From positions 62,001 to 126,000 of the forward strand of contig CANJBY010000001.1 of assembly GCA_947472735.1 (NCBI GenBank): a stretch of DNA of 64,000 nucleotides, in the 5' to 3' direction. Below, piece by piece: positions 1 to 64,000 of this stretch; the first letter of the stretch is position 1; every line of letters starts with the position of its first letter. Below the pieces are notes generated by a model. That model saw only the letters and a list, made by a program, of their open reading frames with translations. It was not told where the DNA came from and searched no databases. This stretch comes from Sphingomonadaceae bacterium. Its GTDB lineage: Bacteria; Pseudomonadota; Alphaproteobacteria; Sphingomonadales; Sphingomonadaceae. A program made the translations under genes and the position numbers.

Positions 1-410
1 CCTGCCAGCTTCACCCCGGGCAGCAGCACGCCGAGCATCGCCTGGACCTGCGCCTTCTCTGCCCCGCCGGTACCGACGATGGCCTTTTTGACCAGCCGGG
101 TGGCATATTCGTGCACCGGCAGTCCGGCGCGGGCGAGTGCCAGCAGGCAGACGCCGCGGGCCTGCCCCAGCTTCAGGGTCGATTGCGGGTTCTTGTTGAC
201 GAACACCTCTTCCACCGCGCCCTGATCCGGCTGATGGCGTGCAATCACATCGGCGAGTTCGCGATCAATCGTGACCAACCGTTCGGCCAGAGATGCCTTG
301 GGGTCAGTCTTGACCTGGCCATTGGCGATATGGCTCAGCCGGTTGCCGTTCTTCGCCACGATCCCCCAGCCCGTGCAGCTAAGCGAGGGATCGAGGCCGA
401 GAATCAGCAT
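1..410 (-). CDS. ruvC: Crossover junction endodeoxyribonuclease RuvC (3' end runs off window)
   Basis: Reverse translation [31 protein letters not shown]...[21 protein letters not shown]; start CAT at 408-410; adjacent to yebC. Confidence 0.93.
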
Positions 411-411
411 C

Positions 412-762
412 TCAGAGCCGCAGCCCGAAGCGCGGCCCGATCTGCATCATTGCCAGGTAGAGCCCGATGGTGAGCAAGCAACCGGCCCCCAGCGCCGCCC
501 AGAACGGGACGCCGCTGCGCAGCAGTGCTGGGATCAGCAGGAACATCGGCAACGAGGGGAGGACGTACCAGAAGGTCGCCTCGGCGTGGATCGCCATGTT
601 TTCCGCGTCCGGCCGGGCATGCCACAGCAGGATCATGCCCAGCACCGAGACCAGCGGCAGCGAAGCCACCAGCGCGCCCATCGCGGGCAGGCGCTTGCCG
701 ATTTCGGAGATCGCCACGATCAACGCGCCTGAAAGCAGTGCTTTCGCGGCCAATTGCCACAT
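412..762 (-). CDS. DUF3147-like small membrane protein
   Basis: 116 aa hydrophobic ORF ([39 protein letters not shown]...). Confidence 0.75.
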
Positions 763-793
763 CAGAGCCGGGGCCTGCTGGTCGCGGCCGCCA

Positions 794-1537
794 TCAGGCC
801 AGCTTTTCCATCACTGCATCGGGGATGTCGTAGTTGCCCCAGACGGTCTGCACATCGTCGTCGTCGTCAAGCACGTCGATCAGCTTGAGCAGGGTGCGGG
901 CCGCATTTTCGTCGACTTCGGTCTTGAGGCCGGGTTTCCAGCCGAGCTTTACGCCCTCGGCTTCACCCAGGGTCTTTTCCAGCTCGCGAGCAACCGGGTG
1001 AAGGGCGTCGATCGCGACCCAGATCTGGTGGCCGTCATCATCACTTTCGACATCGTCGGCGCCCGCTTCGATCGCGGCTTCGAGCACTTTGTCCTCGTCG
1101 CCGGCGACCGCGCCGTATTCGATCAGGCCGAGGCGGTCGAATCCATGGCTGACCGCGCCACTGGCGCCCAGATTCCCGCCGTTCTTGGCAAAGGCCGTGC
1201 GGACATTGGTGGCGGTGCGGTTGCGGTTGTCGGTCAGCGCCTCGACAATCAAGGCGACGCCACCGGGCCCGTAGCCCTCATAGCGCACTTCCTCGTAGTT
1301 ATCGCCTTCGCCCTTGCTGGCCTTGTCGATCGCCCGCTGGATGTTGTCCTTGGGCATCGACTGCGCCTTGGCCGCATTGACCGCAGCGCGCAGGCGCGGG
1401 TTCATGTCCGGATCGGGCATGCCCATCTTGGCCGCGACGGTGATTTCGCGGCTGAGCTTGGAGAACTGCGCCGAGCGCTTCTTATCCTGCGCGCCCTTGC
1501 GATGCATGATGTTCTTGAATTTGGAATGACCTGCCAT
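794..1537 (-). CDS. yebC: YebC/PmpR family protein
   Basis: 247 aa, [21 protein letters not shown]... YebC signature. Confidence 0.96.
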
Positions 1538-1593
1538 GATCCGCCGTCAGCTTGGGTTGGAATTTGGCCCAGCCCGTAGCGGAGCAAGCCGCT

Positions 1594-1911
1594 TCACACA
1601 ACCACAGCGGTGCCCGAGACGCTGACCATCAGCATGGAGCCGGCCTTGCCCAGCACTTCGTAATCGATATCGACACCGACCACGGCGTTGCCGCCCAGTC
1701 GCACGGCCGCAGCTTCGAGTTCGGCAAATGCCTCGAGGCGGGCCCCGGCGAGGACCTCTTCATACTTGCCCGAGCGGCCGCCGAAGATGTCCGTGACCGA
1801 GGCAAAGAGATCGCGGACGATATTAGCCCCGGCGATCACTTCACCGGTAACGACGCCGCAATATTGCGTGATCGGGCGGCCTTCGATCGTGGGCGTGGTG
1901 GTGATGATCAT
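1594..1911 (-). CDS. YbjQ/UPF0145 heavy-metal-binding-domain family protein
   Basis: 105 aa [52 protein letters not shown]. Confidence 0.9.
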
Positions 1912-1943
1912 CGCAATTTCCTCTCCGGTCGGGCCGGCCGGGT

Positions 1944-2180
1944 TCAGCCCAGCCCCAGGGCGGCTTTATAGAGATCGAGAATGGTTTCCATCTCGGCGCG
2001 GTCGTCCGGGCTCATCTTCCGCAGGCGGACGATCTGGCGCATGATCTTGGCGTCATAGCCTACCGCCTTGGCCTCGGCATAAACGTCGCGGATGTCGTCG
2101 GCGATGCCCTTCTTCTCCTCCTCAAGGCGTTCGACGCGTTCGATCAGGAGGCGCAGGCGGTCGTCGGTGGTCTCGGCCAT
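1944..2180 (-). CDS. gapR: DUF2312 / GapR family DNA-binding protein
   Basis: 78 aa [47 protein letters not shown]. Confidence 0.9.
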
Positions 2181-2317
2181 GGAAATAAATGCTCCGCTAA
2201 GGTGAATCGGTTGGGGGCGCGATAGCGGCGGGAGGGGATTCGGGCAAAGCGGTGCCTGTGGAAATCATTGCAGGATCGATCCGGAACAGTGGCCGGGTCG
2301 AACGCATACAGCCAGCG

Positions 2318-2338
2318 GTCCCGGATCAGGTCCGGGAC
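2318..2338. repeat. Short intergenic inverted repeat GTCCCGGA-TCAGG-TCCGGGAC
   Basis: 8-bp perfect arms, 7 nt after the DUF1244 stop; resembles the intergenic palindromes common in alphaproteobacteria. Confidence 0.65.
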
Positions 2339-2344
2339 GACGGA

Positions 2345-2680
2345 TCAGTGCGCGCCGCCGTTCTTCTTCAGGCTCGCTTCCATCCGCGCCAGTTGCTCCG
2401 CTGTCGCTTCGGTGTGGAACTTTGCCTTCCACTCAGCCGCCGGCATGCCATGGATCACTTCGCGGGCGGTGGCCTTGTCAAACCCGGCGCCGGCATCATT
2501 GATCCAGTCGGCCAGGCAGTTCCGGCAAAACCCCGAAAGTCCCATCAGGTCGATGTTCTGGGCATCGTGGCGGTGGCGCAGATGGCGCACCAACCGGCGA
2601 AACGCGGCGGCGGCAACGGCATCTGGCAGCGCCTCGAGCGGATCGGCAGCGTCTGCATTCGTATTTTCGGAACAGCTCAT
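2345..2680 (-). CDS. DUF1244 domain protein
   Basis: MSCSENTNADAADPLEALPDAVAAAAFRRLVRHLRHRHDAQNIDLMGLSGFCRNCLADW; internal ATG of the 2345..2887 ORF. Confidence 0.88.
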   Translation of the reverse strand: MSCSENTNADAADPLEALPDAVAAAAFRRLVRHLRHRHDAQNIDLMGLSGFCRNCLADWINDAGAGFDKATAREVIHGMPAAEWKAKFHTEATAEQLARMEASLKKNGGAH

Positions 2681-2747
2681 CGGGGTTATCCTTGGTCTTT
2701 GGGTGTGGCTTTGCCATAGGGCAGGCCCTGACTGAAAGGGCAAAAGC

Positions 2748-4226
2748 TTGGCCAAACTCGATCCCCCCAGACTCCAGCCTCGGGGCCGCAAGGTCAAGAT
2801 CCTGGCCACCCTCGGACCCGCCAGCCGCACGCCCGAGATGATCGAACGGTTGCTGCGCGCGGGGGCTGACGCTTTCCGCGTCAACATGAGCCATGGCGAC
2901 CATGAAACTCACGCCGCTACCATCGCCGCAATCCGCGCAGTGGAGAAGCGTCTTGGCCTGACGGTCCCCGTACTGTGCGATCTGCAGGGCCCCAAACTGC
3001 GCGTTGGTCAATTCAAGGACGGCAAGGCGGTGATCCGCCACGGCAGCCATTTCACGCTGGATCGCGATACCACGCCTGGCGACGAAACCCGGGTCTGCCT
3101 GCCGCACCCGGAGCTGTTTGGCGTCCTGCACAAGGGCCAGCGCCTGCTGGTGGACGACGGCAAACTGCGGCTGCGCGTGATCCGTGCCGAACCGGACGAA
3201 ATCCTGTGTTCGGCCGAAGTGGGCGGAGTGATCATGGACCGCAAGGGCGTGAATGTGCCCGATGCCGTGGTTCCTGTGCCCGCGCTGACCGATAAGGACC
3301 GGCGGGACCTCGCCTTCGCGGTTGCGCAAGGTGCCGACTGGATCGCTTTGTCCTTCGTTCAGCGGCCGGAGGACGTTGCGGAAGCGCGCAAGCTGACCGG
3401 GGCCGGCCCGAATGCTCCGGCGCTGATGGCCAAGATCGAAAAGCCGGCGGCGGTCGATCGGCTTGACGAGATCATCGAGCTGTCGGACGGGATCATGGTC
3501 GCGCGCGGGGACCTGGGGGTAGAGCTCAACCCCGAGGAAGTGCCGCCGCTGCAGAAGCGCATTGTCGCGGCCACCCGTCGGTCGGGCAAGCCGGTCGTGG
3601 TGGCGACGCAGATGCTGGAATCGATGATCGAAAGCCCGGCTCCGACCCGCGCCGAAGTCTCCGACGTCGCCAACGCGGTTTACGATGGGGCCGATGCGGT
3701 CATGCTTTCAGCCGAGACCGCCAGCGGTGCCTGGCCGGAAGAAGCGGTAACGATCATGCACCGCATTGCCGCCCAAGTGGAGAGCGATCCGGGCTATGCC
3801 GAGCGGGTTCACTTCACCGAGGTCATGCCCGATGCGACCACTTCCGATGCGCTCGCCCAAGCCTGCGGCGCAATTGCCGCGACGGTGGAAGTAGCCGGTA
3901 TCGTGGTCTTTACCGGTTCGGGCTCGACCGCGCGGAGAGTCGCTCGTGAACGACCCGGCGCGCCGATGCTGGTGCTGACGCCATTGCTGCGAACCGCGAG
4001 GCGGCTCGGGCTGTTGTGGGGCGCCCACGCGGTCCACACCAAGGATATCGGCAGTTTCGAAGAAATGATCGCCAAGGGCAAGCGCATGGCCCTGCGGCAC
4101 GGGTTCGGCCGCGCTGGGTCCCGCCTGATCGCTCTCGCGGGGGTTCCTTTCGGCGTTCCCGGGTCGACCAACCTGCTGCACGTTGTGCGGCTGACCGGCG
4201 ACGAACTGACCCGTCACAGCACCTGA
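2748..4226 (+). CDS. pyk: Pyruvate kinase (TTG start)
   Basis: 492 aa; KVKILATLGPASRTPEMIERLLRAGADAFRVNMSHG, MAKIEKPAAV, GDLGVE motifs. Confidence 0.96.
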   Translation: MAKLDPPRLQPRGRKVKILATLGPASRTPEMIERLLRAGADAFRVNMSHGDHETHAATIAAIRAVEKRLGLTVPVLCDLQGPKLRVGQFKDGKAVIRHGSHFTLDRDTTPGDETRVCLPHPELFGVLHKGQRLLVDDGKLRLRVIRAEPDEILCSAEVGGVIMDRKGVNVPDAVVPVPALTDKDRRDLAFAVAQGADWIALSFVQRPEDVAEARKLTGAGPNAPALMAKIEKPAAVDRLDEIIELSDGIMVARGDLGVELNPEEVPPLQKRIVAATRRSGKPVVVATQMLESMIESPAPTRAEVSDVANAVYDGADAVMLSAETASGAWPEEAVTIMHRIAAQVESDPGYAERVHFTEVMPDATTSDALAQACGAIAATVEVAGIVVFTGSGSTARRVARERPGAPMLVLTPLLRTARRLGLLWGAHAVHTKDIGSFEEMIAKGKRMALRHGFGRAGSRLIALAGVPFGVPGSTNLLHVVRLTGDELTRHST

Positions 4227-4278
4227 TATCGCAAGGTTTCCGTAACGGAAAGCTGCCAGAGTGAAATCCTCGCCGGGC

Positions 4279-4307
4279 TTGACTTGCAAACGGTTTGCAA
4301 CTTGCTA
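4279..4307 (+). promoter_or_regulatory. Putative promoter (TTGACT-17-TTGCTA) containing LacI-type operator TTGCAAACGGTTTGCAA (4284-4300)
   Basis: Dyad TTGCAAA-CGG-TTTGCAA with central CG, in the -35/-10 spacer upstream of the TonB receptor. Confidence 0.55.
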
Positions 4308-4371
4308 ATGCGCCCGGAGGGACAAGATTTTAATCGCTTGATTAAGCCGCATTCATAACCCGGGAGCCTCC

Positions 4372-6651
4372 ATGATCGCCATGTTTCGCACCAGTCTGCT
4401 GCTGGGCGCCGCCGTTTGCCTCGCCGGCACCGCACATGCGCAGGACGTGCCTGCAGACAGCGCGATCGACGCGCTTACCGGCGACATCGTCGTCACCGCC
4501 ACCAAGAAGCGTGATGCGGAGAACGTCCAGGACGTGCCGCAGGCGATCACCGCGCTAGGCTCGGCCAGTCTAGATGCCCTCAAGGTGCGCGACTTGCAGT
4601 CGCTCAGCCATGCTGCGCCGGGCGTCAGCCTCGATCAGGTCGGTACGGTGCGCGGGACGGCCAACTTCTCGATTCGCGGACTGGGCATCAACAGTTCCAT
4701 CCCCTCGATCGACCCCACCGTCGGCACCTTTGTCGACGGGATCTATATCGGGGTAAATTCCGGCGTAGTGTTCGATGTATTCGATCTGGATTCGGTCGAG
4801 ATCGTGCGCGGCCCGCAAGGCATCCTGTTCGGCCGCAATACAACCGGCGGCGCCGTGCTGGTGAATACCGGCAACCCGACGAAGGACTGGCATATCAAGG
4901 CAAGGATCGGTGCAGACGGCCCGATCGACGGTGGCCGGGGTGCCGCAAGCATGACCGGACAAGCTTTGGTTTCCGGCCCACTCTCGGATACGGTCGGGAT
5001 CAAGCTGGGCGTCTACCACAACAGTGACGGCGGCTACTTCAAGAACAAGTTCAACAACGGCAACTACGGCAAGGCCAGCACCACGGCCCTGCGCGGCGGC
5101 CTGGCTTTCGAACTTGGCGCCTTGACGATCCTGGCCAAGGGCGAGCTGTTTGACAGCTACGGTGATGGCGCGGTCACGCAGAACCACGGCCTGTTCTCGC
5201 GCGAGACCTTCGATCTCTCGGTTAACAACGAAGGCTTCTATGACGTGCGCAGCTGGTTCGGCTCCCTCCGCGCCGATTACGAGCTGGGCGAAGGCAAGAT
5301 CACCAGCATCTTCGGTTACCGCCACTATCGTCAGTCGACCGATAACGACATCGACTCCTCGCCGCAGTTCCTGTTCCATTCGGTGACGGGTCTGGCGCAG
5401 GAGCAGCTGTCTGATGAGCTGCGCTACAACGGCAAGTTTGGCGCGCTCGATCTGACGTTCGGTGGCTACCTGTTCCACCAGGAGATCGCCTACGAGGAAG
5501 ACCGCAAGCTTCCGACCTCCACCTCGCTGATCTTCTATGGCGGCGGTCGGCAGGACCACGACGTCTACGGCCTGTTCGCCTCCGCCGATGTCGATGTGCT
5601 GCCGACACTCAAGGCCAACCTCGGGATACGGTGGTCGCAGGAAGACAAGGACGCCGTAATCACCTTCGTGCGGCCGCGGGTCGCCTGCTCGGTGATCGCC
5701 GGGACCTGCCCGGTGAGCGGGTTCAACAGCCTGAGCCCGACCGAGCCCAACGGCTTCACCGACAAACGCAGCTGGAAAAGCTGGACGCCGAAACTGGGCC
5801 TGACCTGGACCCCGGCCGAGCACGTGCTGGCCTATGGCAGCTGGACGCGAGGTTACCGCTCGGGTGGCTACAACCTGCGCATCACCGCCCCGGCAGCCTT
5901 TCTTGCCAACGCCGCGATCACCGGGAGCCCGGCCTTCGATGCCGAAAAGGTCGACAGCTACGAAGTGGGGCTAAAGCTCCAGACCGCGGATCGCAAAGGC
6001 ACGCTCAACCTCGCCGCTTACCAGACCGAGGTCGGCAACATGCAGCGCGAGATCAACCTCTCCAGTCCGAGCTCGGGCGTCGCGCAGTCGATCTACAATA
6101 CCGCCGACGCGCGCATTCGCGGCTTCGAGGCGGAAGGGCGCTATCAGCTGACCGACAGGCTGCTGGTCAGCGGTAGCGTCGGGCACATCGACGCGCGGTA
6201 TACCAAGGTGTTCTATGACATCTCGGGCGATGGCGCGATCGGCGCGGCCGACCTTGAGCTCGCCTTGCCGCGCGTCCCGCGCTGGACCTGGGGTGTCGGG
6301 GCGCTGCATGAAGCGTGGATCGGCGAAACTTCGCGGATCGTCACCCGCGTCGATTTCCAGCACCGCAGCCGCTATGCCTATACCGACAGCAACTTCGGCT
6401 GGGTCGCCGCTTCGGACAATCTCGATGCCAGCCTGACCTGGTATCTGCCGGTCAAGGGCATGAGCATTTCGGTGTGGGGCAAAAACCTGCTCGACGAGGT
6501 GCAGTTCGGTGGCGACACGCAAATTCCGTTCGGCTCGGGCGCCTATTCGGACGGCAACAACCGGCCGTTCGATCCCAGCCCGGCGGCAGGCACTTTCTCG
6601 CCCTTGGCGAAAGGCCGCGTTGTCGGCGTGGAGTTTGGGGTGGAGTTCTAG
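4372..6651 (+). CDS. TonB-dependent receptor
   Basis: 759 aa; signal peptide, TonB box/plug (DIVVTATKK...PGVSLDQVGTVRG...VEIVRGPQGILFGRNTTGGAV), C-terminal aromatic F. Confidence 0.96.
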   Translation: MIAMFRTSLLLGAAVCLAGTAHAQDVPADSAIDALTGDIVVTATKKRDAENVQDVPQAITALGSASLDALKVRDLQSLSHAAPGVSLDQVGTVRGTANFSIRGLGINSSIPSIDPTVGTFVDGIYIGVNSGVVFDVFDLDSVEIVRGPQGILFGRNTTGGAVLVNTGNPTKDWHIKARIGADGPIDGGRGAASMTGQALVSGPLSDTVGIKLGVYHNSDGGYFKNKFNNGNYGKASTTALRGGLAFELGALTILAKGELFDSYGDGAVTQNHGLFSRETFDLSVNNEGFYDVRSWFGSLRADYELGEGKITSIFGYRHYRQSTDNDIDSSPQFLFHSVTGLAQEQLSDELRYNGKFGALDLTFGGYLFHQEIAYEEDRKLPTSTSLIFYGGGRQDHDVYGLFASADVDVLPTLKANLGIRWSQEDKDAVITFVRPRVACSVIAGTCPVSGFNSLSPTEPNGFTDKRSWKSWTPKLGLTWTPAEHVLAYGSWTRGYRSGGYNLRITAPAAFLANAAITGSPAFDAEKVDSYEVGLKLQTADRKGTLNLAAYQTEVGNMQREINLSSPSSGVAQSIYNTADARIRGFEAEGRYQLTDRLLVSGSVGHIDARYTKVFYDISGDGAIGAADLELALPRVPRWTWGVGALHEAWIGETSRIVTRVDFQHRSRYAYTDSNFGWVAASDNLDASLTWYLPVKGMSISVWGKNLLDEVQFGGDTQIPFGSGAYSDGNNRPFDPSPAAGTFSPLAKGRVVGVEFGVEF

Positions 6652-7322
6652 GCTCGCGCGCCGAACAGCGCCGAGCCCACCCGCACATGTGTGGCACCGA
6701 GCATGATCGCGGTCTCGAAATCGTCGCTCATCCCCATGGAGCGGCCGGCGAGTCCGTGATCACTGGCGAGTTTGTCGAGAAGGGCGAAGAACGGCGCGGG
6801 CTCGATGCCAAGCGGGGGCACGCACATCAGCCCGATCACCGGCAGCGCGGCAACGCGGGTTTCGGCCAGCAGCGCGGGTAAATCGGCGATGGCGCAACCG
6901 CCTTTCTGCTCTTCAGCGCCGATGTTGACCTGCACGAAGCACGGGACCTGGCGGCCAGCCTTGTCCATGGCCTTGGCCAGTGCCGCAACCAGCGAGGGCC
7001 GATCGAGCGAGTGGATGCAGTCGAACAATAGCACGGCCTCATCCGCCTTGTTCGATTGCAGTTGGCCCACCAGATGAAGCGCGATGCCCGGGTGCGCCTC
7101 GCGCAAGGCCGGCCACTTGGCCTCCGCCTCCTGCACCCGGTTCTCGCCGAAAACGCGCTGCCCGGCCTCAATCAGCGGGCGGATTGCGTCGGTTGGGTGA
7201 GTCTTGCTGATGGCGACCAGCGTAATCTCGTCCACCTTGCGCTGCGAGATCGTGGCTGCGTGGGCCATGCGTGCGCGCACGGCGGCGAGCAGGTCGGCGG
7301 GTTCGGGCGCTGGTGCGGACAT
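6648..7322 (-). CDS. YggS family pyridoxal phosphate-binding protein
   Basis: 224 aa; LVAISKTHPTDAIRPLIEAGQRVFGENRVQEAEAKW; convergent CTAG overlap with TonB receptor. Confidence 0.95.
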   Translation of the reverse strand: MSAPAPEPADLLAAVRARMAHAATISQRKVDEITLVAISKTHPTDAIRPLIEAGQRVFGENRVQEAEAKWPALREAHPGIALHLVGQLQSNKADEAVLLFDCIHSLDRPSLVAALAKAMDKAGRQVPCFVQVNIGAEEQKGGCAIADLPALLAETRVAALPVIGLMCVPPLGIEPAPFFALLDKLASDHGLAGRSMGMSDDFETAIMLGATHVRVGSALFGARA

Positions 7323-7347
7323 GGGGCGCTGCTATAGCGTTGCGACG

Positions 7348-7857
7348 ATGAAGCGCCAGACCCCTCTGCCCCGCTTGTGGCTGCTGAGCGATGAGCGCAA
7401 CGATGCGCAGCTTGCGCAAGCGCTGCGCCGCTTACCGCGCGGCAGCGGCTTCATCTACCGCCATTACCACTTGCCCACGGCCCAGCGGCGGCTTCGTTAC
7501 GAGGAATTGCGCCGCTTGTGCAGATTGCGCGGCATCGTTCTCGTCCTCGCCGGTTCGCAGCGGGAAGCGCGGGCCTGGCGAGCCGACGCTGCGTATGGCC
7601 GGTCCGGCGAGGTTGCTACCGTCCACAGCTTGCGCGAACTGCGGCGCTGCACCGGCGCCCGGGTGGCATTGCTCTCGCCGGTGTTCCCGACTCAATCGCA
7701 TCCGGGGGCAACCGGGCTCGGGCCGCTGCGCTTCCTGCTCCTTGCCCGGCAAGCGGCACTGCCCGTCGGCGCGCTGGGCGGAATCAACCGGCAGACGGCC
7801 CGCCGCATTCCCGGCACGGCCTGGGCCGCGATTAATGGATTGTCGGGACGTGCTTGA
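7348..7857 (+). CDS. thiE: Thiamine phosphate synthase-like protein
   Basis: MKRQTPLPRLWLLSDERND...LLSPVFPTQSHPGATGLGPLRF...PVGALGGIN. Confidence 0.8.
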   Translation: MKRQTPLPRLWLLSDERNDAQLAQALRRLPRGSGFIYRHYHLPTAQRRLRYEELRRLCRLRGIVLVLAGSQREARAWRADAAYGRSGEVATVHSLRELRRCTGARVALLSPVFPTQSHPGATGLGPLRFLLLARQAALPVGALGGINRQTARRIPGTAWAAINGLSGRA

Positions 7858-7934
7858 ATCGCTGGATTCCCGAGGATTCTTGACGCGGAGTCACTGACTG
7901 GCGCATAATCCGCATCCAACTGAAGGGGTGCATC

Positions 7935-10277
7935 ATGGCCACACGCGCGGGAAGCGCCGGAGCAACGCCGAACTGGCGCGTCGTGCTGAGGCGCAGCCTG
8001 CGGCGCAGCGCGGAGCTGCTCGGCTCCATGACCCTGTTCGCGGGGATGATCGCGTTCAGCCTGGCGATCGTATCCTACCACCAGACCGATGCCTCGGGTT
8101 CGACCGCGGCCGGCGGCGAGGTGCAGAACTGGATGGGCGCGCTGGGAGCATGGGTCGCCGATGCCGCTCTGACCTGGTTCGGGCTGGTCTCGGCGCTGTT
8201 CATCCCGATGCTCTACGTCTTCGCGCGCAAGCTGTGGCGACTGGTCGAGGAGGAGGACGGCGATCTGCCCGCTTCCGACCAGGCCTGGTGGCGCCCTGTT
8301 GCCGTGCTGCTTCTGGCAATGACGCTGCTCGCCACCGTGCTGACGCTCTCCTTCACGCATCCCGGCGGCGGGCTGCCCGCGTCGCTGGGCGGTCTGGCCG
8401 GATTGCTCGGCGCGAAAGCGATTGGCGCGGTCCTGGCACTGTTGCCCGAAGCAGCGCGCGGATGGACGACGCTGGGGCTGGCGCTCGCTTGCCTGGGCGG
8501 CGGAGCGTTTCTGGCCGGGCGAGTGTTCGCGATCGACTGGGGAGCCCTGCTCACCCTGCCGGGTGCATTGAAGCGCGCACCTTCCGTGTCGGCACCCTTG
8601 GCGATCCCGTTCGTCACCTCGCGGGAGAAGCCGCAGCGCCAGCCGCGGGCCCTGCCCGAGCAGCTGTCAGAACCCCGCCGCGCGCCCGAGATCTCGGACC
8701 CGAGCCATCCCGCCAAGCCTGCGCAGTTTTCCGGCAAGAGCCGCCAGGGCGACCTGTTCGACAAGTTCGAGCTCCCGGCGCTCGACCTGCTGGCCGACCC
8801 TCCGCCCTCGAACCACGCCAAGGTCGACAAGCTGGCGCTGGAGCGCAATGCGCGCCTGCTCGAGACCGTGCTCGACGATTTCAACGTAAAGGGCGAGATC
8901 ACCGCTGTCCGCACGGGTCCGGTAGTCACCATGTACGAACTCGAGCCGGCTCCAGGCATCAAGGCAAGCCGGGTGATCGGCCTGGCCGATGACATCGCCC
9001 GCAACATGAGCGCGATTTCCGCGCGCGTGTCTTCGATTCCGGGCCGCACCGTGATGGGCATCGAACTACCCAACGTCGATCGCCAGATGGTCAGCTTCAA
9101 GGAACTGGTCGCTTGCGAAAAGTTCGCCGGATCGCGCGCGCTGCTGCCGATCATCCTGGGCAAGGACATCGCCGGCGAACCCGTGGTGGCAGACCTCGCC
9201 GCCATGCCTCACCTGCTGGTGGCCGGCACCACCGGCTCGGGCAAGTCGGTCGGGCTCAACTGCATCCTGCTGTCGCTGCTCTACCGGTTGACCCCGGCCC
9301 AGTGCCGCCTGATCCTCGTCGATCCCAAAGTGCTCGAGCTCAAGAGCTACGATGATATTCCCCACCTGCTTTCGCCCGTCGTGACCGAGCCGGCGAAGGC
9401 GGTGCGCGCCTTGAAGTGGGCGGTCGAGGAAATGGAACGCCGCTACCGCATGATGAGCGAGATCAGCGTGCGCAATCTCTCCGGCTTCAACGAGAAAGTC
9501 CGCACCGCGATTGCCAAGGGCAAGCCGCTGGGGCGGCGCATCCAGATCGGGTTCGATCCCGACACCGGCGAGGAACTCTACGAGGAGCACCTGCTGGAAT
9601 ATCCGGTGCTGCCGCAAATCGTGGTGATCGTCGACGAACTGGCCGACTTGATGGTCACGGTAGGCAAGGAAGTCGAAGTGCTGATCCAGCGGCTGTCGCA
9701 GAAGAGCCGCGCGGCGGGCATTCACCTGATCATGGCGACGCAACGCCCCTCGGTCGACGTCATCACCGGCGTGATCAAGGCCAACCTGCCGACGCGCATC
9801 AGCTTTGCCGTGACCAGCCGTATCGACAGCCGCACCATCCTGGGCGAACAGGGCGCGGAGCAGCTGCTGGGCAAGGGCGACATGCTCTACAAGCCCAACA
9901 CCGACCCGATCCGCCGCGTGCACGGACCGTTCGTCTCCGACGAGGAAGTGGAGCGGATCGCCGATTTCTGGCGCGGCCAGGGCAAGCCGGACTACGTGGA
10001 TTCGGTTACCGAGGAACCCGAAGACTCGCCCTTCGGCTTCGACGATCTCGACGCCACTGCCTCGGATGCACCGGAAGAGCGCAAGTACCGACAGGTCTGC
10101 CAGATCGTGTTCGAAAGCCAGAAAGCCTCGGCCAGCTGGATCCAGCGACAAATGGGCGTGGGCTACAACACCGCCTCGAAGTGGATCGAGCGCATGGAAG
10201 CCGATGGCTTCGTCGGCCCGGCCAACCACGTCGGGCGGCGCGAGATCTACCGCGACAAGGATGGCAGTCCGTTGTGA
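7935..10277 (+). CDS. ftsK: DNA translocase FtsK
   Basis: 780 aa; N-terminal TM segments, AGTTGSGKSVGLN Walker A, C-terminal gamma domain ASASWIQRQMGVGYNTASKWIERME. Confidence 0.97.
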   Translation: MATRAGSAGATPNWRVVLRRSLRRSAELLGSMTLFAGMIAFSLAIVSYHQTDASGSTAAGGEVQNWMGALGAWVADAALTWFGLVSALFIPMLYVFARKLWRLVEEEDGDLPASDQAWWRPVAVLLLAMTLLATVLTLSFTHPGGGLPASLGGLAGLLGAKAIGAVLALLPEAARGWTTLGLALACLGGGAFLAGRVFAIDWGALLTLPGALKRAPSVSAPLAIPFVTSREKPQRQPRALPEQLSEPRRAPEISDPSHPAKPAQFSGKSRQGDLFDKFELPALDLLADPPPSNHAKVDKLALERNARLLETVLDDFNVKGEITAVRTGPVVTMYELEPAPGIKASRVIGLADDIARNMSAISARVSSIPGRTVMGIELPNVDRQMVSFKELVACEKFAGSRALLPIILGKDIAGEPVVADLAAMPHLLVAGTTGSGKSVGLNCILLSLLYRLTPAQCRLILVDPKVLELKSYDDIPHLLSPVVTEPAKAVRALKWAVEEMERRYRMMSEISVRNLSGFNEKVRTAIAKGKPLGRRIQIGFDPDTGEELYEEHLLEYPVLPQIVVIVDELADLMVTVGKEVEVLIQRLSQKSRAAGIHLIMATQRPSVDVITGVIKANLPTRISFAVTSRIDSRTILGEQGAEQLLGKGDMLYKPNTDPIRRVHGPFVSDEEVERIADFWRGQGKPDYVDSVTEEPEDSPFGFDDLDATASDAPEERKYRQVCQIVFESQKASASWIQRQMGVGYNTASKWIERMEADGFVGPANHVGRREIYRDKDGSPL

Positions 10278-10352
10278 TGGCCTGATCCGGTCCGGCTGGG
10301 GGTTGCCCAAATCCGGTTTCATATGTAACGGTTTTGCGCAAGGAGAGCTTTG

Positions 10353-11400
10353 ATGCGCATCGGTACCGTCCGTGAAATCAAGAATCATGAATACCGCGTC
10401 GGTCTGACGCCGGAGTCTGCACGCGAACTGGTCGCGCACGGGCATGAGGTTTGGGCGGAGACGGGCGCGGGCGATGGAAGCGGGGCGGGTGATACGGATT
10501 ACGTCGCGGCCGGGGCCAGGATCAGCACTGACGTCGCGGAGATTTTCGAAGCCTGCGAGATGATCGTCAAGGTCAAGGAGCCGCAAGCGGGCGAGCGGGC
10601 GATGCTGCGCCGCGGTCAGATACTCTACGCCTACCTCCACCTCGCACCCGATCCCGAGCAGACCGCGGACCTGATCAAGTCCGGGGTTACCGCAATCGCC
10701 TACGAAACGGTAACCGGACCGGGCAACTCCCTGCCGCTGCTCAAGCCGATGAGCCAGGTCGCTGGGCGGTGTCCCCGGCGTGCTACCCGGCAAGGTGCTG
10801 ATCATCGGCGGCGGAGTGGTCGGCTTTCATGCCGCGCAGATGGCCGTCGGCATGGGCGCCGACGTGACCATCCTCGACCGCGATCCCGAGGTGCTGGAGC
10901 GGCTCGACGGCCACTTTGAAGGCCGCGCCAAGACCCGCTTTTCCAACCGCTCGACCGTGCAGCAAATGATCTGCGATGCGGAATTGGTGATCGGTGCGGT
11001 GCTGGTCCCCGGCGCGGCGGCGCCCAAGCTGGTCAGCCGCGAGATGCTGAAATGCATGAAGCCGGGTTCGGTGCTGGTCGATGTCGCAATCGACCAGGGT
11101 GGCTGCTTCGAAACCAGCCATGCGACCACGCATGCCGATCCGACTTACATCGTCGACGGGATCGTTCACTACTGCGTGGCCAACATGCCCGGCGCGGTGG
11201 CTCGGACCAGCACATATGCGCTCAATAATGTGACACTGCCGCATGCCTTGCGGATTGCCGAGCTAGGCTGGCAGGCAGCGCTCAGAGCCACTCCCTATCT
11301 GGCCAACGGACTGAACGTCCATGCCGGCCAGGTCACTTATCAGGCCGTCGCCGAAGCGCTGGGCTATCCCTATGTGCCGGTCAGCGAGGTGCTGGCCTAG
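10353..11400 (+). pseudogene. ald: Alanine dehydrogenase, frameshifted (two ORFs: 10353..~10768 and ~10768..11400)
   Basis: MRIGTVREIKNHEYRVGLTPESARELV...LLKPMSQVAG joins out of frame to GGVPGVLPGKVLIIGGGVVGFHAAQMAVG...; the ~22-residue GRMxxQxGAxxLEKxxGGxGxLL segment is missing at 10761-10768. Confidence 0.9.
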
Positions 11401-11801
11401 GATCCGAATGGCGCGAAGGGTGCCGCAACGTCTGCCGGCACGCGCATCAGCCGGCCGGAGGCACGGTCAATCATCGCCCATGTCGTCCGCGCCGAAACGA
11501 TGACTTTTCCGGCGGCATTGCGGAAATCGACCCGTCGATCGAACCGTGCACCGATTGGTCCATCAGGTATGAAAGTCTCGGCGATGACGGTCTCACCGGG
11601 GCCGATATTCCCGCGATAATCGATCTCGTGCCGGGTCACGACCCAGAAATAGGCGGCCTGATGTTCGGGCAAGGCGACCGCTGCCCAATGTGCGATCGCC
11701 ATCTGCTGGATCCAGTCGACCCACACGGCGTTGTTGACGTGGCCGAGTTCGTCAATGTGCTCCGCTCCGGCGGTGAAAGAGAGGGTAAAGCGGTCGCTCA
11801 C
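11397..11801 (-). CDS. Acyl-CoA thioesterase (hotdog fold)
   Basis: 134 aa; HIDELGHVNNAVWVDWIQQMAIAHW...EIDYRGNIGPGETV. Confidence 0.9.
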   Translation of the reverse strand: MSDRFTLSFTAGAEHIDELGHVNNAVWVDWIQQMAIAHWAAVALPEHQAAYFWVVTRHEIDYRGNIGPGETVIAETFIPDGPIGARFDRRVDFRNAAGKVIVSARTTWAMIDRASGRLMRVPADVAAPFAPFGS

Positions 11802-12422
11802 GAATCGGTCTTCGGAAGCGCGACACCCAGTTCCGCAAGTTCGCGTTCGGCTTGTGCGGCATCATTGAACAGCCGCCCATGCATGCCCACCGCCTGCGCG
11901 CCCTGCACATTGTGCACCACGTCATCGAAGAACAAAGTTTCATCTGGCTTGAGGCCGTGCTGTTCCAATAGGCTGCGATAAATGCGCGCGTCGGGTTTCA
12001 ACACGCCCACCTCCGCAGAGCAGGTCACCCCTTCGAACATCTCCCAGAATTTATGCTCGGCGCGCAGATGAGTGACGATTCCGCGAACGTTGTCGGTTAG
12101 TGCGAACAGGCGAATGCCAGCCCTTGCGAGACGCTGCATCAGAATTGGTGTATCCTCGATAAGCGTCAGGCTGGCGTACAGCTCTGCTTCCAGACGGTCC
12201 GCATCCTCAGCGCTGAGACCGTGGTGAAGCTGGTACGCCAGCTTTGTTTCCGCAAGAGATCTCCCCTCGATTGAGCCCGCGCCAGATCTCGTTGTCCGCG
12301 AACAGCACGATCATACTATCAGGGTCGGCATGGCGATCTGCGAAGGTACATCGCACGATGTAAAGCGGATCCCAGCGAATCAGTACGCCCCCGATATCGA
12401 AAACCACATTCCTGACCGCCAT
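11798..12422 (-). pseudogene. HAD family hydrolase, frameshifted at about 12254
   Basis: N-part MAVRNVVFDIGGVLIRWDP...NRGEIS; removing one T in GAGATCTCTTGCGGAA restores AETKLAYQLHHGLSAEDADRLEAELYASLTLIEDTPILMQRLARAGIRLFALTDNV...FFDDVVHNV. Confidence 0.88.
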
Positions 12423-12445
12423 CAGCGCTTCCTCTCACCGAAACG

Positions 12446-14497
12446 TTACACCACGCCAAGCTGCCACAGGATGAAGGCGAACTCCTCGGCTGTTTCCTTG
12501 AGGCTTTCGAACCGGCCCGACTTCCCCCCATGCCCCGCGCCCATGTTGGTCTTGAGGATCAGTTCATTGTCGTCGGTCTTGCGCTCGCGCAGCCGGGCGA
12601 CCCATTTTGCGGGCTCCCAGTAGGTCACGCGTGGATCGTTGAGGCCAGCGGTGACCATGATTGGCGGATAGGGGTGGGCCTTGACCTGATCATAGGGGCT
12701 GTACCCGTGGATCAGTTCGAAGGCGGCCTGATCCTCGATCGGGTTGCCCCATTCCGGCCATTCGCCCGGGGTCAGCGGCAGGCTGGCATCGAGCATGGTA
12801 TTGAGCACGTCGACAAAGGGCACGTGCGCCACCACCGCGCCCCACAGCGCCGGATCGGAATTGATCACCGCGCCCATCAGCTCGCCCCCGGCCGAGCCGC
12901 CGGAGATGCTGATCCGTCCGGCCTGCGTCAGGCCGCGCGCGATCAGCCCTTTTGCCACATCGACGAAATCGGTGAAGGTATTGGTGCGTCGCTCCAGCTT
13001 GCCGGCTTTGTACCAGGCCCGCCCCAGGTCATCCCCGCCGCGGATATGGGCGATGGCATAAGCAAAGCCGCGATCGACCAGGCTCAGCCGGGTGGTGGAG
13101 AAGCCGGGCTCGATCGCGATCCCATAGGCACCATAGCCATACAGATGCAGCGGACCGCCGGGTAACCGGTCCTTGCGCATCACCACCGAGACCGGGATCA
13201 GCGTGCCGTCGCGCGCCGGGAATTCCAGCCGCTCGGTCACATAGAGCGAGGCGTCGTAGCCCGAGGGGATTTCTTGCACCTTGAGGGTGGTTAGCGTTTG
13301 AGTGGCAACATCATAGTCCAGCACGCTCGCCGGGCTGACCATGCTTTCGTAGGACAGCCGCAGTTTGTCGACCGCCCACTCGGGATTCTCGCCCAGACCG
13401 GCGGAAAAGCTCGCCTCAGGAAAGGCAATCGGCTCGATCCGCGCGGGATCGTCGTAATATCGCACTTCGACCCGGTCGAGCCCGCGCACCCGGCCTTCGA
13501 CCACGTAGAAATCACGGAACAGTTCGAACCCGGTGAGGTAGAAGTCATCACTGCCTTCGATCAGCGTGGTCCAGCTCCCCGGATCGGCTAGCGGCGCGGT
13601 GGCGAGGCGGAAGTTTTCGTGTGCGTCGTTGGCATGGATATAGAGCAACCCGTCGCGCTCATCGACGTCGTACTCCACCCCCGGCTGGCGCGCCCTGACT
13701 AGCAGCGGCGGGGCTTGCGGATCAGCGGCAGGAACCAGCCGGACCTCGCTGGTCTCATGATCGGAAGTGCCGATGATCAGCCACTTTTCGTTGGCTGACA
13801 GCGAGGAGGCAACGCGGAAGCCTTCGTCGTCCTCGTGGTAAAGCTCAATATCACTTGAGGTTGGCTCACCGAGCCAGTGCAGACGGGCGTTGTCAGTGCG
13901 CCACTGTTCATTGGCGAGCGAGTAGACCAGGCCCTTGTCCCCTGCGACCCAGACCAGGCCGGAGAGCGTGCCGGGGATCTCGTCGGGCAGCATTTCCCCG
14001 GTCGCGATCACCTTGATTCTGGCCGTAAAGCGCTCGGAACCGTTGTCGTCGACCGACCAGGCGAGCAGCCTGCCGTCGTTGGAAACGGCAATCGCCCCCA
14101 GCCGGAAGTATTCCTTCCCCTCGGCGAGCGCGACCTCGTCGAGGATCAGCTCGTCCGGTCCGCCGGCGACGGGACTGCGCCACCACTTCTTGTATTCGGC
14201 GCCCTCCTCGAACTCGATCCAGTAGAGCCAGTCGCCGTCCTTCTGCGGAACCGACTTGTCCGCTTCCTTGATCCGGGCCCGCATCTCCTTGAACAGCGCG
14301 TCGATCCGGCCTTGCTGATCTGCCATGCGGCTCTTGAACCAGGCGTTCTCTGCTTCGAGGTGGGCGAGCACGTCCTTGTCCGTCACTTCCGGATAGCCGG
14401 GGTCGCGCAGCCAGGCGTAATCGTCGGTGATGGTGATGCCGTGATGGGTGACGGCGTGGGGCTTCCTGGGTGCGACAGGGGGTGTGGTAAGTGTCAT
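12446..14497 (-). CDS. S9 family peptidase (oligopeptidase B)
   Basis: 683 aa; RISISGGSAGGELMGAVINSDPALWGAVVAHVPFVDVLNTM. Confidence 0.95.
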   Translation of the reverse strand: MTLTTPPVAPRKPHAVTHHGITITDDYAWLRDPGYPEVTDKDVLAHLEAENAWFKSRMADQQGRIDALFKEMRARIKEADKSVPQKDGDWLYWIEFEEGAEYKKWWRSPVAGGPDELILDEVALAEGKEYFRLGAIAVSNDGRLLAWSVDDNGSERFTARIKVIATGEMLPDEIPGTLSGLVWVAGDKGLVYSLANEQWRTDNARLHWLGEPTSSDIELYHEDDEGFRVASSLSANEKWLIIGTSDHETSEVRLVPAADPQAPPLLVRARQPGVEYDVDERDGLLYIHANDAHENFRLATAPLADPGSWTTLIEGSDDFYLTGFELFRDFYVVEGRVRGLDRVEVRYYDDPARIEPIAFPEASFSAGLGENPEWAVDKLRLSYESMVSPASVLDYDVATQTLTTLKVQEIPSGYDASLYVTERLEFPARDGTLIPVSVVMRKDRLPGGPLHLYGYGAYGIAIEPGFSTTRLSLVDRGFAYAIAHIRGGDDLGRAWYKAGKLERRTNTFTDFVDVAKGLIARGLTQAGRISISGGSAGGELMGAVINSDPALWGAVVAHVPFVDVLNTMLDASLPLTPGEWPEWGNPIEDQAAFELIHGYSPYDQVKAHPYPPIMVTAGLNDPRVTYWEPAKWVARLRERKTDDNELILKTNMGAGHGGKSGRFESLKETAEEFAFILWQLGVV

Positions 14498-14548
14498 GTC
14501 CCGCCTCTATGATTGCAGCTGTAACCGATCAAGGCGGATGACCGACCT

Positions 14549-16354
14549 ATGTTGATGAACACGCACGCAGCCCGGCTTGATGCCCTGCGCAAGGAATTGA
14601 AGACGCGCCGCCTTGATGGCTTCGTGATTCCCATCTCCGACGAACACATGAGCGAATATGTCGGCGGCTATGCCCAGCGCCTCGCCTGGCTCACCGGCTT
14701 CGGCGGTTCAGCCGGGACTGCGGTGGTCCTTGCCGAAAAAGCGGCGATCTTCGTCGATGGGCGCTACACCTTGCAGGTCCGCGACCAGGTTGACGGCCAA
14801 CTCTATGAATATTGCTCGGTGCCCGAGACCAGCGCCGCCAAATGGCTCGGCGACAATGCGCCGCAGGGCGGCCGCATCGGTTACGACGCGTGGCTGCATG
14901 GCAAGCCCTGGGTCAAGGCTGCCTCAGAAGCGCTGGCGGGTCGCTCGGGGACGCTCGTGGCGGTCGAGAGCAATCCCATCGACACGGTCTGGAGCGACCG
15001 GCCGGCTCCTTCCCTCGCCCCCGCGCTGGTCCATTCGCTTGAGCACGCCGGGCAGGCCAGCGAAGCCAAACGAGCTGCAGTCGCAGAGTGGCTGGCGGAC
15101 AAGAAACTCGATGCCGCAGTGGTCTCGGCGCTCGATTCGATTGCCTGGTTGCTCAACATCCGCGGGGAAGATGTAGACCGCACCCCAGTCGCGCTGTCCT
15201 TCGTCGTGGCTCATGCCGATGGCACCGCCGAGTTGTTCATTGCCGAAGAGAAGGTCACGCCCGAGCTGCGCGCGCACCTCGGCAATGCGGTGCGGATTTC
15301 CCCGCGCGAGGCTTTTGTTCCGGCGCTTGCGGCGCTGGCCGGCAAGGCGGTGGCAGTCGATCCGGACCGCGCGGTGCAGGCGATCTTTGCCGCACTGGAA
15401 GGTGCCGGGGCGAAAGTGGTGGAGACAATGGACCCGACCGTCCTGCCCAAGGCCTGCAAGAACCCGGTCGAGCAATCCGGCCAACGCGCCGCTCAGGCTC
15501 GGGACGGTGCTGCCATGGTGAGCTTCCTGCACTGGCTGTCGCGTGAAGCTCCGAAAGGCGGGGTGACCGAAATCTCCGCTGCCGAGCGGCTTCACCAGTG
15601 CCGCCGCGACACCGGTGACTTGCGCGACTTGTCGTTCGACACGATTTCCGGCTCCGGCCCGAACGGGGCGATCGTCCATTACCGGGTGAGCGAGGAAACC
15701 AACCGCCAGCTCGAACCGTCCAGCGTCTACCTCGTCGACTCCGGAGGCCAGTACCCGGACGGCACTACCGACATCACGCGCACCGTCTGGATCGGGCCGG
15801 GCGAGCCACCCGCGGAAGTGAAGGACCGCTTCACCCGCGTGCTGAAGGGCCATATCGCGCTGGCCCGGGTCAGCTTCCCCAAAGGCACGGTCGGCAGCCA
15901 GCTCGACACGCTGGCCCGGATGCACTTGTGGGCCGCCGGACTCGACTATGCGCATGGCACCGGCCACGGCGTCGGCAGTTTTCTGTCCGTCCACGAAGGA
16001 CCGCAGCGCATCGGCAAAGCGCGCGGCGGACAAGCCGGGACCGATCAGGAACTATTCCCCGGCATGTTCCTCTCCAACGAGCCCGGCTACTACAAGACCG
16101 GGGCCTACGGCATCCGGATCGAGAATCTGGTGCTGGTCGAACCGTGCGCGCCGGAGGGGGGCGAAGGCGAATTCCTCGGCTTCGAGACGCTGACGTTCTG
16201 CCCGATCGAGCGCGCGCTGGTGGACTGCGAGCTGCTCACCCGCGACGAGGTGGAATGGTGGAACGCTTACCACGCCCGCGTGCTCGAGGTCGTCGGACCG
16301 CAGCTCGACGGACCGGCCCTGGCGTGGCTTGAGGCCCAGTGCGCGGCCTTGTAG
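14549..16354 (+). CDS. Aminopeptidase P family (M24B, Xaa-Pro aminopeptidase)
   Basis: 601 aa; LVDSGGQYPDGTTDITRTVW, HGTGHGVGSFLSVHEGPQRI, NEPGYYKTGAYGIRIENLV. Confidence 0.96.
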   Translation: MLMNTHAARLDALRKELKTRRLDGFVIPISDEHMSEYVGGYAQRLAWLTGFGGSAGTAVVLAEKAAIFVDGRYTLQVRDQVDGQLYEYCSVPETSAAKWLGDNAPQGGRIGYDAWLHGKPWVKAASEALAGRSGTLVAVESNPIDTVWSDRPAPSLAPALVHSLEHAGQASEAKRAAVAEWLADKKLDAAVVSALDSIAWLLNIRGEDVDRTPVALSFVVAHADGTAELFIAEEKVTPELRAHLGNAVRISPREAFVPALAALAGKAVAVDPDRAVQAIFAALEGAGAKVVETMDPTVLPKACKNPVEQSGQRAAQARDGAAMVSFLHWLSREAPKGGVTEISAAERLHQCRRDTGDLRDLSFDTISGSGPNGAIVHYRVSEETNRQLEPSSVYLVDSGGQYPDGTTDITRTVWIGPGEPPAEVKDRFTRVLKGHIALARVSFPKGTVGSQLDTLARMHLWAAGLDYAHGTGHGVGSFLSVHEGPQRIGKARGGQAGTDQELFPGMFLSNEPGYYKTGAYGIRIENLVLVEPCAPEGGEGEFLGFETLTFCPIERALVDCELLTRDEVEWWNAYHARVLEVVGPQLDGPALAWLEAQCAAL

Positions 16355-16405
16355 GGCCGCACGTGTTCCTGTAATGTTCCACCACGAATCGCTATGGAGG
16401 AACTG

Positions 16406-16780
16406 ATGATCGGCTATGTGACCCTGGGCACGAACGACCGCGAACGCGGAGCGAAGTTCTACGATGCAATTTGCGGCGAGCTTGGCGTCGGGCGGATGGG
16501 TGAGAATGTGACGTTCATTTCCTGGGGAGTGCCGGGCGGTGCGGCAGGGATCGGTCTTACCACGCCGTTCGACGGCAAGCAGGCGACGGTCGGCAACGGC
16601 GTAATGGTGGCGCTTGAGGCAAGCGACGAAGCACAAGTGCGACGCCTGCATGAGATCGCATTGGCCAATGGCGGGACTTGCGAAGGCCCTCCGGGCGAAC
16701 GCTTCGAAGGATTTTACGCCGCGTATTTCCGCGATCCCGATGGCAACAAGCTTAACGCCTTCGTGATGGCTGCAGAATGA
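16406..16780 (+). CDS. VOC family (glyoxalase-like) protein
   Basis: MIGYVTLGTNDRERGAKFYDAICGELG...FRDPDGNKLNAF; GGAGG at 16396-16400. Confidence 0.9.
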   Translation: MIGYVTLGTNDRERGAKFYDAICGELGVGRMGENVTFISWGVPGGAAGIGLTTPFDGKQATVGNGVMVALEASDEAQVRRLHEIALANGGTCEGPPGERFEGFYAAYFRDPDGNKLNAFVMAAE

Positions 16781-16815
16781 GCGGCTTGCGGCCGAATGAA
16801 CGAGCACCCGCGCGT

Positions 16816-16865
16816 GCGACAAATGGCGACAAAGAGCCTGTATTGCGGCATAACCGGGCGACAAA
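16816..16865 (+). promoter_or_regulatory. Tandem GCGACAAA boxes (GCGACAAATG GCGACAAAGA, third copy 16858-16865)
   Basis: Direct repeats with 10-bp period upstream of the EF-hand/response regulator/kinase genes. Confidence 0.45.
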
Positions 16866-16966
16866 CCCGCTGTAGAGAGAGATCTGGAAGCCGCGCGGCC
16901 AACTGCGGTTCCCCTTCCCTCCCCGCGCCGCGCGGTTTCTCCTGTTTCCATGCTGGAGAGCGAAAA

Positions 16967-17542
16967 ATGAAGAAATCTACCCTGGGCATTTCCGCACTGG
17001 CGCTTGCTGCCATTGCTGGCGTGGCAATTGCAGCCGAAGCCCCTCAGCACATGAATCATGGCCGCATGGCCGAACCCACCACGCGCGCAGAAGCGCAGAC
17101 CGCAGCCGGCGAGATGTTTGACCGGATCGACACCAACCACGACGGCAACATTTCGCGCGACGAATTCGCCGCCCCGCGCGGCAAGAGCGATAGCGGACAT
17201 GACCATTCCGCGGCGCAAGCTGCACCGGAGCACGGCCAGGGCGAAGCCATGGGCCATCGCATGGGCGGCGATCGAGGTCGGCGCGGCCACGGCATGATGG
17301 CCATGATGCTGTTGCGCGATGCCGACACCAATGGTGACAAGGCCGTTACACGCCCCGAGCTGACGGCCGCCGCGCTGAAGCATTTCGATGCAGCTGACGC
17401 CAACAAGGATGGCAAGCTTACCCCGGAAGAAAAGCAGGCAGCCATGCGCACTCATATGCAGCAGATGCGCGGCCGCATGGCCGGCCATGGTGGTGCCGGT
17501 CATGACATGGGCACAATGGGTGGCACCCCGAAGCAGCGCTGA
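16967..17542 (+). CDS. Secreted EF-hand protein, His/Met-rich
   Basis: Signal peptide MKKSTLGISALALAAIAGVAIA; EF-hand loops DTNHDGNISRDE, DTNGDKAVTRPE, DANKDGKLTPEE; many H/M residues. Confidence 0.9.
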   Translation: MKKSTLGISALALAAIAGVAIAAEAPQHMNHGRMAEPTTRAEAQTAAGEMFDRIDTNHDGNISRDEFAAPRGKSDSGHDHSAAQAAPEHGQGEAMGHRMGGDRGRRGHGMMAMMLLRDADTNGDKAVTRPELTAAALKHFDAADANKDGKLTPEEKQAAMRTHMQQMRGRMAGHGGAGHDMGTMGGTPKQR

Positions 17543-17565
17543 GACTGAGAGACAAAGTTCCGGCA

Positions 17566-18300
17566 ATGGCTGACGATGCCCTGACCCGTCTGCTGCTCGT
17601 CGATGACGAGAAGGCCTTACGAGAACCCCTGGCCGAGTACCTCTCGCGCCAGGGGTTTGCCGTCACTGCCGCCGCCAGTGCTGTGGAAGCGCGGACCCGG
17701 CTGCGGGATGAGGAATACGACCTGGTCCTGCTCGACGTGATGATGCCGGGCGAGGACGGGTTTTCCTTATGCCGCCACTTGGTCGAAACCCATGCGCTGC
17801 CCACCATCTTCCTGACCGCCCGGGGCGAAGCCACTGACCGTATCGTCGGGCTGGAAATTGGCGCTGATGACTATGTCGTCAAGCCCTTCGAACCGCGCGA
17901 ACTGGTTGCCCGGATTCGCAGCGTACTTCGTCGCAGCGCGCGCGGCGGTACTCCAGCCGAAGAAGAAGCGCATTTCCTGTTCGAGGGCTGGCGGCTCGAT
18001 CCGCTCAAGCGGCGCCTGATCGATCCCGAGGGCGCGGTGGTAGCGATCTCGTCGGTAGAATTCCGTCTGCTGTTGGCGTTTCTCGAACATCCTCGCCAGG
18101 TCCTCGACAGGGAACGCCTGCTCGACATGGTCCAGGGCCGCGAGGCGCACCTGTTCGACCGCGCGGTAGACAACCAGGTGAGTCGCCTACGCCGCAAGAT
18201 CGAGGCCGACAGCCGCAATCCGCAAATGATCCAGACCGTGTGGGGCGGCGGGTACATGCTCGCTGCCGAAGTCCGGCGCATCGCCGGTGAAGGCCCATGA
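17566..18300 (+). CDS. OmpR-family response regulator
   Basis: 244 aa; LLVDDEKALREPLAEYL, LVLLDVMMPGEDGFSLC, VKPFEPRELVARI, winged-helix C-terminus. Confidence 0.96.
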   Translation: MADDALTRLLLVDDEKALREPLAEYLSRQGFAVTAAASAVEARTRLRDEEYDLVLLDVMMPGEDGFSLCRHLVETHALPTIFLTARGEATDRIVGLEIGADDYVVKPFEPRELVARIRSVLRRSARGGTPAEEEAHFLFEGWRLDPLKRRLIDPEGAVVAISSVEFRLLLAFLEHPRQVLDRERLLDMVQGREAHLFDRAVDNQVSRLRRKIEADSRNPQMIQTVWGGGYMLAAEVRRIAGEGP

Positions 18301-19724
18301 AGCCGTCCCGGGGGCTGAACCGCAGAATTGGACCACAGAGTCTGCAAGGGCAGATGCTGCTGGCGGTTGCACTGGCGCTGCTGCTCGCCCAAGGGTTCAG
18401 CGCGCTGCTCATTTACCGCGCCCAGGCCGAACGACGCGAAGCAGTGCTGATTGGCACCGCCGCTTTCCGGCTCCTGGCCGCGACGGGGGCTCGCCCTTTT
18501 TCAGGCCATCACATGTCGGAGAACGGCCACGGTATGGGTGGGGATTTCCGCCGGTTCATGGTCGAACGAACGTCCGCAACGCCGTTGCGTCAGGGCGAAA
18601 CCCGGATGGAGCGCGCCGAAGAGGCTTTGCGTGACGTGCTGGCCGAGCAGGACCGGGCTCCGGCAGACCTGATCGTGCTGCGCCGCCCGATCCGGGAAGA
18701 CCGCGCGGCCATGCAGCATGCCCGTTTGCGTGATCGCATGTGGTTTGCCCGCAGCCGCCCCGGCGTCCGCGATGTCATGGTCGCAGCAGTGCAACCGGTT
18801 AAGGGCGGCGAATGGTTTATCGCGCGGGTGCTGATCCCGCCGGGCGAACGGACGGTCATCCTCTCGCTGATCGGTCAGACTTTGCTGATTTACGGTCTGC
18901 TGGTCGGGGCGATCGCCCTTATTCTGCGGCGCATTTCGCAGCCGCTTGCCGCATTGACCCGGCGGGTCGAGCGGTTTGCCGAGACCCGGGACCCGGCCGA
19001 TCCGCTTGAACCCGATGGGCCCGATGACGTACGCCGGCTGATCCAGGCGCACAATGCGATGGAAGCGCGGGTCGCGGCCATGCTTGACGAGAAGGATGTG
19101 ATGCTGGGCGCGATCGGGCACGATCTCAAGACACCGCTAGCCGCGCTCAGGGTGAGAATCGAATCGGTTGAAGACGAGCGTGAGCGTCAGCGAATGGCGC
19201 AGACCATCGAAGATATCGCGGTTTCTCTCGACGACATCCTGTCTCTGGCGAGGGTGGGGCGTCCGACCGACCCGCTTGAGCCGACGGAGCTTACTGCCCT
19301 CATCGCCTCGGTCGTCGACGAACACGAGGACATGGGCGAGCCGGTGAGTTTCGCCGAGGCGCCGCGCACCGTGTTGTCCATTCGCGCCACCTGGCTGCGC
19401 CGCGCGGTACGCAATCTGGTCTCTAACGCGCTGCGCTACGGCAAGACTGCCCGGGTCAGCCTCGACCGCGATTCGCGCCAGGTGACGATCCGCATCGACG
19501 ATGATGGCCCCGGCATTGCCGAGACCGAGATCGACCGCATGATGGAACCGTTCGCGCGGGGCGAGGGCTCGCGCAATCGCAACACGGGCGGGGCCGGATT
19601 GGGCCTCGCTCTGGCCCGGGCCATCGCCGAACAGCACGGCGGCACGCTGACGCTCAGCAACCGGCCGGGCGCTTCGGGCGCACCCGAAGGCCTGACGGCG
19701 ACGCTGAGCCTTCCGCTTACTTGA
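18297..19724 (+). CDS. Sensor histidine kinase
   Basis: 475 aa; two TM segments, HAMP, GHDLKTPLAAL H-box, HATPase N/G boxes; ATGA overlap with response regulator. Confidence 0.96.
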   Translation: MKPSRGLNRRIGPQSLQGQMLLAVALALLLAQGFSALLIYRAQAERREAVLIGTAAFRLLAATGARPFSGHHMSENGHGMGGDFRRFMVERTSATPLRQGETRMERAEEALRDVLAEQDRAPADLIVLRRPIREDRAAMQHARLRDRMWFARSRPGVRDVMVAAVQPVKGGEWFIARVLIPPGERTVILSLIGQTLLIYGLLVGAIALILRRISQPLAALTRRVERFAETRDPADPLEPDGPDDVRRLIQAHNAMEARVAAMLDEKDVMLGAIGHDLKTPLAALRVRIESVEDERERQRMAQTIEDIAVSLDDILSLARVGRPTDPLEPTELTALIASVVDEHEDMGEPVSFAEAPRTVLSIRATWLRRAVRNLVSNALRYGKTARVSLDRDSRQVTIRIDDDGPGIAETEIDRMMEPFARGEGSRNRNTGGAGLGLALARAIAEQHGGTLTLSNRPGASGAPEGLTATLSLPLT

Positions 19725-22416
19725 GCCGGGCGATTTGCGCCGAAACTTCCGCTCGGCGCGCCGCCTTTATCTCGCCGCATGAGCGCACCCGTTCGATCGT
19801 CCGCTCGAGTTCCAGCGCGCCGGTCTTGCCGGCAAAGCGCGGGCGGAATTCGCGCGCGAATTCATCCGAGCGCTCGGCCGAGCAGAACCCCGCGAGTACC
19901 TGAGGCAGGCGCGAAGAAAAGAATATCCCGCCCGAGCCGCTGGTCAATTCGTCGAAATGACTCTTCATCCAGGCATAGCCCTGGTCGCGGGTCGCCGGGG
20001 TGCCAATCACGATCCGGACCATCGTCAGCCGTTCGCTTGCGCGCAGGCGCGGATCGCGCAGGTCCTCCAGCACCCACTTGGCCACGTCTGCCTTGCCGCT
20101 CCCGGCGATCGCATTGATGGCCTGCGGGCGGAACACCGGATCCTGCGAGGCCAGCGCTTTCTCGAGCAGTGACTTCGCGGCGGTCATCCCGCCAACGTCC
20201 AGCAGCGCATCGAAGGCGTTGCCGAACCACATTGGGTCGAGCGCCTTGGTATCGCCGCCGAGGTAAGCCGTGGCAGCATCGCCGAGCTGCTTGCGGATTG
20301 CGGGGTCATGGGCGCCACCGGCCAGACGCCCGACGATTTGCACGCGCCGCTGCACCCGTTCCGGCGCTTCCGCAGCATAGGCTCCCTGACGCGGATCGAA
20401 ACCGTACTGGCTCAGCATGGGCTGGATCAGCTTGGCCGAGAAAGCCCGCAAGGAAGCGGTCCCCTTTTCGTCAAGCAGATCGAGCGCTCCGAACAGACCC
20501 AGCGTGTCCATCGCCGCATTTGCTGCGTAGCTGTCGGGATTATGGACCATGGTCCGCGCAAGCTTTGTCAGCTGAGCGGCGCTGGCGCGACCGGCCATGA
20601 AGCTCGCCCGCAGCGAATCCGCCAGGGCCAGCGCCTCGCCGCCGGACAGTGTGGCGGAAGTGTCGATCAGACGATCCCAATCCTTCGCAGGCAGTTCGAA
20701 CCGGTAATAGCCGGTGCCCCCCGCGTTTGGCATGGCTACGCCCTTGCCCTTGAGGGCGAACGGTATGGTCTTGTCAGCCATCAGCTCGCAGCGCGTTTCG
20801 GTGCCTTGCCTGACGCACAGCGGAATCCCCCAGCGCATCTCCGGCGCCTGCGTTCCCAATCGGACGTAGCGGCTTTGCGTGACGGTGTAGCCGCCCCTGG
20901 CCCTGGCGAAGGTGACCAGCGGCACGCCTTGCTGGTCGGTGAAGCTCTGCATCGCCGGCAGGATACGCGGATCGCCAGAGACCTCGGCCATGGCGCCGAA
21001 GAAATCGGCGCTCGTGGCATTGCCGTACCGGTGCTTGGCCATGTAGGCGCGCACGCCGTCGCGGAACTTGGTATCGCCCATGAAGGCTGCAATCATCGCC
21101 ACGACATGGCCGCCCTTGCCATAGGTGATGGTATCGAACGCGGCGTCGATCTGGGCGTTCTTCTCGATCTTCTGGTGGATCGGCCTGCCGGCGAGCAGCG
21201 CGTCGGTCCCCATCGCCCCGAAGCCTTCGGCCAGCGCGCCGGCGCCGATGTTGAGGTCGGGCCGCCACTCGTTGCCGATCCGATAGCCCATCCAGTTGGC
21301 GAAGCTCTCGTTGAGCCAGATGTCGTCCCACCACGCCGGAGTGACGAGATCGCCAAACCACTGGTGCGCCAATTCGTGCGCCACAACCATGCCGAAAGTG
21401 CGCTTCTGGTCGACCGGGGCATCCTGGTCCATCACCAGGATGGCGTCATTGTAAAGATCGGCTCCGGCGTTCTCCATGGCACCCGGCAAGATCGGCGTCG
21501 TCACTTGATCGAGCTTCGGATAAGGGAAGGCCTGGCCGAAATAGTCTTCGAGACGGGTGACGATGCCCTTCGAACCGTCAAGCGCGAAGTCGAGCTTGCC
21601 GGCATTCTGGCGGGTCGAGACGACGCGCAGCGGCAGCGGGGTGGCGCGCTGCGGGGTCGGCGGAACGGTGCCTTCAACCATGGTGAACGGCCCAACAAAC
21701 ATCGCGACCAGGTAAGTCGGCAGCGGCAGGGTCTGCGCGAACCGGTGGACTTGCAGCCCGTTTTCCATGGTCGTCGAGGTTTCGGGGGTGTTGCTCACCG
21801 CAACCTGGCCAGGCTTCGTCCGCAAGGTGACGGTGAAGGGCACCTTGAAACCAGGTTCGTCAAAGCTGGGGAATGCAGCGCGGCCGTCGATCGATTCGAA
21901 TTGGGTCCAGGAATACCAGGCGTCCCCCACCTTGACCCGGAACATGCCGGCCGGCCCCTCACCGAAGGCTGCGTCATATTCGAACGAGAGTGTGACGGCT
22001 CCGGCGGGGAGTTCCTCGGCAAAAGTCACCGCGCCAACGCCCGTCGGATCGCCCTGCACCCAGATGCCCGAGATCTGCCGGCCGCCGACCTTGGCCACAA
22101 CCTGTCGCACAGCAAGATTGCGCCCGTGCAGAACCACCGTTCGGGAAGGCACCTTGAGCACAGCGTCGATTTCGACATGGCCGGAGAATCGGGTCTTGTC
22201 GGGGTCGACGGTCAGGTCGAGGCGATAGGCGGTAGGTCGCGCGGCATCGGTCAACTGACCGGCGGGCAAGTCCACCGCGATCGGCGCCGGAGCAGCCAGC
22301 GGTGCCGACGCAGGAGGAGTAGCCGGCCTGGCAACCGGCCGGGGAGCCGCAAATGCGGGAGCGGCGAGCGCCAGGGCCAGCGTGAGGAACGGCGCGGCGC
22401 GAAAGGCGTGCTTCAT
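19717..22416 (-). CDS. M1 family metallopeptidase (aminopeptidase N-like)
   Basis: GAMENAG, HELAHQWFGDLVTPAWWDDIWLNESFA; signal peptide at MKHAFRAAPFLTLALALAAPAFA. Confidence 0.96.
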   Translation of the reverse strand: MKHAFRAAPFLTLALALAAPAFAAPRPVARPATPPASAPLAAPAPIAVDLPAGQLTDAARPTAYRLDLTVDPDKTRFSGHVEIDAVLKVPSRTVVLHGRNLAVRQVVAKVGGRQISGIWVQGDPTGVGAVTFAEELPAGAVTLSFEYDAAFGEGPAGMFRVKVGDAWYSWTQFESIDGRAAFPSFDEPGFKVPFTVTLRTKPGQVAVSNTPETSTTMENGLQVHRFAQTLPLPTYLVAMFVGPFTMVEGTVPPTPQRATPLPLRVVSTRQNAGKLDFALDGSKGIVTRLEDYFGQAFPYPKLDQVTTPILPGAMENAGADLYNDAILVMDQDAPVDQKRTFGMVVAHELAHQWFGDLVTPAWWDDIWLNESFANWMGYRIGNEWRPDLNIGAGALAEGFGAMGTDALLAGRPIHQKIEKNAQIDAAFDTITYGKGGHVVAMIAAFMGDTKFRDGVRAYMAKHRYGNATSADFFGAMAEVSGDPRILPAMQSFTDQQGVPLVTFARARGGYTVTQSRYVRLGTQAPEMRWGIPLCVRQGTETRCELMADKTIPFALKGKGVAMPNAGGTGYYRFELPAKDWDRLIDTSATLSGGEALALADSLRASFMAGRASAAQLTKLARTMVHNPDSYAANAAMDTLGLFGALDLLDEKGTASLRAFSAKLIQPMLSQYGFDPRQGAYAAEAPERVQRRVQIVGRLAGGAHDPAIRKQLGDAATAYLGGDTKALDPMWFGNAFDALLDVGGMTAAKSLLEKALASQDPVFRPQAINAIAGSGKADVAKWVLEDLRDPRLRASERLTMVRIVIGTPATRDQGYAWMKSHFDELTSGSGGIFFSSRLPQVLAGFCSAERSDEFAREFRPRFAGKTGALELERTIERVRSCGEIKAARRAEVSAQIARLK

Positions 22417-22527
22417 CGACTTCTCCAGAATCTGGTGCCCCGCATGGGGGAAACGCCTGCCCTCAACGCGCGCACGGGGATTGCAAATGCAACCATCGAC
22501 GAACACCGATTGCAGTCCGACGAACCG

Positions 22528-24085
22528 TCAGCGCAGCAATCCTCCCAGCAGGCCGCGCGCGAATCGGCCAAGCAGCGCCCCGCCCAGCGCCGTCCCGATC
22601 GAACCCGCCGCCGCGCTGGCAGCCGACGCCACCGGCGATCCGCCTGATTTCCTGCCGGTCATCGAGCGGGCGATCATGGTGCCAGCCGAAGCGGCCGCCG
22701 CGCCGAACGCGGCCTTGCCTGCCTTCACCCACATGCTGGGGGTGTGGCGCGGCTGGGCGCGCTGCGCTTCGACCCCCTGCTCCGCCACAACTTGCGCCGC
22801 CGCGGCTGCATCCTGCGCCTTGCGAGCCAGGACCTCGGAAGCGCTTTCGCGGTTCACCGCCGCATCGTACTTCCCCTCGAACGGGCTGATCGACTGGATG
22901 ATCGCGCGCTCCTTGTCACTCACCGGACCGAGACGCGAGCGCGGCGGCGTAATCAGGGTGCGCTGCACCACGGTCGGGGCGCCTTCCTCGTCCAGCACCG
23001 AGACCAGCGCCTCGCCCACCTTGAGTTCGGTGATCGCGGTCTCGACATCCAGATCCGGATTGATCCGGAACGTTTCCGCGGCCGCCTTGATGGCCCTCTG
23101 GTCGCGCGGGGTGAAAGCGCGGAGCGCGTGCTGCACCCGGTTGCCGAGCTGGCCAGCGATCTTTTCAGGGATGTCGATCGGATTCTGCGAGATGAAATAG
23201 ACGCCCACTCCCTTCGAGCGGATCAGTCGCACCACTTGCTCAACCTTGTCGAAAAGCGCTTGGGGCGCATCGTCAAACAACAGGTGTGCCTCGTCGAAGA
23301 AGAACACCAGCGTCGGTTTGTCGGGATCTCCCACCTCGGGCAGGGCTTCGAACAGCTCGGACAGCAACCACAGCAGGAAGGTCGCGTAAAGCTTGGGGTT
23401 TTCCATCAGCTTGTCGGCGGCGAGGACGTTGACGATGCCCTTGCCATTCTCGTCGCACCGGATGAAGTCGTTGATTTCGAACGCGGGCTCGCCAAAGAAG
23501 CGGTCGGCTCCCTGGCTCTGGAAGGTCAGCAACTGGCGCTGGATGGTGCCGACGCTGGCCCGCGAAATATTGCCGTATTTCGTTGCCAGCTCACTGGCCT
23601 GTTCGGCGCAAGCGATCAGCGTTTGCTGGAGATCGTCGAAATCCAACAGCAGCAGGCCATTGTCGTCGGCGTATTTGAAGGCGATGGTCAGCACGCCTTC
23701 CTGAGTATCGTTCAGCCCCAGCAACCGGGAGAGCAGCAGCGGCCCCATCTCGGACATCGTGGTGCGGATCGGATGGCCTTTTTCGCCATACAGGTCCCAG
23801 AAAACCGCCGGATTGTCGGCGTAGGCAAAGTCTGTCATGCCCAGATCGCGGGCCCGCTGTTCGATGACGTCGGCATGCTTGAAATCGTGGCTGCCGGCCA
23901 TGCAGATGCCGGAAAGGTCGCCCTTAACGTCGGCGAGAAAGACCGGTACGCCAGCCGCAGAGAACTGTTCGGCCAAGGACTGAAGCGTAACCGTCTTGCC
24001 GGTGCCGGTCGCGCCGGTTGGCCCGTACCATCCGCAATTCCTGCCGCGCGCCGTTTGATGCAAGCCCAATGTAGATATCGCCCAT
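22528..24085 (-). pseudogene. HerA-like/DUF853 (YjgR-type) ATPase, frameshifted just before Walker A
   Basis: [24 protein letters not shown] (start 24085) joins out of frame at ~24013-24017 to [36 protein letters not shown]... Confidence 0.87.
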
Positions 24086-24187
24086 GACCCACTCCGATTC
24101 CGTTCCCCGGCAAGGTGATAGGCGGCGGGGCGGGCGGCGGCGAGAGGGTTTTTGCAAGGAGGCGAGAAGCGGTCTAAAGGCCCGGTC

Positions 24188-25978
24188 ATGCCCGAACCTT
24201 TCGTCCTGCTTGACGATGCCCGCACCAGCGGCGCCAGCGACGCGCGAATCTATCGCGCACCGATCGAGATCGTGGTCGCGCGCCGGCCAGAGGAAGTGCT
24301 CACAGCGCTCGCGCGGATCGAGGAACTGAACGAGGCGGGCTACGAACTTGCCGGATATTTCGCCTACGAGGCCGGTTTGGCGATCGAGCCGAAGCTGGCG
24401 CCGCTGGCCGATGCGCGCAGCGGAGCTGGTGGCCCGTTGGTGTGGTTTGGTGCGTTTTCCTCTTGCGACACGATTCCTTCAGCCGAAGTTCCGCGGTGGC
24501 TTGAGGAAGTGGGCGGCGGCGGACCTGCAAGCGTCGGCCCGATGCAGCCGCAAATCTCTCCGGGCGGATACCTGCAGGCATTCGACGCGCTGGAAGAGGC
24601 GATCTCGGCCGGAGACATCTACCAGGCAAACCTCACCTTCCCGCTCGCCGGGTCCTGGAGCGGCAATCCACTCGCGCTCTACGGCGCGATTCGCCCGGCT
24701 GCCGGGGCTGGCTATGGCGGTGTGGTGTTCGACGGATCGCACTGGCTGCTGAGCTTTTCGCCCGAACTGTTCTTCGCCGCACAAGGTCCGGTGGCGATGG
24801 TCAAGCCGATGAAAGGCACCCGTCCGCGCGGCCGGAACGAGGCAGAGGACGCCGCGCTCGCCGCCGAACTCTCCGCTTCGGCCAAGGACCGGGCCGAGAA
24901 CCTGATGATCGTCGACCTGATGCGCAATGATCTTTCACGGATCGCCGAGGCCGGCAGCGTCAAGGTCGATCGGCCGTTTGCGGTCGAAAGCTACCCGACC
25001 GTCCACCAGATGGTCACCACGGTGCGCGCGCGCTTGCAGGACGGCGCGGGTGCGGTGGACATCATCCATGCGCTGTTTCCCTGCGGCTCGATCACCGGCG
25101 CGCCGAAGATCCGGGCAATGGAACTGATCAACGCGGTGGAGCGCGACGCACGCGGCCCCTACTGCGGAGCGATCGGCCGGATCGACGCCTCTGGCGACGC
25201 GGCGTTCAATGTGGCAATCCGCACTTTGCGCCTGACGCCGGGCGAGAACGGCCGGGGCCGCGCGGTGCTGGGTGTCGGTTCGGCGATCGTGGCGGATTCG
25301 GAAGGTGTGACCGAGTGGCGGGAATGCCTGGTCAAAGGGGGTTTCGTGCGCCAGCTTGCCGCCGGTTTCGACCTGATCGAGACCATGGCCTTCAACCCCG
25401 AGACCGGGATTGCACTGCTTGAGCAGCATCTCGAGCGGATCAGGACCAGCGCGGCCGAGCTTGGCTTTGCCTTCGATCGCCACGCGGTACGCAACGCGAT
25501 CCAGGCGTTGTGCTTCGAGGCGGAGGCGCCTTCGAAGGTGCGGCTGGTGGTCTCGCGTTCGGGTTCCTACAGCCTCGAGCTGGCCGACCTGCCGCCTGCA
25601 CAGACAGGCCCGCTGGTCTGCGCAGTATTGCCGATCCCGGTTGACGAGGGCGACTGGCGGCTGCGCCATAAAACCACCGATCGCGGGTTCTACGAGGCCG
25701 GGCTGGACGCAGCGCGCGGCGCCAATGCAGGCGAGGCGCTGTTCGTGCGCGATGACGGGCTGCTGACCGAGGGTTGCTTCACCAACCTGTTCGTCGAGCG
25801 GGACGGCAAGCTGGTTACTCCGGCGGTCCGGTTCGGCCTGCTGCCCGGGGTGCTGCGCCGTTCACTGATCGATGACGGCCGCGCGTTCGAGGGCGAAGTG
25901 CGATTGGCGGATCTCACCGGTGGCTTCTTTGTCGGCAATGCCTTGCGCGGGCTGATGCCGGCAAAGCTGCTGTCATGA
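24188..25978 (+). CDS. pabB: Aminodeoxychorismate synthase component I fused to class IV aminotransferase/lyase domain (PabB-PabC)
   Basis: [63 protein letters not shown]-terminal class IV aminotransferase-like domain ([21 protein letters not shown]). Confidence 0.93.
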
Positions 25979-27141
25979 CCATATCCGCCGCGCTCGAGCG
26001 GATCGCGCCCTCACGCACCACGGCGATGACCGACCGCGCTCTGGAGCTGCGCGAAGCCGGGCGCGATATCATCTCGCTTTCGGTGGGCGAGCCGGACTTC
26101 GCCACGCCCGATCATGTCATCGCTGCGGCGAAGGCGGCGCTCGATGCCGGAGACACAAAATACACCGCCGTTCCCGGCTCGGCCCGGATGCGCGCTGCCG
26201 CCGCGCTGCATTTCGAGCGGGACCTGGGCATCCCTGTGCCGCCACGCCAGGTGATCGTCAGCGCCGGGGGCAAGCAGGCGATCTTCCACGCCTTGCTGGC
26301 CACGCTCAACCCGGGTGACGAGGTGCTGATCCCGGCCCCGTGGTGGGTGAGTTACCCCGAGATTGTCCGCTTCGCCGGGGCAACCGTAGTACCGATCGGA
26401 ACCACGCCCGCCGGCGGCTACCGCATCACTGCCGCGCAGCTCGAGGCCGGGATTACCCCGCGGACCCGATGGTTGTTGCTCAACAGCCCCGGCAATCCCA
26501 CCGGCGCGACTTATCCGGCGGACGAACTCAAGGCGCTTGGTGCCGTGCTGGCCCGCCATCCCGAGGTCATGGTGCTGAGCGACGATATCTACGCGCCGCT
26601 GCGCTACACGCCCGGAGCGCATGCCACGCTGGCGGTGGAGTGCCCTGACCTTGCCGACCGAATCCTAACCGTGTCGGGCGTCTCCAAGAGTCACGCGATG
26701 ACCGGTTTCCGCATCGGTGTCGCTGCCGGGCCGGAGTGGCTAATTCAGGCAATGGGGCGCCTTCAGTCGCACAGTTCGGGCAATCCTTCCTCGATCAGCC
26801 AGGCCGCCGCAATCGCAGCTTTCGAGGGTCCACAAGATTTCCTGGTGAGCTGGCGCGAACGCTTCCGTACGCGCCGCGATCGCGTCGTCAGTGCCATCAA
26901 TGCAATTCCCGGCCTTTACACCCCGACGCCCGACGGAGCCTTCTACTGCATGATTGATGCCGCTCCACTGCTGGACCGCTTCGGCGATGACGAGGCGCTG
27001 TGCCTGCACCTGCTGGAGCACGGCGTGGCCGTGGTCGCCGCTTCAGCCTTCGGCGGCCAGGATGGTTTCCGGATCAGCTTCGCCGCCGACGAGGCGAAAC
27101 TTGAGGAAGCGGTGCGGCGCATCGCGGCGGCGCTGGCATGA
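25975..27141 (+). CDS. Class I PLP-dependent aminotransferase (AspAT-like)
   Basis: 388 aa; LSVGEPDFATPDHV, NSPGNPTGATY, VSGVSKSHAMTGFRIG. Confidence 0.95.
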   Translation: MTISAALERIAPSRTTAMTDRALELREAGRDIISLSVGEPDFATPDHVIAAAKAALDAGDTKYTAVPGSARMRAAAALHFERDLGIPVPPRQVIVSAGGKQAIFHALLATLNPGDEVLIPAPWWVSYPEIVRFAGATVVPIGTTPAGGYRITAAQLEAGITPRTRWLLLNSPGNPTGATYPADELKALGAVLARHPEVMVLSDDIYAPLRYTPGAHATLAVECPDLADRILTVSGVSKSHAMTGFRIGVAAGPEWLIQAMGRLQSHSSGNPSSISQAAAIAAFEGPQDFLVSWRERFRTRRDRVVSAINAIPGLYTPTPDGAFYCMIDAAPLLDRFGDDEALCLHLLEHGVAVVAASAFGGQDGFRISFAADEAKLEEAVRRIAAALA

Positions 27142-27791
27142 ACACGCCCAATATCCTGTTCGAGGATGCCGAGGCGCTGGTGATCGACAAGCCGGGCGGC
27201 CTCCCGCTCGATCCCCCGCGCGCCGGTGGACAAAGCCTGGCCCTCTATCTTGAAGATCTGAAGCTCGGCTTCCAGCGTCCGCCGGTGCCGGTCCATCGCC
27301 TCGACAGCGACACTTCGGGCTGCCTGCTGCTCGCCCGCAATCCCCGCGCGCTCAAGCGCTTCGCGGCCGCTTTCGAAACCCGGCTGGTCGAGAAGCGCTA
27401 TCTGGGCGTGGTCGATGGCGTGCCCGATGCTGACGAAGGCACGATTACCCTGGCGCTCTCGAAGATCAGCAGCGCCAAGGATGGCTGGCACATGATCCCG
27501 GCAAGGAAAGGCAAGCCCGCCGTCACCCACTGGCGCAAGCTGGCGGTGGTGGATGGCAAGGCGCTGGTCGAGTTCCGCCCGGAAACCGGCCGCACCCACC
27601 AGATCCGCGTCCACGCCGCTTCAGGCCTGGGCCATGCCCTGCTAGGCGACCCGGTTTACGGCAAGCACAAGGGCGGGCGGACACTGCTCCATGCGGCAGG
27701 GCTGATCGTTCCGCGCGAGGGCAAGGAGGCGATCGTCGCTTCCGCGCCGCTCCCCGCAGATTTTGCCGCTCTCGGCTTTCACGATGGATGA
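27138..27791 (+). CDS. RluA-family RNA pseudouridine synthase
   Basis: 217 aa; VHRLDSDTSGCLLLARN, EFRPETGRTHQIRVHAAS. Confidence 0.95.
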   Translation: MNTPNILFEDAEALVIDKPGGLPLDPPRAGGQSLALYLEDLKLGFQRPPVPVHRLDSDTSGCLLLARNPRALKRFAAAFETRLVEKRYLGVVDGVPDADEGTITLALSKISSAKDGWHMIPARKGKPAVTHWRKLAVVDGKALVEFRPETGRTHQIRVHAASGLGHALLGDPVYGKHKGGRTLLHAAGLIVPREGKEAIVASAPLPADFAALGFHDG

Positions 27792-28191
27792 CGTCATCGC
27801 CCGCGCCCTCGCGCTGGCGAGCGAAAGCTTCATCGCCGCTACCGGTCCAGGCGGTCAGAATGTAAACAAGGTGGCGACTGCGGTGCAACTGCGGCTCGAC
27901 ATCTTCGCACTGCGGCTCGAACCACAGGTGTTCCAGCGCTTCAAGGAACTCGCCGGCAGCCGCATGACCTCACGGGGAGAGCTGGTGCTCATGGCCCGCC
28001 GCTTCCGAACCCAGGAAGCTAACCGCGCCGACGCCCGCGAGCGGCTTGCGGAACTGATCCGCGATGCGCACAACCTTCCCGAAAAGCGCGCCAAAAGCCG
28101 ACTCAACCGGATCGGCAAAGCCCAGCGGCTCGAATCCAAAAAGAAGCGCGGCACCGTAAAGGCTGGCCGAGGCAAGGTTCAGTTCGACTAG
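27784..28191 (+). CDS. arfB: Alternative ribosome-rescue factor ArfB
   Basis: GPGGQNVNKVATAVQLR; basic C-terminal tail. Confidence 0.93.
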   Translation: MDDVIARALALASESFIAATGPGGQNVNKVATAVQLRLDIFALRLEPQVFQRFKELAGSRMTSRGELVLMARRFRTQEANRADARERLAELIRDAHNLPEKRAKSRLNRIGKAQRLESKKKRGTVKAGRGKVQFD

Positions 28192-28192
28192 G

Positions 28193-28489
28193 TCAGTTCG
28201 CCGGTTCGGCCTCGGCGGCAGGTTCGTCCGCTGGAGCTACGGCGGCAGGCGCATCGGTCGCAGCAGCGTCCGAGCTCTCTGCGGCCTTGGCCTTGTCGGC
28301 GGCGCTACCTTCGTGCGGCGCGAGCGGGGCCTGGGAGCGGACGGTATCGAGCGGCAGCATCGCGTCACTGGCCGAACCCTCGAGGATCTGGCCCTCGGCC
28401 TGTCGCGCGGCCCCGCGGTCATCGCCCGAGCAAGCGGCGAGTGCCAGGGCGAGACAGACGACGGCGTAACGGCGAACGATCGGTGACAT
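28193..28489 (-). CDS. Small Ala/Glu-rich lipoprotein
   Basis: MSPIVRRYAVVCLALALAACSGDD lipobox. Confidence 0.65.
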   Translation of the reverse strand: MSPIVRRYAVVCLALALAACSGDDRGAARQAEGQILEGSASDAMLPLDTVRSQAPLAPHEGSAADKAKAAESSDAAATDAPAAVAPADEPAAEAEPAN

Positions 28490-28500
28490 GCGGGGCTCTC

Positions 28501-29163
28501 TCAGGGGCAGGGCGGGTCGAGTCTTGCCAGAAAGGCGGGGGCATGGGCAAGCAGCGCCTCGTCCCACTGTTCCGATGACACATCATGCCCGAGCCGGGCG
28601 AGGCTGGTGACGCCGTAATCCTCGATCCCGCAAGGTACGATGCCGCCGAAATGCGATAGGTCCGGGGCGAGGTTGACCGAGAAGCCGTGCATCGTCACCC
28701 AGCGGCGGATCCGCACTCCGATCGCACCGATCTTGGCCTCGCCGCCGTCGCAATCGCGGGTCCAGATGCCGATCCGGCCTTCCGCGCGCCAGGCACTGAC
28801 GCCGAAGTCCGCAAGCGTATCGATCACCCAGCCTTCCAACGCGTGGACATAGCCCCGCACGTCGCGCGCGCGGTCCCGCAGATCAAGCAGGACGTAACCG
28901 ATGCGCTGGCCGGGGCCATGGTAAGTGTAACGACCGCCGCGTCCCGCTTCGACCACTTCAAAGCGCGGATCGAGCAGTTCAGCCGCCGCCGCGCTGGTGC
29001 CGGCCGTGTAGACCGGAGGATGTTCGAGCAGCCAGATCAGTTCACGAGCTTCGCCCGCGGCAATCGCGACATTACGCCGTTCCATATCGGCCAGCGCCCG
29101 GGCATAGGCCACCAGGCCGGTTTCGCGGCGCAGCTCGATCGTGGCGGGCAGGCTTTCTGACAT
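28501..29163 (-). CDS. lipB: Lipoyl(octanoyl) transferase
   Basis: [44 protein letters not shown]. Confidence 0.95.
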
Positions 29164-29231
29164 CGCGCGTTGCGTGGCGGCATTTTCCCGGGTTATCAAG
29201 TACAGAGCGTTTCGGGGTCAGGAGAGGTCAC

Positions 29232-30071
29232 ATGAAGTTCAGCGGCGACAAGGCATGGCAAGCCGCACTTGCCAAGGTCTCGGCCAGTCGGGACGTGGTC
29301 TTTCCGGTCGCGGGGGTGTTCTTCCTGCTGCCTTCGATCGTCATGACCTATTTCTTTGCGGAGCTGCAGGCGAAGATCCTCGCCAACCTGGGCAACGACG
29401 CGGCACTCGGGCAACTGCTTGCGGGACGAATGGGAACTTTGCTCGGCTTTGGCCTTGTGGCTTTCCTGTTTCAGCTGGTCGGCTTCGCGGCACTGATGGC
29501 CCTGATGACTGACCGGCAACGGCCAACCGTCCGCGAGGCGATCGGCCTTGCCGTCGGGCGCCTTCCTACGCTGGTCGGCAGTGCGCTGTTGTTCATGGCT
29601 GCCTACGTGATGCTGGTGGTGGTGCTCAGCCTGCTCTCGAGCGTCCTGGGACTGTTGATCGGCACGCAACTGATGTCGGTGCTGGCCATGCTGATCGTGG
29701 TGGGCGCGATGGCCTACCTGCTGGCGAAGTTCTCGCTCGTCCTGCCGGTAGTGATGGTCGAAGGAGTGCGCAATCCGGTCGTGGCGATGCGGCGATCTTG
29801 GCAGCTGACCAACGGCAACTCGGCCCGGATCTTTGTGTTTTATGTCCTGCTGACCCTGGCTTACCTGGTCATCATGGTGGTGTCGTCGGTTGTGATCATG
29901 GGCGTGATTTCGATAGCGACAAAGCCCGGACCGCTTTCGCTGCTGCTCGGCGGAGTGGTGTCGAGCCTGATCGGGGCGGCGGCCAGCCTGATCTTTACCG
30001 CTGTGCTGGCAGCAGTTCATCGACAGTTGGCGGGTGAAGATACCGGGTCGGTGGGGATGACCTTCGGCTAA
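29232..30071 (+). CDS. Multi-TM membrane protein
   Basis: 279 aa, six or so hydrophobic segments. Confidence 0.8.
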   Translation: MKFSGDKAWQAALAKVSASRDVVFPVAGVFFLLPSIVMTYFFAELQAKILANLGNDAALGQLLAGRMGTLLGFGLVAFLFQLVGFAALMALMTDRQRPTVREAIGLAVGRLPTLVGSALLFMAAYVMLVVVLSLLSSVLGLLIGTQLMSVLAMLIVVGAMAYLLAKFSLVLPVVMVEGVRNPVVAMRRSWQLTNGNSARIFVFYVLLTLAYLVIMVVSSVVIMGVISIATKPGPLSLLLGGVVSSLIGAAASLIFTAVLAAVHRQLAGEDTGSVGMTFG

Positions 30072-30077
30072 GGCCGC

Positions 30078-30704
30078 CTATTCCTTCCAGCCCCAGAACA
30101 GGAAGCACGGAAGCACGTTGAGCAGTTCGAAGCCGCTGTCGATATGGCGGAAGTGCTTGGCCATGAAATCCCGGGCCTTGCCCGTGAACTGGTAGACCAG
30201 GAAAGCGCCGCCCGGGCGGAGCACCGCGTGCGTCGCCACGGCAATCTGCGGACCAACCCCACCGGGCAGGGTCGAGAACGGCAGGCCCGACAGGACATAG
30301 TCGGCATGGTCGTGGCCGTGGGCGTGAACGATGTCCTCCACGTCCGCCGCCGAACCGAGCACCGCGATGAAGCGCCCGTCAGTGATGGTCGCCTTCAGAT
30401 AGTCAATGAACAGCGGATTGGTGTCGATCACGATCAGCTGTCCGTCACGGCCGAGCCGGTCCAGCACCGGGCGGCAAAAGGTGCCCACTCCCGGACCGTA
30501 TTCGACGAACAGCTTGCATTCGTCCCACTTCACAGGGGCCAGCATCTTGGCGATGGTAAAGCGTGACGAGGGGATGATCGAGCCAACCATAACCGGGTGC
30601 TCGAGGAATCCTTCAAGGAACACGCCCTTAGGACCCAGCAATCGCATGATCCGGCGCCACAATTTGTGGATCAAGCCCTCACGGGCGAGCTCGCTAGCAC
30701 TCAT
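30078..30704 (-). CDS. SAM-dependent methyltransferase (PmtA-like)
   Basis: VEYGPGVGTFCRPVLDRLGRDGQLIVIDTNPLFIDYL...DYVLSGLPFSTLP. Confidence 0.85.
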   Translation of the reverse strand: MSASELAREGLIHKLWRRIMRLLGPKGVFLEGFLEHPVMVGSIIPSSRFTIAKMLAPVKWDECKLFVEYGPGVGTFCRPVLDRLGRDGQLIVIDTNPLFIDYLKATITDGRFIAVLGSAADVEDIVHAHGHDHADYVLSGLPFSTLPGGVGPQIAVATHAVLRPGGAFLVYQFTGKARDFMAKHFRHIDSGFELLNVLPCFLFWGWKE

Positions 30705-30803
30705 TGGGGGAAGGCATCCTGCGACTTCGTTGCTGACACAGGGCGTTTGCAAATTTGCGAAGGCATTGCAAGCTGCGTCTGACACGACTAGCCGGATCGG
30801 GAC

Positions 30804-32105
30804 ATGGCCTACCTTCCCTCTGTCGCCGGCGGAACCGCGCAGTTGCCGCAAAAGCGGCTCCTTCTGCTATTTCTCGTGACGATGGTTTCGGCCGCCGGCA
30901 ACACTGCCATGCAGTCCGTCATGCCGACGATCGGCGCCAACCTGAAGATCGACGACGTGTGGATCACGCTGGCCTTCTGCTGGTCGGCCACACTGTGGAT
31001 GATCTGCGCCCCGCTTTGGGCGCGCCGCTCCGACAGGCGCGGGCGCAAAGCGATGATGGCGATCGGGTTGGCCGGCTTCGTCGTCAGCTTCTCGCTGTGC
31101 GGGCTGGTGCTGTGGATGGGCCTTTCGGGATGGATCGGCGGGATGACGACGATCGTGCTGTTCGGCATCGCCCGCGGCCTGTTTGGCGGTTTCGCCTCGG
31201 CCGCGCCCCCGGCAGTGCAGGCCTATGTGGCCAGCCGTACCGCGCCGGACGAGCGCACCCAGGCCCTCGCGCTGGTTACCTCCAGCTTCGGTCTCGGCAC
31301 GGTGATCGGCCCGGCCTTGGCGCCGCTGATGGTGGTGCCCGGGCTGGGGCTGACCGGTCCCTTCGCCGCTTTCTCCCTGTGCGGTCTGGCCATCCTCATC
31401 GCCTTGCGCATCGGATTGCCGAACGACGACCCCGCATTCGCCGCCCGGGCCCGCTCCACTGCCTCGCCGTTTGGCGAAGGCGCGGTACCCGAAGCCTCGA
31501 TCATCGACGAACCGGACGAGCCACCGCCGCGCGTCACCTGGTTCGATCGGCGACTGCGCCCGTGGATTATCATTGGCATGACCGGCGGCCAGGGTCAGGC
31601 GGCGCTGATGGGCATGGCGGGCTTCATGGTGCTCGATCGACTCGGGCTGCGCGGACACCCCGAAGCGGGCGCGAGTGCGATCGCGCTGGTGCTGATGAGC
31701 GGCGCCCTGGCCACCCTGCTGGCGCAGTGGGGCCTGATCCCCCTGCTCCGCCTCGGCCCCCGGACCTCGTGCCTGGTCGGCATGGTCATGGCGATTCTCG
31801 GCACGGCGATATTTGCGCTGGCAGGCACGCAGCACGGCATCGCGCTTGGTTATGCGGTAGTTTCGCTGGGTTTCGGCCTGTTCCGGCCCGGCGTGGCCGC
31901 CGGGACCTCGCTCGCGGTATCGCGGCACGAACAGGGTGAAGCCGCCGGCATTACCGCCTCGATCAGCGGCGCCGCATTCATCGTAGCTCCCGCCTTCGGG
32001 GTATGGCTTTACAACCACTCCGCCCCGGCCTTGTTCGGTCTCGTCGAACTTGCCTGTGTCGCCGTCTTCCTGATCTGCCTGCTGCGAATAGCGCCGGACG
32101 ACTGA
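30804..32105 (+). CDS. MFS transporter
   Basis: 433 aa; 12-TM pattern, WARRSDRRGRKAMMAIG loop. Confidence 0.93.
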   Translation: MAYLPSVAGGTAQLPQKRLLLLFLVTMVSAAGNTAMQSVMPTIGANLKIDDVWITLAFCWSATLWMICAPLWARRSDRRGRKAMMAIGLAGFVVSFSLCGLVLWMGLSGWIGGMTTIVLFGIARGLFGGFASAAPPAVQAYVASRTAPDERTQALALVTSSFGLGTVIGPALAPLMVVPGLGLTGPFAAFSLCGLAILIALRIGLPNDDPAFAARARSTASPFGEGAVPEASIIDEPDEPPPRVTWFDRRLRPWIIIGMTGGQGQAALMGMAGFMVLDRLGLRGHPEAGASAIALVLMSGALATLLAQWGLIPLLRLGPRTSCLVGMVMAILGTAIFALAGTQHGIALGYAVVSLGFGLFRPGVAAGTSLAVSRHEQGEAAGITASISGAAFIVAPAFGVWLYNHSAPALFGLVELACVAVFLICLLRIAPDD

Positions 32106-32999
32106 TCAGCCGCGGCCTCTCGCTTGCCGGTAAGTTCCGAGGATGCGCAGGTCCTTGCAGTGGAAGGCCAGTTCCTCGATCGCCCGGTCGATAGCGGGAT
32201 CGCCGGGCGCCCCAACGATGTCGCAGAAAAACATCGTCGCCGAGAAGCTCGCACCCTTCTGGTAGCTCTCCAGCTTGGTCATGTTGACGCCGTTGGTGGC
32301 GAAGCCGCCCAGCGCCTTGTAGAGCGCAGCGGGGATGTTCTTCACCTCGAAGACGAAAGTAGTCATCGCCACGTCACCAGCCAGCGATGCTGGGTCGAGC
32401 GGCTGGCGCGCCAGAATGACGAAACGCGTCATGTTGTCGGGCGCATCCTCGACGTTGTCCTCGATCACCTTGAGTGCATAGAGCTCTGCCGCGATCTTCG
32501 GGGCAATGGCGCAAGCATGCGGATCGCCCATCTCCGCCACGAACGCCGCTGCTCCGGCTGTATCCGCATAAGCCATCGGCACGATACCTCGCTCACGCAG
32601 GAAATGGCGCGACTGACCGAGAGCCTGCGGGTGCGAGTAGGCAGCGGTAAACGGACCGTCGCCCAGCGCCATCAGGCTATGATGGATCGGGAGAAAATGC
32701 TCACCGACAATCGACAGCCCGCTTTCGGGGAGCAGGAAATGAATGTCCGCCACGCGGCCGTGCTGCGAATTCTCGATCGGAATGATCGCCAGGTCGGCCC
32801 GGCCGTCTCGCACGGCATCAAGCGCATCCTCGAAACTGAAGCAGGGGAGCGGCAGGCAGTCCGGCGAATATTCGAGTGCGGCGCGGTGCGAATTGCATCC
32901 CGGAGCCCCCTGAAAAGCGATGGCGCGCGTCGGATCAGCGGCCGCGGCGGCGGCCATTGTCTCGACCATGGCGAGTGCGGGAGCAGGGTAGCTATGCAT
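32106..32999 (-). CDS. pheA: Prephenate dehydratase
   Basis: IAFQGAPGCNSHRAA...IIPIENSQHGRVADIHFLL...TRFVILAR; ACT domain with ESYQKGASF. Confidence 0.95.
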   Translation of the reverse strand: MHSYPAPALAMVETMAAAAAADPTRAIAFQGAPGCNSHRAALEYSPDCLPLPCFSFEDALDAVRDGRADLAIIPIENSQHGRVADIHFLLPESGLSIVGEHFLPIHHSLMALGDGPFTAAYSHPQALGQSRHFLRERGIVPMAYADTAGAAAFVAEMGDPHACAIAPKIAAELYALKVIEDNVEDAPDNMTRFVILARQPLDPASLAGDVAMTTFVFEVKNIPAALYKALGGFATNGVNMTKLESYQKGASFSATMFFCDIVGAPGDPAIDRAIEELAFHCKDLRILGTYRQARGRG

Positions 33000-33115
33000 A
33001 TTGGCCCCGGCGCTTAGGGATATTGGCGAAATCCCGCAATGGCCCTTGCACTTGGCGATGGGCCTGACTAGAGCGGCGCGCAATCGCCACAGGACCATCC
33101 CACGGGGCATTTTCG

Positions 33116-33712
33116 ATGGAAGACCGCTTCAATACAACCGCCGGCTGGGTACTTTTTGCCGGCATCGTCGCTTTGGGGCTGTCGAGCCTGAGCGCGCGCC
33201 ATTTCGGTGCCGACAAGAACGAACGCCCCGACATCATGGGCTATGCAATCGCCGGCGTCGAAGCCGAAGGTGACGAAGGGGCGAAGGAAGTTCCGATCGA
33301 AACCCTGCTCGCCACCGCCGATCCGGCCAAGGGCGAAGCCACCTTCAAGAAGTGCGCCTCGTGCCACACGATCAACGCGGGCGGTGCCAACGGCATCGGC
33401 CCCAACCTCAATGGCATCGTCGGCAAGCCGATCGGCAAGCACGCTGCCGGCTTTGCTTACTCGCCTGATCTCGCCGGTCACGGCGGCAACTGGGACTGGG
33501 CCAGCCTCAACCTCTGGCTGGAGGGTCCGAAGAAGTTCGTGCCCGGCACCAAGATGAGCTTCGCCGGGCTGGCTGACGGGGTCGAGCGGGCAAACTTGAT
33601 CGCCTATCTCAACACCCAGGGTTCGAATTTGCCGCTCCCGGCCGCCCCGGCAGCTGATGCCGCTCCGGCCGAAGGCGCAGCACCTGCCGCTGCGGAGCCG
33701 GCCAAGAAGTAG
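33116..33712 (+). CDS. Membrane-anchored cytochrome c (CycM-type)
   Basis: KKCASCHTINAGGANGIGPNLNGIVGKP; single N-terminal TM. Confidence 0.93.
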   Translation: MEDRFNTTAGWVLFAGIVALGLSSLSARHFGADKNERPDIMGYAIAGVEAEGDEGAKEVPIETLLATADPAKGEATFKKCASCHTINAGGANGIGPNLNGIVGKPIGKHAAGFAYSPDLAGHGGNWDWASLNLWLEGPKKFVPGTKMSFAGLADGVERANLIAYLNTQGSNLPLPAAPAADAAPAEGAAPAAAEPAKK

Positions 33713-33737
33713 GACTGTTCAAGCCAGTCACGCGAAT

Positions 33738-33765
33738 GGGCGGGAGCGCAAGCTTCCGCCCTTTT
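33738..33765 (+). terminator. Rho-independent terminator of cytochrome c gene
   Basis: GGGCGGGAGC-GCAA-GCTTCCGCCC-TTTT. Confidence 0.85.
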
Positions 33766-33769
33766 CGTA

Positions 33770-34432
33770 TCAGCGCCCCTTGAACCCCTGAGCGATCACA
33801 TACCATTCGGATGAGTCCTTGCGACTCGAGGGCGGCTTGGCGTGCTTGACCGTCTGGAAATTGCGCTTCAGCAGCGCGAGCAACGTTTGATCGGTGCCGC
33901 CAGCAAAAACCTTCGCCACGAACCCGCCGCCCGGCTCCAGCGTCTGGATCGCGAAATCGACGGCCGCTTCGACCAGGCCCATCGTGCGCAAGTGATCGGT
34001 CTGCTTGTGACCGACGGTGTTCGCAGCCATGTCGGATATCACCAGGTCCGGGGCGCCGCCAAGGCTCGCCAACAGCGCTTCAGGCGCTTCGTCGGCCATG
34101 AAGTCCATCTGCAGGATATCAACCCCTTCGATCGCATCCGTCGGCAGGAGATCGATCCCGACGATGCGGGCCTGCGGATTGACCTTGCGAATCACTTGGC
34201 TCCACCCACCCGGAGCGATGCCCAGATCGACTACCCGGTTGGCGCTGCGGATCAGACCGAACTTCTCGTCAAGCTCGATCAGCTTGAAGGCGGCACGGCT
34301 GCGCCAGCCGGCAGCCTTGGCCTGCTTGACGTAGGGATCGTTGAGCTGGCGCGTAAGCCAGCGCGTGGAGCTTTGGGTGCGGTTCTTGGCGGTCTTGAGC
34401 CGCTCGCCCGGATCTCGTCCTGATCGACTCAT
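33770..34432 (-). CDS. rlmE: 23S rRNA (uridine-2'-O)-methyltransferase RlmE
   Basis: STRWLTRQLNDPYVKQAKAAGWRSRAAFKLIELDEKFGL...VVDLGIAPGGWSQV. Confidence 0.95.
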   Translation of the reverse strand: MSRSGRDPGERLKTAKNRTQSSTRWLTRQLNDPYVKQAKAAGWRSRAAFKLIELDEKFGLIRSANRVVDLGIAPGGWSQVIRKVNPQARIVGIDLLPTDAIEGVDILQMDFMADEAPEALLASLGGAPDLVISDMAANTVGHKQTDHLRTMGLVEAAVDFAIQTLEPGGGFVAKVFAGGTDQTLLALLKRNFQTVKHAKPPSSRKDSSEWYVIAQGFKGR

Positions 34433-35658
34433 GCGCAATCCTTCCCGCGCTGGCGCAAGGCCTGGCGGGTGCGCTCACCGAGGCTGGCTGACGTCATCAT
34501 GCTGCGCAGGATACCTTCACGGATGCCGCGATCAGCCACCCCAAGCCGCTCAGCCGGCCACAGGTCGAGAATCGCTTCGAGAATCGCACAGCCCGCCACC
34601 ACCAGATCGGCGCGCTCACGCCCGATGCAGGGCAGTTCGCGCCGCTCGGCCGGAGACATGCCGGAAAGCTTCGAACTTATGTCACGCATCGCCTGCGCTG
34701 GTACGTTGAGCCCGTCGACCGCCCGGCGATCGTACTGCGGCAGATCAAGGTGCACGCTGGCAAGGGTCGTTACCGTGCCGCTGGTGCCCAGCAGGCGCGG
34801 GCCGCCCTGCCCGCCCGGCAAAGTTTGACGCACCCGCGCTGCACGCTCGGCGAAGTCGGCGAAGCTATCCGATACCATCCGGCGCATCGTGGCATAGCGT
34901 TCCAGCCGGGCCTCGCGGCTGTCGCCCTCCGGAACACAGCTTTCGGTGAGCGAAACGACGCCCCACGGCACGCTTTTCCAGTCGAGGATGCGCGGTACGG
35001 TCGGGCCGCTTTCAATCAGCACCAGCTCGGTCGAGCCCCCACCGATGTCGAAGATCATCGCCGGGCCAAGGCCGGGTTCGAGCAGGATATGGCAGCCCAG
35101 CACCGCCAGCCGCGCCTCTTCCTGCGCGCTGATTATGTCGAGCGCGATTCCCGTCTCGTGGCGCACTCGCTCGATGAATTCGGCGCCATTGGTTGCCCGG
35201 CGGCAGGCTTCGGTAGCAACCGAGCGGGCAAGGTGCACGTTGCGGCGGCGCAGCTTGTCGGCACAGACCTTGAGCGCGCCAACGGCACGGTCCATCGCCT
35301 CCTCGCTCAGCCGGCCGGTCTGGGCAAGCCCCTCGCCGAGTCGAACGACCCGGCTGAAAGCGTCCACCACCACGAAATTTTCACCGGCGGGACGGGCGAT
35401 CAACAGCCGGCAGTTGTTGGTCCCGAGATCTATCGCCGCATAGGACAGTTTGTGCTGCGCAGCGCCGTGCCAGTCACTCTCGCCGCGCAGCCGCGCGATC
35501 TGTTGCCGGGCCCCAGGGTCTTCCCCTGGGCTACCGGGCGTTGGCGCATCGGGCAACAGGGGTGGCGCGTCGTCGCGGGCAGTGCTTGCCGCGGATTGCG
35601 CCTCGTCCCTTTCGCTCCGAACCTCCTGGCGCCAGCCCGGCGGAATATCGTCCGCCAT
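34429..35658 (-). CDS. Ppx/GppA family phosphatase
   Basis: YAAIDLGTNNCRLLIARP; FDIGGGSTELVLI; 4-bp overlap with rlmE. Confidence 0.95.
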   Translation of the reverse strand: MADDIPPGWRQEVRSERDEAQSAASTARDDAPPLLPDAPTPGSPGEDPGARQQIARLRGESDWHGAAQHKLSYAAIDLGTNNCRLLIARPAGENFVVVDAFSRVVRLGEGLAQTGRLSEEAMDRAVGALKVCADKLRRRNVHLARSVATEACRRATNGAEFIERVRHETGIALDIISAQEEARLAVLGCHILLEPGLGPAMIFDIGGGSTELVLIESGPTVPRILDWKSVPWGVVSLTESCVPEGDSREARLERYATMRRMVSDSFADFAERAARVRQTLPGGQGGPRLLGTSGTVTTLASVHLDLPQYDRRAVDGLNVPAQAMRDISSKLSGMSPAERRELPCIGRERADLVVAGCAILEAILDLWPAERLGVADRGIREGILRSMMTSASLGERTRQALRQRGKDCA

Positions 35659-35751
35659 GTCATTGCACTCAAAAATCGTTATCCCGTCGAACGCGGCGGG
35701 TACCTGGCGTCCATGCTAGCGGTGAAGCGTCCCGGGAGCAAGCCAAGCGTC

Positions 35752-35780
35752 TTGACGGACCGCCGCCCCCGCCCTAGAGG
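35752..35780 (+). promoter_or_regulatory. Putative tRNA-Gln promoter TTGACG-17-TAGAGG
   Basis: -35 at 35752-35757, 17-bp spacer, -10 at 35775-35780, 11 bp before the tRNA. Confidence 0.6.
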
Positions 35781-35791
35781 CACGCGCCTGT

Positions 35792-35865
35792 TGCCCGATC
35801 GTCTAATGGTAAGACTACGGACTCTGACTCCGTCAATCGAGGTTCGAATCCTCGTCGGGCATCCA
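35792..35865 (+). tRNA. tRNA-Gln (anticodon CTG), CCA encoded
   Basis: TGCCCGA/TCGGGCA acceptor, ACGGA-CTCTGAC-TCCGT anticodon arm, GAGGTTCGAATCCTC T-arm, CCA. Confidence 0.95.
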
Positions 35866-36132
35866 GCACCTTCCCGCCAATGGTCATCAAACTGTCGCGG
35901 GCGCGTGCCATTGCACGGGCATGGACAAGCAAACGGCAACGCCCCGCTTCGACTGGACCCGCTGGCTGGCCAGCATCCCTGGCATCCCTTCCGATTGGGG
36001 TCAGACGCAGGCCCTGCATTCCTTGGCCCGAGGGACGCCAGCACAGCACCATACGGCGCAGCCACTCGCAGCCTGACCACGCACCCGCGCATCGGCCTTT
36101 GACAGCAGGCCGGCGAGGGGCGAGGATAGGGC

Positions 36133-37005
36133 ATGACTGAAGAAGAAGAAAAGCGGCTGCACAAGCGCCGTTTCTACAAGGCCGAGCAGGAAGCCGGCTT
36201 CGTCGAGGCCCACCACACCGCTACGCCGCAGACGCTCAGCCCATCGTATCTGCTGGCCTTTCGCGATACCGACTTCCTCCTGCGCGAGGAACTGCGCCCG
36301 GTGCGCTTCCAGCTTGAGCTGCTCAAACCGGAGATGCTGCTCGACGAGGCCGGAATCGGATCGACCCTGGTGTGCTACGGCTCTGCCCGCATTCCCGCGC
36401 CCGATCAGGTCGAGGAACGGCTCGCCGCGGCGACAACGCCGCAGGAGCGCGCAGTGGCAGAGCGGCTGGCAGCCAATGCGAAGTATTATGAAGCCGCTCG
36501 CGGCCTTGCCCGGATTGCCAGTGAGTGCGCCATCGTAGAAAAAGGAATGCGCCAGTTCGTGGTCTGCTCGGGCGGCGGGCCCTCGATCATGGAGGCTGCC
36601 AATCGCGGCGCGACGGAGGCCGGCGCGGAGACGATCGGGCTCAACATCGTGCTGCCGCACGAGCAGGCGCCAAACCTCTACGTCACCCCAAGCCTCGCGT
36701 TCCAGTTCCACTACTTCGCGTTGAGGAAGATGCACTTCCTGCTGCGGGCCAAGGCCGTGGCAGTGTTTCCAGGCGGCTTCGGCACGTTCGACGAGTTCTT
36801 CGAGCTGCTCTGTCTGATCCAGACCGGCAAGATGCGCCCGATCCCGATCCTGCTCTACGGCAAGGAGTTCTGGACCCGCGTCGTCAATTTCGAAGCCCTG
36901 GCCGAGGAAGGTGTAATCAACCCTGACGACCTGAAGTTGTTCACCTGGGTTGAGACAGCGGAAGACGGCTGGGACGTGATCCGGAAGTTCTACGAACTCG
37001 ACTGA
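36133..37005 (+). CDS. LOG/TIGR00730 Rossmann-fold protein
   Basis: CSGGGPSIMEAANRGATEAGAETIGLNIVLPHEQ; PGGFGTFDEFFE. Confidence 0.95.
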   Translation: MTEEEEKRLHKRRFYKAEQEAGFVEAHHTATPQTLSPSYLLAFRDTDFLLREELRPVRFQLELLKPEMLLDEAGIGSTLVCYGSARIPAPDQVEERLAAATTPQERAVAERLAANAKYYEAARGLARIASECAIVEKGMRQFVVCSGGGPSIMEAANRGATEAGAETIGLNIVLPHEQAPNLYVTPSLAFQFHYFALRKMHFLLRAKAVAVFPGGFGTFDEFFELLCLIQTGKMRPIPILLYGKEFWTRVVNFEALAEEGVINPDDLKLFTWVETAEDGWDVIRKFYELD

Positions 37006-37749
37006 TCAGCGGACCGCCTGATGGCCCATCGGGCCGTGGCCGGCACCAAAGCCGGGAGCGGCGAGCAAAGCGGCGCGGACAAACTCGCGGGCCACTCCGA
37101 TCGCTTCTGGCAAGGGCATGCCTCTAGCCAGCCCGGTGGCGATGGCGCTGGCAAGGGTGCAGCCGGTGCCATGAGTATGGCGGGTGGCGATACGCGCCCC
37201 TTCCCAGCGCGCCACTTCACCTGTGACCATGATCAACCGGTCAAGGATCGTGTCGCCCAAACCGTGACCGCCCTTGACCAGCACCGCCGCTGTCTTTGCC
37301 AGCACCGCATCAATGCCGCCGAGGGCTTCAAGTTCAGGCAGGTTTGGCGTCACCACGGTGGCTCGCGCCATCAGGCGGTCAAAAGCGGCGATAGTCTCCG
37401 CATCGGCCAGCACCGAACCGCTGGTCGCGACCATGACCGGATCGAACACCACCGGCACGGTCACGGACTCCAGCAAGTCAGCGACGCGATGTGCGATCGC
37501 TGCCGAGCCAAGCATGCCGATCTTCACCGCATCCACGCCGATGTCCTCGATGCAGGCCCGCGCCTGCGCCTCGACCATGTCAGGCGTCAGCACCTCAACG
37601 GAACGCACTCCCAGGGTGTTCTGGGCAGTGATCGCGGTAATCGCGGTCATGGCATGGCCGCCAAGCATGGTGGCTGTCTTGATATCGGCCTGAATCCCGG
37701 CCCCCCCGCCCGAATCCGAGCCGGCAATGATGAGGATCCGCGGCGTCAT
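37006..37749 (-). CDS. thiD: Bifunctional hydroxymethylpyrimidine kinase/phosphomethylpyrimidine kinase
   Basis: RILIIAGSDSGGGAGIQADIKTATMLGGHAMTAITAITAQNT; HTHGTGCTLASAIA. Confidence 0.95.
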   Translation of the reverse strand: MTPRILIIAGSDSGGGAGIQADIKTATMLGGHAMTAITAITAQNTLGVRSVEVLTPDMVEAQARACIEDIGVDAVKIGMLGSAAIAHRVADLLESVTVPVVFDPVMVATSGSVLADAETIAAFDRLMARATVVTPNLPELEALGGIDAVLAKTAAVLVKGGHGLGDTILDRLIMVTGEVARWEGARIATRHTHGTGCTLASAIATGLARGMPLPEAIGVAREFVRAALLAAPGFGAGHGPMGHQAVR

Positions 37750-37758
37750 GTCAGCAGC

Positions 37759-37983
37759 TCACCCCTTGAACTTCCGCTCCGTCGACGGCGGATGCTTCGC
37801 ATGGTGCTGCGCTGCCCGGGTCGGCCGATCCATCAGCTCACCTTTGCAGTTGGGGCAACGGTCATCCAATGCATCGGCGCATTCCGCGCAGAAGGTGCAT
37901 TCGAAGCTGCAGATGAAGGCGCCGGGATCCTCGGCGGGAAGGTCCGAGCCGCAGCGTTCGCAATCGGGGCGCATCTCGAGCAT
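37759..37983 (-). CDS. DUF1272 Cys-rich protein
   Basis: [54 protein letters not shown]. Confidence 0.9.
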   Translation of the reverse strand: MLEMRPDCERCGSDLPAEDPGAFICSFECTFCAECADALDDRCPNCKGELMDRPTRAAQHHAKHPPSTERKFKG

Positions 37984-39323
37984 CAGGCGGCAGCCTCCTT
38001 CACTGCAGCGCAGATCGCATCAACCACCTGCTCGACCTCGGCGGCGTCGTCGCCCTCGGCCATGACCCGGATCACCGGTTCGGTACCCGAGGGACGGATC
38101 ACCAGCCGTCCCTTCCCGGCAAGCTGCGCCTCTGCATCGGCGATTACTGTTTTGACGCGCAGATCATCGAGCGGCTTGCCACCCGAAAATCGCACGTTCT
38201 TTAGCAGCTGGGGAACCTTGTCGAACAGATGCAGCATTTCGCTCGCCCGCTTGCCCGACTGGACCAGCGCCGCCAGCACCTGAAGGCCCGCAATCGTGCC
38301 GTCGCCGGTCGTGGCGTGATCCAGCAGGATCATGTGGCCGGACTGTTCGCCTCCGACATTATAGCCGCCTGCCTTCATCGCCTCGAGCACATGACGGTCA
38401 CCCACCTTGGTCCGCAAAAGGTTCAGGCCTTGCCCCTGGAGGAACCGCTCAAGCCCGAGGTTGGACATGACAGTCGCCACCACGCCGCCGCCTTTCAGCG
38501 CCCCGCGCGCCGCCAGCTGGGTTCCGATCAGCGCCATGATCTGGTCACCGTCCACCGTCTGGCCCTTCTCGTCGATCACGATGAGCCGATCGGCGTCGCC
38601 ATCGAGCGCGATGCCGATGTCCGCGCCGCTGGCGACTACGCTCTCCTTGAGCAGCTCGACATGGGTCGAGCCGCATTTGTCATTGATGTTCTTTCCGTTG
38701 GGGTTGACCCCGATGGCGATGACCTCGGCCCCGAGTTCCCAGATCGCGGAGGGAGCGACCTGGTAAGCGGCGCCATTCGCGCAATCGACCACGATTTTCA
38801 GTCCATCGAGACGGACATTGTCGGGCAGAGAAGCCTTGACCGCGTGGATATAGCGGCCCCGGGCATCGTCGATCCGGCGGGCGCGACCGATATCTGGCGA
38901 AGGGGCGAGCGGCTGGTCCTCGCCCAGCATTGCCTCGATCGCCAGTTCGTCCTCGTCCGAAAGCTTGAAGCCATCGGGGCCGAACAGCTTGATGCCATTG
39001 TCCTCGTAAGGGTTGTGGCTAGCCGAGATCATTACGCCCACGTCGGCCCGTAGTTCGCGGGTGAGAAGCGCGACACCGGGTGTGGGCATCGGTCCGAGCA
39101 GGATCACGTCCATGCCGACGCTGGTGAAGCCCGCCACAAGGGCATTTTCAAGCATATAGCCCGACAGCCGGGTGTCCTTGCCGATCACCGCCCGGTGCCG
39201 ATGCGCCCCGCGCAGGAAACGGCGTCCGGCGGCCTGGCCCACCTTCATCGCCATCGCAGCGGTCATCGCGCCCGCGTTGGTCTTTCCCCTGATGCCGTCG
39301 GTGCCAAAATATTGCCGTGTCAT
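37983..39323 (-). CDS. glmM: Phosphoglucosamine mutase
   Basis: [51 protein letters not shown]-like C-terminus. Confidence 0.97.
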
Positions 39324-39414
39324 ACGTGTCCCGGGCCTGCAGATCGCTTGTCAAATTGCCATGTAGCGGGAGATGGTTAAAGTCGCGAGACGGAATGACA
39401 ATGCCGGAGCGTGC

Positions 39415-40665
39415 ATGGCCGAGAAATCCGATCCCACCGCGATGATGCCGGATATCCGCGTGCCGGCTGGCTGGACCATGGCGGGGCTGGTCGGCGGCCT
39501 AGCGCTGGGACTGGCCGTGGCAGACCAGACCTCGCTCGTTCCGCTACTCGGTGTGGCAGAAGCGGTCGGCAGCCTGTGGCTGCGCGCGCTGCAGATGACG
39601 ATCGTGCCGCTGGTGGTGGCACTGCTGGTCACGGGCGTGATGCAGACCGTGGCAGCGGCCCGGGCCGGAGCACTTGCTCGCCGAACGCTCGGGATGTTCC
39701 TGGCAATCCTGTTTCTCGGCGCGGTCATGGCCGCACTGGTCATGCCGGCCCTGCTGGCCGCCTTTCCAATTCCCGAACAAGCGGCTGGTTCACTGGCAAC
39801 CGGGCCGACGGATGCGGGGCCGGTGCCGGGCATCGCCGAGTTCATCGCCTCGCTGGTGCCGACCAACATCGTGTCGGCGGCGGCCAATGACGCCATGCTG
39901 CCCCTGATCGTGTTCTTCTCGCTCTTCGCGCTGGCCGCGACGCGCTTGCCGGAACGCGCGAGGGAATTGCTTTCTCGCCTGTTCGAGGCACTTTCCGGTG
40001 CGCTGATGGTGATGATCGGCTGGGTGCTGGCAGCGGCGCCGATCGGAGTTTTCGCGCTGGCGCTGGGGATCGCCGCCAAAAGCGGGACGGCGGCGATAGG
40101 CACATTGGCGCACTACATCGTGCTGGTGACGCTGGTCGGGACGGTGGTGATGCTCGGCGGGGTCCTCATCGCGCTGTTCGTGGCCCGGATTCGCCCCTCA
40201 GCGTTCGGAAAGGCAATGATGCCGGTGATGGCGGTGGCGATCTCGACCCAGTCCTCGCTGGCCAGCCTTCCCGCGATGCTCGCGGCATGCCGCAAGCTCG
40301 AAGTGCGTGAAGCCAACGCCGATTTCGTCCTGCCGCTGGCGGTCGCCCTGTTTCGCGCCACGGGGCCGGCGATGAACCTGGCGGTGGCGATCTACGTCGC
40401 CAAGCTTTCAGGAGTGGCGATTACCCCGGCGGTACTGGCTGCCGGCGTCGCGGTCGCCACGCTGACCACGCTGGGCGCAGTATCGCTGCCCGGGGCGCTG
40501 TCCTTCGTCACCTCGATCGCCCCGATAGCGCTGGCGATGGGTGCCCCGGTCGGCCCGCTCGCCCTGCTGGTGGCGGTGGAGATGCTGCCGGATATCATGC
40601 GCACGCTCGGCAATGTGGTGATGGACGTCGCGGTAGCCGCGACCGTCGACCGCAAGTCGCGCTAG
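39415..40665 (+). CDS. Dicarboxylate/amino acid:cation symporter
   Basis: MAEKSD start; SLVPTNIVSAAANDAMLPLIVF, AISTQSSLASLPAML. Confidence 0.93.
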   Translation: MAEKSDPTAMMPDIRVPAGWTMAGLVGGLALGLAVADQTSLVPLLGVAEAVGSLWLRALQMTIVPLVVALLVTGVMQTVAAARAGALARRTLGMFLAILFLGAVMAALVMPALLAAFPIPEQAAGSLATGPTDAGPVPGIAEFIASLVPTNIVSAAANDAMLPLIVFFSLFALAATRLPERARELLSRLFEALSGALMVMIGWVLAAAPIGVFALALGIAAKSGTAAIGTLAHYIVLVTLVGTVVMLGGVLIALFVARIRPSAFGKAMMPVMAVAISTQSSLASLPAMLAACRKLEVREANADFVLPLAVALFRATGPAMNLAVAIYVAKLSGVAITPAVLAAGVAVATLTTLGAVSLPGALSFVTSIAPIALAMGAPVGPLALLVAVEMLPDIMRTLGNVVMDVAVAATVDRKSR

Positions 40666-41813
40666 ATTTCCGACGCCACTGTTTCCTCAAGGTGAGGGAA
40701 CAACGGCTCGCCGAACAGGAACCCGACAATGTTGGGCGTGCCGACATGCTCGAACAGGGCAGCGAAGGTGATCAGGATCGGCACGGAAAGGAGTGCGCCC
40801 GGCACGCCCCAGATCCAGGAGAAGTAGCTGATCGAGACCAGGATCAGCACGGGATTGAGGGTGAAACGCGCACCCAGGATCGACGGTGTGATGACATTTG
40901 CTTCAACCAGATGAAGTCCGAAATAGGCCAAAGGTGGAATGAGGCCCTCGGCTACACCCGCCCCGCTACCCATGCTGAACAGGCCTAGCGCGGCAATCAT
41001 GGCCACCGGGCCTACATAAGGCAGGAAGTTGAGCAGCGCGGCGAGCCCGCCCCACATCACCGGTGCTTCCATCCCCAGCAACCAGGCACCGATGGCGACG
41101 ATTGCGCCGATACAGAAATTGATGAGGGCGACGGTAAGGATATAGCCGCCGACGCGGTCCTGCACGTCGCGGAGCACCCGCACCGCTTTGAGACGCGTGC
41201 CAGAAAACGATCCGTCCTGCAGGAAGCGGCTGCGCAGGCTGAGGCGCGAGAGGACCATGAAGAAGGTCATCAGCAGAGTCAGCAGAACCTCCAGGACCAC
41301 GCTGGGCGTCGCAACCGCGACCCGTTCGATTACGGTCGGAGCGGCCACCACCACTTCCCGGCTCGGTATCCGCCCGGTGAGCCTCGTCAGCGCGCGATTG
41401 ATGTCGTTGGTCCAGGAGAGATTGTTGCGAATCTGCACGAACTCGTTGGCCACCTTGCGGGCCATGGCAGGGATCTGGTCCATCATGTCGACCGCCGGCT
41501 GGAGGATCAGCAGCAATGCAAGGGCGACCACCGCGATCAGGGTGAGGATGGCCATGGTCGCGGCGATCAGGTTGGGGATGCCCAGGCTGGCGATGCGCAC
41601 CGCCAGAGGGGAAAGCGTCAGCGTCAGGATCATCGCGGCGACCAGCGGCAGGAACACCACTGACCCGGAAGAGAGCACATAGGGAAGCGCCAGGAACAGA
41701 CCCGCGCCTAGGATGAGCACGAGCGCCGACACCAGCCGCAGTTCCTGCGCCGCAAGCAGTGCTGTCCGCTCGGCAATCGGGGTCTGTTCGGCGGGCGGTT
41801 CAGGTTCGGTCAT
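40662..41813 (-). CDS. AI-2E family transporter
   Basis: 383 aa; multi-TM, GVPGALLSVPILITFAALFEH. Confidence 0.92.
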   Translation of the reverse strand: MTEPEPPAEQTPIAERTALLAAQELRLVSALVLILGAGLFLALPYVLSSGSVVFLPLVAAMILTLTLSPLAVRIASLGIPNLIAATMAILTLIAVVALALLLILQPAVDMMDQIPAMARKVANEFVQIRNNLSWTNDINRALTRLTGRIPSREVVVAAPTVIERVAVATPSVVLEVLLTLLMTFFMVLSRLSLRSRFLQDGSFSGTRLKAVRVLRDVQDRVGGYILTVALINFCIGAIVAIGAWLLGMEAPVMWGGLAALLNFLPYVGPVAMIAALGLFSMGSGAGVAEGLIPPLAYFGLHLVEANVITPSILGARFTLNPVLILVSISYFSWIWGVPGALLSVPILITFAALFEHVGTPNIVGFLFGEPLFPHLEETVASEI

Positions 41814-41860
41814 TGTAAGGACCGCACCATGCCACCGCTAGGACGGCCCGGCAACTCGCG

Positions 41861-43027
41861 CTAGAGATCCTTGCCGTAGATCATGTACTGCTTGTTGACC
41901 TTGCTGCCGATCGCATCGGCGATGGCGTTCATCCCCTGATTGTCATCGAGGATCCACCCGATCTCGCCCCGCTTGCCGCCGTAGCGGATGATTGACGCGC
42001 GGCGGATGTATTCGATCATCATGAAAGCAAGCTGGCTGGCCATGCGGCTCGATTGCAGCCGCTTGCGCACGCCCATCAGCGGAACCCGCATGTCGGCATT
42101 GGTCGGCTTCCACAGCCAGAGTCCCAGCTTGATCCAGCCGAGGATCGAGGGTTTGCCTTTCGGCCCGTTGACCTGCTTCTGGATCAGATTGAGATCGGGC
42201 AGGGTCATCATGAAGGCCACCGGTTCACCATCATATTCGGCGATCCGGATCAGGTCGGGCTTGACCAGCGGCTTGAGCTTCTTGGCAGTGTAGGCGATTT
42301 CGTTCGGGGTGAACGGCACGAAACCCCAATTGTCCGACCAGGCATCGTTGAGGATTTCGCAGATGATCGAAACCTCGCGCGCGAACTGCTTCAGATCAAC
42401 CTCGCGGATGCGGATGCGTTCGTTCTTCTCGCCAGAGGCGATGATCCTCTGGATCAGCGGAGGGAAATCAATCCTGATGTCGAGGTCGAAAGTCTGCAAG
42501 AGCTTGGCCGGAACGTAGCCGGCACTTTCCACCCACGGTTCGAACTTGGCCGACTGGTGGCCCATCATCACCGTCGGCGGATGGTCATGCCCCTTGATCA
42601 GCAGGCCGGGCTCTTCCCAGACCGAGAGATTCATCGGGGCAAGCACGCGGGTCATCCCCTGCCCGCGAAGCCAGTCTTCGGCGGTGACGATGAGTTGATG
42701 CGCAATCGCCTCGCTCTCGGCTTCCAGCGCCCCCCAGTTGCCAGTCCCCGGTCCCATGCCCTGCTCTGGCGGCTGGGTCAGCGCCAGTTCATCGATATGC
42801 GCCGATATACGCCCGACGACCCGTCCTTGATGGCGGGCCAGGAACAACTGGCACCGGGCATGCTCAAAGAACGGGTTCTTGCCCGGAGTGAACTTCTCCA
42901 GCTCCTCGGCGCGCAGTTGCGGCACGTAGTTGGGATCGTCAGCATTGGCGAGATAGCCATAGTCAACAAAGGCCTCGCGCTCGGCCACGGTGGAAACGGG
43001 GGTGATCACAATTTCGGATGAAGTCAC
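41861..43027 (-). CDS. GNAT-fold N-acyltransferase, YghO/BcerS-like
   Basis: DDPNYVPQLRAEELEKFTPGKNPFFEHARCQLFLARHQGRVVGRISAHID; ~390 aa; GTG start at 43027. Confidence 0.8.
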   Translation of the reverse strand: MTSSEIVITPVSTVAEREAFVDYGYLANADDPNYVPQLRAEELEKFTPGKNPFFEHARCQLFLARHQGRVVGRISAHIDELALTQPPEQGMGPGTGNWGALEAESEAIAHQLIVTAEDWLRGQGMTRVLAPMNLSVWEEPGLLIKGHDHPPTVMMGHQSAKFEPWVESAGYVPAKLLQTFDLDIRIDFPPLIQRIIASGEKNERIRIREVDLKQFAREVSIICEILNDAWSDNWGFVPFTPNEIAYTAKKLKPLVKPDLIRIAEYDGEPVAFMMTLPDLNLIQKQVNGPKGKPSILGWIKLGLWLWKPTNADMRVPLMGVRKRLQSSRMASQLAFMMIEYIRRASIIRYGGKRGEIGWILDDNQGMNAIADAIGSKVNKQYMIYGKDL

Positions 43028-43133
43028 GATCTTGCCTTTGTTCACAGCTAACTGGGCGGAAATTCGCAGCAACGCCTATGAACGCTGCGGCTTGTCAAGC
43101 CAACCCCCATGGGCCATCCAGCGGTCGCACCAG

Positions 43134-44195
43134 ATGAATGAAACGATGACAGTCCAAGCCGCCGCCAAAAGTTCGGCCATTCCCGACGACATGGCGATGC
43201 TGCGTGCCGCGGTCGAGCTGACGCGCGACATTGCCGAAGCGCGCCCGGGAATCTACTGGCCTGACATGCTGGGTTCGGCAGCGGTCGGCTACGCTGCCCT
43301 GGCGGGCGCGATCATCGTCGGCAACGGCTGGATCGCCCTGGCGCTGGGAGTATTGTCCGCGCTCACCCTCTACCGCGCGCTGCTGTTCATCCATGAGCTG
43401 ACCCATATTCACAAGGATGCGCTGCCTGGTTTCCGGCTGGCGTGGAACCTGCTGGTCGGCATACCCATGCTGACACCCTCCTTCATGTACGAAGGCGTCC
43501 ACACCCTCCACCATGCCCGCACCCGCTATGGCACTGCGGAAGATCCCGAGTACTTGCCGCTGGCATTGATGAAGCCGTGGTCGCTTCCCGCCTTCCTGGT
43601 GGTCGCGGTGCTGCTTCCCCCGGCGCTGCTGGTCCGCTGCGCATTGCTCGTGCCGTTGGGCGCGATCATACCGCCGCTGCGCAAGCTCGTATGGGAGCGC
43701 TTTTCCTCACTTTCGATCAATCCTGACTTCCGGCGCCGCCCGCCGGAGGGGCCCTTCGCCCGAATGGTGTTCTGGCAGGAGTTGGGTGCATCGCTCTGGG
43801 CTGTCGCGATCCTGGTCGCGAGCTGGCACTGGGGTTGGCGTCCGCTGCTGATGGCCATGGCAGTGATCGCGCTGACCGCCGTGCTCAACCAGTTGCGCAC
43901 CCTGGTCGCGCATCTCTGGCAGAACGAGGGCGAGGCGATGACCGTGACCGCGCAGTACCTCGATTCGGTCAATGTCCCCCCGCCGGCGATGCTTGCCCCG
44001 CTCTGGGCCCCGGTCGGCTTGCGCTACCACGCGCTGCACCACCTGCTCCCGAGCATGCCCTACCACTCGCTCGGCGAAGCCCACCGCCGCTTGAGCGCGC
44101 AATTCGGCAACGGCGCGACCTATCAGGGTGCGAATTATCCCGGCATGGCCATGCTGGTCGGAAGGATCGCCCGGAGCACAATGCTCCCGCGCTGA
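43134..44195 (+). CDS. Fatty acid desaturase
   Basis: Histidine boxes HELTH, HTLHHAR, HALHHLLPSMPYHSLGEAHRRL; multi-TM. Confidence 0.93.
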   Translation: MNETMTVQAAAKSSAIPDDMAMLRAAVELTRDIAEARPGIYWPDMLGSAAVGYAALAGAIIVGNGWIALALGVLSALTLYRALLFIHELTHIHKDALPGFRLAWNLLVGIPMLTPSFMYEGVHTLHHARTRYGTAEDPEYLPLALMKPWSLPAFLVVAVLLPPALLVRCALLVPLGAIIPPLRKLVWERFSSLSINPDFRRRPPEGPFARMVFWQELGASLWAVAILVASWHWGWRPLLMAMAVIALTAVLNQLRTLVAHLWQNEGEAMTVTAQYLDSVNVPPPAMLAPLWAPVGLRYHALHHLLPSMPYHSLGEAHRRLSAQFGNGATYQGANYPGMAMLVGRIARSTMLPR

Positions 44196-44199
44196 GGCG

Positions 44200-45297
44200 C
44201 TACTCCTCCGTCCGGATCAGCACCGTCTCGCCGATCAGGGCGAAGAGCAGGAATGGTGCCCAGGCGGCAATCATCGGAGGGTAAGCGCCGAAGTTGCCCA
44301 TGGCGAGAGCGGCGTTATCGACCACGAAGTAGGCGAAACCCAGCGACATGCCGATAACCGCCCGGATCAGCAGTTGACCAGAGCGGGCAAGGCCGAAGGC
44401 GGCGATCGCGCCGAGCAGCGGCATCAGGATGGCTGACAGAGGCGCCGAAAGCTTGTGCCACCACTTGCCATCGAGCTCGCTGGTGCGGCGGCCAGCGGCG
44501 CGCAATGCGGAGATCGAGCGGCTCAACTCGACGATGTTTTGTCCATCCGCATCGACCGCGCTGATCGCAACTTGCGCGGGGGTGATGTCCCGGGCGACGA
44601 CCAGCGAGGGAAGCTCCTGGCGCAGGGTCGATTGCACGTTGATGCTGACCGGTGTGCCGAGCTTCCAGCCCGGCGCGGCATAGCTGGCGCTAGGGCTGCG
44701 GACTTGCTCGAGGATCGTGCCGGCAGCATCGCGGCGATACCAGGTAACCGCTTCCATGCGGATGCCCGGGCCGCTTCCCGTGAGTGAGCCAGCGACTAGA
44801 ATATTTGGCCCATCGCGCAGATAGACGTTGCTTCTGACCCCGGAGTTGTTGGGGATGGGCCCATATTCAGCGTTCTGCCAGGCCTTGAGCGTGGCGCTCG
44901 CCCGGGTCACCACGCGCTCGTTGAAGATCAGGCTGATAGCCGACACCACCACTGCCGTGGCCAGCAGCGGCGCCAGGATCTGGTGCGCCGACAATCCGGC
45001 CGCCCGCATCGCGACGACTTCGCTGTTCTGGTTCAGCGGGAAGAAAGTGAAGAGCGTTGCCAGCAGTACCGAATAGGGCAGGAACCGAGCAATGAGTTGC
45101 GGCGTGCGCATCGAGACGTAGGACCACAGCTGCGCCTCTCCGTTGCCCGGGACGGCCAGGATTTTGCCGCTCTCGCTCAGCAAATCGAGCATCTGCAGGA
45201 CCAGAACCAGCATGACCAGCACGCCGAGGATCCGCGTGATGAACAGCCGGGCGATGTAAAGCGCCAGCGTCCGCGAAGGAAAGAATTCGGTCTGCAT
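44200..45297 (-). CDS. lptG: LPS export permease LptG
   Basis: LptF/G family; follows lptF. Confidence 0.92.
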   Translation of the reverse strand: MQTEFFPSRTLALYIARLFITRILGVLVMLVLVLQMLDLLSESGKILAVPGNGEAQLWSYVSMRTPQLIARFLPYSVLLATLFTFFPLNQNSEVVAMRAAGLSAHQILAPLLATAVVVSAISLIFNERVVTRASATLKAWQNAEYGPIPNNSGVRSNVYLRDGPNILVAGSLTGSGPGIRMEAVTWYRRDAAGTILEQVRSPSASYAAPGWKLGTPVSINVQSTLRQELPSLVVARDITPAQVAISAVDADGQNIVELSRSISALRAAGRRTSELDGKWWHKLSAPLSAILMPLLGAIAAFGLARSGQLLIRAVIGMSLGFAYFVVDNAALAMGNFGAYPPMIAAWAPFLLFALIGETVLIRTEE

Positions 45298-46505
45298 CAG
45301 GCCGGCGCTCCGACCCGCCGGCTACGCCGGGCAAGGCCGCGCAGCCACTTGCCGATGCCTGCGGCAGACCGTTCGAGCGCGCCGATTGCCTGTCCACCGG
45401 GTACATAGGCGACCCGCCAGTACATCCACAGGATCAGGAGGCTGAACAGGACGAAAGGTCCCCACAGCGCCAGCCACGGACTGACCCGGCCTAGCGCAGC
45501 CACGGCCTGTCCGTATTCGTTCACCTTGTGATAGGCGACTACCGTCACGATCGAGACGAAAACGCCCAGGGACGATGTCGAACGCTTGGGCGGAATCGCC
45601 AGAGAGACCGCCAGCAACGGCAGGAACAGCATCATCGCTACTTCGACCAGACGGTAGTTCAGGCTGGCGCGGCTTTCGTTGCGCAGCTGCTCAGTGGCCC
45701 GGTCGCTCCAGCCGATCTTGAGCAGTTCCGGCAGGAAGAACTCCCGTTCCTTGCCCCCGCGCTGGCGAAACTGTTCGACCGCGGGCAGATCGATCGGCAG
45801 GTCATGGCGGGTAAAGCTCAGCACGCGCGGCGCTCTTCCGGCGACGTCCTGAAGAATCTGCCCATCGGTGAGGCGGAAGACGATGGTATCGGGGTTCTCA
45901 CGCAGGGCCAGAAATCGGCCTTCTCGCGCTGAAACTGACAGGACCTGCCCCTTGGAATCGGTGACCCGCACGAAGATGCCGATGAGCTTGCGACCTTCAT
46001 CTTCGCTGCGTTCAATTCTCAGGCCCATGCGGTCCTTGAGCGTCGTGAACTCGCCGACCTTGATCGACGCCCCCAGCGCGCCGGAGCGCAGTTCGAACTG
46101 CAACTGTTCGTAGTAATAGCGCGACAGTGGCTGGAGATAGGAGACGATCAGGAAGTTCACCACCATCAGCCCCAGCGTGAGCATGTAGGGCACGCGCAGC
46201 AGTCGGGTGTAGGACAAGCCAACCGCGCGCATCACGTCAAGTTCGCTCGAAGTTGCAAGCTTGCGGAAGGCCAGCAGGATCCCCAGCATCAGCCCCAGCG
46301 GAATCGCGAGGCTGGCATATTCGGGCAGCAGATTAGCAAGCATCTTGAACACGACACTGACCGGACCGCCCTCGGTCGCGACGAAGTCGAACAGCTTGTT
46401 CATCTTGTCGAGCACCAGCAACGAGGCGGCGATGACGAACACCGCCAGCATCGGCATGATCGTCAGCCGCGCAACATAGCGGTCAATGGCGGGGAAGCGT
46501 TTCAC
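45297..46505 (-). CDS. lptF: LPS export permease LptF
   Basis: IDRYVARLTIMPMLAVFVIAASLLVLDKMNKLFDFV; LptF/G family. Confidence 0.92.
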   Translation of the reverse strand: MKRFPAIDRYVARLTIMPMLAVFVIAASLLVLDKMNKLFDFVATEGGPVSVVFKMLANLLPEYASLAIPLGLMLGILLAFRKLATSSELDVMRAVGLSYTRLLRVPYMLTLGLMVVNFLIVSYLQPLSRYYYEQLQFELRSGALGASIKVGEFTTLKDRMGLRIERSEDEGRKLIGIFVRVTDSKGQVLSVSAREGRFLALRENPDTIVFRLTDGQILQDVAGRAPRVLSFTRHDLPIDLPAVEQFRQRGGKEREFFLPELLKIGWSDRATEQLRNESRASLNYRLVEVAMMLFLPLLAVSLAIPPKRSTSSLGVFVSIVTVVAYHKVNEYGQAVAALGRVSPWLALWGPFVLFSLLILWMYWRVAYVPGGQAIGALERSAAGIGKWLRGLARRSRRVGAPA

Positions 46506-46574
46506 GTAATGCGGGTGGCTCTGCTGGTCGCCGCAGGCCTAGGCGCTAATCGCTGCGGCGGCAAGGCGATGCCA

Positions 46575-46958
46575 TCACGCCTTTTCCAGCGTGCACTGCA
46601 GCGGGTGCTGGTTCTGCCGCGCGAAGTTCATCACCTGGTTCACCTTGGTTTCGGCGATCTCGTAGGGAAAGATGCCGCAGACGCCCACGCCCTTCTGGTG
46701 CACGTGGAGCATCACCCGCGTGGCCTGTTCCAGATCCATGTTGAAATAGCGCTTGAGCACGAGCACGACGAATTCCATCGGCGTATAATCGTCGTTCAGC
46801 ATCAGCACTTTGAACTGGCTGGGCTTTTTCGGCTTGGCCCGGGTCTTGGTTGCAATGCCGAGCTGGTCCTTGCCGCCCCCATCGCCAGCATCGTCCTCTC
46901 CCGCCGCGCGAATCGCGGGCAGGCCGAGGGAATCGGAGAGGGGCTTGTTGCAGTCCAT
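46575..46958 (-). CDS. clpS: ATP-dependent Clp protease adaptor ClpS
   Basis: [56 protein letters not shown]. Confidence 0.96.
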
Positions 46959-47039
46959 GATCCAACTTTACCGTAAGGCGGGGTGCCGGGGCAAGGCACC
47001 GACGTTCCCTTATCGCCGCAAGGTGGTTACGCAACGCCA

Positions 47040-47070
47040 AACGGCCAGGCGAAAAATCCGCCTGGCCGTT
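47040..47070 (-). terminator. Hairpin terminator of phasin gene
   Basis: Perfect 12-bp stem AACGGCCAGGCG-N7-CGCCTGGCCGTT. Confidence 0.75.
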
Positions 47071-47125
47071 CGATGTTCCGTGCGGCCGAGGATGTCTGCC
47101 GGCGCGGAATTCAATTTGAAGGCGA

Positions 47126-47947
47126 TCAGGCCGCCTTCTTGACCTTGTCGACCGCAATGCTCACCCGGCTCGAAATCGGGGCCACGCTCTCGCTGGCCAG
47201 CTTGAGCATCGCTTCGCTTTGCTTCGAACCGTAAGCGACGACAGCGTCGAGATTGCGGCGCAGCAGTTCGCTCTGGAGCTTGAAGAAGTCGGCCGGCGAC
47301 TTCACCGCGGCGAGTTCCTTCGCATCGGCGGTCAGCGCGTCGAGTGCAGACTTGCCGTCGGCGGCCAGGGTCTCGCCGAGGTCCTTCATGCCAGCGGCGA
47401 GGATCTTGGTCGACTCGACGATCGCTTCAACATTGCCCTTGGCGAACTCATTGTAATCGCCCAGCGAGGCAGCGCTCTTTTCAAAAGCAGCCTTCGCCTT
47501 TTCCTGGGCTTCGGAAACAACGCCAGAAAACATGGCGGTGAAATCGGTGGTCTGGGTGGTAGCCATGATGGTGTCCTTCAACTGCGAAATCAGGGGAATT
47601 TTGGGAAACGCTTGGGTGGTTTTCGCACCGGTCTTTGCCGGCTTGCTCAAGTTCTTGTTCGATCTGGCCGGTCGAGGCGCCGGACCTGGCACAGGCTTGG
47701 CCGAACGAGGTCGCTTCGGCTTTTCCGCGCGAAGCTCGGCCACCGGTTCTGGCACAACCGGAGCTGCGGGCTCCGTTACCGGTAAGGCGGTGTCCTCGTT
47801 CGCTACCGGAGCCTCGGTCGGCAAATCCACTTCGGCTGGCGATGCAGCTTCCGTTGCCATCGGGGCTGAATCTTGGGCGACAACTGGATTGGTTTGCTCC
47901 GCCGAAACCGGCAGGGTTCGCTTGGCGATTTTCTTGGCCATGGTCAT
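47126..47947 (-). CDS. Phasin family protein
   Basis: FTAMFSGVVSEAQEKAKAAFEKSAASLGDYNEFAKGNVEAIVESTKI; Pro/Ala-rich N-terminus. Confidence 0.93.
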   Translation of the reverse strand: MTMAKKIAKRTLPVSAEQTNPVVAQDSAPMATEAASPAEVDLPTEAPVANEDTALPVTEPAAPVVPEPVAELRAEKPKRPRSAKPVPGPAPRPARSNKNLSKPAKTGAKTTQAFPKIPLISQLKDTIMATTQTTDFTAMFSGVVSEAQEKAKAAFEKSAASLGDYNEFAKGNVEAIVESTKILAAGMKDLGETLAADGKSALDALTADAKELAAVKSPADFFKLQSELLRRNLDAVVAYGSKQSEAMLKLASESVAPISSRVSIAVDKVKKAA

Positions 47948-47983
47948 CGAGCCTTTGCATCGGCGCCAGACGAGACGCCTTTA

Positions 47984-48045
47984 TGTTGCATTGCACAAAA
48001 TAGGCATTGCAAGTGCGAAGTCAAGAATTATTGTGCAGTGCAGCA
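47984..48045 (-). promoter_or_regulatory. Phasin promoter with two inverted PhaR-like TGC boxes
   Basis: TTGACT (48024-48019), 16-bp spacer, TATTTT (48002-47997); boxes TTGTGCAATGCAACA (47998-47984, minus) and TTGTGCAGTGCAGCA (48031-48045, plus). Confidence 0.6.
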
Positions 48046-48053
48046 AAAATCGG

Positions 48054-49934
48054 TCAGCGGGCTTTCACGAAGCTGCCTGGAGCGTCCTCGATGACGGGGT
48101 CGCCCTTGCCGCCCGGCTTGCGCTTGCCTTTGGCCGGAACCCGAGCCGGGTCCTGTTCGCTCAACCACTGGAGCCAGTGCGGCCACCAGCTTCCCGGATG
48201 TTCGCCCGCGCCGGCGATAAAGCTTTCCAGCGAATCCCCGGGCTCGGAATTGGTCCAGTACTGGTACTTGTTCGCTGCAGGAGGATTTACGACTCCGGCG
48301 ATGTGGCCCGAACCGGCCAGCAGAAATGTCCACGGCCCGGAAAGGTGTCGGGTCAGGCGCCAGACGCTTTCGGCCGGCGCGATGTGGTCCTCGCGGCCAG
48401 CCTGAATGTAGCACGGCGTCTCGATTAGGCCGAGGTCGATCGGCGTTCCGCATACGCTGAGCGAGTCAGGCACAACCAACCGATTGTCGCGATAGAGTTC
48501 GCGCAAGTAGGCCTGGTGCCACTTCGCCGGCAGGTTGGTAGTGTCGCCATTCCAGAACAGCAGGTCGAACGCCGGATAGTCCTGCCCCAGCAGGTAGTTG
48601 TTGACGACGTAGTTCCAGATCAGGTCGTTGCCGAGCAGCAGATTGAACGTTGCGGCAAGGTAGCGCCCGTCGACCACGCCTTCCGCTCCCAGCTGCTCGA
48701 GCATGGCGAGTTGCGGATCGTCGACAAAGATCTTCAGCTCGCCCGCTTTCTCGAAATCGACTTGTGCCGTGAAGAAGGTCGCGCTCTTGACCTTGCCCGC
48801 CTCCCCCCGGCGCGCCAGCACGGCAAGCGTCGCGGCAAGCGTCGTACCGGCCACGCAATAGCCGATGACATGTGCCGCCGGAACCGCCAGCCGCTCACGC
48901 ACTACATCGATCGCCTCGATCTGCGCGGCGACGTAATCGTCCCATGTCACGTCGGCCATCGAAGCATCAGCCGATTTCCACGAAACCATGAAGACCGTCA
49001 GCCCCTGCTCCACCGCCCAGCGCACGAAGCTCTTCTGCGGATTGAGATCGAGGATGTAAAAGCGGTTGATCCACGGCGGGAAGATCACCAGCGGGGTCGC
49101 CAGGACAGTTTCGGTGGTCGGTGAATACTGGATCAGCTGGAACAGGCGGGACTGGTATACCACCTTGCCCGGCGTCATCGCGATGTTCTCGCCCAGCTTG
49201 AACGCGCCGGCTTGCGTGTGCGTCAACTGCCCGCGCTTGACATCGCCGAGCAGATGTTCAAGCCCGGCCACCAGACTTTCGCCGCGCGTCTCGATGGCCT
49301 TGTCGATCACCAGCGGGTTGGTGAAGGGCAGATTGGCAGGGCTCAGCGCATCGACGATCGCCTTGGTGATGAAGCGCAGCTGCTCCTGGCGAACCGGGTC
49401 AAGCCCGTCGAGATTCTCGGCCATCGCCGTCACTTGTTCGGCGAGCATCAGGTAAGTCTGGTGGACCAGCGCGAAGAAGGGCTGCTCGCGCCAGCGCGGA
49501 TCTGCGAAGCGGCGATCGCGGCGCGGGAGTTCGATGCCCTCTTGTCGACCGGTGGCGGCCGCCGGTCCAATGCCATACTGGCCAAGCACGCCTTCCCACA
49601 GCTTGAGCCCGTCTTCCCACAGCCTGGCCTGCACATCGGGGTTCGCCAGGGGCATGCGCTGATACCACGTCCCGATCGCCTCGAGCCAGCGCGTCGGATC
49701 CTGCAATGGAGCATGCGCCGCAGAGATTGCGGGCTCGGACTGGAACTCGAGCCACATGGCCTGCAGGCGCTCGGCCACCTTGCCCCACTGTTGCAGGTCA
49801 GCCGGTTCGGGAAGGGCCCGGGCGGAGCCTGGCAGGATTTGCTCGAAGAACTGGCTCGCTGCCTCTGCCTGGGTGCGGAGCAAGTCCGTCATCGCGTCGG
49901 CGGGCACGGCAGTTGGCGGATGTTCGTTGGGCAC
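48054..49934 (-). CDS. phaC: Class I polyhydroxyalkanoate synthase
   Basis: 626 aa; IGYCVAGTTLAATLAVLARRG lipase box-like G-x-C-x-G, TPLVIFPPWINRFYILDLNPQKSFVRWAVEQGLTVFMVSWKS. Confidence 0.95.
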   Translation of the reverse strand: MPNEHPPTAVPADAMTDLLRTQAEAASQFFEQILPGSARALPEPADLQQWGKVAERLQAMWLEFQSEPAISAAHAPLQDPTRWLEAIGTWYQRMPLANPDVQARLWEDGLKLWEGVLGQYGIGPAAATGRQEGIELPRRDRRFADPRWREQPFFALVHQTYLMLAEQVTAMAENLDGLDPVRQEQLRFITKAIVDALSPANLPFTNPLVIDKAIETRGESLVAGLEHLLGDVKRGQLTHTQAGAFKLGENIAMTPGKVVYQSRLFQLIQYSPTTETVLATPLVIFPPWINRFYILDLNPQKSFVRWAVEQGLTVFMVSWKSADASMADVTWDDYVAAQIEAIDVVRERLAVPAAHVIGYCVAGTTLAATLAVLARRGEAGKVKSATFFTAQVDFEKAGELKIFVDDPQLAMLEQLGAEGVVDGRYLAATFNLLLGNDLIWNYVVNNYLLGQDYPAFDLLFWNGDTTNLPAKWHQAYLRELYRDNRLVVPDSLSVCGTPIDLGLIETPCYIQAGREDHIAPAESVWRLTRHLSGPWTFLLAGSGHIAGVVNPPAANKYQYWTNSEPGDSLESFIAGAGEHPGSWWPHWLQWLSEQDPARVPAKGKRKPGGKGDPVIEDAPGSFVKAR

Positions 49935-50088
49935 TGGGCGACTCCATTGGTGCCTGGATCTGGTGTCCCGGAAGGGACGGCTGCGGTGCCTCTCCTGGTA
50001 CCCGCATAGCCGAAGCGATCACCTATTTGCCAGAGGCAACGAAGCGCCTTAGAGAAAGCCCAGCGGCAATTCCGCCGCGACACCCATT

Positions 50089-51306
50089 TTGAGAAGCCTC
50101 GAGGTCATGGAAGAAGAGTTCTACCGCATCAAGCGCCTGCCGCCCTATGTCATCGCCGAAGTGAATGACATGCGAGCCGCAGCACGCGCAGCCGGCAAGG
50201 ACATCATCGACCTGGGCATGGGCAATCCCGACCTGCCTCCCCCCAGCCATGTGATCGACAAGCTGTGCGAGGTTGCCCAGAAGGCCAGCGCCCATGGGTA
50301 CTCCGCCTCGAAGGGCATTCCCGGCGTGCGCAAGGCGCAGGCCAACTATTATGGTCGGCGATTCGGAGTGGAACTCGATCCGGATACCGAGGTCGTGATG
50401 ACCATGGGGTCGAAGGAAGGTCTGGCAAGCATGGCCACGGCGATGACCGCGCCGGGCGACGTCGTGCTTGCGCCCAATCCAAGCTATCCGATCCACACCT
50501 TCGGTTTCATCATCGCTGGCGCGACGATCCGCTCCGTCCCGACGACACCTGACGAGAATTATTTTCGCGCGCTCGATCGAGCCATGGCCTTCACCGTCCC
50601 GCGCCCGTCGATCCTGATAGTCAATTATCCGTCGAACCCCACGGCAGAGACGGTCGACCTTGCGTTCTACGAGCGGCTGGTGGCCTGGGCCAAGGAACAC
50701 AAGGTGTGGATCCTGTCCGACCTGGCCTATTCCGAGCTCTACTACGACGGCAACCCGACCCCCTCCATCCTGCAGGTGCCCGGCGCCAAGGACGTGGCGG
50801 TGGAATTCACCTCGATGTCGAAGACTTTCTCGATGGCCGGCTGGCGAGTCGGCTTCGCAGTCGGCAACAAGCGGCTCATCGCTGCGCTGACCCGGGTCAA
50901 GAGCTACCTCGATTACGGTGCCTTCACTCCGATCCAGGCGGCTGCGTGCGCCGCACTCAACGGCCCGCAGGATATCGTCGAGAAGAACCGTGAACTCTAC
51001 CAGAAACGCCGTGACGTGCTGGTGGAGAGCTTTGGTCGGGCCGGCTGGGACATTCCCAGTCCCCGCGCCTCGATGTTCGCCTGGGCACCGCTACCGCCGG
51101 CCTTGCGCGAAATGGGCAGCCTTGAGTTCTCCAAGCAGTTGCTCACCCATGCCGACGTCGCTGTCGCTCCGGGGGTGGGTTATGGCGAAGACGGCGAAGG
51201 CTACGTCCGCATCGCCATGGTCGAGAACGAGCAGCGGCTGCGCCAGGCGGCCCGCAACATTCGCCGCTATCTCCAGAGCATGGGCGTTAACACCTCTGCA
51301 GCGTAA
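50089..51306 (+). CDS. Class I/II aminotransferase (AlaC/LL-DAP-AT-like)
   Basis: LPPYVIAEVNDMRAAARAAGKDIIDLGMGNPDLPPP; SMSKTFSMAGWRVGFAVG. Confidence 0.94.
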   Translation: MRSLEVMEEEFYRIKRLPPYVIAEVNDMRAAARAAGKDIIDLGMGNPDLPPPSHVIDKLCEVAQKASAHGYSASKGIPGVRKAQANYYGRRFGVELDPDTEVVMTMGSKEGLASMATAMTAPGDVVLAPNPSYPIHTFGFIIAGATIRSVPTTPDENYFRALDRAMAFTVPRPSILIVNYPSNPTAETVDLAFYERLVAWAKEHKVWILSDLAYSELYYDGNPTPSILQVPGAKDVAVEFTSMSKTFSMAGWRVGFAVGNKRLIAALTRVKSYLDYGAFTPIQAAACAALNGPQDIVEKNRELYQKRRDVLVESFGRAGWDIPSPRASMFAWAPLPPALREMGSLEFSKQLLTHADVAVAPGVGYGEDGEGYVRIAMVENEQRLRQAARNIRRYLQSMGVNTSAA

Positions 51307-51472
51307 CCTGGCCGACCTGCATTAGCGTTACATGTTGTAAACGCCATTCTAAGGATTTTCCTCAGGTGGTTGCTGATAACAGGCGCTGATAATCCGCGGC
51401 GTTAGCGGTCGCTGCGCGTCATAATGGGGGATTTCGGAACCCGGGGCAGCATACCGCTGCCTTGGGGGCCTG

Positions 51473-52201
51473 ATGCGTCGGTTTCGCTGGCTTGGTGCCA
51501 AAGAAATCCCGAACGCCTGCGATCTGCGCCGATGTGGGTGGTCGCTGGCGGGCGACGCTGTGCGCCCCGACGACCACGAACTCCCGATCATTGCGGACCG
51601 ACGCCGCGTGGATGGGCACGGCTGGCTCTCCTTGCTGACCGGCAAGGATGGTTACCGGATCGCAAAAGTCGTGCTGACCGGCGTGGGCTCTGCCGATGAA
51701 CGCGCCACGTTGTTGCGGCTGGGCTTCGGAGACGTGCTAGGCGCGCGGCCGGATCTCGGCGAACTGGAAGCGCGCGCGATGCGCGTTGCGGCGGCACGGG
51801 CGATGCTCCCGCGGTACCGTCAACTCGGAAAGCTCACCCTGGATCTGCTGGGACGGGATGGGCGGGTGGATAGCCAATCGCTGGGTTTGCATCCGCGCGA
51901 GTTCGCCTTGGCCTGGCGATTGATGGGCCGCCCCGGGGAGCCGGTCTGCAAAGCGGACCTGCTTCGCGAAGTGTGGGGCCTGCGGCACATCCCCGAAACG
52001 AACAGCCTGGCGGTTCATGTCGCGCGGTTGCGCGCCAAGCTGCGGTCCGCCGGGCTTGACGACGTGCTGTGCACCACCGCCGATGGCAGCTATTATCTCT
52101 GTGCGGTAAGGGAAAACTTACCGTCCCGGCGCAGCATGGACCGGGACGACCAATGCTGGTCCGAATGGCCGGCACCTCTCTGGCAGGGACAAGGATCATG
52201 A
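51473..52201 (+). CDS. Winged-helix transcriptional regulator with degenerate receiver-like N-terminus
   Basis: C-terminal OmpR-type wHTH (LGLHPREFALAWRLMGRPGEPVCKADLLREVWGLRHIPETNSLAVHVARLRAKL). Confidence 0.85.
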   Translation: MRRFRWLGAKEIPNACDLRRCGWSLAGDAVRPDDHELPIIADRRRVDGHGWLSLLTGKDGYRIAKVVLTGVGSADERATLLRLGFGDVLGARPDLGELEARAMRVAAARAMLPRYRQLGKLTLDLLGRDGRVDSQSLGLHPREFALAWRLMGRPGEPVCKADLLREVWGLRHIPETNSLAVHVARLRAKLRSAGLDDVLCTTADGSYYLCAVRENLPSRRSMDRDDQCWSEWPAPLWQGQGS

Positions 52202-53001
52202 TGCAGCAGTTCCGGGAAAACGGACGGGTCCGGATCACCATGGAGCAGAACGGGGTGGCTCAGGTGCGTCTGATCCGCGACGAGAAGCTCAACGCCCTCG
52301 ATGCGCAGATGTTCGATACGCTCGTGCTGGCAGGCAAGGCGCTGTTCGAAAAGCAAGGGTTGCGGGCAGTCGTGCTGGCCGGGGAAGGGCGCGGGTTTTG
52401 CGCCGGAATCGACATTTCGAGCCTCGGTGCCTTGTCGGACGTACCCCTGACCGAGCGAACCTACGGCAATGCCAATATCTTCCAGCAAGTGGCGATGTTG
52501 TGGCGCAAGCTGCCCGTACCGGTAATTGCTGCCATCCACGGGGTGTGTTTTGGCGGCGGTCTGCAGATTGCGAGCGGGGCCGATATCAGGGTGGTGGCGC
52601 CGGATGCCCGGCTGGCGATCATGGAAATGAAGTGGGGAATTATCCCGGACATGGGCGGCTATGCGCTCTGGAGGGGCATGGTCCGCGACGATGTGCTGCG
52701 CGAGCTGACCTTTACCAACCGCGAATTCAAAGGGGAGGAGGCGCACGCGCTCGGCTTCGCAACTTGTCTCGATGCCGATCCGCTGTCGCGCGCCACCCGC
52801 ATCGCGCATGATATTGCCACGCGGCACCCTCATGCGATCCGCTCTGCCAAGGCCCTGTTCAACAGGGCTCACGATCTGAGCATCGACGAAATCCTGATGG
52901 CGGAAAGCCTCGAGCAGCAACGCCTGATCGGCACTCGCAACCAGATGGAAGCCGTGCACGCCCAGCTGCAAGGCCGGCAAGCAGATTTCACAGACCCTTG
53001 A
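52198..53001 (+). CDS. Enoyl-CoA hydratase/isomerase family (crotonase)
   Basis: KLNALDAQMFDTL...AVVLAGEGRGFCAGIDISS...GVCFGGGLQIASGADIRVVAPDARLAIMEMKWGIIPDMGG; ATGA overlap with upstream gene. Confidence 0.94.
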   Translation: MMQQFRENGRVRITMEQNGVAQVRLIRDEKLNALDAQMFDTLVLAGKALFEKQGLRAVVLAGEGRGFCAGIDISSLGALSDVPLTERTYGNANIFQQVAMLWRKLPVPVIAAIHGVCFGGGLQIASGADIRVVAPDARLAIMEMKWGIIPDMGGYALWRGMVRDDVLRELTFTNREFKGEEAHALGFATCLDADPLSRATRIAHDIATRHPHAIRSAKALFNRAHDLSIDEILMAESLEQQRLIGTRNQMEAVHAQLQGRQADFTDP

Positions 53002-53007
53002 GCGAAA

Positions 53008-53208
53008 TCAGGCGGCGAGTTTCTCCACTGCCGCTCTGGCAATCGGATCCAGGCCAGAGCGATCGCCGGCAAGAATAGCCGCTTTCATCCGCGGATCCCA
53101 GAAATCGGAAAGGTGCTGATAGGTAGCGGCCACAGCCGCGCCTTCGCCCTGCATGGCCAAATTTCGGGCAATCTGGTTGGCCATGTAAGTGAGGTGTCCG
53201 ATCTCCAT
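53008..53208 (-). CDS. fdsD: Formate dehydrogenase delta subunit
   Basis: 66 aa; LTYMANQIARNLAMQGEGAAVAATYQHLSDFWDPRMKAAI. Confidence 0.92.
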   Translation of the reverse strand: MEIGHLTYMANQIARNLAMQGEGAAVAATYQHLSDFWDPRMKAAILAGDRSGLDPIARAAVEKLAA

Positions 53209-53211
53209 GAT

Positions 53212-56055
53212 CTACTCCGCCGCCTCGGTCAGGATACGCCGGCTCTTCTCTGACCAGCTGGCATAATCTTCCTGCCAGTCGGTAGGCCCGTTCGAGGGCA
53301 ATATCTGCACCGCCGTCACTTTGTATTCCGGGCAGTTGGTCGCCCAGTCCGAAAACTCGGTGGTGACGACGTTGGCCTGCGTCGCGGGGTGGTGGAAGGT
53401 GGTGTAGACCACACCCGGCGCGACCCGATCCGTCACGGTCACGCGCAGGGTCGTCTCGCCGGTGCGGCTCGCAAGCCGCGCCCAGTCGCCGTCCTTGAGC
53501 CCGCGGTTCTCGGCATCGGTCGGATGCATTTCGAGCAGATCCTCGGGATGCCACACAGTGTTGGCCGTACGCCGGGTCTGGGCGCCGACGTTGTACTGAC
53601 TGAGGATGCGCCCGGTGGTCAGCAGCAGCGGGAAGCGCGGTCCGGTCTTTTCGTCGGTCGGGACGTAGTCGGTGACCATGAACTTGCCCTTGCCGCGGAC
53701 GAAGCCGTCGACATGCATGATCGGCGAGCCATTGGGGGCCATGTCGTTCACCGGCCATTGCAGCGAACCTTCAGCCTCAAGCCGCGCGAACGAGACGCCG
53801 GCGAAAGTCGGCGTCAGGCGCGCGATCTCGTCCATTACCTCGCTCGGGTGAGTGTAGGTCCAGCCCAGTCCCATGGCATTGGCAAGCGCCTGGGTGACTT
53901 CCCAGTCCTCTAGCCCATTGGCCGGTTCCATCACCTTGCGGACCATCTGGATGCGGCGTTCGGCGTTCGTGAAGGTGCCGTTCTTTTCAAGGAAGGTAGA
54001 ACCCGGCAGGAAGACGTGCGCGTAGTTCGCAGTCTCGTTGAGGAACAGGTCGTGGACGATGACCAGTTCCATCGCCTTGAGTCCGGCGGCCACGTGGTGG
54101 GTGTTCGGATCGGACTGGAGGATATCCTCGCCCTGCACATACAGCGCCCGGAAGCTGCCATCGACCGCAGCATCGAGCATGTTCGGGATGCGCAAGCCGG
54201 GCTCCGGATCGAGCTCAACGCCCCAATCTGCCTCGAACTGCTTGCGCACGGCCTCGCCGGAGATGTGGCGATAGCCGGGCAATTCGTGCGGGAAGCTGCC
54301 CATGTCGCAGGCGCCCTGCACGTTGTTCTGGCCGCGCAGCGGGTTCACGCCGACGCCGCGGCGGCCGATATTGCCCGTGACCATCGCCAGGTTGGCGATC
54401 GACATGACGGTCGAGCTACCCTGGCTGTGCTCGGTCACGCCCAGCCCGTAATAGATTGCGCCGTTGCCGCCGGTGGCGAACAATCGGGCAGCCTTGCGCA
54501 GCTCATCGGCCGAAACGCGAGTAACCGGTTCAAGCGTCTCGGGCGAATGGCGCTCTTCAGAGACGAACTGCGCCCAGTCCTGATACTCGTCCCAATCGCA
54601 GCGCTCCTTGATGAAGGCTTCATCGGCGAGCCCTTCGGTCACGATGACGTGGGCCATGGCGGTAAGCACCGCGACGTTGGTGCCCGGCTGCAGCGGCAAG
54701 TGATGCTCAGCTTCGATATGAGGCGAACGCACAAGATCGATCCGGCGCGGGTCGATCACGATCAGCTTAGCGCCCTGCCGCAGGCGGCGCTTCATGCGCG
54801 AGGCAAACACGGGATGCCCGTCGGTCGGGTTGGCGCCGATCAGCAGCATTACGTCGCTGTCCATCACGCTGTCGAAATCCTGCGTGCCGGCGCTGGTCCC
54901 GAAGGTCTTCGACAAGCCGTATCCGGTCGGCGAATGGCAAACACGGGCGCAAGTATCGACGTTGTTCGAACCGAAGCCCGCGCGGATCAGCTTCTGGACG
55001 AGGAAGGTTTCCTCGTTGGTGCAGCGGCTGGAGGTGATCCCGCCCAGCGCACGGGCGCCGTGCTTGGCCTTGATGTCCTGCAACCGGCTGGCGGTGTAGC
55101 CCAGCGCCTCTTCCCAGCTGACAACGCGCCACGGCTCGTCAATCGAATCGCGGATCATCGGCTTGGTCACGCGGTCCTGGTGGTTCGCGTAGCCCCAAGC
55201 GAAGCGGCCCTTGACGCAGGAGTGACCGCGGTTGGCCTTGCCGTCCTTCCAGGGCACCATGCGCACCAACTGCTCACCGCGCATTTCGGCGCGGAAGGTG
55301 CAGCCAACGCCGCAATAGGCGCAAGTGGTGATGACTGCACGTTCGGGCTTGCCGATTTCCTTGACGGCCTTTTCCTGCAGCGTCGCTGTCGGGCAGGCCT
55401 GAACGCAGGCGCCGCAGCTGACGCATTCCGAGCTTAGGAAATCGTCACCGGACTGTCCGGCACTGACCATGGAAGCGAAGCCGCGGCCCGAGATGGTAAG
55501 AGCCAGGGTGCCCTGCACTTCATCGCAAGCGCGCACGCAGCGCGAGCAGGCGATGCACTTCGACGGGTCAAAATCGAAATAGGGGTTCGAGATGTCGGTA
55601 TCGAGCCCGAGGTGATTGTCCCCCTCGTAGCCATAGCGCACGTCGCGCAGGCCGACCTGAGCCGCCGTATCCTGCAGCTCGCAATCGTTGTTGGCAGAGC
55701 AGGTCAGGCAATCGAGCGGGTGATCCGAGATGTATAGTTCCATCACCCCGCGCCGCAGCTTCTCGAGCCGGGGCGTCTGGGTGTGGACCACCATGCCATC
55801 CATCACCGGCGTGGTGCAGCTGGCAGGCGTGCCGCGCATCCCTTCGACTTCGACCAGGCACATCCGGCATGAGCCAAAGGCGGCCACGTTGTCAGTAGCG
55901 CAGAGCTTGGGAATCTGTCCGTCCACTTCGGCGGCAGCACGCATCACGCTGGTGCCGGCAGGCACGGTCACTGCACGGCCGTCGATTGTCAGCGAAATGC
56001 TGGTTTCCGACAGGACTTCGGGGGTGCCGAAATCGGCCTGGCGTTCATAGCCCAT
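53212..56055 (-). CDS. fdsA: NAD-dependent formate dehydrogenase alpha subunit
   Basis: 947 aa; 2Fe-2S and 4Fe-4S N-terminus, CAYCGVGCTFRAE, Mo-ligand Cys in CARVCHSPTGYGLS. Confidence 0.96.
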   Translation of the reverse strand: MGYERQADFGTPEVLSETSISLTIDGRAVTVPAGTSVMRAAAEVDGQIPKLCATDNVAAFGSCRMCLVEVEGMRGTPASCTTPVMDGMVVHTQTPRLEKLRRGVMELYISDHPLDCLTCSANNDCELQDTAAQVGLRDVRYGYEGDNHLGLDTDISNPYFDFDPSKCIACSRCVRACDEVQGTLALTISGRGFASMVSAGQSGDDFLSSECVSCGACVQACPTATLQEKAVKEIGKPERAVITTCAYCGVGCTFRAEMRGEQLVRMVPWKDGKANRGHSCVKGRFAWGYANHQDRVTKPMIRDSIDEPWRVVSWEEALGYTASRLQDIKAKHGARALGGITSSRCTNEETFLVQKLIRAGFGSNNVDTCARVCHSPTGYGLSKTFGTSAGTQDFDSVMDSDVMLLIGANPTDGHPVFASRMKRRLRQGAKLIVIDPRRIDLVRSPHIEAEHHLPLQPGTNVAVLTAMAHVIVTEGLADEAFIKERCDWDEYQDWAQFVSEERHSPETLEPVTRVSADELRKAARLFATGGNGAIYYGLGVTEHSQGSSTVMSIANLAMVTGNIGRRGVGVNPLRGQNNVQGACDMGSFPHELPGYRHISGEAVRKQFEADWGVELDPEPGLRIPNMLDAAVDGSFRALYVQGEDILQSDPNTHHVAAGLKAMELVIVHDLFLNETANYAHVFLPGSTFLEKNGTFTNAERRIQMVRKVMEPANGLEDWEVTQALANAMGLGWTYTHPSEVMDEIARLTPTFAGVSFARLEAEGSLQWPVNDMAPNGSPIMHVDGFVRGKGKFMVTDYVPTDEKTGPRFPLLLTTGRILSQYNVGAQTRRTANTVWHPEDLLEMHPTDAENRGLKDGDWARLASRTGETTLRVTVTDRVAPGVVYTTFHHPATQANVVTTEFSDWATNCPEYKVTAVQILPSNGPTDWQEDYASWSEKSRRILTEAAE

Positions 56056-56575
56056 GGCGGTTCTCCAATGCCTTCAAATCGGCGGGGGTGTTGATATTGG
56101 CGGAATGGACGGAGCGCGTCACCGCGCGAGCGCCGATCGCCTCGGCAAACTGGCGCATGGAATGGCGCCCTTCCGCAACGAGGATGGCATCGAGGTGCGG
56201 CGAGGCGGACGCAGGCCAGCGGCCCACCACCGGCTGATCGGCCAGATAGGATGGCGCGGGACCGAGCAGGTCGGGCAAGTCATCGGGCAAGTCCGCCGAA
56301 TCCACGCCGCAGGTCAGCACTTCATCATAACTTTCGTCGCGCGCGTGATGCAGGGCCGCCGCGATTCCGCCGAGCGGGCCCATGCCGGAACGGGGCGAAT
56401 CTGGCAGGGTCGGCGCGGGCGCTGTTTCACGGCCGATCACCACCACCATCTCGCACCAGCCCGAAAGCTGGTCCACCGCCCGGGCCAGCAGGGTACGTCC
56501 GCCCAGCTCGGCCAGCGCCTTGTCGCTGCCGAACCGCGTGGACTGACCGCCCGCAAGGACCGCGCCAAGCATCAT
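56045..56575 (-). CDS. mobA: Molybdenum cofactor guanylyltransferase
   Basis: GAVLAGGQSTRFGSDKALAELGGRTLLARAVDQL. Confidence 0.93.
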   Translation of the reverse strand: MMLGAVLAGGQSTRFGSDKALAELGGRTLLARAVDQLSGWCEMVVVIGRETAPAPTLPDSPRSGMGPLGGIAAALHHARDESYDEVLTCGVDSADLPDDLPDLLGPAPSYLADQPVVGRWPASASPHLDAILVAEGRHSMRQFAEAIGARAVTRSVHSANINTPADLKALENRHGL

Positions 56576-58089
56576 CAGCCGAAATCCTCCGGCCAGTGCT
56601 TGAGCGCGCTCATCACAGGATAGGGGGTGAACCCGCCCAATGCGCAGAGCGAGCCGAATTTCATCGTCTCACACAGGTCTTCCAGCAGGACGATGTCCTC
56701 GCCCCGGGTGCGGCCCGACTTCCGGGCATTATGCATCTGGGGCAGCGCCTCGACCGCATCGGCCATGACCTTGCCGCCCGCACGGATCCGGTCGATCAGC
56801 TCGACCCCGCGGGTCGAACCGATCCGGCACGGGGTGCACTTGCCGCAGCTTTCGGCCGCACAGAACTCCATCGCGAAACGAGCCATTGCGCCCATGTCCG
56901 CGCTGTCGTCGAATACGCTGATCCCGCCATGGCCGATCAGCGCATCGGCGCCGGCATAGGCCTCATAATCGAACGGGAGTTCGAACTGATCGGGATGGAT
57001 GTAAGCGCCGAGAGGACCGCCGACCTGCACCGCCTTGACCGGCCGGCCCGACGCCGTACCTCCGCCGATCTCGTTGACCAACTCGTCCAGCGTGATGCCG
57101 AAGGCCGTTTCGAACAGGCCGCCGTGCTTGATGTTGCCGGCGAGCTGGATTGGCATGGTCCCCTTCGACCGGGCAATACCCAGGCTATCGTAAAGCGAGG
57201 CGCCACCGGGCGTCAGGATGTGCGGGACTGCCGCCAAGGTCAGGACGTTGTTGACCACGGTCGGGCAGCCGAACAGGCCCTTCAGCGCAGGCAGCGGCGG
57301 CTTGGCGCGCACTTCGCCGCGCTTGCCCTCGATGCTGTTGAGCAGGGACGTTTCTTCGCCGCAGACATAGGCGCCGGCGCCAACGCGCACTTCAAGCTGG
57401 AACGGCGCAATCTTTGCCTCGGCCAGCGCAATTGCCGCGTTGAGCTTGGCGATGGCGTGGGGATATTCACTGCGAACGTAAATGTAGCCCTGGTCCGCGC
57501 CGACCGCGTATCCAGCGATGGCCATGCCCTCGATCAGCTGGAAAGGATCACCTTCCATCAGCATGCGGTCAGCAAAAGTGGCGCTGTCACCTTCGTCGGC
57601 GTTGCAGACGATGTACTTCTGCGCGCCCGGGGCATCGCCCACGGTCTTCCACTTGATCCCGGCCGGGAAGCCGGCGCCGCCGCGGCCACGCAGGCCCGAC
57701 TTGAGGACCTCGGCCACGACCTCGGCGGGAGCCATGCCCCGAGCGCGATCGAACCCGACCCAGCCGCCGGTTGCGGCATAGTCGTCAAGGCTGAGCGGAC
57801 GGGTCTTGCCGGCGCGGGCGAATGTCAGGCGCTGCTGGCAGGCAACGAAGGGATGCTGGGCAACCGGGCCAATCGCCTTGTCGCTGCTGCCGGCCAGAAT
57901 CGCGGGCACGTCCGCCGGAGTTGCAGGACCGAAACCCTGCCCGTCCACTTCGACCAGCGGCTCAAGCCAGTGCATGCCCCAGCTGGAAATACGCTCCACC
58001 GTGCAGCCGGCGCTTTCGAAAGCGGCCGCTACTGCGTCTGCGCCGCAAGCCAGTGCCAGCGCGTCGTCGGAAATGCGAACCGTGGTCAT
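56575..58089 (-). CDS. fdsB: Formate dehydrogenase beta subunit (NuoF-like)
   Basis: LRGRGGAGFPAGIKWKTVGDAPGAQKYIVCNADEGDSATFADR; AESCGKCTPCRIGSTRG. Confidence 0.95.
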   Translation of the reverse strand: MTTVRISDDALALACGADAVAAAFESAGCTVERISSWGMHWLEPLVEVDGQGFGPATPADVPAILAGSSDKAIGPVAQHPFVACQQRLTFARAGKTRPLSLDDYAATGGWVGFDRARGMAPAEVVAEVLKSGLRGRGGAGFPAGIKWKTVGDAPGAQKYIVCNADEGDSATFADRMLMEGDPFQLIEGMAIAGYAVGADQGYIYVRSEYPHAIAKLNAAIALAEAKIAPFQLEVRVGAGAYVCGEETSLLNSIEGKRGEVRAKPPLPALKGLFGCPTVVNNVLTLAAVPHILTPGGASLYDSLGIARSKGTMPIQLAGNIKHGGLFETAFGITLDELVNEIGGGTASGRPVKAVQVGGPLGAYIHPDQFELPFDYEAYAGADALIGHGGISVFDDSADMGAMARFAMEFCAAESCGKCTPCRIGSTRGVELIDRIRAGGKVMADAVEALPQMHNARKSGRTRGEDIVLLEDLCETMKFGSLCALGGFTPYPVMSALKHWPEDFG

Positions 58090-58508
58090 GCGTTTTGCAC
58101 CAGCTGGACTATGCCGGCTTCGTCGAGCCGGGCGTGAAGGGAATCGCCCACCCGCGCCGCGGGTCCCGAGCTGCACAGCCCCAGGCAATAAACAGTCTTG
58201 AGCTTTACCCGGTTCCCGGCCGCGTTTTCCGCTGCCGCGACCAGCGCCTCGACCCCGCGCGCCTTGCAGGCTTCAGCTCGGCACAGCTGCACTTCCGGGC
58301 GCGGATCATGGGTCTCGGTGAAGTCGTGATAGAAGCTGACCACCCCGTGGACCTCGGCTCGGCTGAGGTTCAGCGCGCGGGCGATGGTCGCCTCCGCCGC
58401 CGCATCGACGCAGCCGAACGCGTGCTGGACATCGTGCAGAATGGGCAGCAGCGCCCCCGGCCGGCCTGCGTGGCTGGCGATGATCTGGTCGAGACTGGCG
58501 TTATTCAT
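58086..58508 (-). CDS. fdsG: Formate dehydrogenase gamma subunit (NuoE-like)
   Basis: LLPILHDVQHAFGCVDAAAEATIARALNLSRAEVHGVVSFYHDFTETHDPRPEVQLCRAEACKARG. Confidence 0.95.
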   Translation of the reverse strand: MNNASLDQIIASHAGRPGALLPILHDVQHAFGCVDAAAEATIARALNLSRAEVHGVVSFYHDFTETHDPRPEVQLCRAEACKARGVEALVAAAENAAGNRVKLKTVYCLGLCSSGPAARVGDSLHARLDEAGIVQLVQNA

Positions 58509-58539
58509 CGAATTCCCCTGTGCCGGGTATAGGACGAGG

Positions 58540-59469
58540 TCAAATTGATTTATCTGAAGTTTGATAGAATTCCTCTATCAAATGCAGCGGGTCCAGCTGT
58601 TGCGCAGCCGTCAGACCAGCGCGCGGCATGGCTCCCAACGGATCGCGATTGACGACGACCAGCCCGATGCGGCGGGTATCGGCAGCCGGGATGATGGGCA
58701 CAAAGCGGCACCAGCCGAGCCCCTCGAGCAGTGCCGCATAGGCATCAGGTACGATCGAAACGAGCTCGGCGGCGCGCACCAGCGCGAACATCGCCACGTA
58801 ATTGTCCGAGATCGCAGCCGGGGTGACTGAAAGCCCATGCCGCGCAAATTGCCGATCGAGCATCCGGCGATACTGCATGCCCTGGTGCAGCAGGCACAAG
58901 GGCATCCCGGCCAGATCGCTCCAGCTGATCGACTCCCGCTCATCCAGACCCGCGCCGTTGCGCGCGATCGCGACAAACTGTTCATGGTGCAGCGGTGCGC
59001 TGAGCACATTGGCCGGCGGTTCGTGATCGAGATAAGTTAGTCCGGCATCGAACTCGTTGACCACCAGGCCCTGTTCGATTTCACGCGAGGTGCCGCTGGT
59101 CACCGACAGGGTCAGCCCCGGGTTGGCGCGCAGCAAGGCGCGGCCGAATGGTCCAACCAGCGGCTGCGCTGAGGGGATGGTGTAGAGCCGGAATTCACCG
59201 GTCAACGCTTGCGCGGTGGCGGCGGCGGCCTGAGTCAGTCCACGCACGGCGCCGAGGGTCTGCTCGGCCCAGGGCAGGATTGCCTTGCCGTGCTCGGTCA
59301 GCCCGATGAAGCGGCGGTCGCGCTCGACCAGGCGTTTGCCCAGCTCCTGCTCCAGCGCCGCAAGGCCTGCGGAAAGGGTCGGCTGGGATACGCCGCAGGT
59401 GCTCGCGGCAACGGCAAAATGCCGGCTGCGCGCCAGGGCAACAAAGTATCGCAGGTGCTGAAGCTGCAT
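58540..59469 (-). CDS. LysR-family regulator of fds operon
   Basis: 309 aa; MQLQHLRYFVALARSRHFAVAASTCGVSQPTLSAGLAALEQELGKRLVERD. Confidence 0.95.
   Translation of the reverse strand: MQLQHLRYFVALARSRHFAVAASTCGVSQPTLSAGLAALEQELGKRLVERDRRFIGLTEHGKAILPWAEQTLGAVRGLTQAAAATAQALTGEFRLYTIPSAQPLVGPFGRALLRANPGLTLSVTSGTSREIEQGLVVNEFDAGLTYLDHEPPANVLSAPLHHEQFVAIARNGAGLDERESISWSDLAGMPLCLLHQGMQYRRMLDRQFARHGLSVTPAAISDNYVAMFALVRAAELVSIVPDAYAALLEGLGWCRFVPIIPAADTRRIGLVVVNRDPLGAMPRAGLTAAQQLDPLHLIEEFYQTSDKSI
58560..58582. promoter_or_regulatory. Putative LysR operator TTTGATAG-N7-CTATCAAA (inside 3' end of lysR, 52 bp before fdsG)
   Basis: Perfect 8-bp arms; 18/23 identical to 59479-59501. Confidence 0.65.
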
Positions 59470-59478
59470 CGAAATCCC

Positions 59479-59501
59479 CTTGAGAGGATTTCTCTATCAG
59501 A
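59479..59501. promoter_or_regulatory. Second LysR operator-like site CTTGAGAGGATTTCTCTATCAGA upstream of lysR
   Basis: 18/23 identical to the fdsG-proximal site; 10 bp upstream of lysR ATG. Confidence 0.6.
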
Positions 59502-59511
59502 TTGCCTGCCG

Positions 59512-60345
59512 CTAGCGAAGCCTCGCTGCGTGCCACGCGACATGCTCGGCCATGAAGGTCGAGATGAAGTAATAGGAATGGTCGTAACCCGGCTGCATCC
59601 GGATCGTCGCCGGGATGCCAGCCTGTTCGCAGGCATCGACCAGCAGCTGCGTCTTGAGCTGATCGGCCAGGAAATTGTCGCCTTCGCCCTGATCGACCAG
59701 CAAGTCAGGCAGACGGGCGCCATCCTCGATCAGCGCACAGGCGTCATACTGCCGCCAGCCGGCCTTGTCGGCGCCGATGTAGCCGGTCAGGGCCTTTTTG
59801 CCCCAAGGGCAGTTCAGCGGTGAGACGATCGGCGCGAAAGCCGAGACCGAGCGGAACCGCCCGGGATTGCGCAGCGCGATGGTCAGTGCACCGTGCCCGC
59901 CCATCGAATGCCCGGTGACACCCTGCCGTCCCAGGTCCGCCATCGGGAACTCGGCGCCGATCAGCGCCGGGAGTTCCTGCTCGATGTAGGAGCGCATGTG
60001 GAAATGCGTGGCCCACGGCGCTTCAGTCGCGTCGACGTAGAAGCCGGCGCCCTTGCCGAAGTCATAGCCTTCGTCGTCCGGCACGTCATCACCGCGGGGG
60101 GACGTGTCCGGCGCGACGAAGATGATCCCCGCCTCGGCACAAGCCCCACGGAATTCGCCTTTTTCGGTGACATTGGCATGGGTGCAGGTCAGCCCCGAAA
60201 GGTACCACAGCACCGGAAGCTTCGCCCCCGGTGCATGATCGGGCACGAAGACCGAGAAAGTCATCGGCGTGCCGGTCGCGGTCGACTGGTGGGTATAGAC
60301 CCCCTGCATACCGCCGTGGCTGCGATTAAGGCTGACCTGATCCAT
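59512..60345 (-). CDS. fghA: S-formylglutathione hydrolase
   Basis: PVLWYLSGLTCTHANVTEKGEFR...VTGHSMGGHGALTIALRNPGRFRSVSAFAPIVSP. Confidence 0.96.
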   Translation of the reverse strand: MDQVSLNRSHGGMQGVYTHQSTATGTPMTFSVFVPDHAPGAKLPVLWYLSGLTCTHANVTEKGEFRGACAEAGIIFVAPDTSPRGDDVPDDEGYDFGKGAGFYVDATEAPWATHFHMRSYIEQELPALIGAEFPMADLGRQGVTGHSMGGHGALTIALRNPGRFRSVSAFAPIVSPLNCPWGKKALTGYIGADKAGWRQYDACALIEDGARLPDLLVDQGEGDNFLADQLKTQLLVDACEQAGIPATIRMQPGYDHSYYFISTFMAEHVAWHAARLR

Positions 60346-60351
60346 GTTAGC

Positions 60352-60726
60352 TCAGCCCAGCTGGCAGAACGTGCAAAGCTTGTTGCCGTCCGGGTCGCGC
60401 AGATAGGCGCCATAGGCATTGCCCGGAGCCTGAGGACGCGGTCCGGGGGCGCCTTCGCAAGTGCCGCCATTGGCGATGCCGGCGGCGTGCCAGGCATCAA
60501 CCTGTTCCTTGTTGGCGGCCGCGAAGCCGATCGTTCCGCCGTTGGCGGAAGTTGCAGGCTCACCATTGCCAGGAGCACCGACGCCGAAGGCGCCGCCGTT
60601 GTGCTGGTAGAAAGCTCGGCCGTTGTGCTCGGCACCGGCGTTGCCGCCCAGTGCCTGGAAGCAGGCGTCGTAGAACTGCTTGGCCTTGGCGACGTCGTTG
60701 GAGCCGACCATTACGTGGGTATACAT
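60352..60726 (-). CDS. VOC family protein (tandem copy 1)
   Basis: MYTHVMVGSNDVAKAKQFYDACFQALGG...YLRDPDGNKLCTF. Confidence 0.92.
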   Translation of the reverse strand: MYTHVMVGSNDVAKAKQFYDACFQALGGNAGAEHNGRAFYQHNGGAFGVGAPGNGEPATSANGGTIGFAAANKEQVDAWHAAGIANGGTCEGAPGPRPQAPGNAYGAYLRDPDGNKLCTFCQLG

Positions 60727-60773
60727 GATTAATCCTCTCTTGAGGGCTTGGGGGGGATGGAGGCCGACCGCGT

Positions 60774-61157
60774 TCACGCGGGTAGCTGGTAAATCGCGCA
60801 GAGCTTGTTCCCATCGGGATCGCGCAAATAGGCGGAAAAGACCTTGCTGGTCGGATAGGTGCGCTCGCCCGGAGGATCTTCAGCCGAAGTTCCGCCATTG
60901 GCGACCCCGGCATCATGCCAGGCGCGAACCTGTTCCACGCTGTCGAGATCAAGCGCGATGGTTCCACCGTTGGCAGGTGACGCGGGCTGACCGTTGATCG
61001 GCTTGCTGATCATCAGCCCTGCACCCTTGTTGCGATAGGCCAATGCTCCGCGCCAGTTTGGCTCGGCCGGCGGACAGCCCAGCACGCCCATGACCGCATC
61101 GTAGAACCGCTTTGACTGTTCAATATCGTTAGACCCAAGGACAACACTGCGAAACAT
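60774..61157 (-). CDS. VOC family protein (tandem copy 2)
   Basis: MFRSVVLGSNDIEQSKRFYDAVMGVLG...YLRDPDGNKLCAIY. Confidence 0.92.
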   Translation of the reverse strand: MFRSVVLGSNDIEQSKRFYDAVMGVLGCPPAEPNWRGALAYRNKGAGLMISKPINGQPASPANGGTIALDLDSVEQVRAWHDAGVANGGTSAEDPPGERTYPTSKVFSAYLRDPDGNKLCAIYQLPA

Positions 61158-61194
61158 GGCCAGGACTTTCAGTAGACTACATGATTGAGGCGAA

Positions 61195-61233
61195 GGCCGG
61201 CGCGCTCCGCCGAGGGAGCGATGCGCACCGGCC
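61195..61233. repeat. Imperfect inverted repeat between VOC copies 2 and 3
   Basis: GGCCGGCGCG (61195-61204) vs CGCACCGGCC (61224-61233), 9/10 complementary. Confidence 0.55.
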
Positions 61234-61250
61234 CTGTCGGGGCAAAGCCC

Positions 61251-61649
61251 TCAAACGAAGGTGTAAGCGCAAACCTTGTTGCCGGCGGGATCGCGCAGGT
61301 AGCCGGCGTAGGCGCCCGGCAAATGCCCGCGCGCGCCCGCGGCGCCTTCGTCGGTGCCGCCAGCGCCAAGACCGGCCGCATGGAAGGCATCGACCTCGGC
61401 CGGGGTGGCGGCAGCGAAACCGATCGTCACGCCATTGCCGGATGGAGCCTCGCCGTTACCCGGCTTGAGCACGAGGAACGCCGGCTTGTCCTTTCCGTAA
61501 AGGAAGCAGCTGTCGCCGAACGGGCCCATGTTCTTGATGCCCAGCGGTGCCAGTGCCGCGTCGTAGAATGCCGTCGACGCCGCCAGGTCGCTCGCGCCCA
61601 GGCAGGTATGCGAGAACACTTCGTTCCCTGAAATCACCGGATCAGCCAT
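61251..61649 (-). CDS. VOC family protein (tandem copy 3)
   Basis: NEVFSHTCLGASDLAASTAFYDAALAPLG...YLRDPAGNKVCAY. Confidence 0.92.
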   Translation of the reverse strand: MADPVISGNEVFSHTCLGASDLAASTAFYDAALAPLGIKNMGPFGDSCFLYGKDKPAFLVLKPGNGEAPSGNGVTIGFAAATPAEVDAFHAAGLGAGGTDEGAAGARGHLPGAYAGYLRDPAGNKVCAYTFV

Positions 61650-61674
61650 TGGTACTCTCCTCTCCCAACTTAAA

Positions 61675-62787
61675 TCAGAACACCACGACCGAGCGGATCG
61701 ACTTGCCCGCATGCATCAGTTCGAAGGCGTCGTTGATTTCTTCCAGCCCCATGACGTGGGTGATCATCGGGTCAATCTGGATCTTTCCGGACATGTACAT
61801 GTCGACGATCTTGGGCACGTCGGTGCGGCCCTTGGCCCCGCCGAACGCGGTGCCGCGCCAGTTACGGCCGGTGACCAGCTGAAACGGACGGGTGGCAATT
61901 TCCTTGCCGGCTTCGGCCACGCCGATGATGATCGAGGTACCCCAGCCGCGGTGGCAGGCTTCCAGTGCGGTGCGCATCACTTCGGTGTTGCCAGTGGCGT
62001 CGAAGGTATAGTCCGCGCCACCGTCAGTCATCTCCACGATCTTCGCGACGGTTTCTTCGCGGCTCAGGCCCTTGGAGTTGAGGAAGTCGGTCATGCCGAA
62101 CCTGCGGCCCCAATCCTCGCGATCAGGGTTGATGTCGACGCCGATGATCTTGCCTGCGCCGGCCAGCCGTGCGCCCTGGATCACGTTGAGCCCGATCCCG
62201 CCGAGCCCGAAGACCACGACATTGTCACCCACCTGCACCTTGGCGGTGTTGACCACGGCGCCTACGCCGGTGGTCACGCCGCAGCCGATGTAGCAGCTGG
62301 ACTGGAACGGCGCGTCCTCGCGGATCTTCGCCACAGCGATCTCGGGGAGCACGGTGAAGTTCGAGAAAGTCGAGCAGCCCATGTAATGGAAGATTGTCTG
62401 CCCCTTGTAGGAGAAGCGCGAGGTGCCGTCCGGCATCAGGCCCTGGCCCTGGGTCGCGCGGATCGCGGTGCACAGGTTGGTCTTGCCCGAGAGGCACGAC
62501 TTACACTGGCGGCATTCCGGGGTGTAAAGCGGGATCACGTGATCGCCCGGCTTTACCGAAGTCACCCCCGGGCCGACCTCGCGCACGATGCCGGCGCCCT
62601 CATGGCCGAGGATCGAAGGGAAGATGCCCTCGCTGTCCAACCCGTCGAGCGTATAGGCATCGGTGTGGCAGATGCCCGTCGCCATGATCTCGACCAGCAC
62701 TTCGCCCGCCTTGGGACCTTCAAGGTCCACTTCAACGATCTCGAGCGGCTGCTTGGGCGCAAATGCAACGGCGGCGCGGGTCTTCAT
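61675..62787 (-). CDS. adhC: S-(hydroxymethyl)glutathione dehydrogenase / class III alcohol dehydrogenase
   Basis: 370 aa; [60 protein letters not shown]. Confidence 0.97.
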
Positions 62788-62813
62788 CGCGAAACTCTCC
62801 TCTCAACCGGAAT

Positions 62814-62834
62814 TTTGTAGGCTGCGCTTACAAA
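62814..62834. promoter_or_regulatory. Operator-like palindrome TTTGTAGGC-TGC-GCTTACAAA upstream of adhC
   Basis: 8/9 arm complementarity, 27 bp before adhC start. Confidence 0.55.
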
Positions 62835-62937
62835 GCGGTAGCACTGGGCGTCAATGCCCCTGATTCCCCGGAGCGACATTGCGGCAGTCGCGACGGGGTT
62901 GCAAGCATCGCCCGCTCGTGTAGCCAAGGTCGGGTAA

Positions 62938-64000
62938 TGAAAGCATTGCGCGATCCGGATCATGTGCTCGCCGAAGGGCTTGCGGCGATCCGCGGACAAT
63001 TTCGTATTCCGGCCGGCTTTCCGGCACCGGTTCTGGCTGCTGCGGAAGCAGCGGCAATGCGATTTCCTGCAACCCTCGCGGACCGCACCGGCGTGCCGTT
63101 CGTCACGCTCGATCCGGCGACCTCCACCGATCTGGACCAGGCTTTCGCCATCGAAAAAATGGGTGCCGATCTCCTGCTTCACTATGCGATCGCCGATGTC
63201 GCCGGGTTCGTTACCAACGGCGACCCGATCGACGCCGAAGCGTGGCAGCGAGGCGCCACGACCTACCTCCCGGACGGCAAGGCGGGGCTCTACCCGCCGG
63301 TGCTGGCTGAGCGCCACGCCAGTCTCTTGCCCGACGGTCCGCGCCCGGCGGTAATCTTTACGACCCGGGTCGCCCCACACGGCGCAGTCAAGTTGCAGGG
63401 CGTGGAGCGCGCCATCATCCGCAGCCGTGCCAAGCTTGCCTATGATGCCGTGCGCGACGCCGATCTGCCCGCCGGCTTTGCCGAACTGGCCGATCGGATC
63501 ACCGCCGCAGAGGCGCAGCGCGGCGCTGCGCGCACGGATCCGCCCGAACAGGAAGTGGAGCGCGACGCCACCGGGCACTTTACGCTCACCCTGCGGCCGC
63601 AGCTGCTGTCCGAGCGGCGCAACGCCGCACTCTCGCTTGCGACCAACCTGGCCGTGGCCGATGCGCTTTATGCCGCCGGCACCGGCCTGTTCCGAGTGAT
63701 GCCTGCGCCCGATGCCCGGTCCGTGGCGCTGCTACGGCAGACCGCCAAGGCCTTTGGACTCGACTGGCCCGCAGCCGCAGCGCTGGCTGATTTCGAGCAC
63801 GGGCTCGATCCCGGCAACCCGCGCCACGCCGCTTTCCTGCTGGCCGCACGGCGCGCCGGAAATGGCGCTTCCTACCAGCCCTATATCCCTGGTGTGGTGC
63901 CCTGGCACGCGGCGATGGCGGCGACCTACGCCCATGCCACGGCACCCTTGCGGCGTCTTGCGGACCGCTATGTGGTGCAGGCAGCATTGGCAGTGGCCAA
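62938..64000 (+). CDS. RNB-domain ribonuclease (RNase II/R family), 3' end runs off window
   Basis: MKALRDPDHVLAEGLAAIRGQFRIP...VTLDPATSTDLDQAFAIEK...LLHYAIADVAGFV...ATAPLRRLADRYV. Confidence 0.93.

Follow-up and report, generated by a model that had tools for sequence, protein, structure and literature searches.

Why are three small VOC proteins encoded between the two enzymes of glutathione-dependent formaldehyde oxidation? The window, which here means the whole analysed stretch of 64,000 nucleotides from a Sphingomonadaceae bacterium, carries on its minus strand from 62787 to 59512 the genes adhC, VOC3, VOC2, VOC1 and fghA in this order, followed by a LysR gene and formate dehydrogenase genes. 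The features are as follows.

61675..62787, minus strand: adhC (frmA), S-(hydroxymethyl)glutathione dehydrogenase, a class III ADH of 370 aa (NCBIfam TIGR02818)
61251..61649, minus strand: VOC3, 132 aa, ortholog of the VOC of plasmid frm operons (identity, clade, AlphaFold fold)
61158..61250, minus strand: intergenic region between VOC3 and VOC2 with a 13-bp GC-rich hairpin (fold z -2.5; comparison with L009)
60774..61157, minus strand: VOC2, 127 aa, with the first VOC metal-ligand His changed to Ser (PF00903/PF18029 over the cut-off; GloA alignment)
60352..60726, minus strand: VOC1, 124 aa (PF00903 over the cut-off; match to PDB 4qb5, 136 bits)
59512..60345, minus strand: fghA, S-formylglutathione hydrolase, 277 aa (NCBIfam TIGR02821)
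58540..59469, minus strand: LysR-family regulator (many LysR models, all below the cut-off; neighbour in L009 80% identical)
58086..58508, minus strand: fdsG-like formate dehydrogenase gamma subunit (best NCBIfam match NF004638, below the cut-off)
56575..58089, minus strand: fdsB-like (NuoF-type) formate dehydrogenase beta subunit (NuoF-family match below the cut-off; lies between fdsG and fdsA)
53212..56055, minus strand: fdsA, formate dehydrogenase alpha subunit (NCBIfam TIGR01591, 924 bits, over the cut-off)

We took two equivalogs lying close together on one strand as defining a glutathione-dependent formaldehyde oxidation operon, and this is what adhC (617.8 bits to TIGR02818, cut-off 543.95) and fghA (400.8 bits to TIGR02821, cut-off 281.7) form here. 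The open reading frames, together with these equivalog matches, confirm an earlier note on this DNA that had placed three VOC genes between adhC and fghA on the same strand; of the sizes given there (125, 127 and 132 aa) the latter two are correct, while the first VOC protein has 124 aa when read from its ATG. The genes are separated by gaps of 25 bp (adhC-VOC3), 93 bp (VOC3-VOC2), 47 bp (VOC2-VOC1) and 6 bp (VOC1-fghA), and co-expression of the VOC proteins with AdhC and FghA is very probable. Since the fds genes lie downstream on the same strand as adhC and fghA, this stretch probably encodes the oxidation of formaldehyde via formate to CO2. Of 80 loci surveyed, 34 have such fds genes close to fghA, with no clear difference between those with a VOC in the slot between adhC and fghA (21/42) and those without (13/38). 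The regulator adjoining fghA in the window is of the LysR type and possibly controls the cluster; the plasmid operons described below are headed by an FrmR gene.

All three proteins can be assigned to the VOC superfamily by their PF00903/PF18029 matches or, in the case of VOC3, by its fold model. VOC1 and VOC2 lie above the PF00903 cut-off and VOC3 just below it (20.4 vs 20.6); the plasmid orthologs of VOC3 pass it, and the AlphaFold model of VOC3 (pLDDT 90.5) displays a clear VOC fold, with TM-scores of up to 0.88 to VOC structures. Of the other genomes surveyed, only that of Sphingomonadaceae bacterium RH-23may17-159 (L009) has these three VOCs, and dN/dS values (NG86) against its orthologs of 0.18 for VOC1, 0.03 for VOC2 and 0.05 for VOC3 indicate purifying selection on all three. 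Purifying selection on the VOC was also seen between diverged operon copies.

That the three proteins are divergent, as the earlier note had it, is borne out by the 48-49% identity of VOC1 to VOC2 and VOC3 and by a tree of 151 proteins, made by a quick method from few columns and with many forks unresolved, which distributes them over three clades. Window VOC3 and the plasmid VOCs form one set of 11 rows with a support of 98, VOC1 and VOC2 are placed in other clades, and each of the three clades also occupies the adhC-fghA slot elsewhere. A recent tandem duplication or triplication was rejected on the strength of these three clades with their separate single-copy occurrences; as judged from the tree, the array is a gathering of separate VOC lineages in one slot. 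Mapped on the tree, the slot label undergoes 13 changes, compared with 48.7 when labels are shuffled. Among the 112 subfamily members in the clade, 28 are not linked to adhC or fghA, and in the VOC3 clade this applies to one of 12 members (L134) within the 9 kb examined. The VOC3 ortholog in question (L134:5604-6002, 84% identity) is a solitary gene with a divergent LysR gene as its neighbour. In the genome under study, PF00903 was found at 18 places. The lone VOC gene of the window (16394-16780) belongs to another clade and was excluded from the set; relatives of it were observed as three tandem VOC genes at L140:3278-4433, in another genome of the same order, with no adhC or fghA nearby.

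The survey covered the 80 closest fghA loci from GTDB species; in 65 of them, adhC lies upstream within the same contig. In these 65 Sphingomonadales loci, the slot held no VOC in 28 cases, one in 30, two in three, three in three and four in one; in the VOC-free pairs, adhC and fghA are mostly 2-11 bp apart. At least one slot VOC was present in 37/65 Sphingomonadales pairs, compared to one of about 54 pairs drawn from class and phylum samples outside the family of the window (Fisher p ~1e-11, uncorrected for relatedness), a contrast that argues against occupancy by chance. Loci pulled by VOC searches revealed the adjacency outside this set as well, in other families, with adhC-VOC-fghA in L243 and adhC-VOC in L248, L138 and L139. 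Because the VOC is absent from most adhC-fghA operons outside Sphingomonadales, we regard it as accessory and dispensable for the pathway; the chromosomal frmRAB of E. coli has no VOC. The earlier note had made co-conservation of the VOC genes with adhC and fghA a test of its proposal, and such co-conservation is present in Sphingomonadales and on plasmids but absent in most other bacteria.

Other genes were also seen in the slot (L079:5135-5998, L195:5393-6256, L052:5474-5986, L068:1663-2169 and L057:1585-1941), encoding PurU-like formyltransferase-fold proteins, tRNA-editing-domain proteins and a cupin. In further sphingomonads, very strong hairpins with z down to -12, possibly REP-like elements, take up the space between adhC and fghA or that behind adhC (L024:5915-6000, L026:5910-6000 and L160:4221-4360). 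The hairpin between VOC3 and VOC2 in the window (61158-61250) keeps 13 of 13 pairs in L009, with one compensatory change, two one-sided changes and no broken pair, a comparison of two sequences that is suggestive of stem conservation. With no T run, it was rejected as a classical intrinsic terminator; it has no other copy in this genome, and is thus not a dispersed repeat, and it matches no Rfam family. It is possibly an attenuator or a processing site and may reduce read-through.

VOC genes of this kind are also found on plasmids, where a tblastn search with VOC1 matched 962 records. Besides pAsaXII, ten plasmids were inspected: six of them have a VOC directly behind frmA/adhC with fghA further down (E. 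coli and Enterobacter IncX5, Klebsiella IncX3 and IncN/IncR, Acinetobacter, and Sphingomonas, the last with two VOCs plus purU), and in the other four, from Pantoea, Roseomonas, Agrobacterium and Sphingobium, the VOC is unlinked. A 2756-bp Klebsiella operon matched 509 plasmid records by megablast, 408 of them with at least 80% coverage. Of 5426 E. coli genomes, 5384 matched the same operon but only 12 with at least 80% coverage, and among the matches listed, the chromosomal ones comprise frmR-frmA only. VOC3 shares 70-73% identity with the plasmid VOCs, carried by enterobacterial, Aeromonas and Acinetobacter operons, and takes the same position between adhC/frmA and fghA; by identity, position and clade support, it can be classified as an ortholog of the plasmid frm-operon VOC. 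The FrmR encoded beside the plasmid copies is annotated as a formaldehyde-responsive repressor. In L193 and L194 (IncX5), the frmR-adhC-VOC-fghA operon includes a DUF3422 gene and adjoins uvrB, in L193 also uvrA, and these surroundings may constitute an aldehyde-damage island. The linkage of VOC to adhC and fghA is real and recurs in separate lineages and on mobile operons, and on the strength of this linkage the VOC proteins are probably accessory parts of formaldehyde detoxification.

The adhC-VOC-fghA arrangement is already on record for plasmid pAsaXII of Aeromonas salmonicida (MF621618), the operon of which shows the same gene order as the window (PMC5736529). Its VOC and VOC3 are 72% identical across 132 residues, a stretch that takes in the N-terminal PVISG segment; differences are the single VOC instead of three, the FrmR repressor gene in front and a Thr in place of the Cys of the C-terminal motif. 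The strain with pAsaXII was reported to have a formaldehyde MIC of 0.01% versus 0.0025%, a fourfold difference that refers to the whole strain and not to the VOC alone (PMC5736529). In E. coli from methenamine users, plasmid frmAB homologues have been linked to formaldehyde resistance, with the VOC going unmentioned (PMC13029678).

As a criterion for glyoxalase I we used the four metal ligands H5, E56, H74 and E122 (E. coli GloA numbering). GloA belongs to the same superfamily as the window VOCs (profile match of 33 bits) but three of its four ligands are replaced in VOC1 and VOC3 and all four in VOC2: His5 is kept in the former two, which retain no other GloA ligand, and is Ser in VOC2, the Glu56 position is non-acidic, and the His74 position is occupied by Thr in the alignment to 4z04 and by Phe or Leu in the MAFFT alignment. 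Among 87 linked VOCs, the first ligand His is kept in 83, and the Glu122 position holds Cys in 82 and Thr in the others, so that conservation at both positions is incomplete. On account of the lost metal ligands, we rejected a canonical glyoxalase I and consider it unlikely that the proteins have ordinary glyoxalase activity. The Cys that follows the terminal motif corresponds, by alignment, to a former metal-ligand position. The motifs read as described before (DPDGNKLC, DPDGNKLC and DPAGNKVC, with Asn for Cys in the lone VOC), but the Cys does not serve as a mark of the set, being present in 80/84 linked and 25/27 unlinked members and replaced by Thr in the plasmid orthologs from Klebsiella and Aeromonas. 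Polar residues invariant in the family are D21, N72, T75, R107, Y117 and K125 (VOC3 numbering).

The top Foldseek match of VOC3 is PDB 4z04, a Brucella melitensis VOC which, by its title, is in complex with glutathione; it shows 35% identity in the structural alignment and a TM-score of 0.82-0.87, and is found by sequence as well (E 2e-16). In the sequence alignment, 4z04 still has His and Glu at the two positions taken in the window family by an invariant Thr and by Cys. By analogy to this structure, the window VOCs may bind glutathione. The closest solved sequence is the Albidiferax ferrireducens glyoxalase/bleomycin resistance protein (PDB 4qb5; 179 bits to the profile), which shares motifs with the window VOCs, including DPDGNKIC, and has an entry title that gives no specific function. 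Gfa has a proposed role at the same step as that suggested for the VOCs, the reaction of HCHO with GSH, but belongs to the unrelated family PF04828, while the Pfam matches of the window VOCs are PF00903/PF18029 only. Gfa catalysis is itself disputed (PMC4776306), and six GFA-family proteins are encoded elsewhere in the genome.

Our best explanation, to which we assign a probability of roughly 0.4, is that the three VOCs are accessory proteins of glutathione-dependent formaldehyde detoxification which aid the supply of S-hydroxymethylglutathione to AdhC. The VOC cleft would bind glutathione or its formaldehyde adduct, and the proteins would help in forming S-hydroxymethylglutathione, presenting it to AdhC or rescuing it for this enzyme, a role that has been proposed for Gfa; the copies would be variants that prefer different substrates or adducts and are retained as a variable array within a single slot. 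Handling of the glutathione-formaldehyde adduct is favoured because 4z04, the nearest protein by fold, was crystallised together with glutathione, and we infer that the VOCs might assist at the HCHO-GSH step. Counted in favour of this explanation are the 37/65 occupancy, the plasmid operons, the pairs in other families, the 13 vs 48.7 label changes, the orthology of VOC3 and the plasmid gene, the MIC of the pAsaXII strain, the dN/dS values, 4z04 and the formate dehydrogenase genes. Counted against it are the VOC-free operons outside Sphingomonadales, frmRAB of E. coli, unlinked members including L134, the incomplete His and Cys conservation, the six GFA-family proteins already in the genome and the spontaneous formation of S-hydroxymethylglutathione (PMC4776306). 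Of the earlier proposal, the connection to glutathione-dependent formaldehyde oxidation has gained from the recurrent linkage, the mobile operons and the glutathione-bound relative, whereas the glyoxalase I chemistry from which it had been derived is unlikely in its canonical form. A wider version, which we consider doubtful, is that the VOC subfamily with its degenerate metal site, so far without an assignment, would be an enzyme handling the GSH-formaldehyde adduct, by forming or opening S-hydroxymethylglutathione or cyclic adducts or by presenting them. The subfamily would have expanded in Sphingomonadales into an array of several divergent genes, and one of its members would have spread in the mobile formaldehyde-resistance operon as an unrecognised component.

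The lost metal ligands, the tolerated changes of Cys to Thr and His to Ser and the copy number of 0-4 would also suit non-catalytic binders, sequestering formaldehyde, glutathione or a reactive adduct, or scaffolding AdhC and FghA. Small VOC-fold binders exist in the form of the bleomycin and mitomycin resistance proteins, and 1kll is among the Foldseek matches of VOC3. The invariant D21, N72, T75, R107, Y117 and K125 suggest, however, a specific pocket, and we think binding of this kind unlikely. Action on other glutathione hemithioacetals, formed from methylglyoxal, glyoxal or aldehydes that accompany formaldehyde, appears distinctly unlikely, since of the four GloA ligands only His5 (VOC1, VOC3) or none (VOC2) is kept, and since the FrmR adjoining the plasmid copies is annotated as responding to formaldehyde. 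In that case FghA would act as the thioesterase, like glyoxalase II, of a broad aldehyde-detoxification operon, as might be expected from the VOC fold with its GSH-bound relative 4z04, from the ability of FghA-type esterases to hydrolyse S-lactoylglutathione and from the coupling of E. coli glyoxalase I to nemRA by readthrough (PMC3739934).

The same VOC subfamily repeatedly enters the slot, travels with frmR-frmA-fghA on plasmids and is under purifying selection between diverged operon copies, which makes it improbable that the slot just tolerates short genes downstream of a strong promoter, with VOCs of unrelated roles linked to the operon by hitch-hiking. The cupin, the tRNA-editing-domain protein and the PurU-like protein in the slot, the strong hairpins elsewhere and the large number of VOC genes in this genome (18 PF00903 places) are what such hitch-hiking would lead one to expect.

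In the open-access papers searched, we found no description of a multi-VOC array, of the variable occupancy in Sphingomonadales or of the orthology between VOC3 and the plasmid gene, and our literature search yielded no tested function for a slot VOC. Formaldehyde and formaldehyde-releasing agents, such as methenamine and disinfectants, face a resistance operon on plasmids for which frmRAB is the usual description. This plasmid operon often has a fourth gene, the VOC, which is missing from the chromosomal version of E. coli; in sphingomonads, relatives of this gene occur in arrays that vary. Should the VOC increase flux or tolerance, the pathway as it is usually drawn would miss one component, and the disputed assistance of HCHO-GSH condensation in cells would become directly testable.
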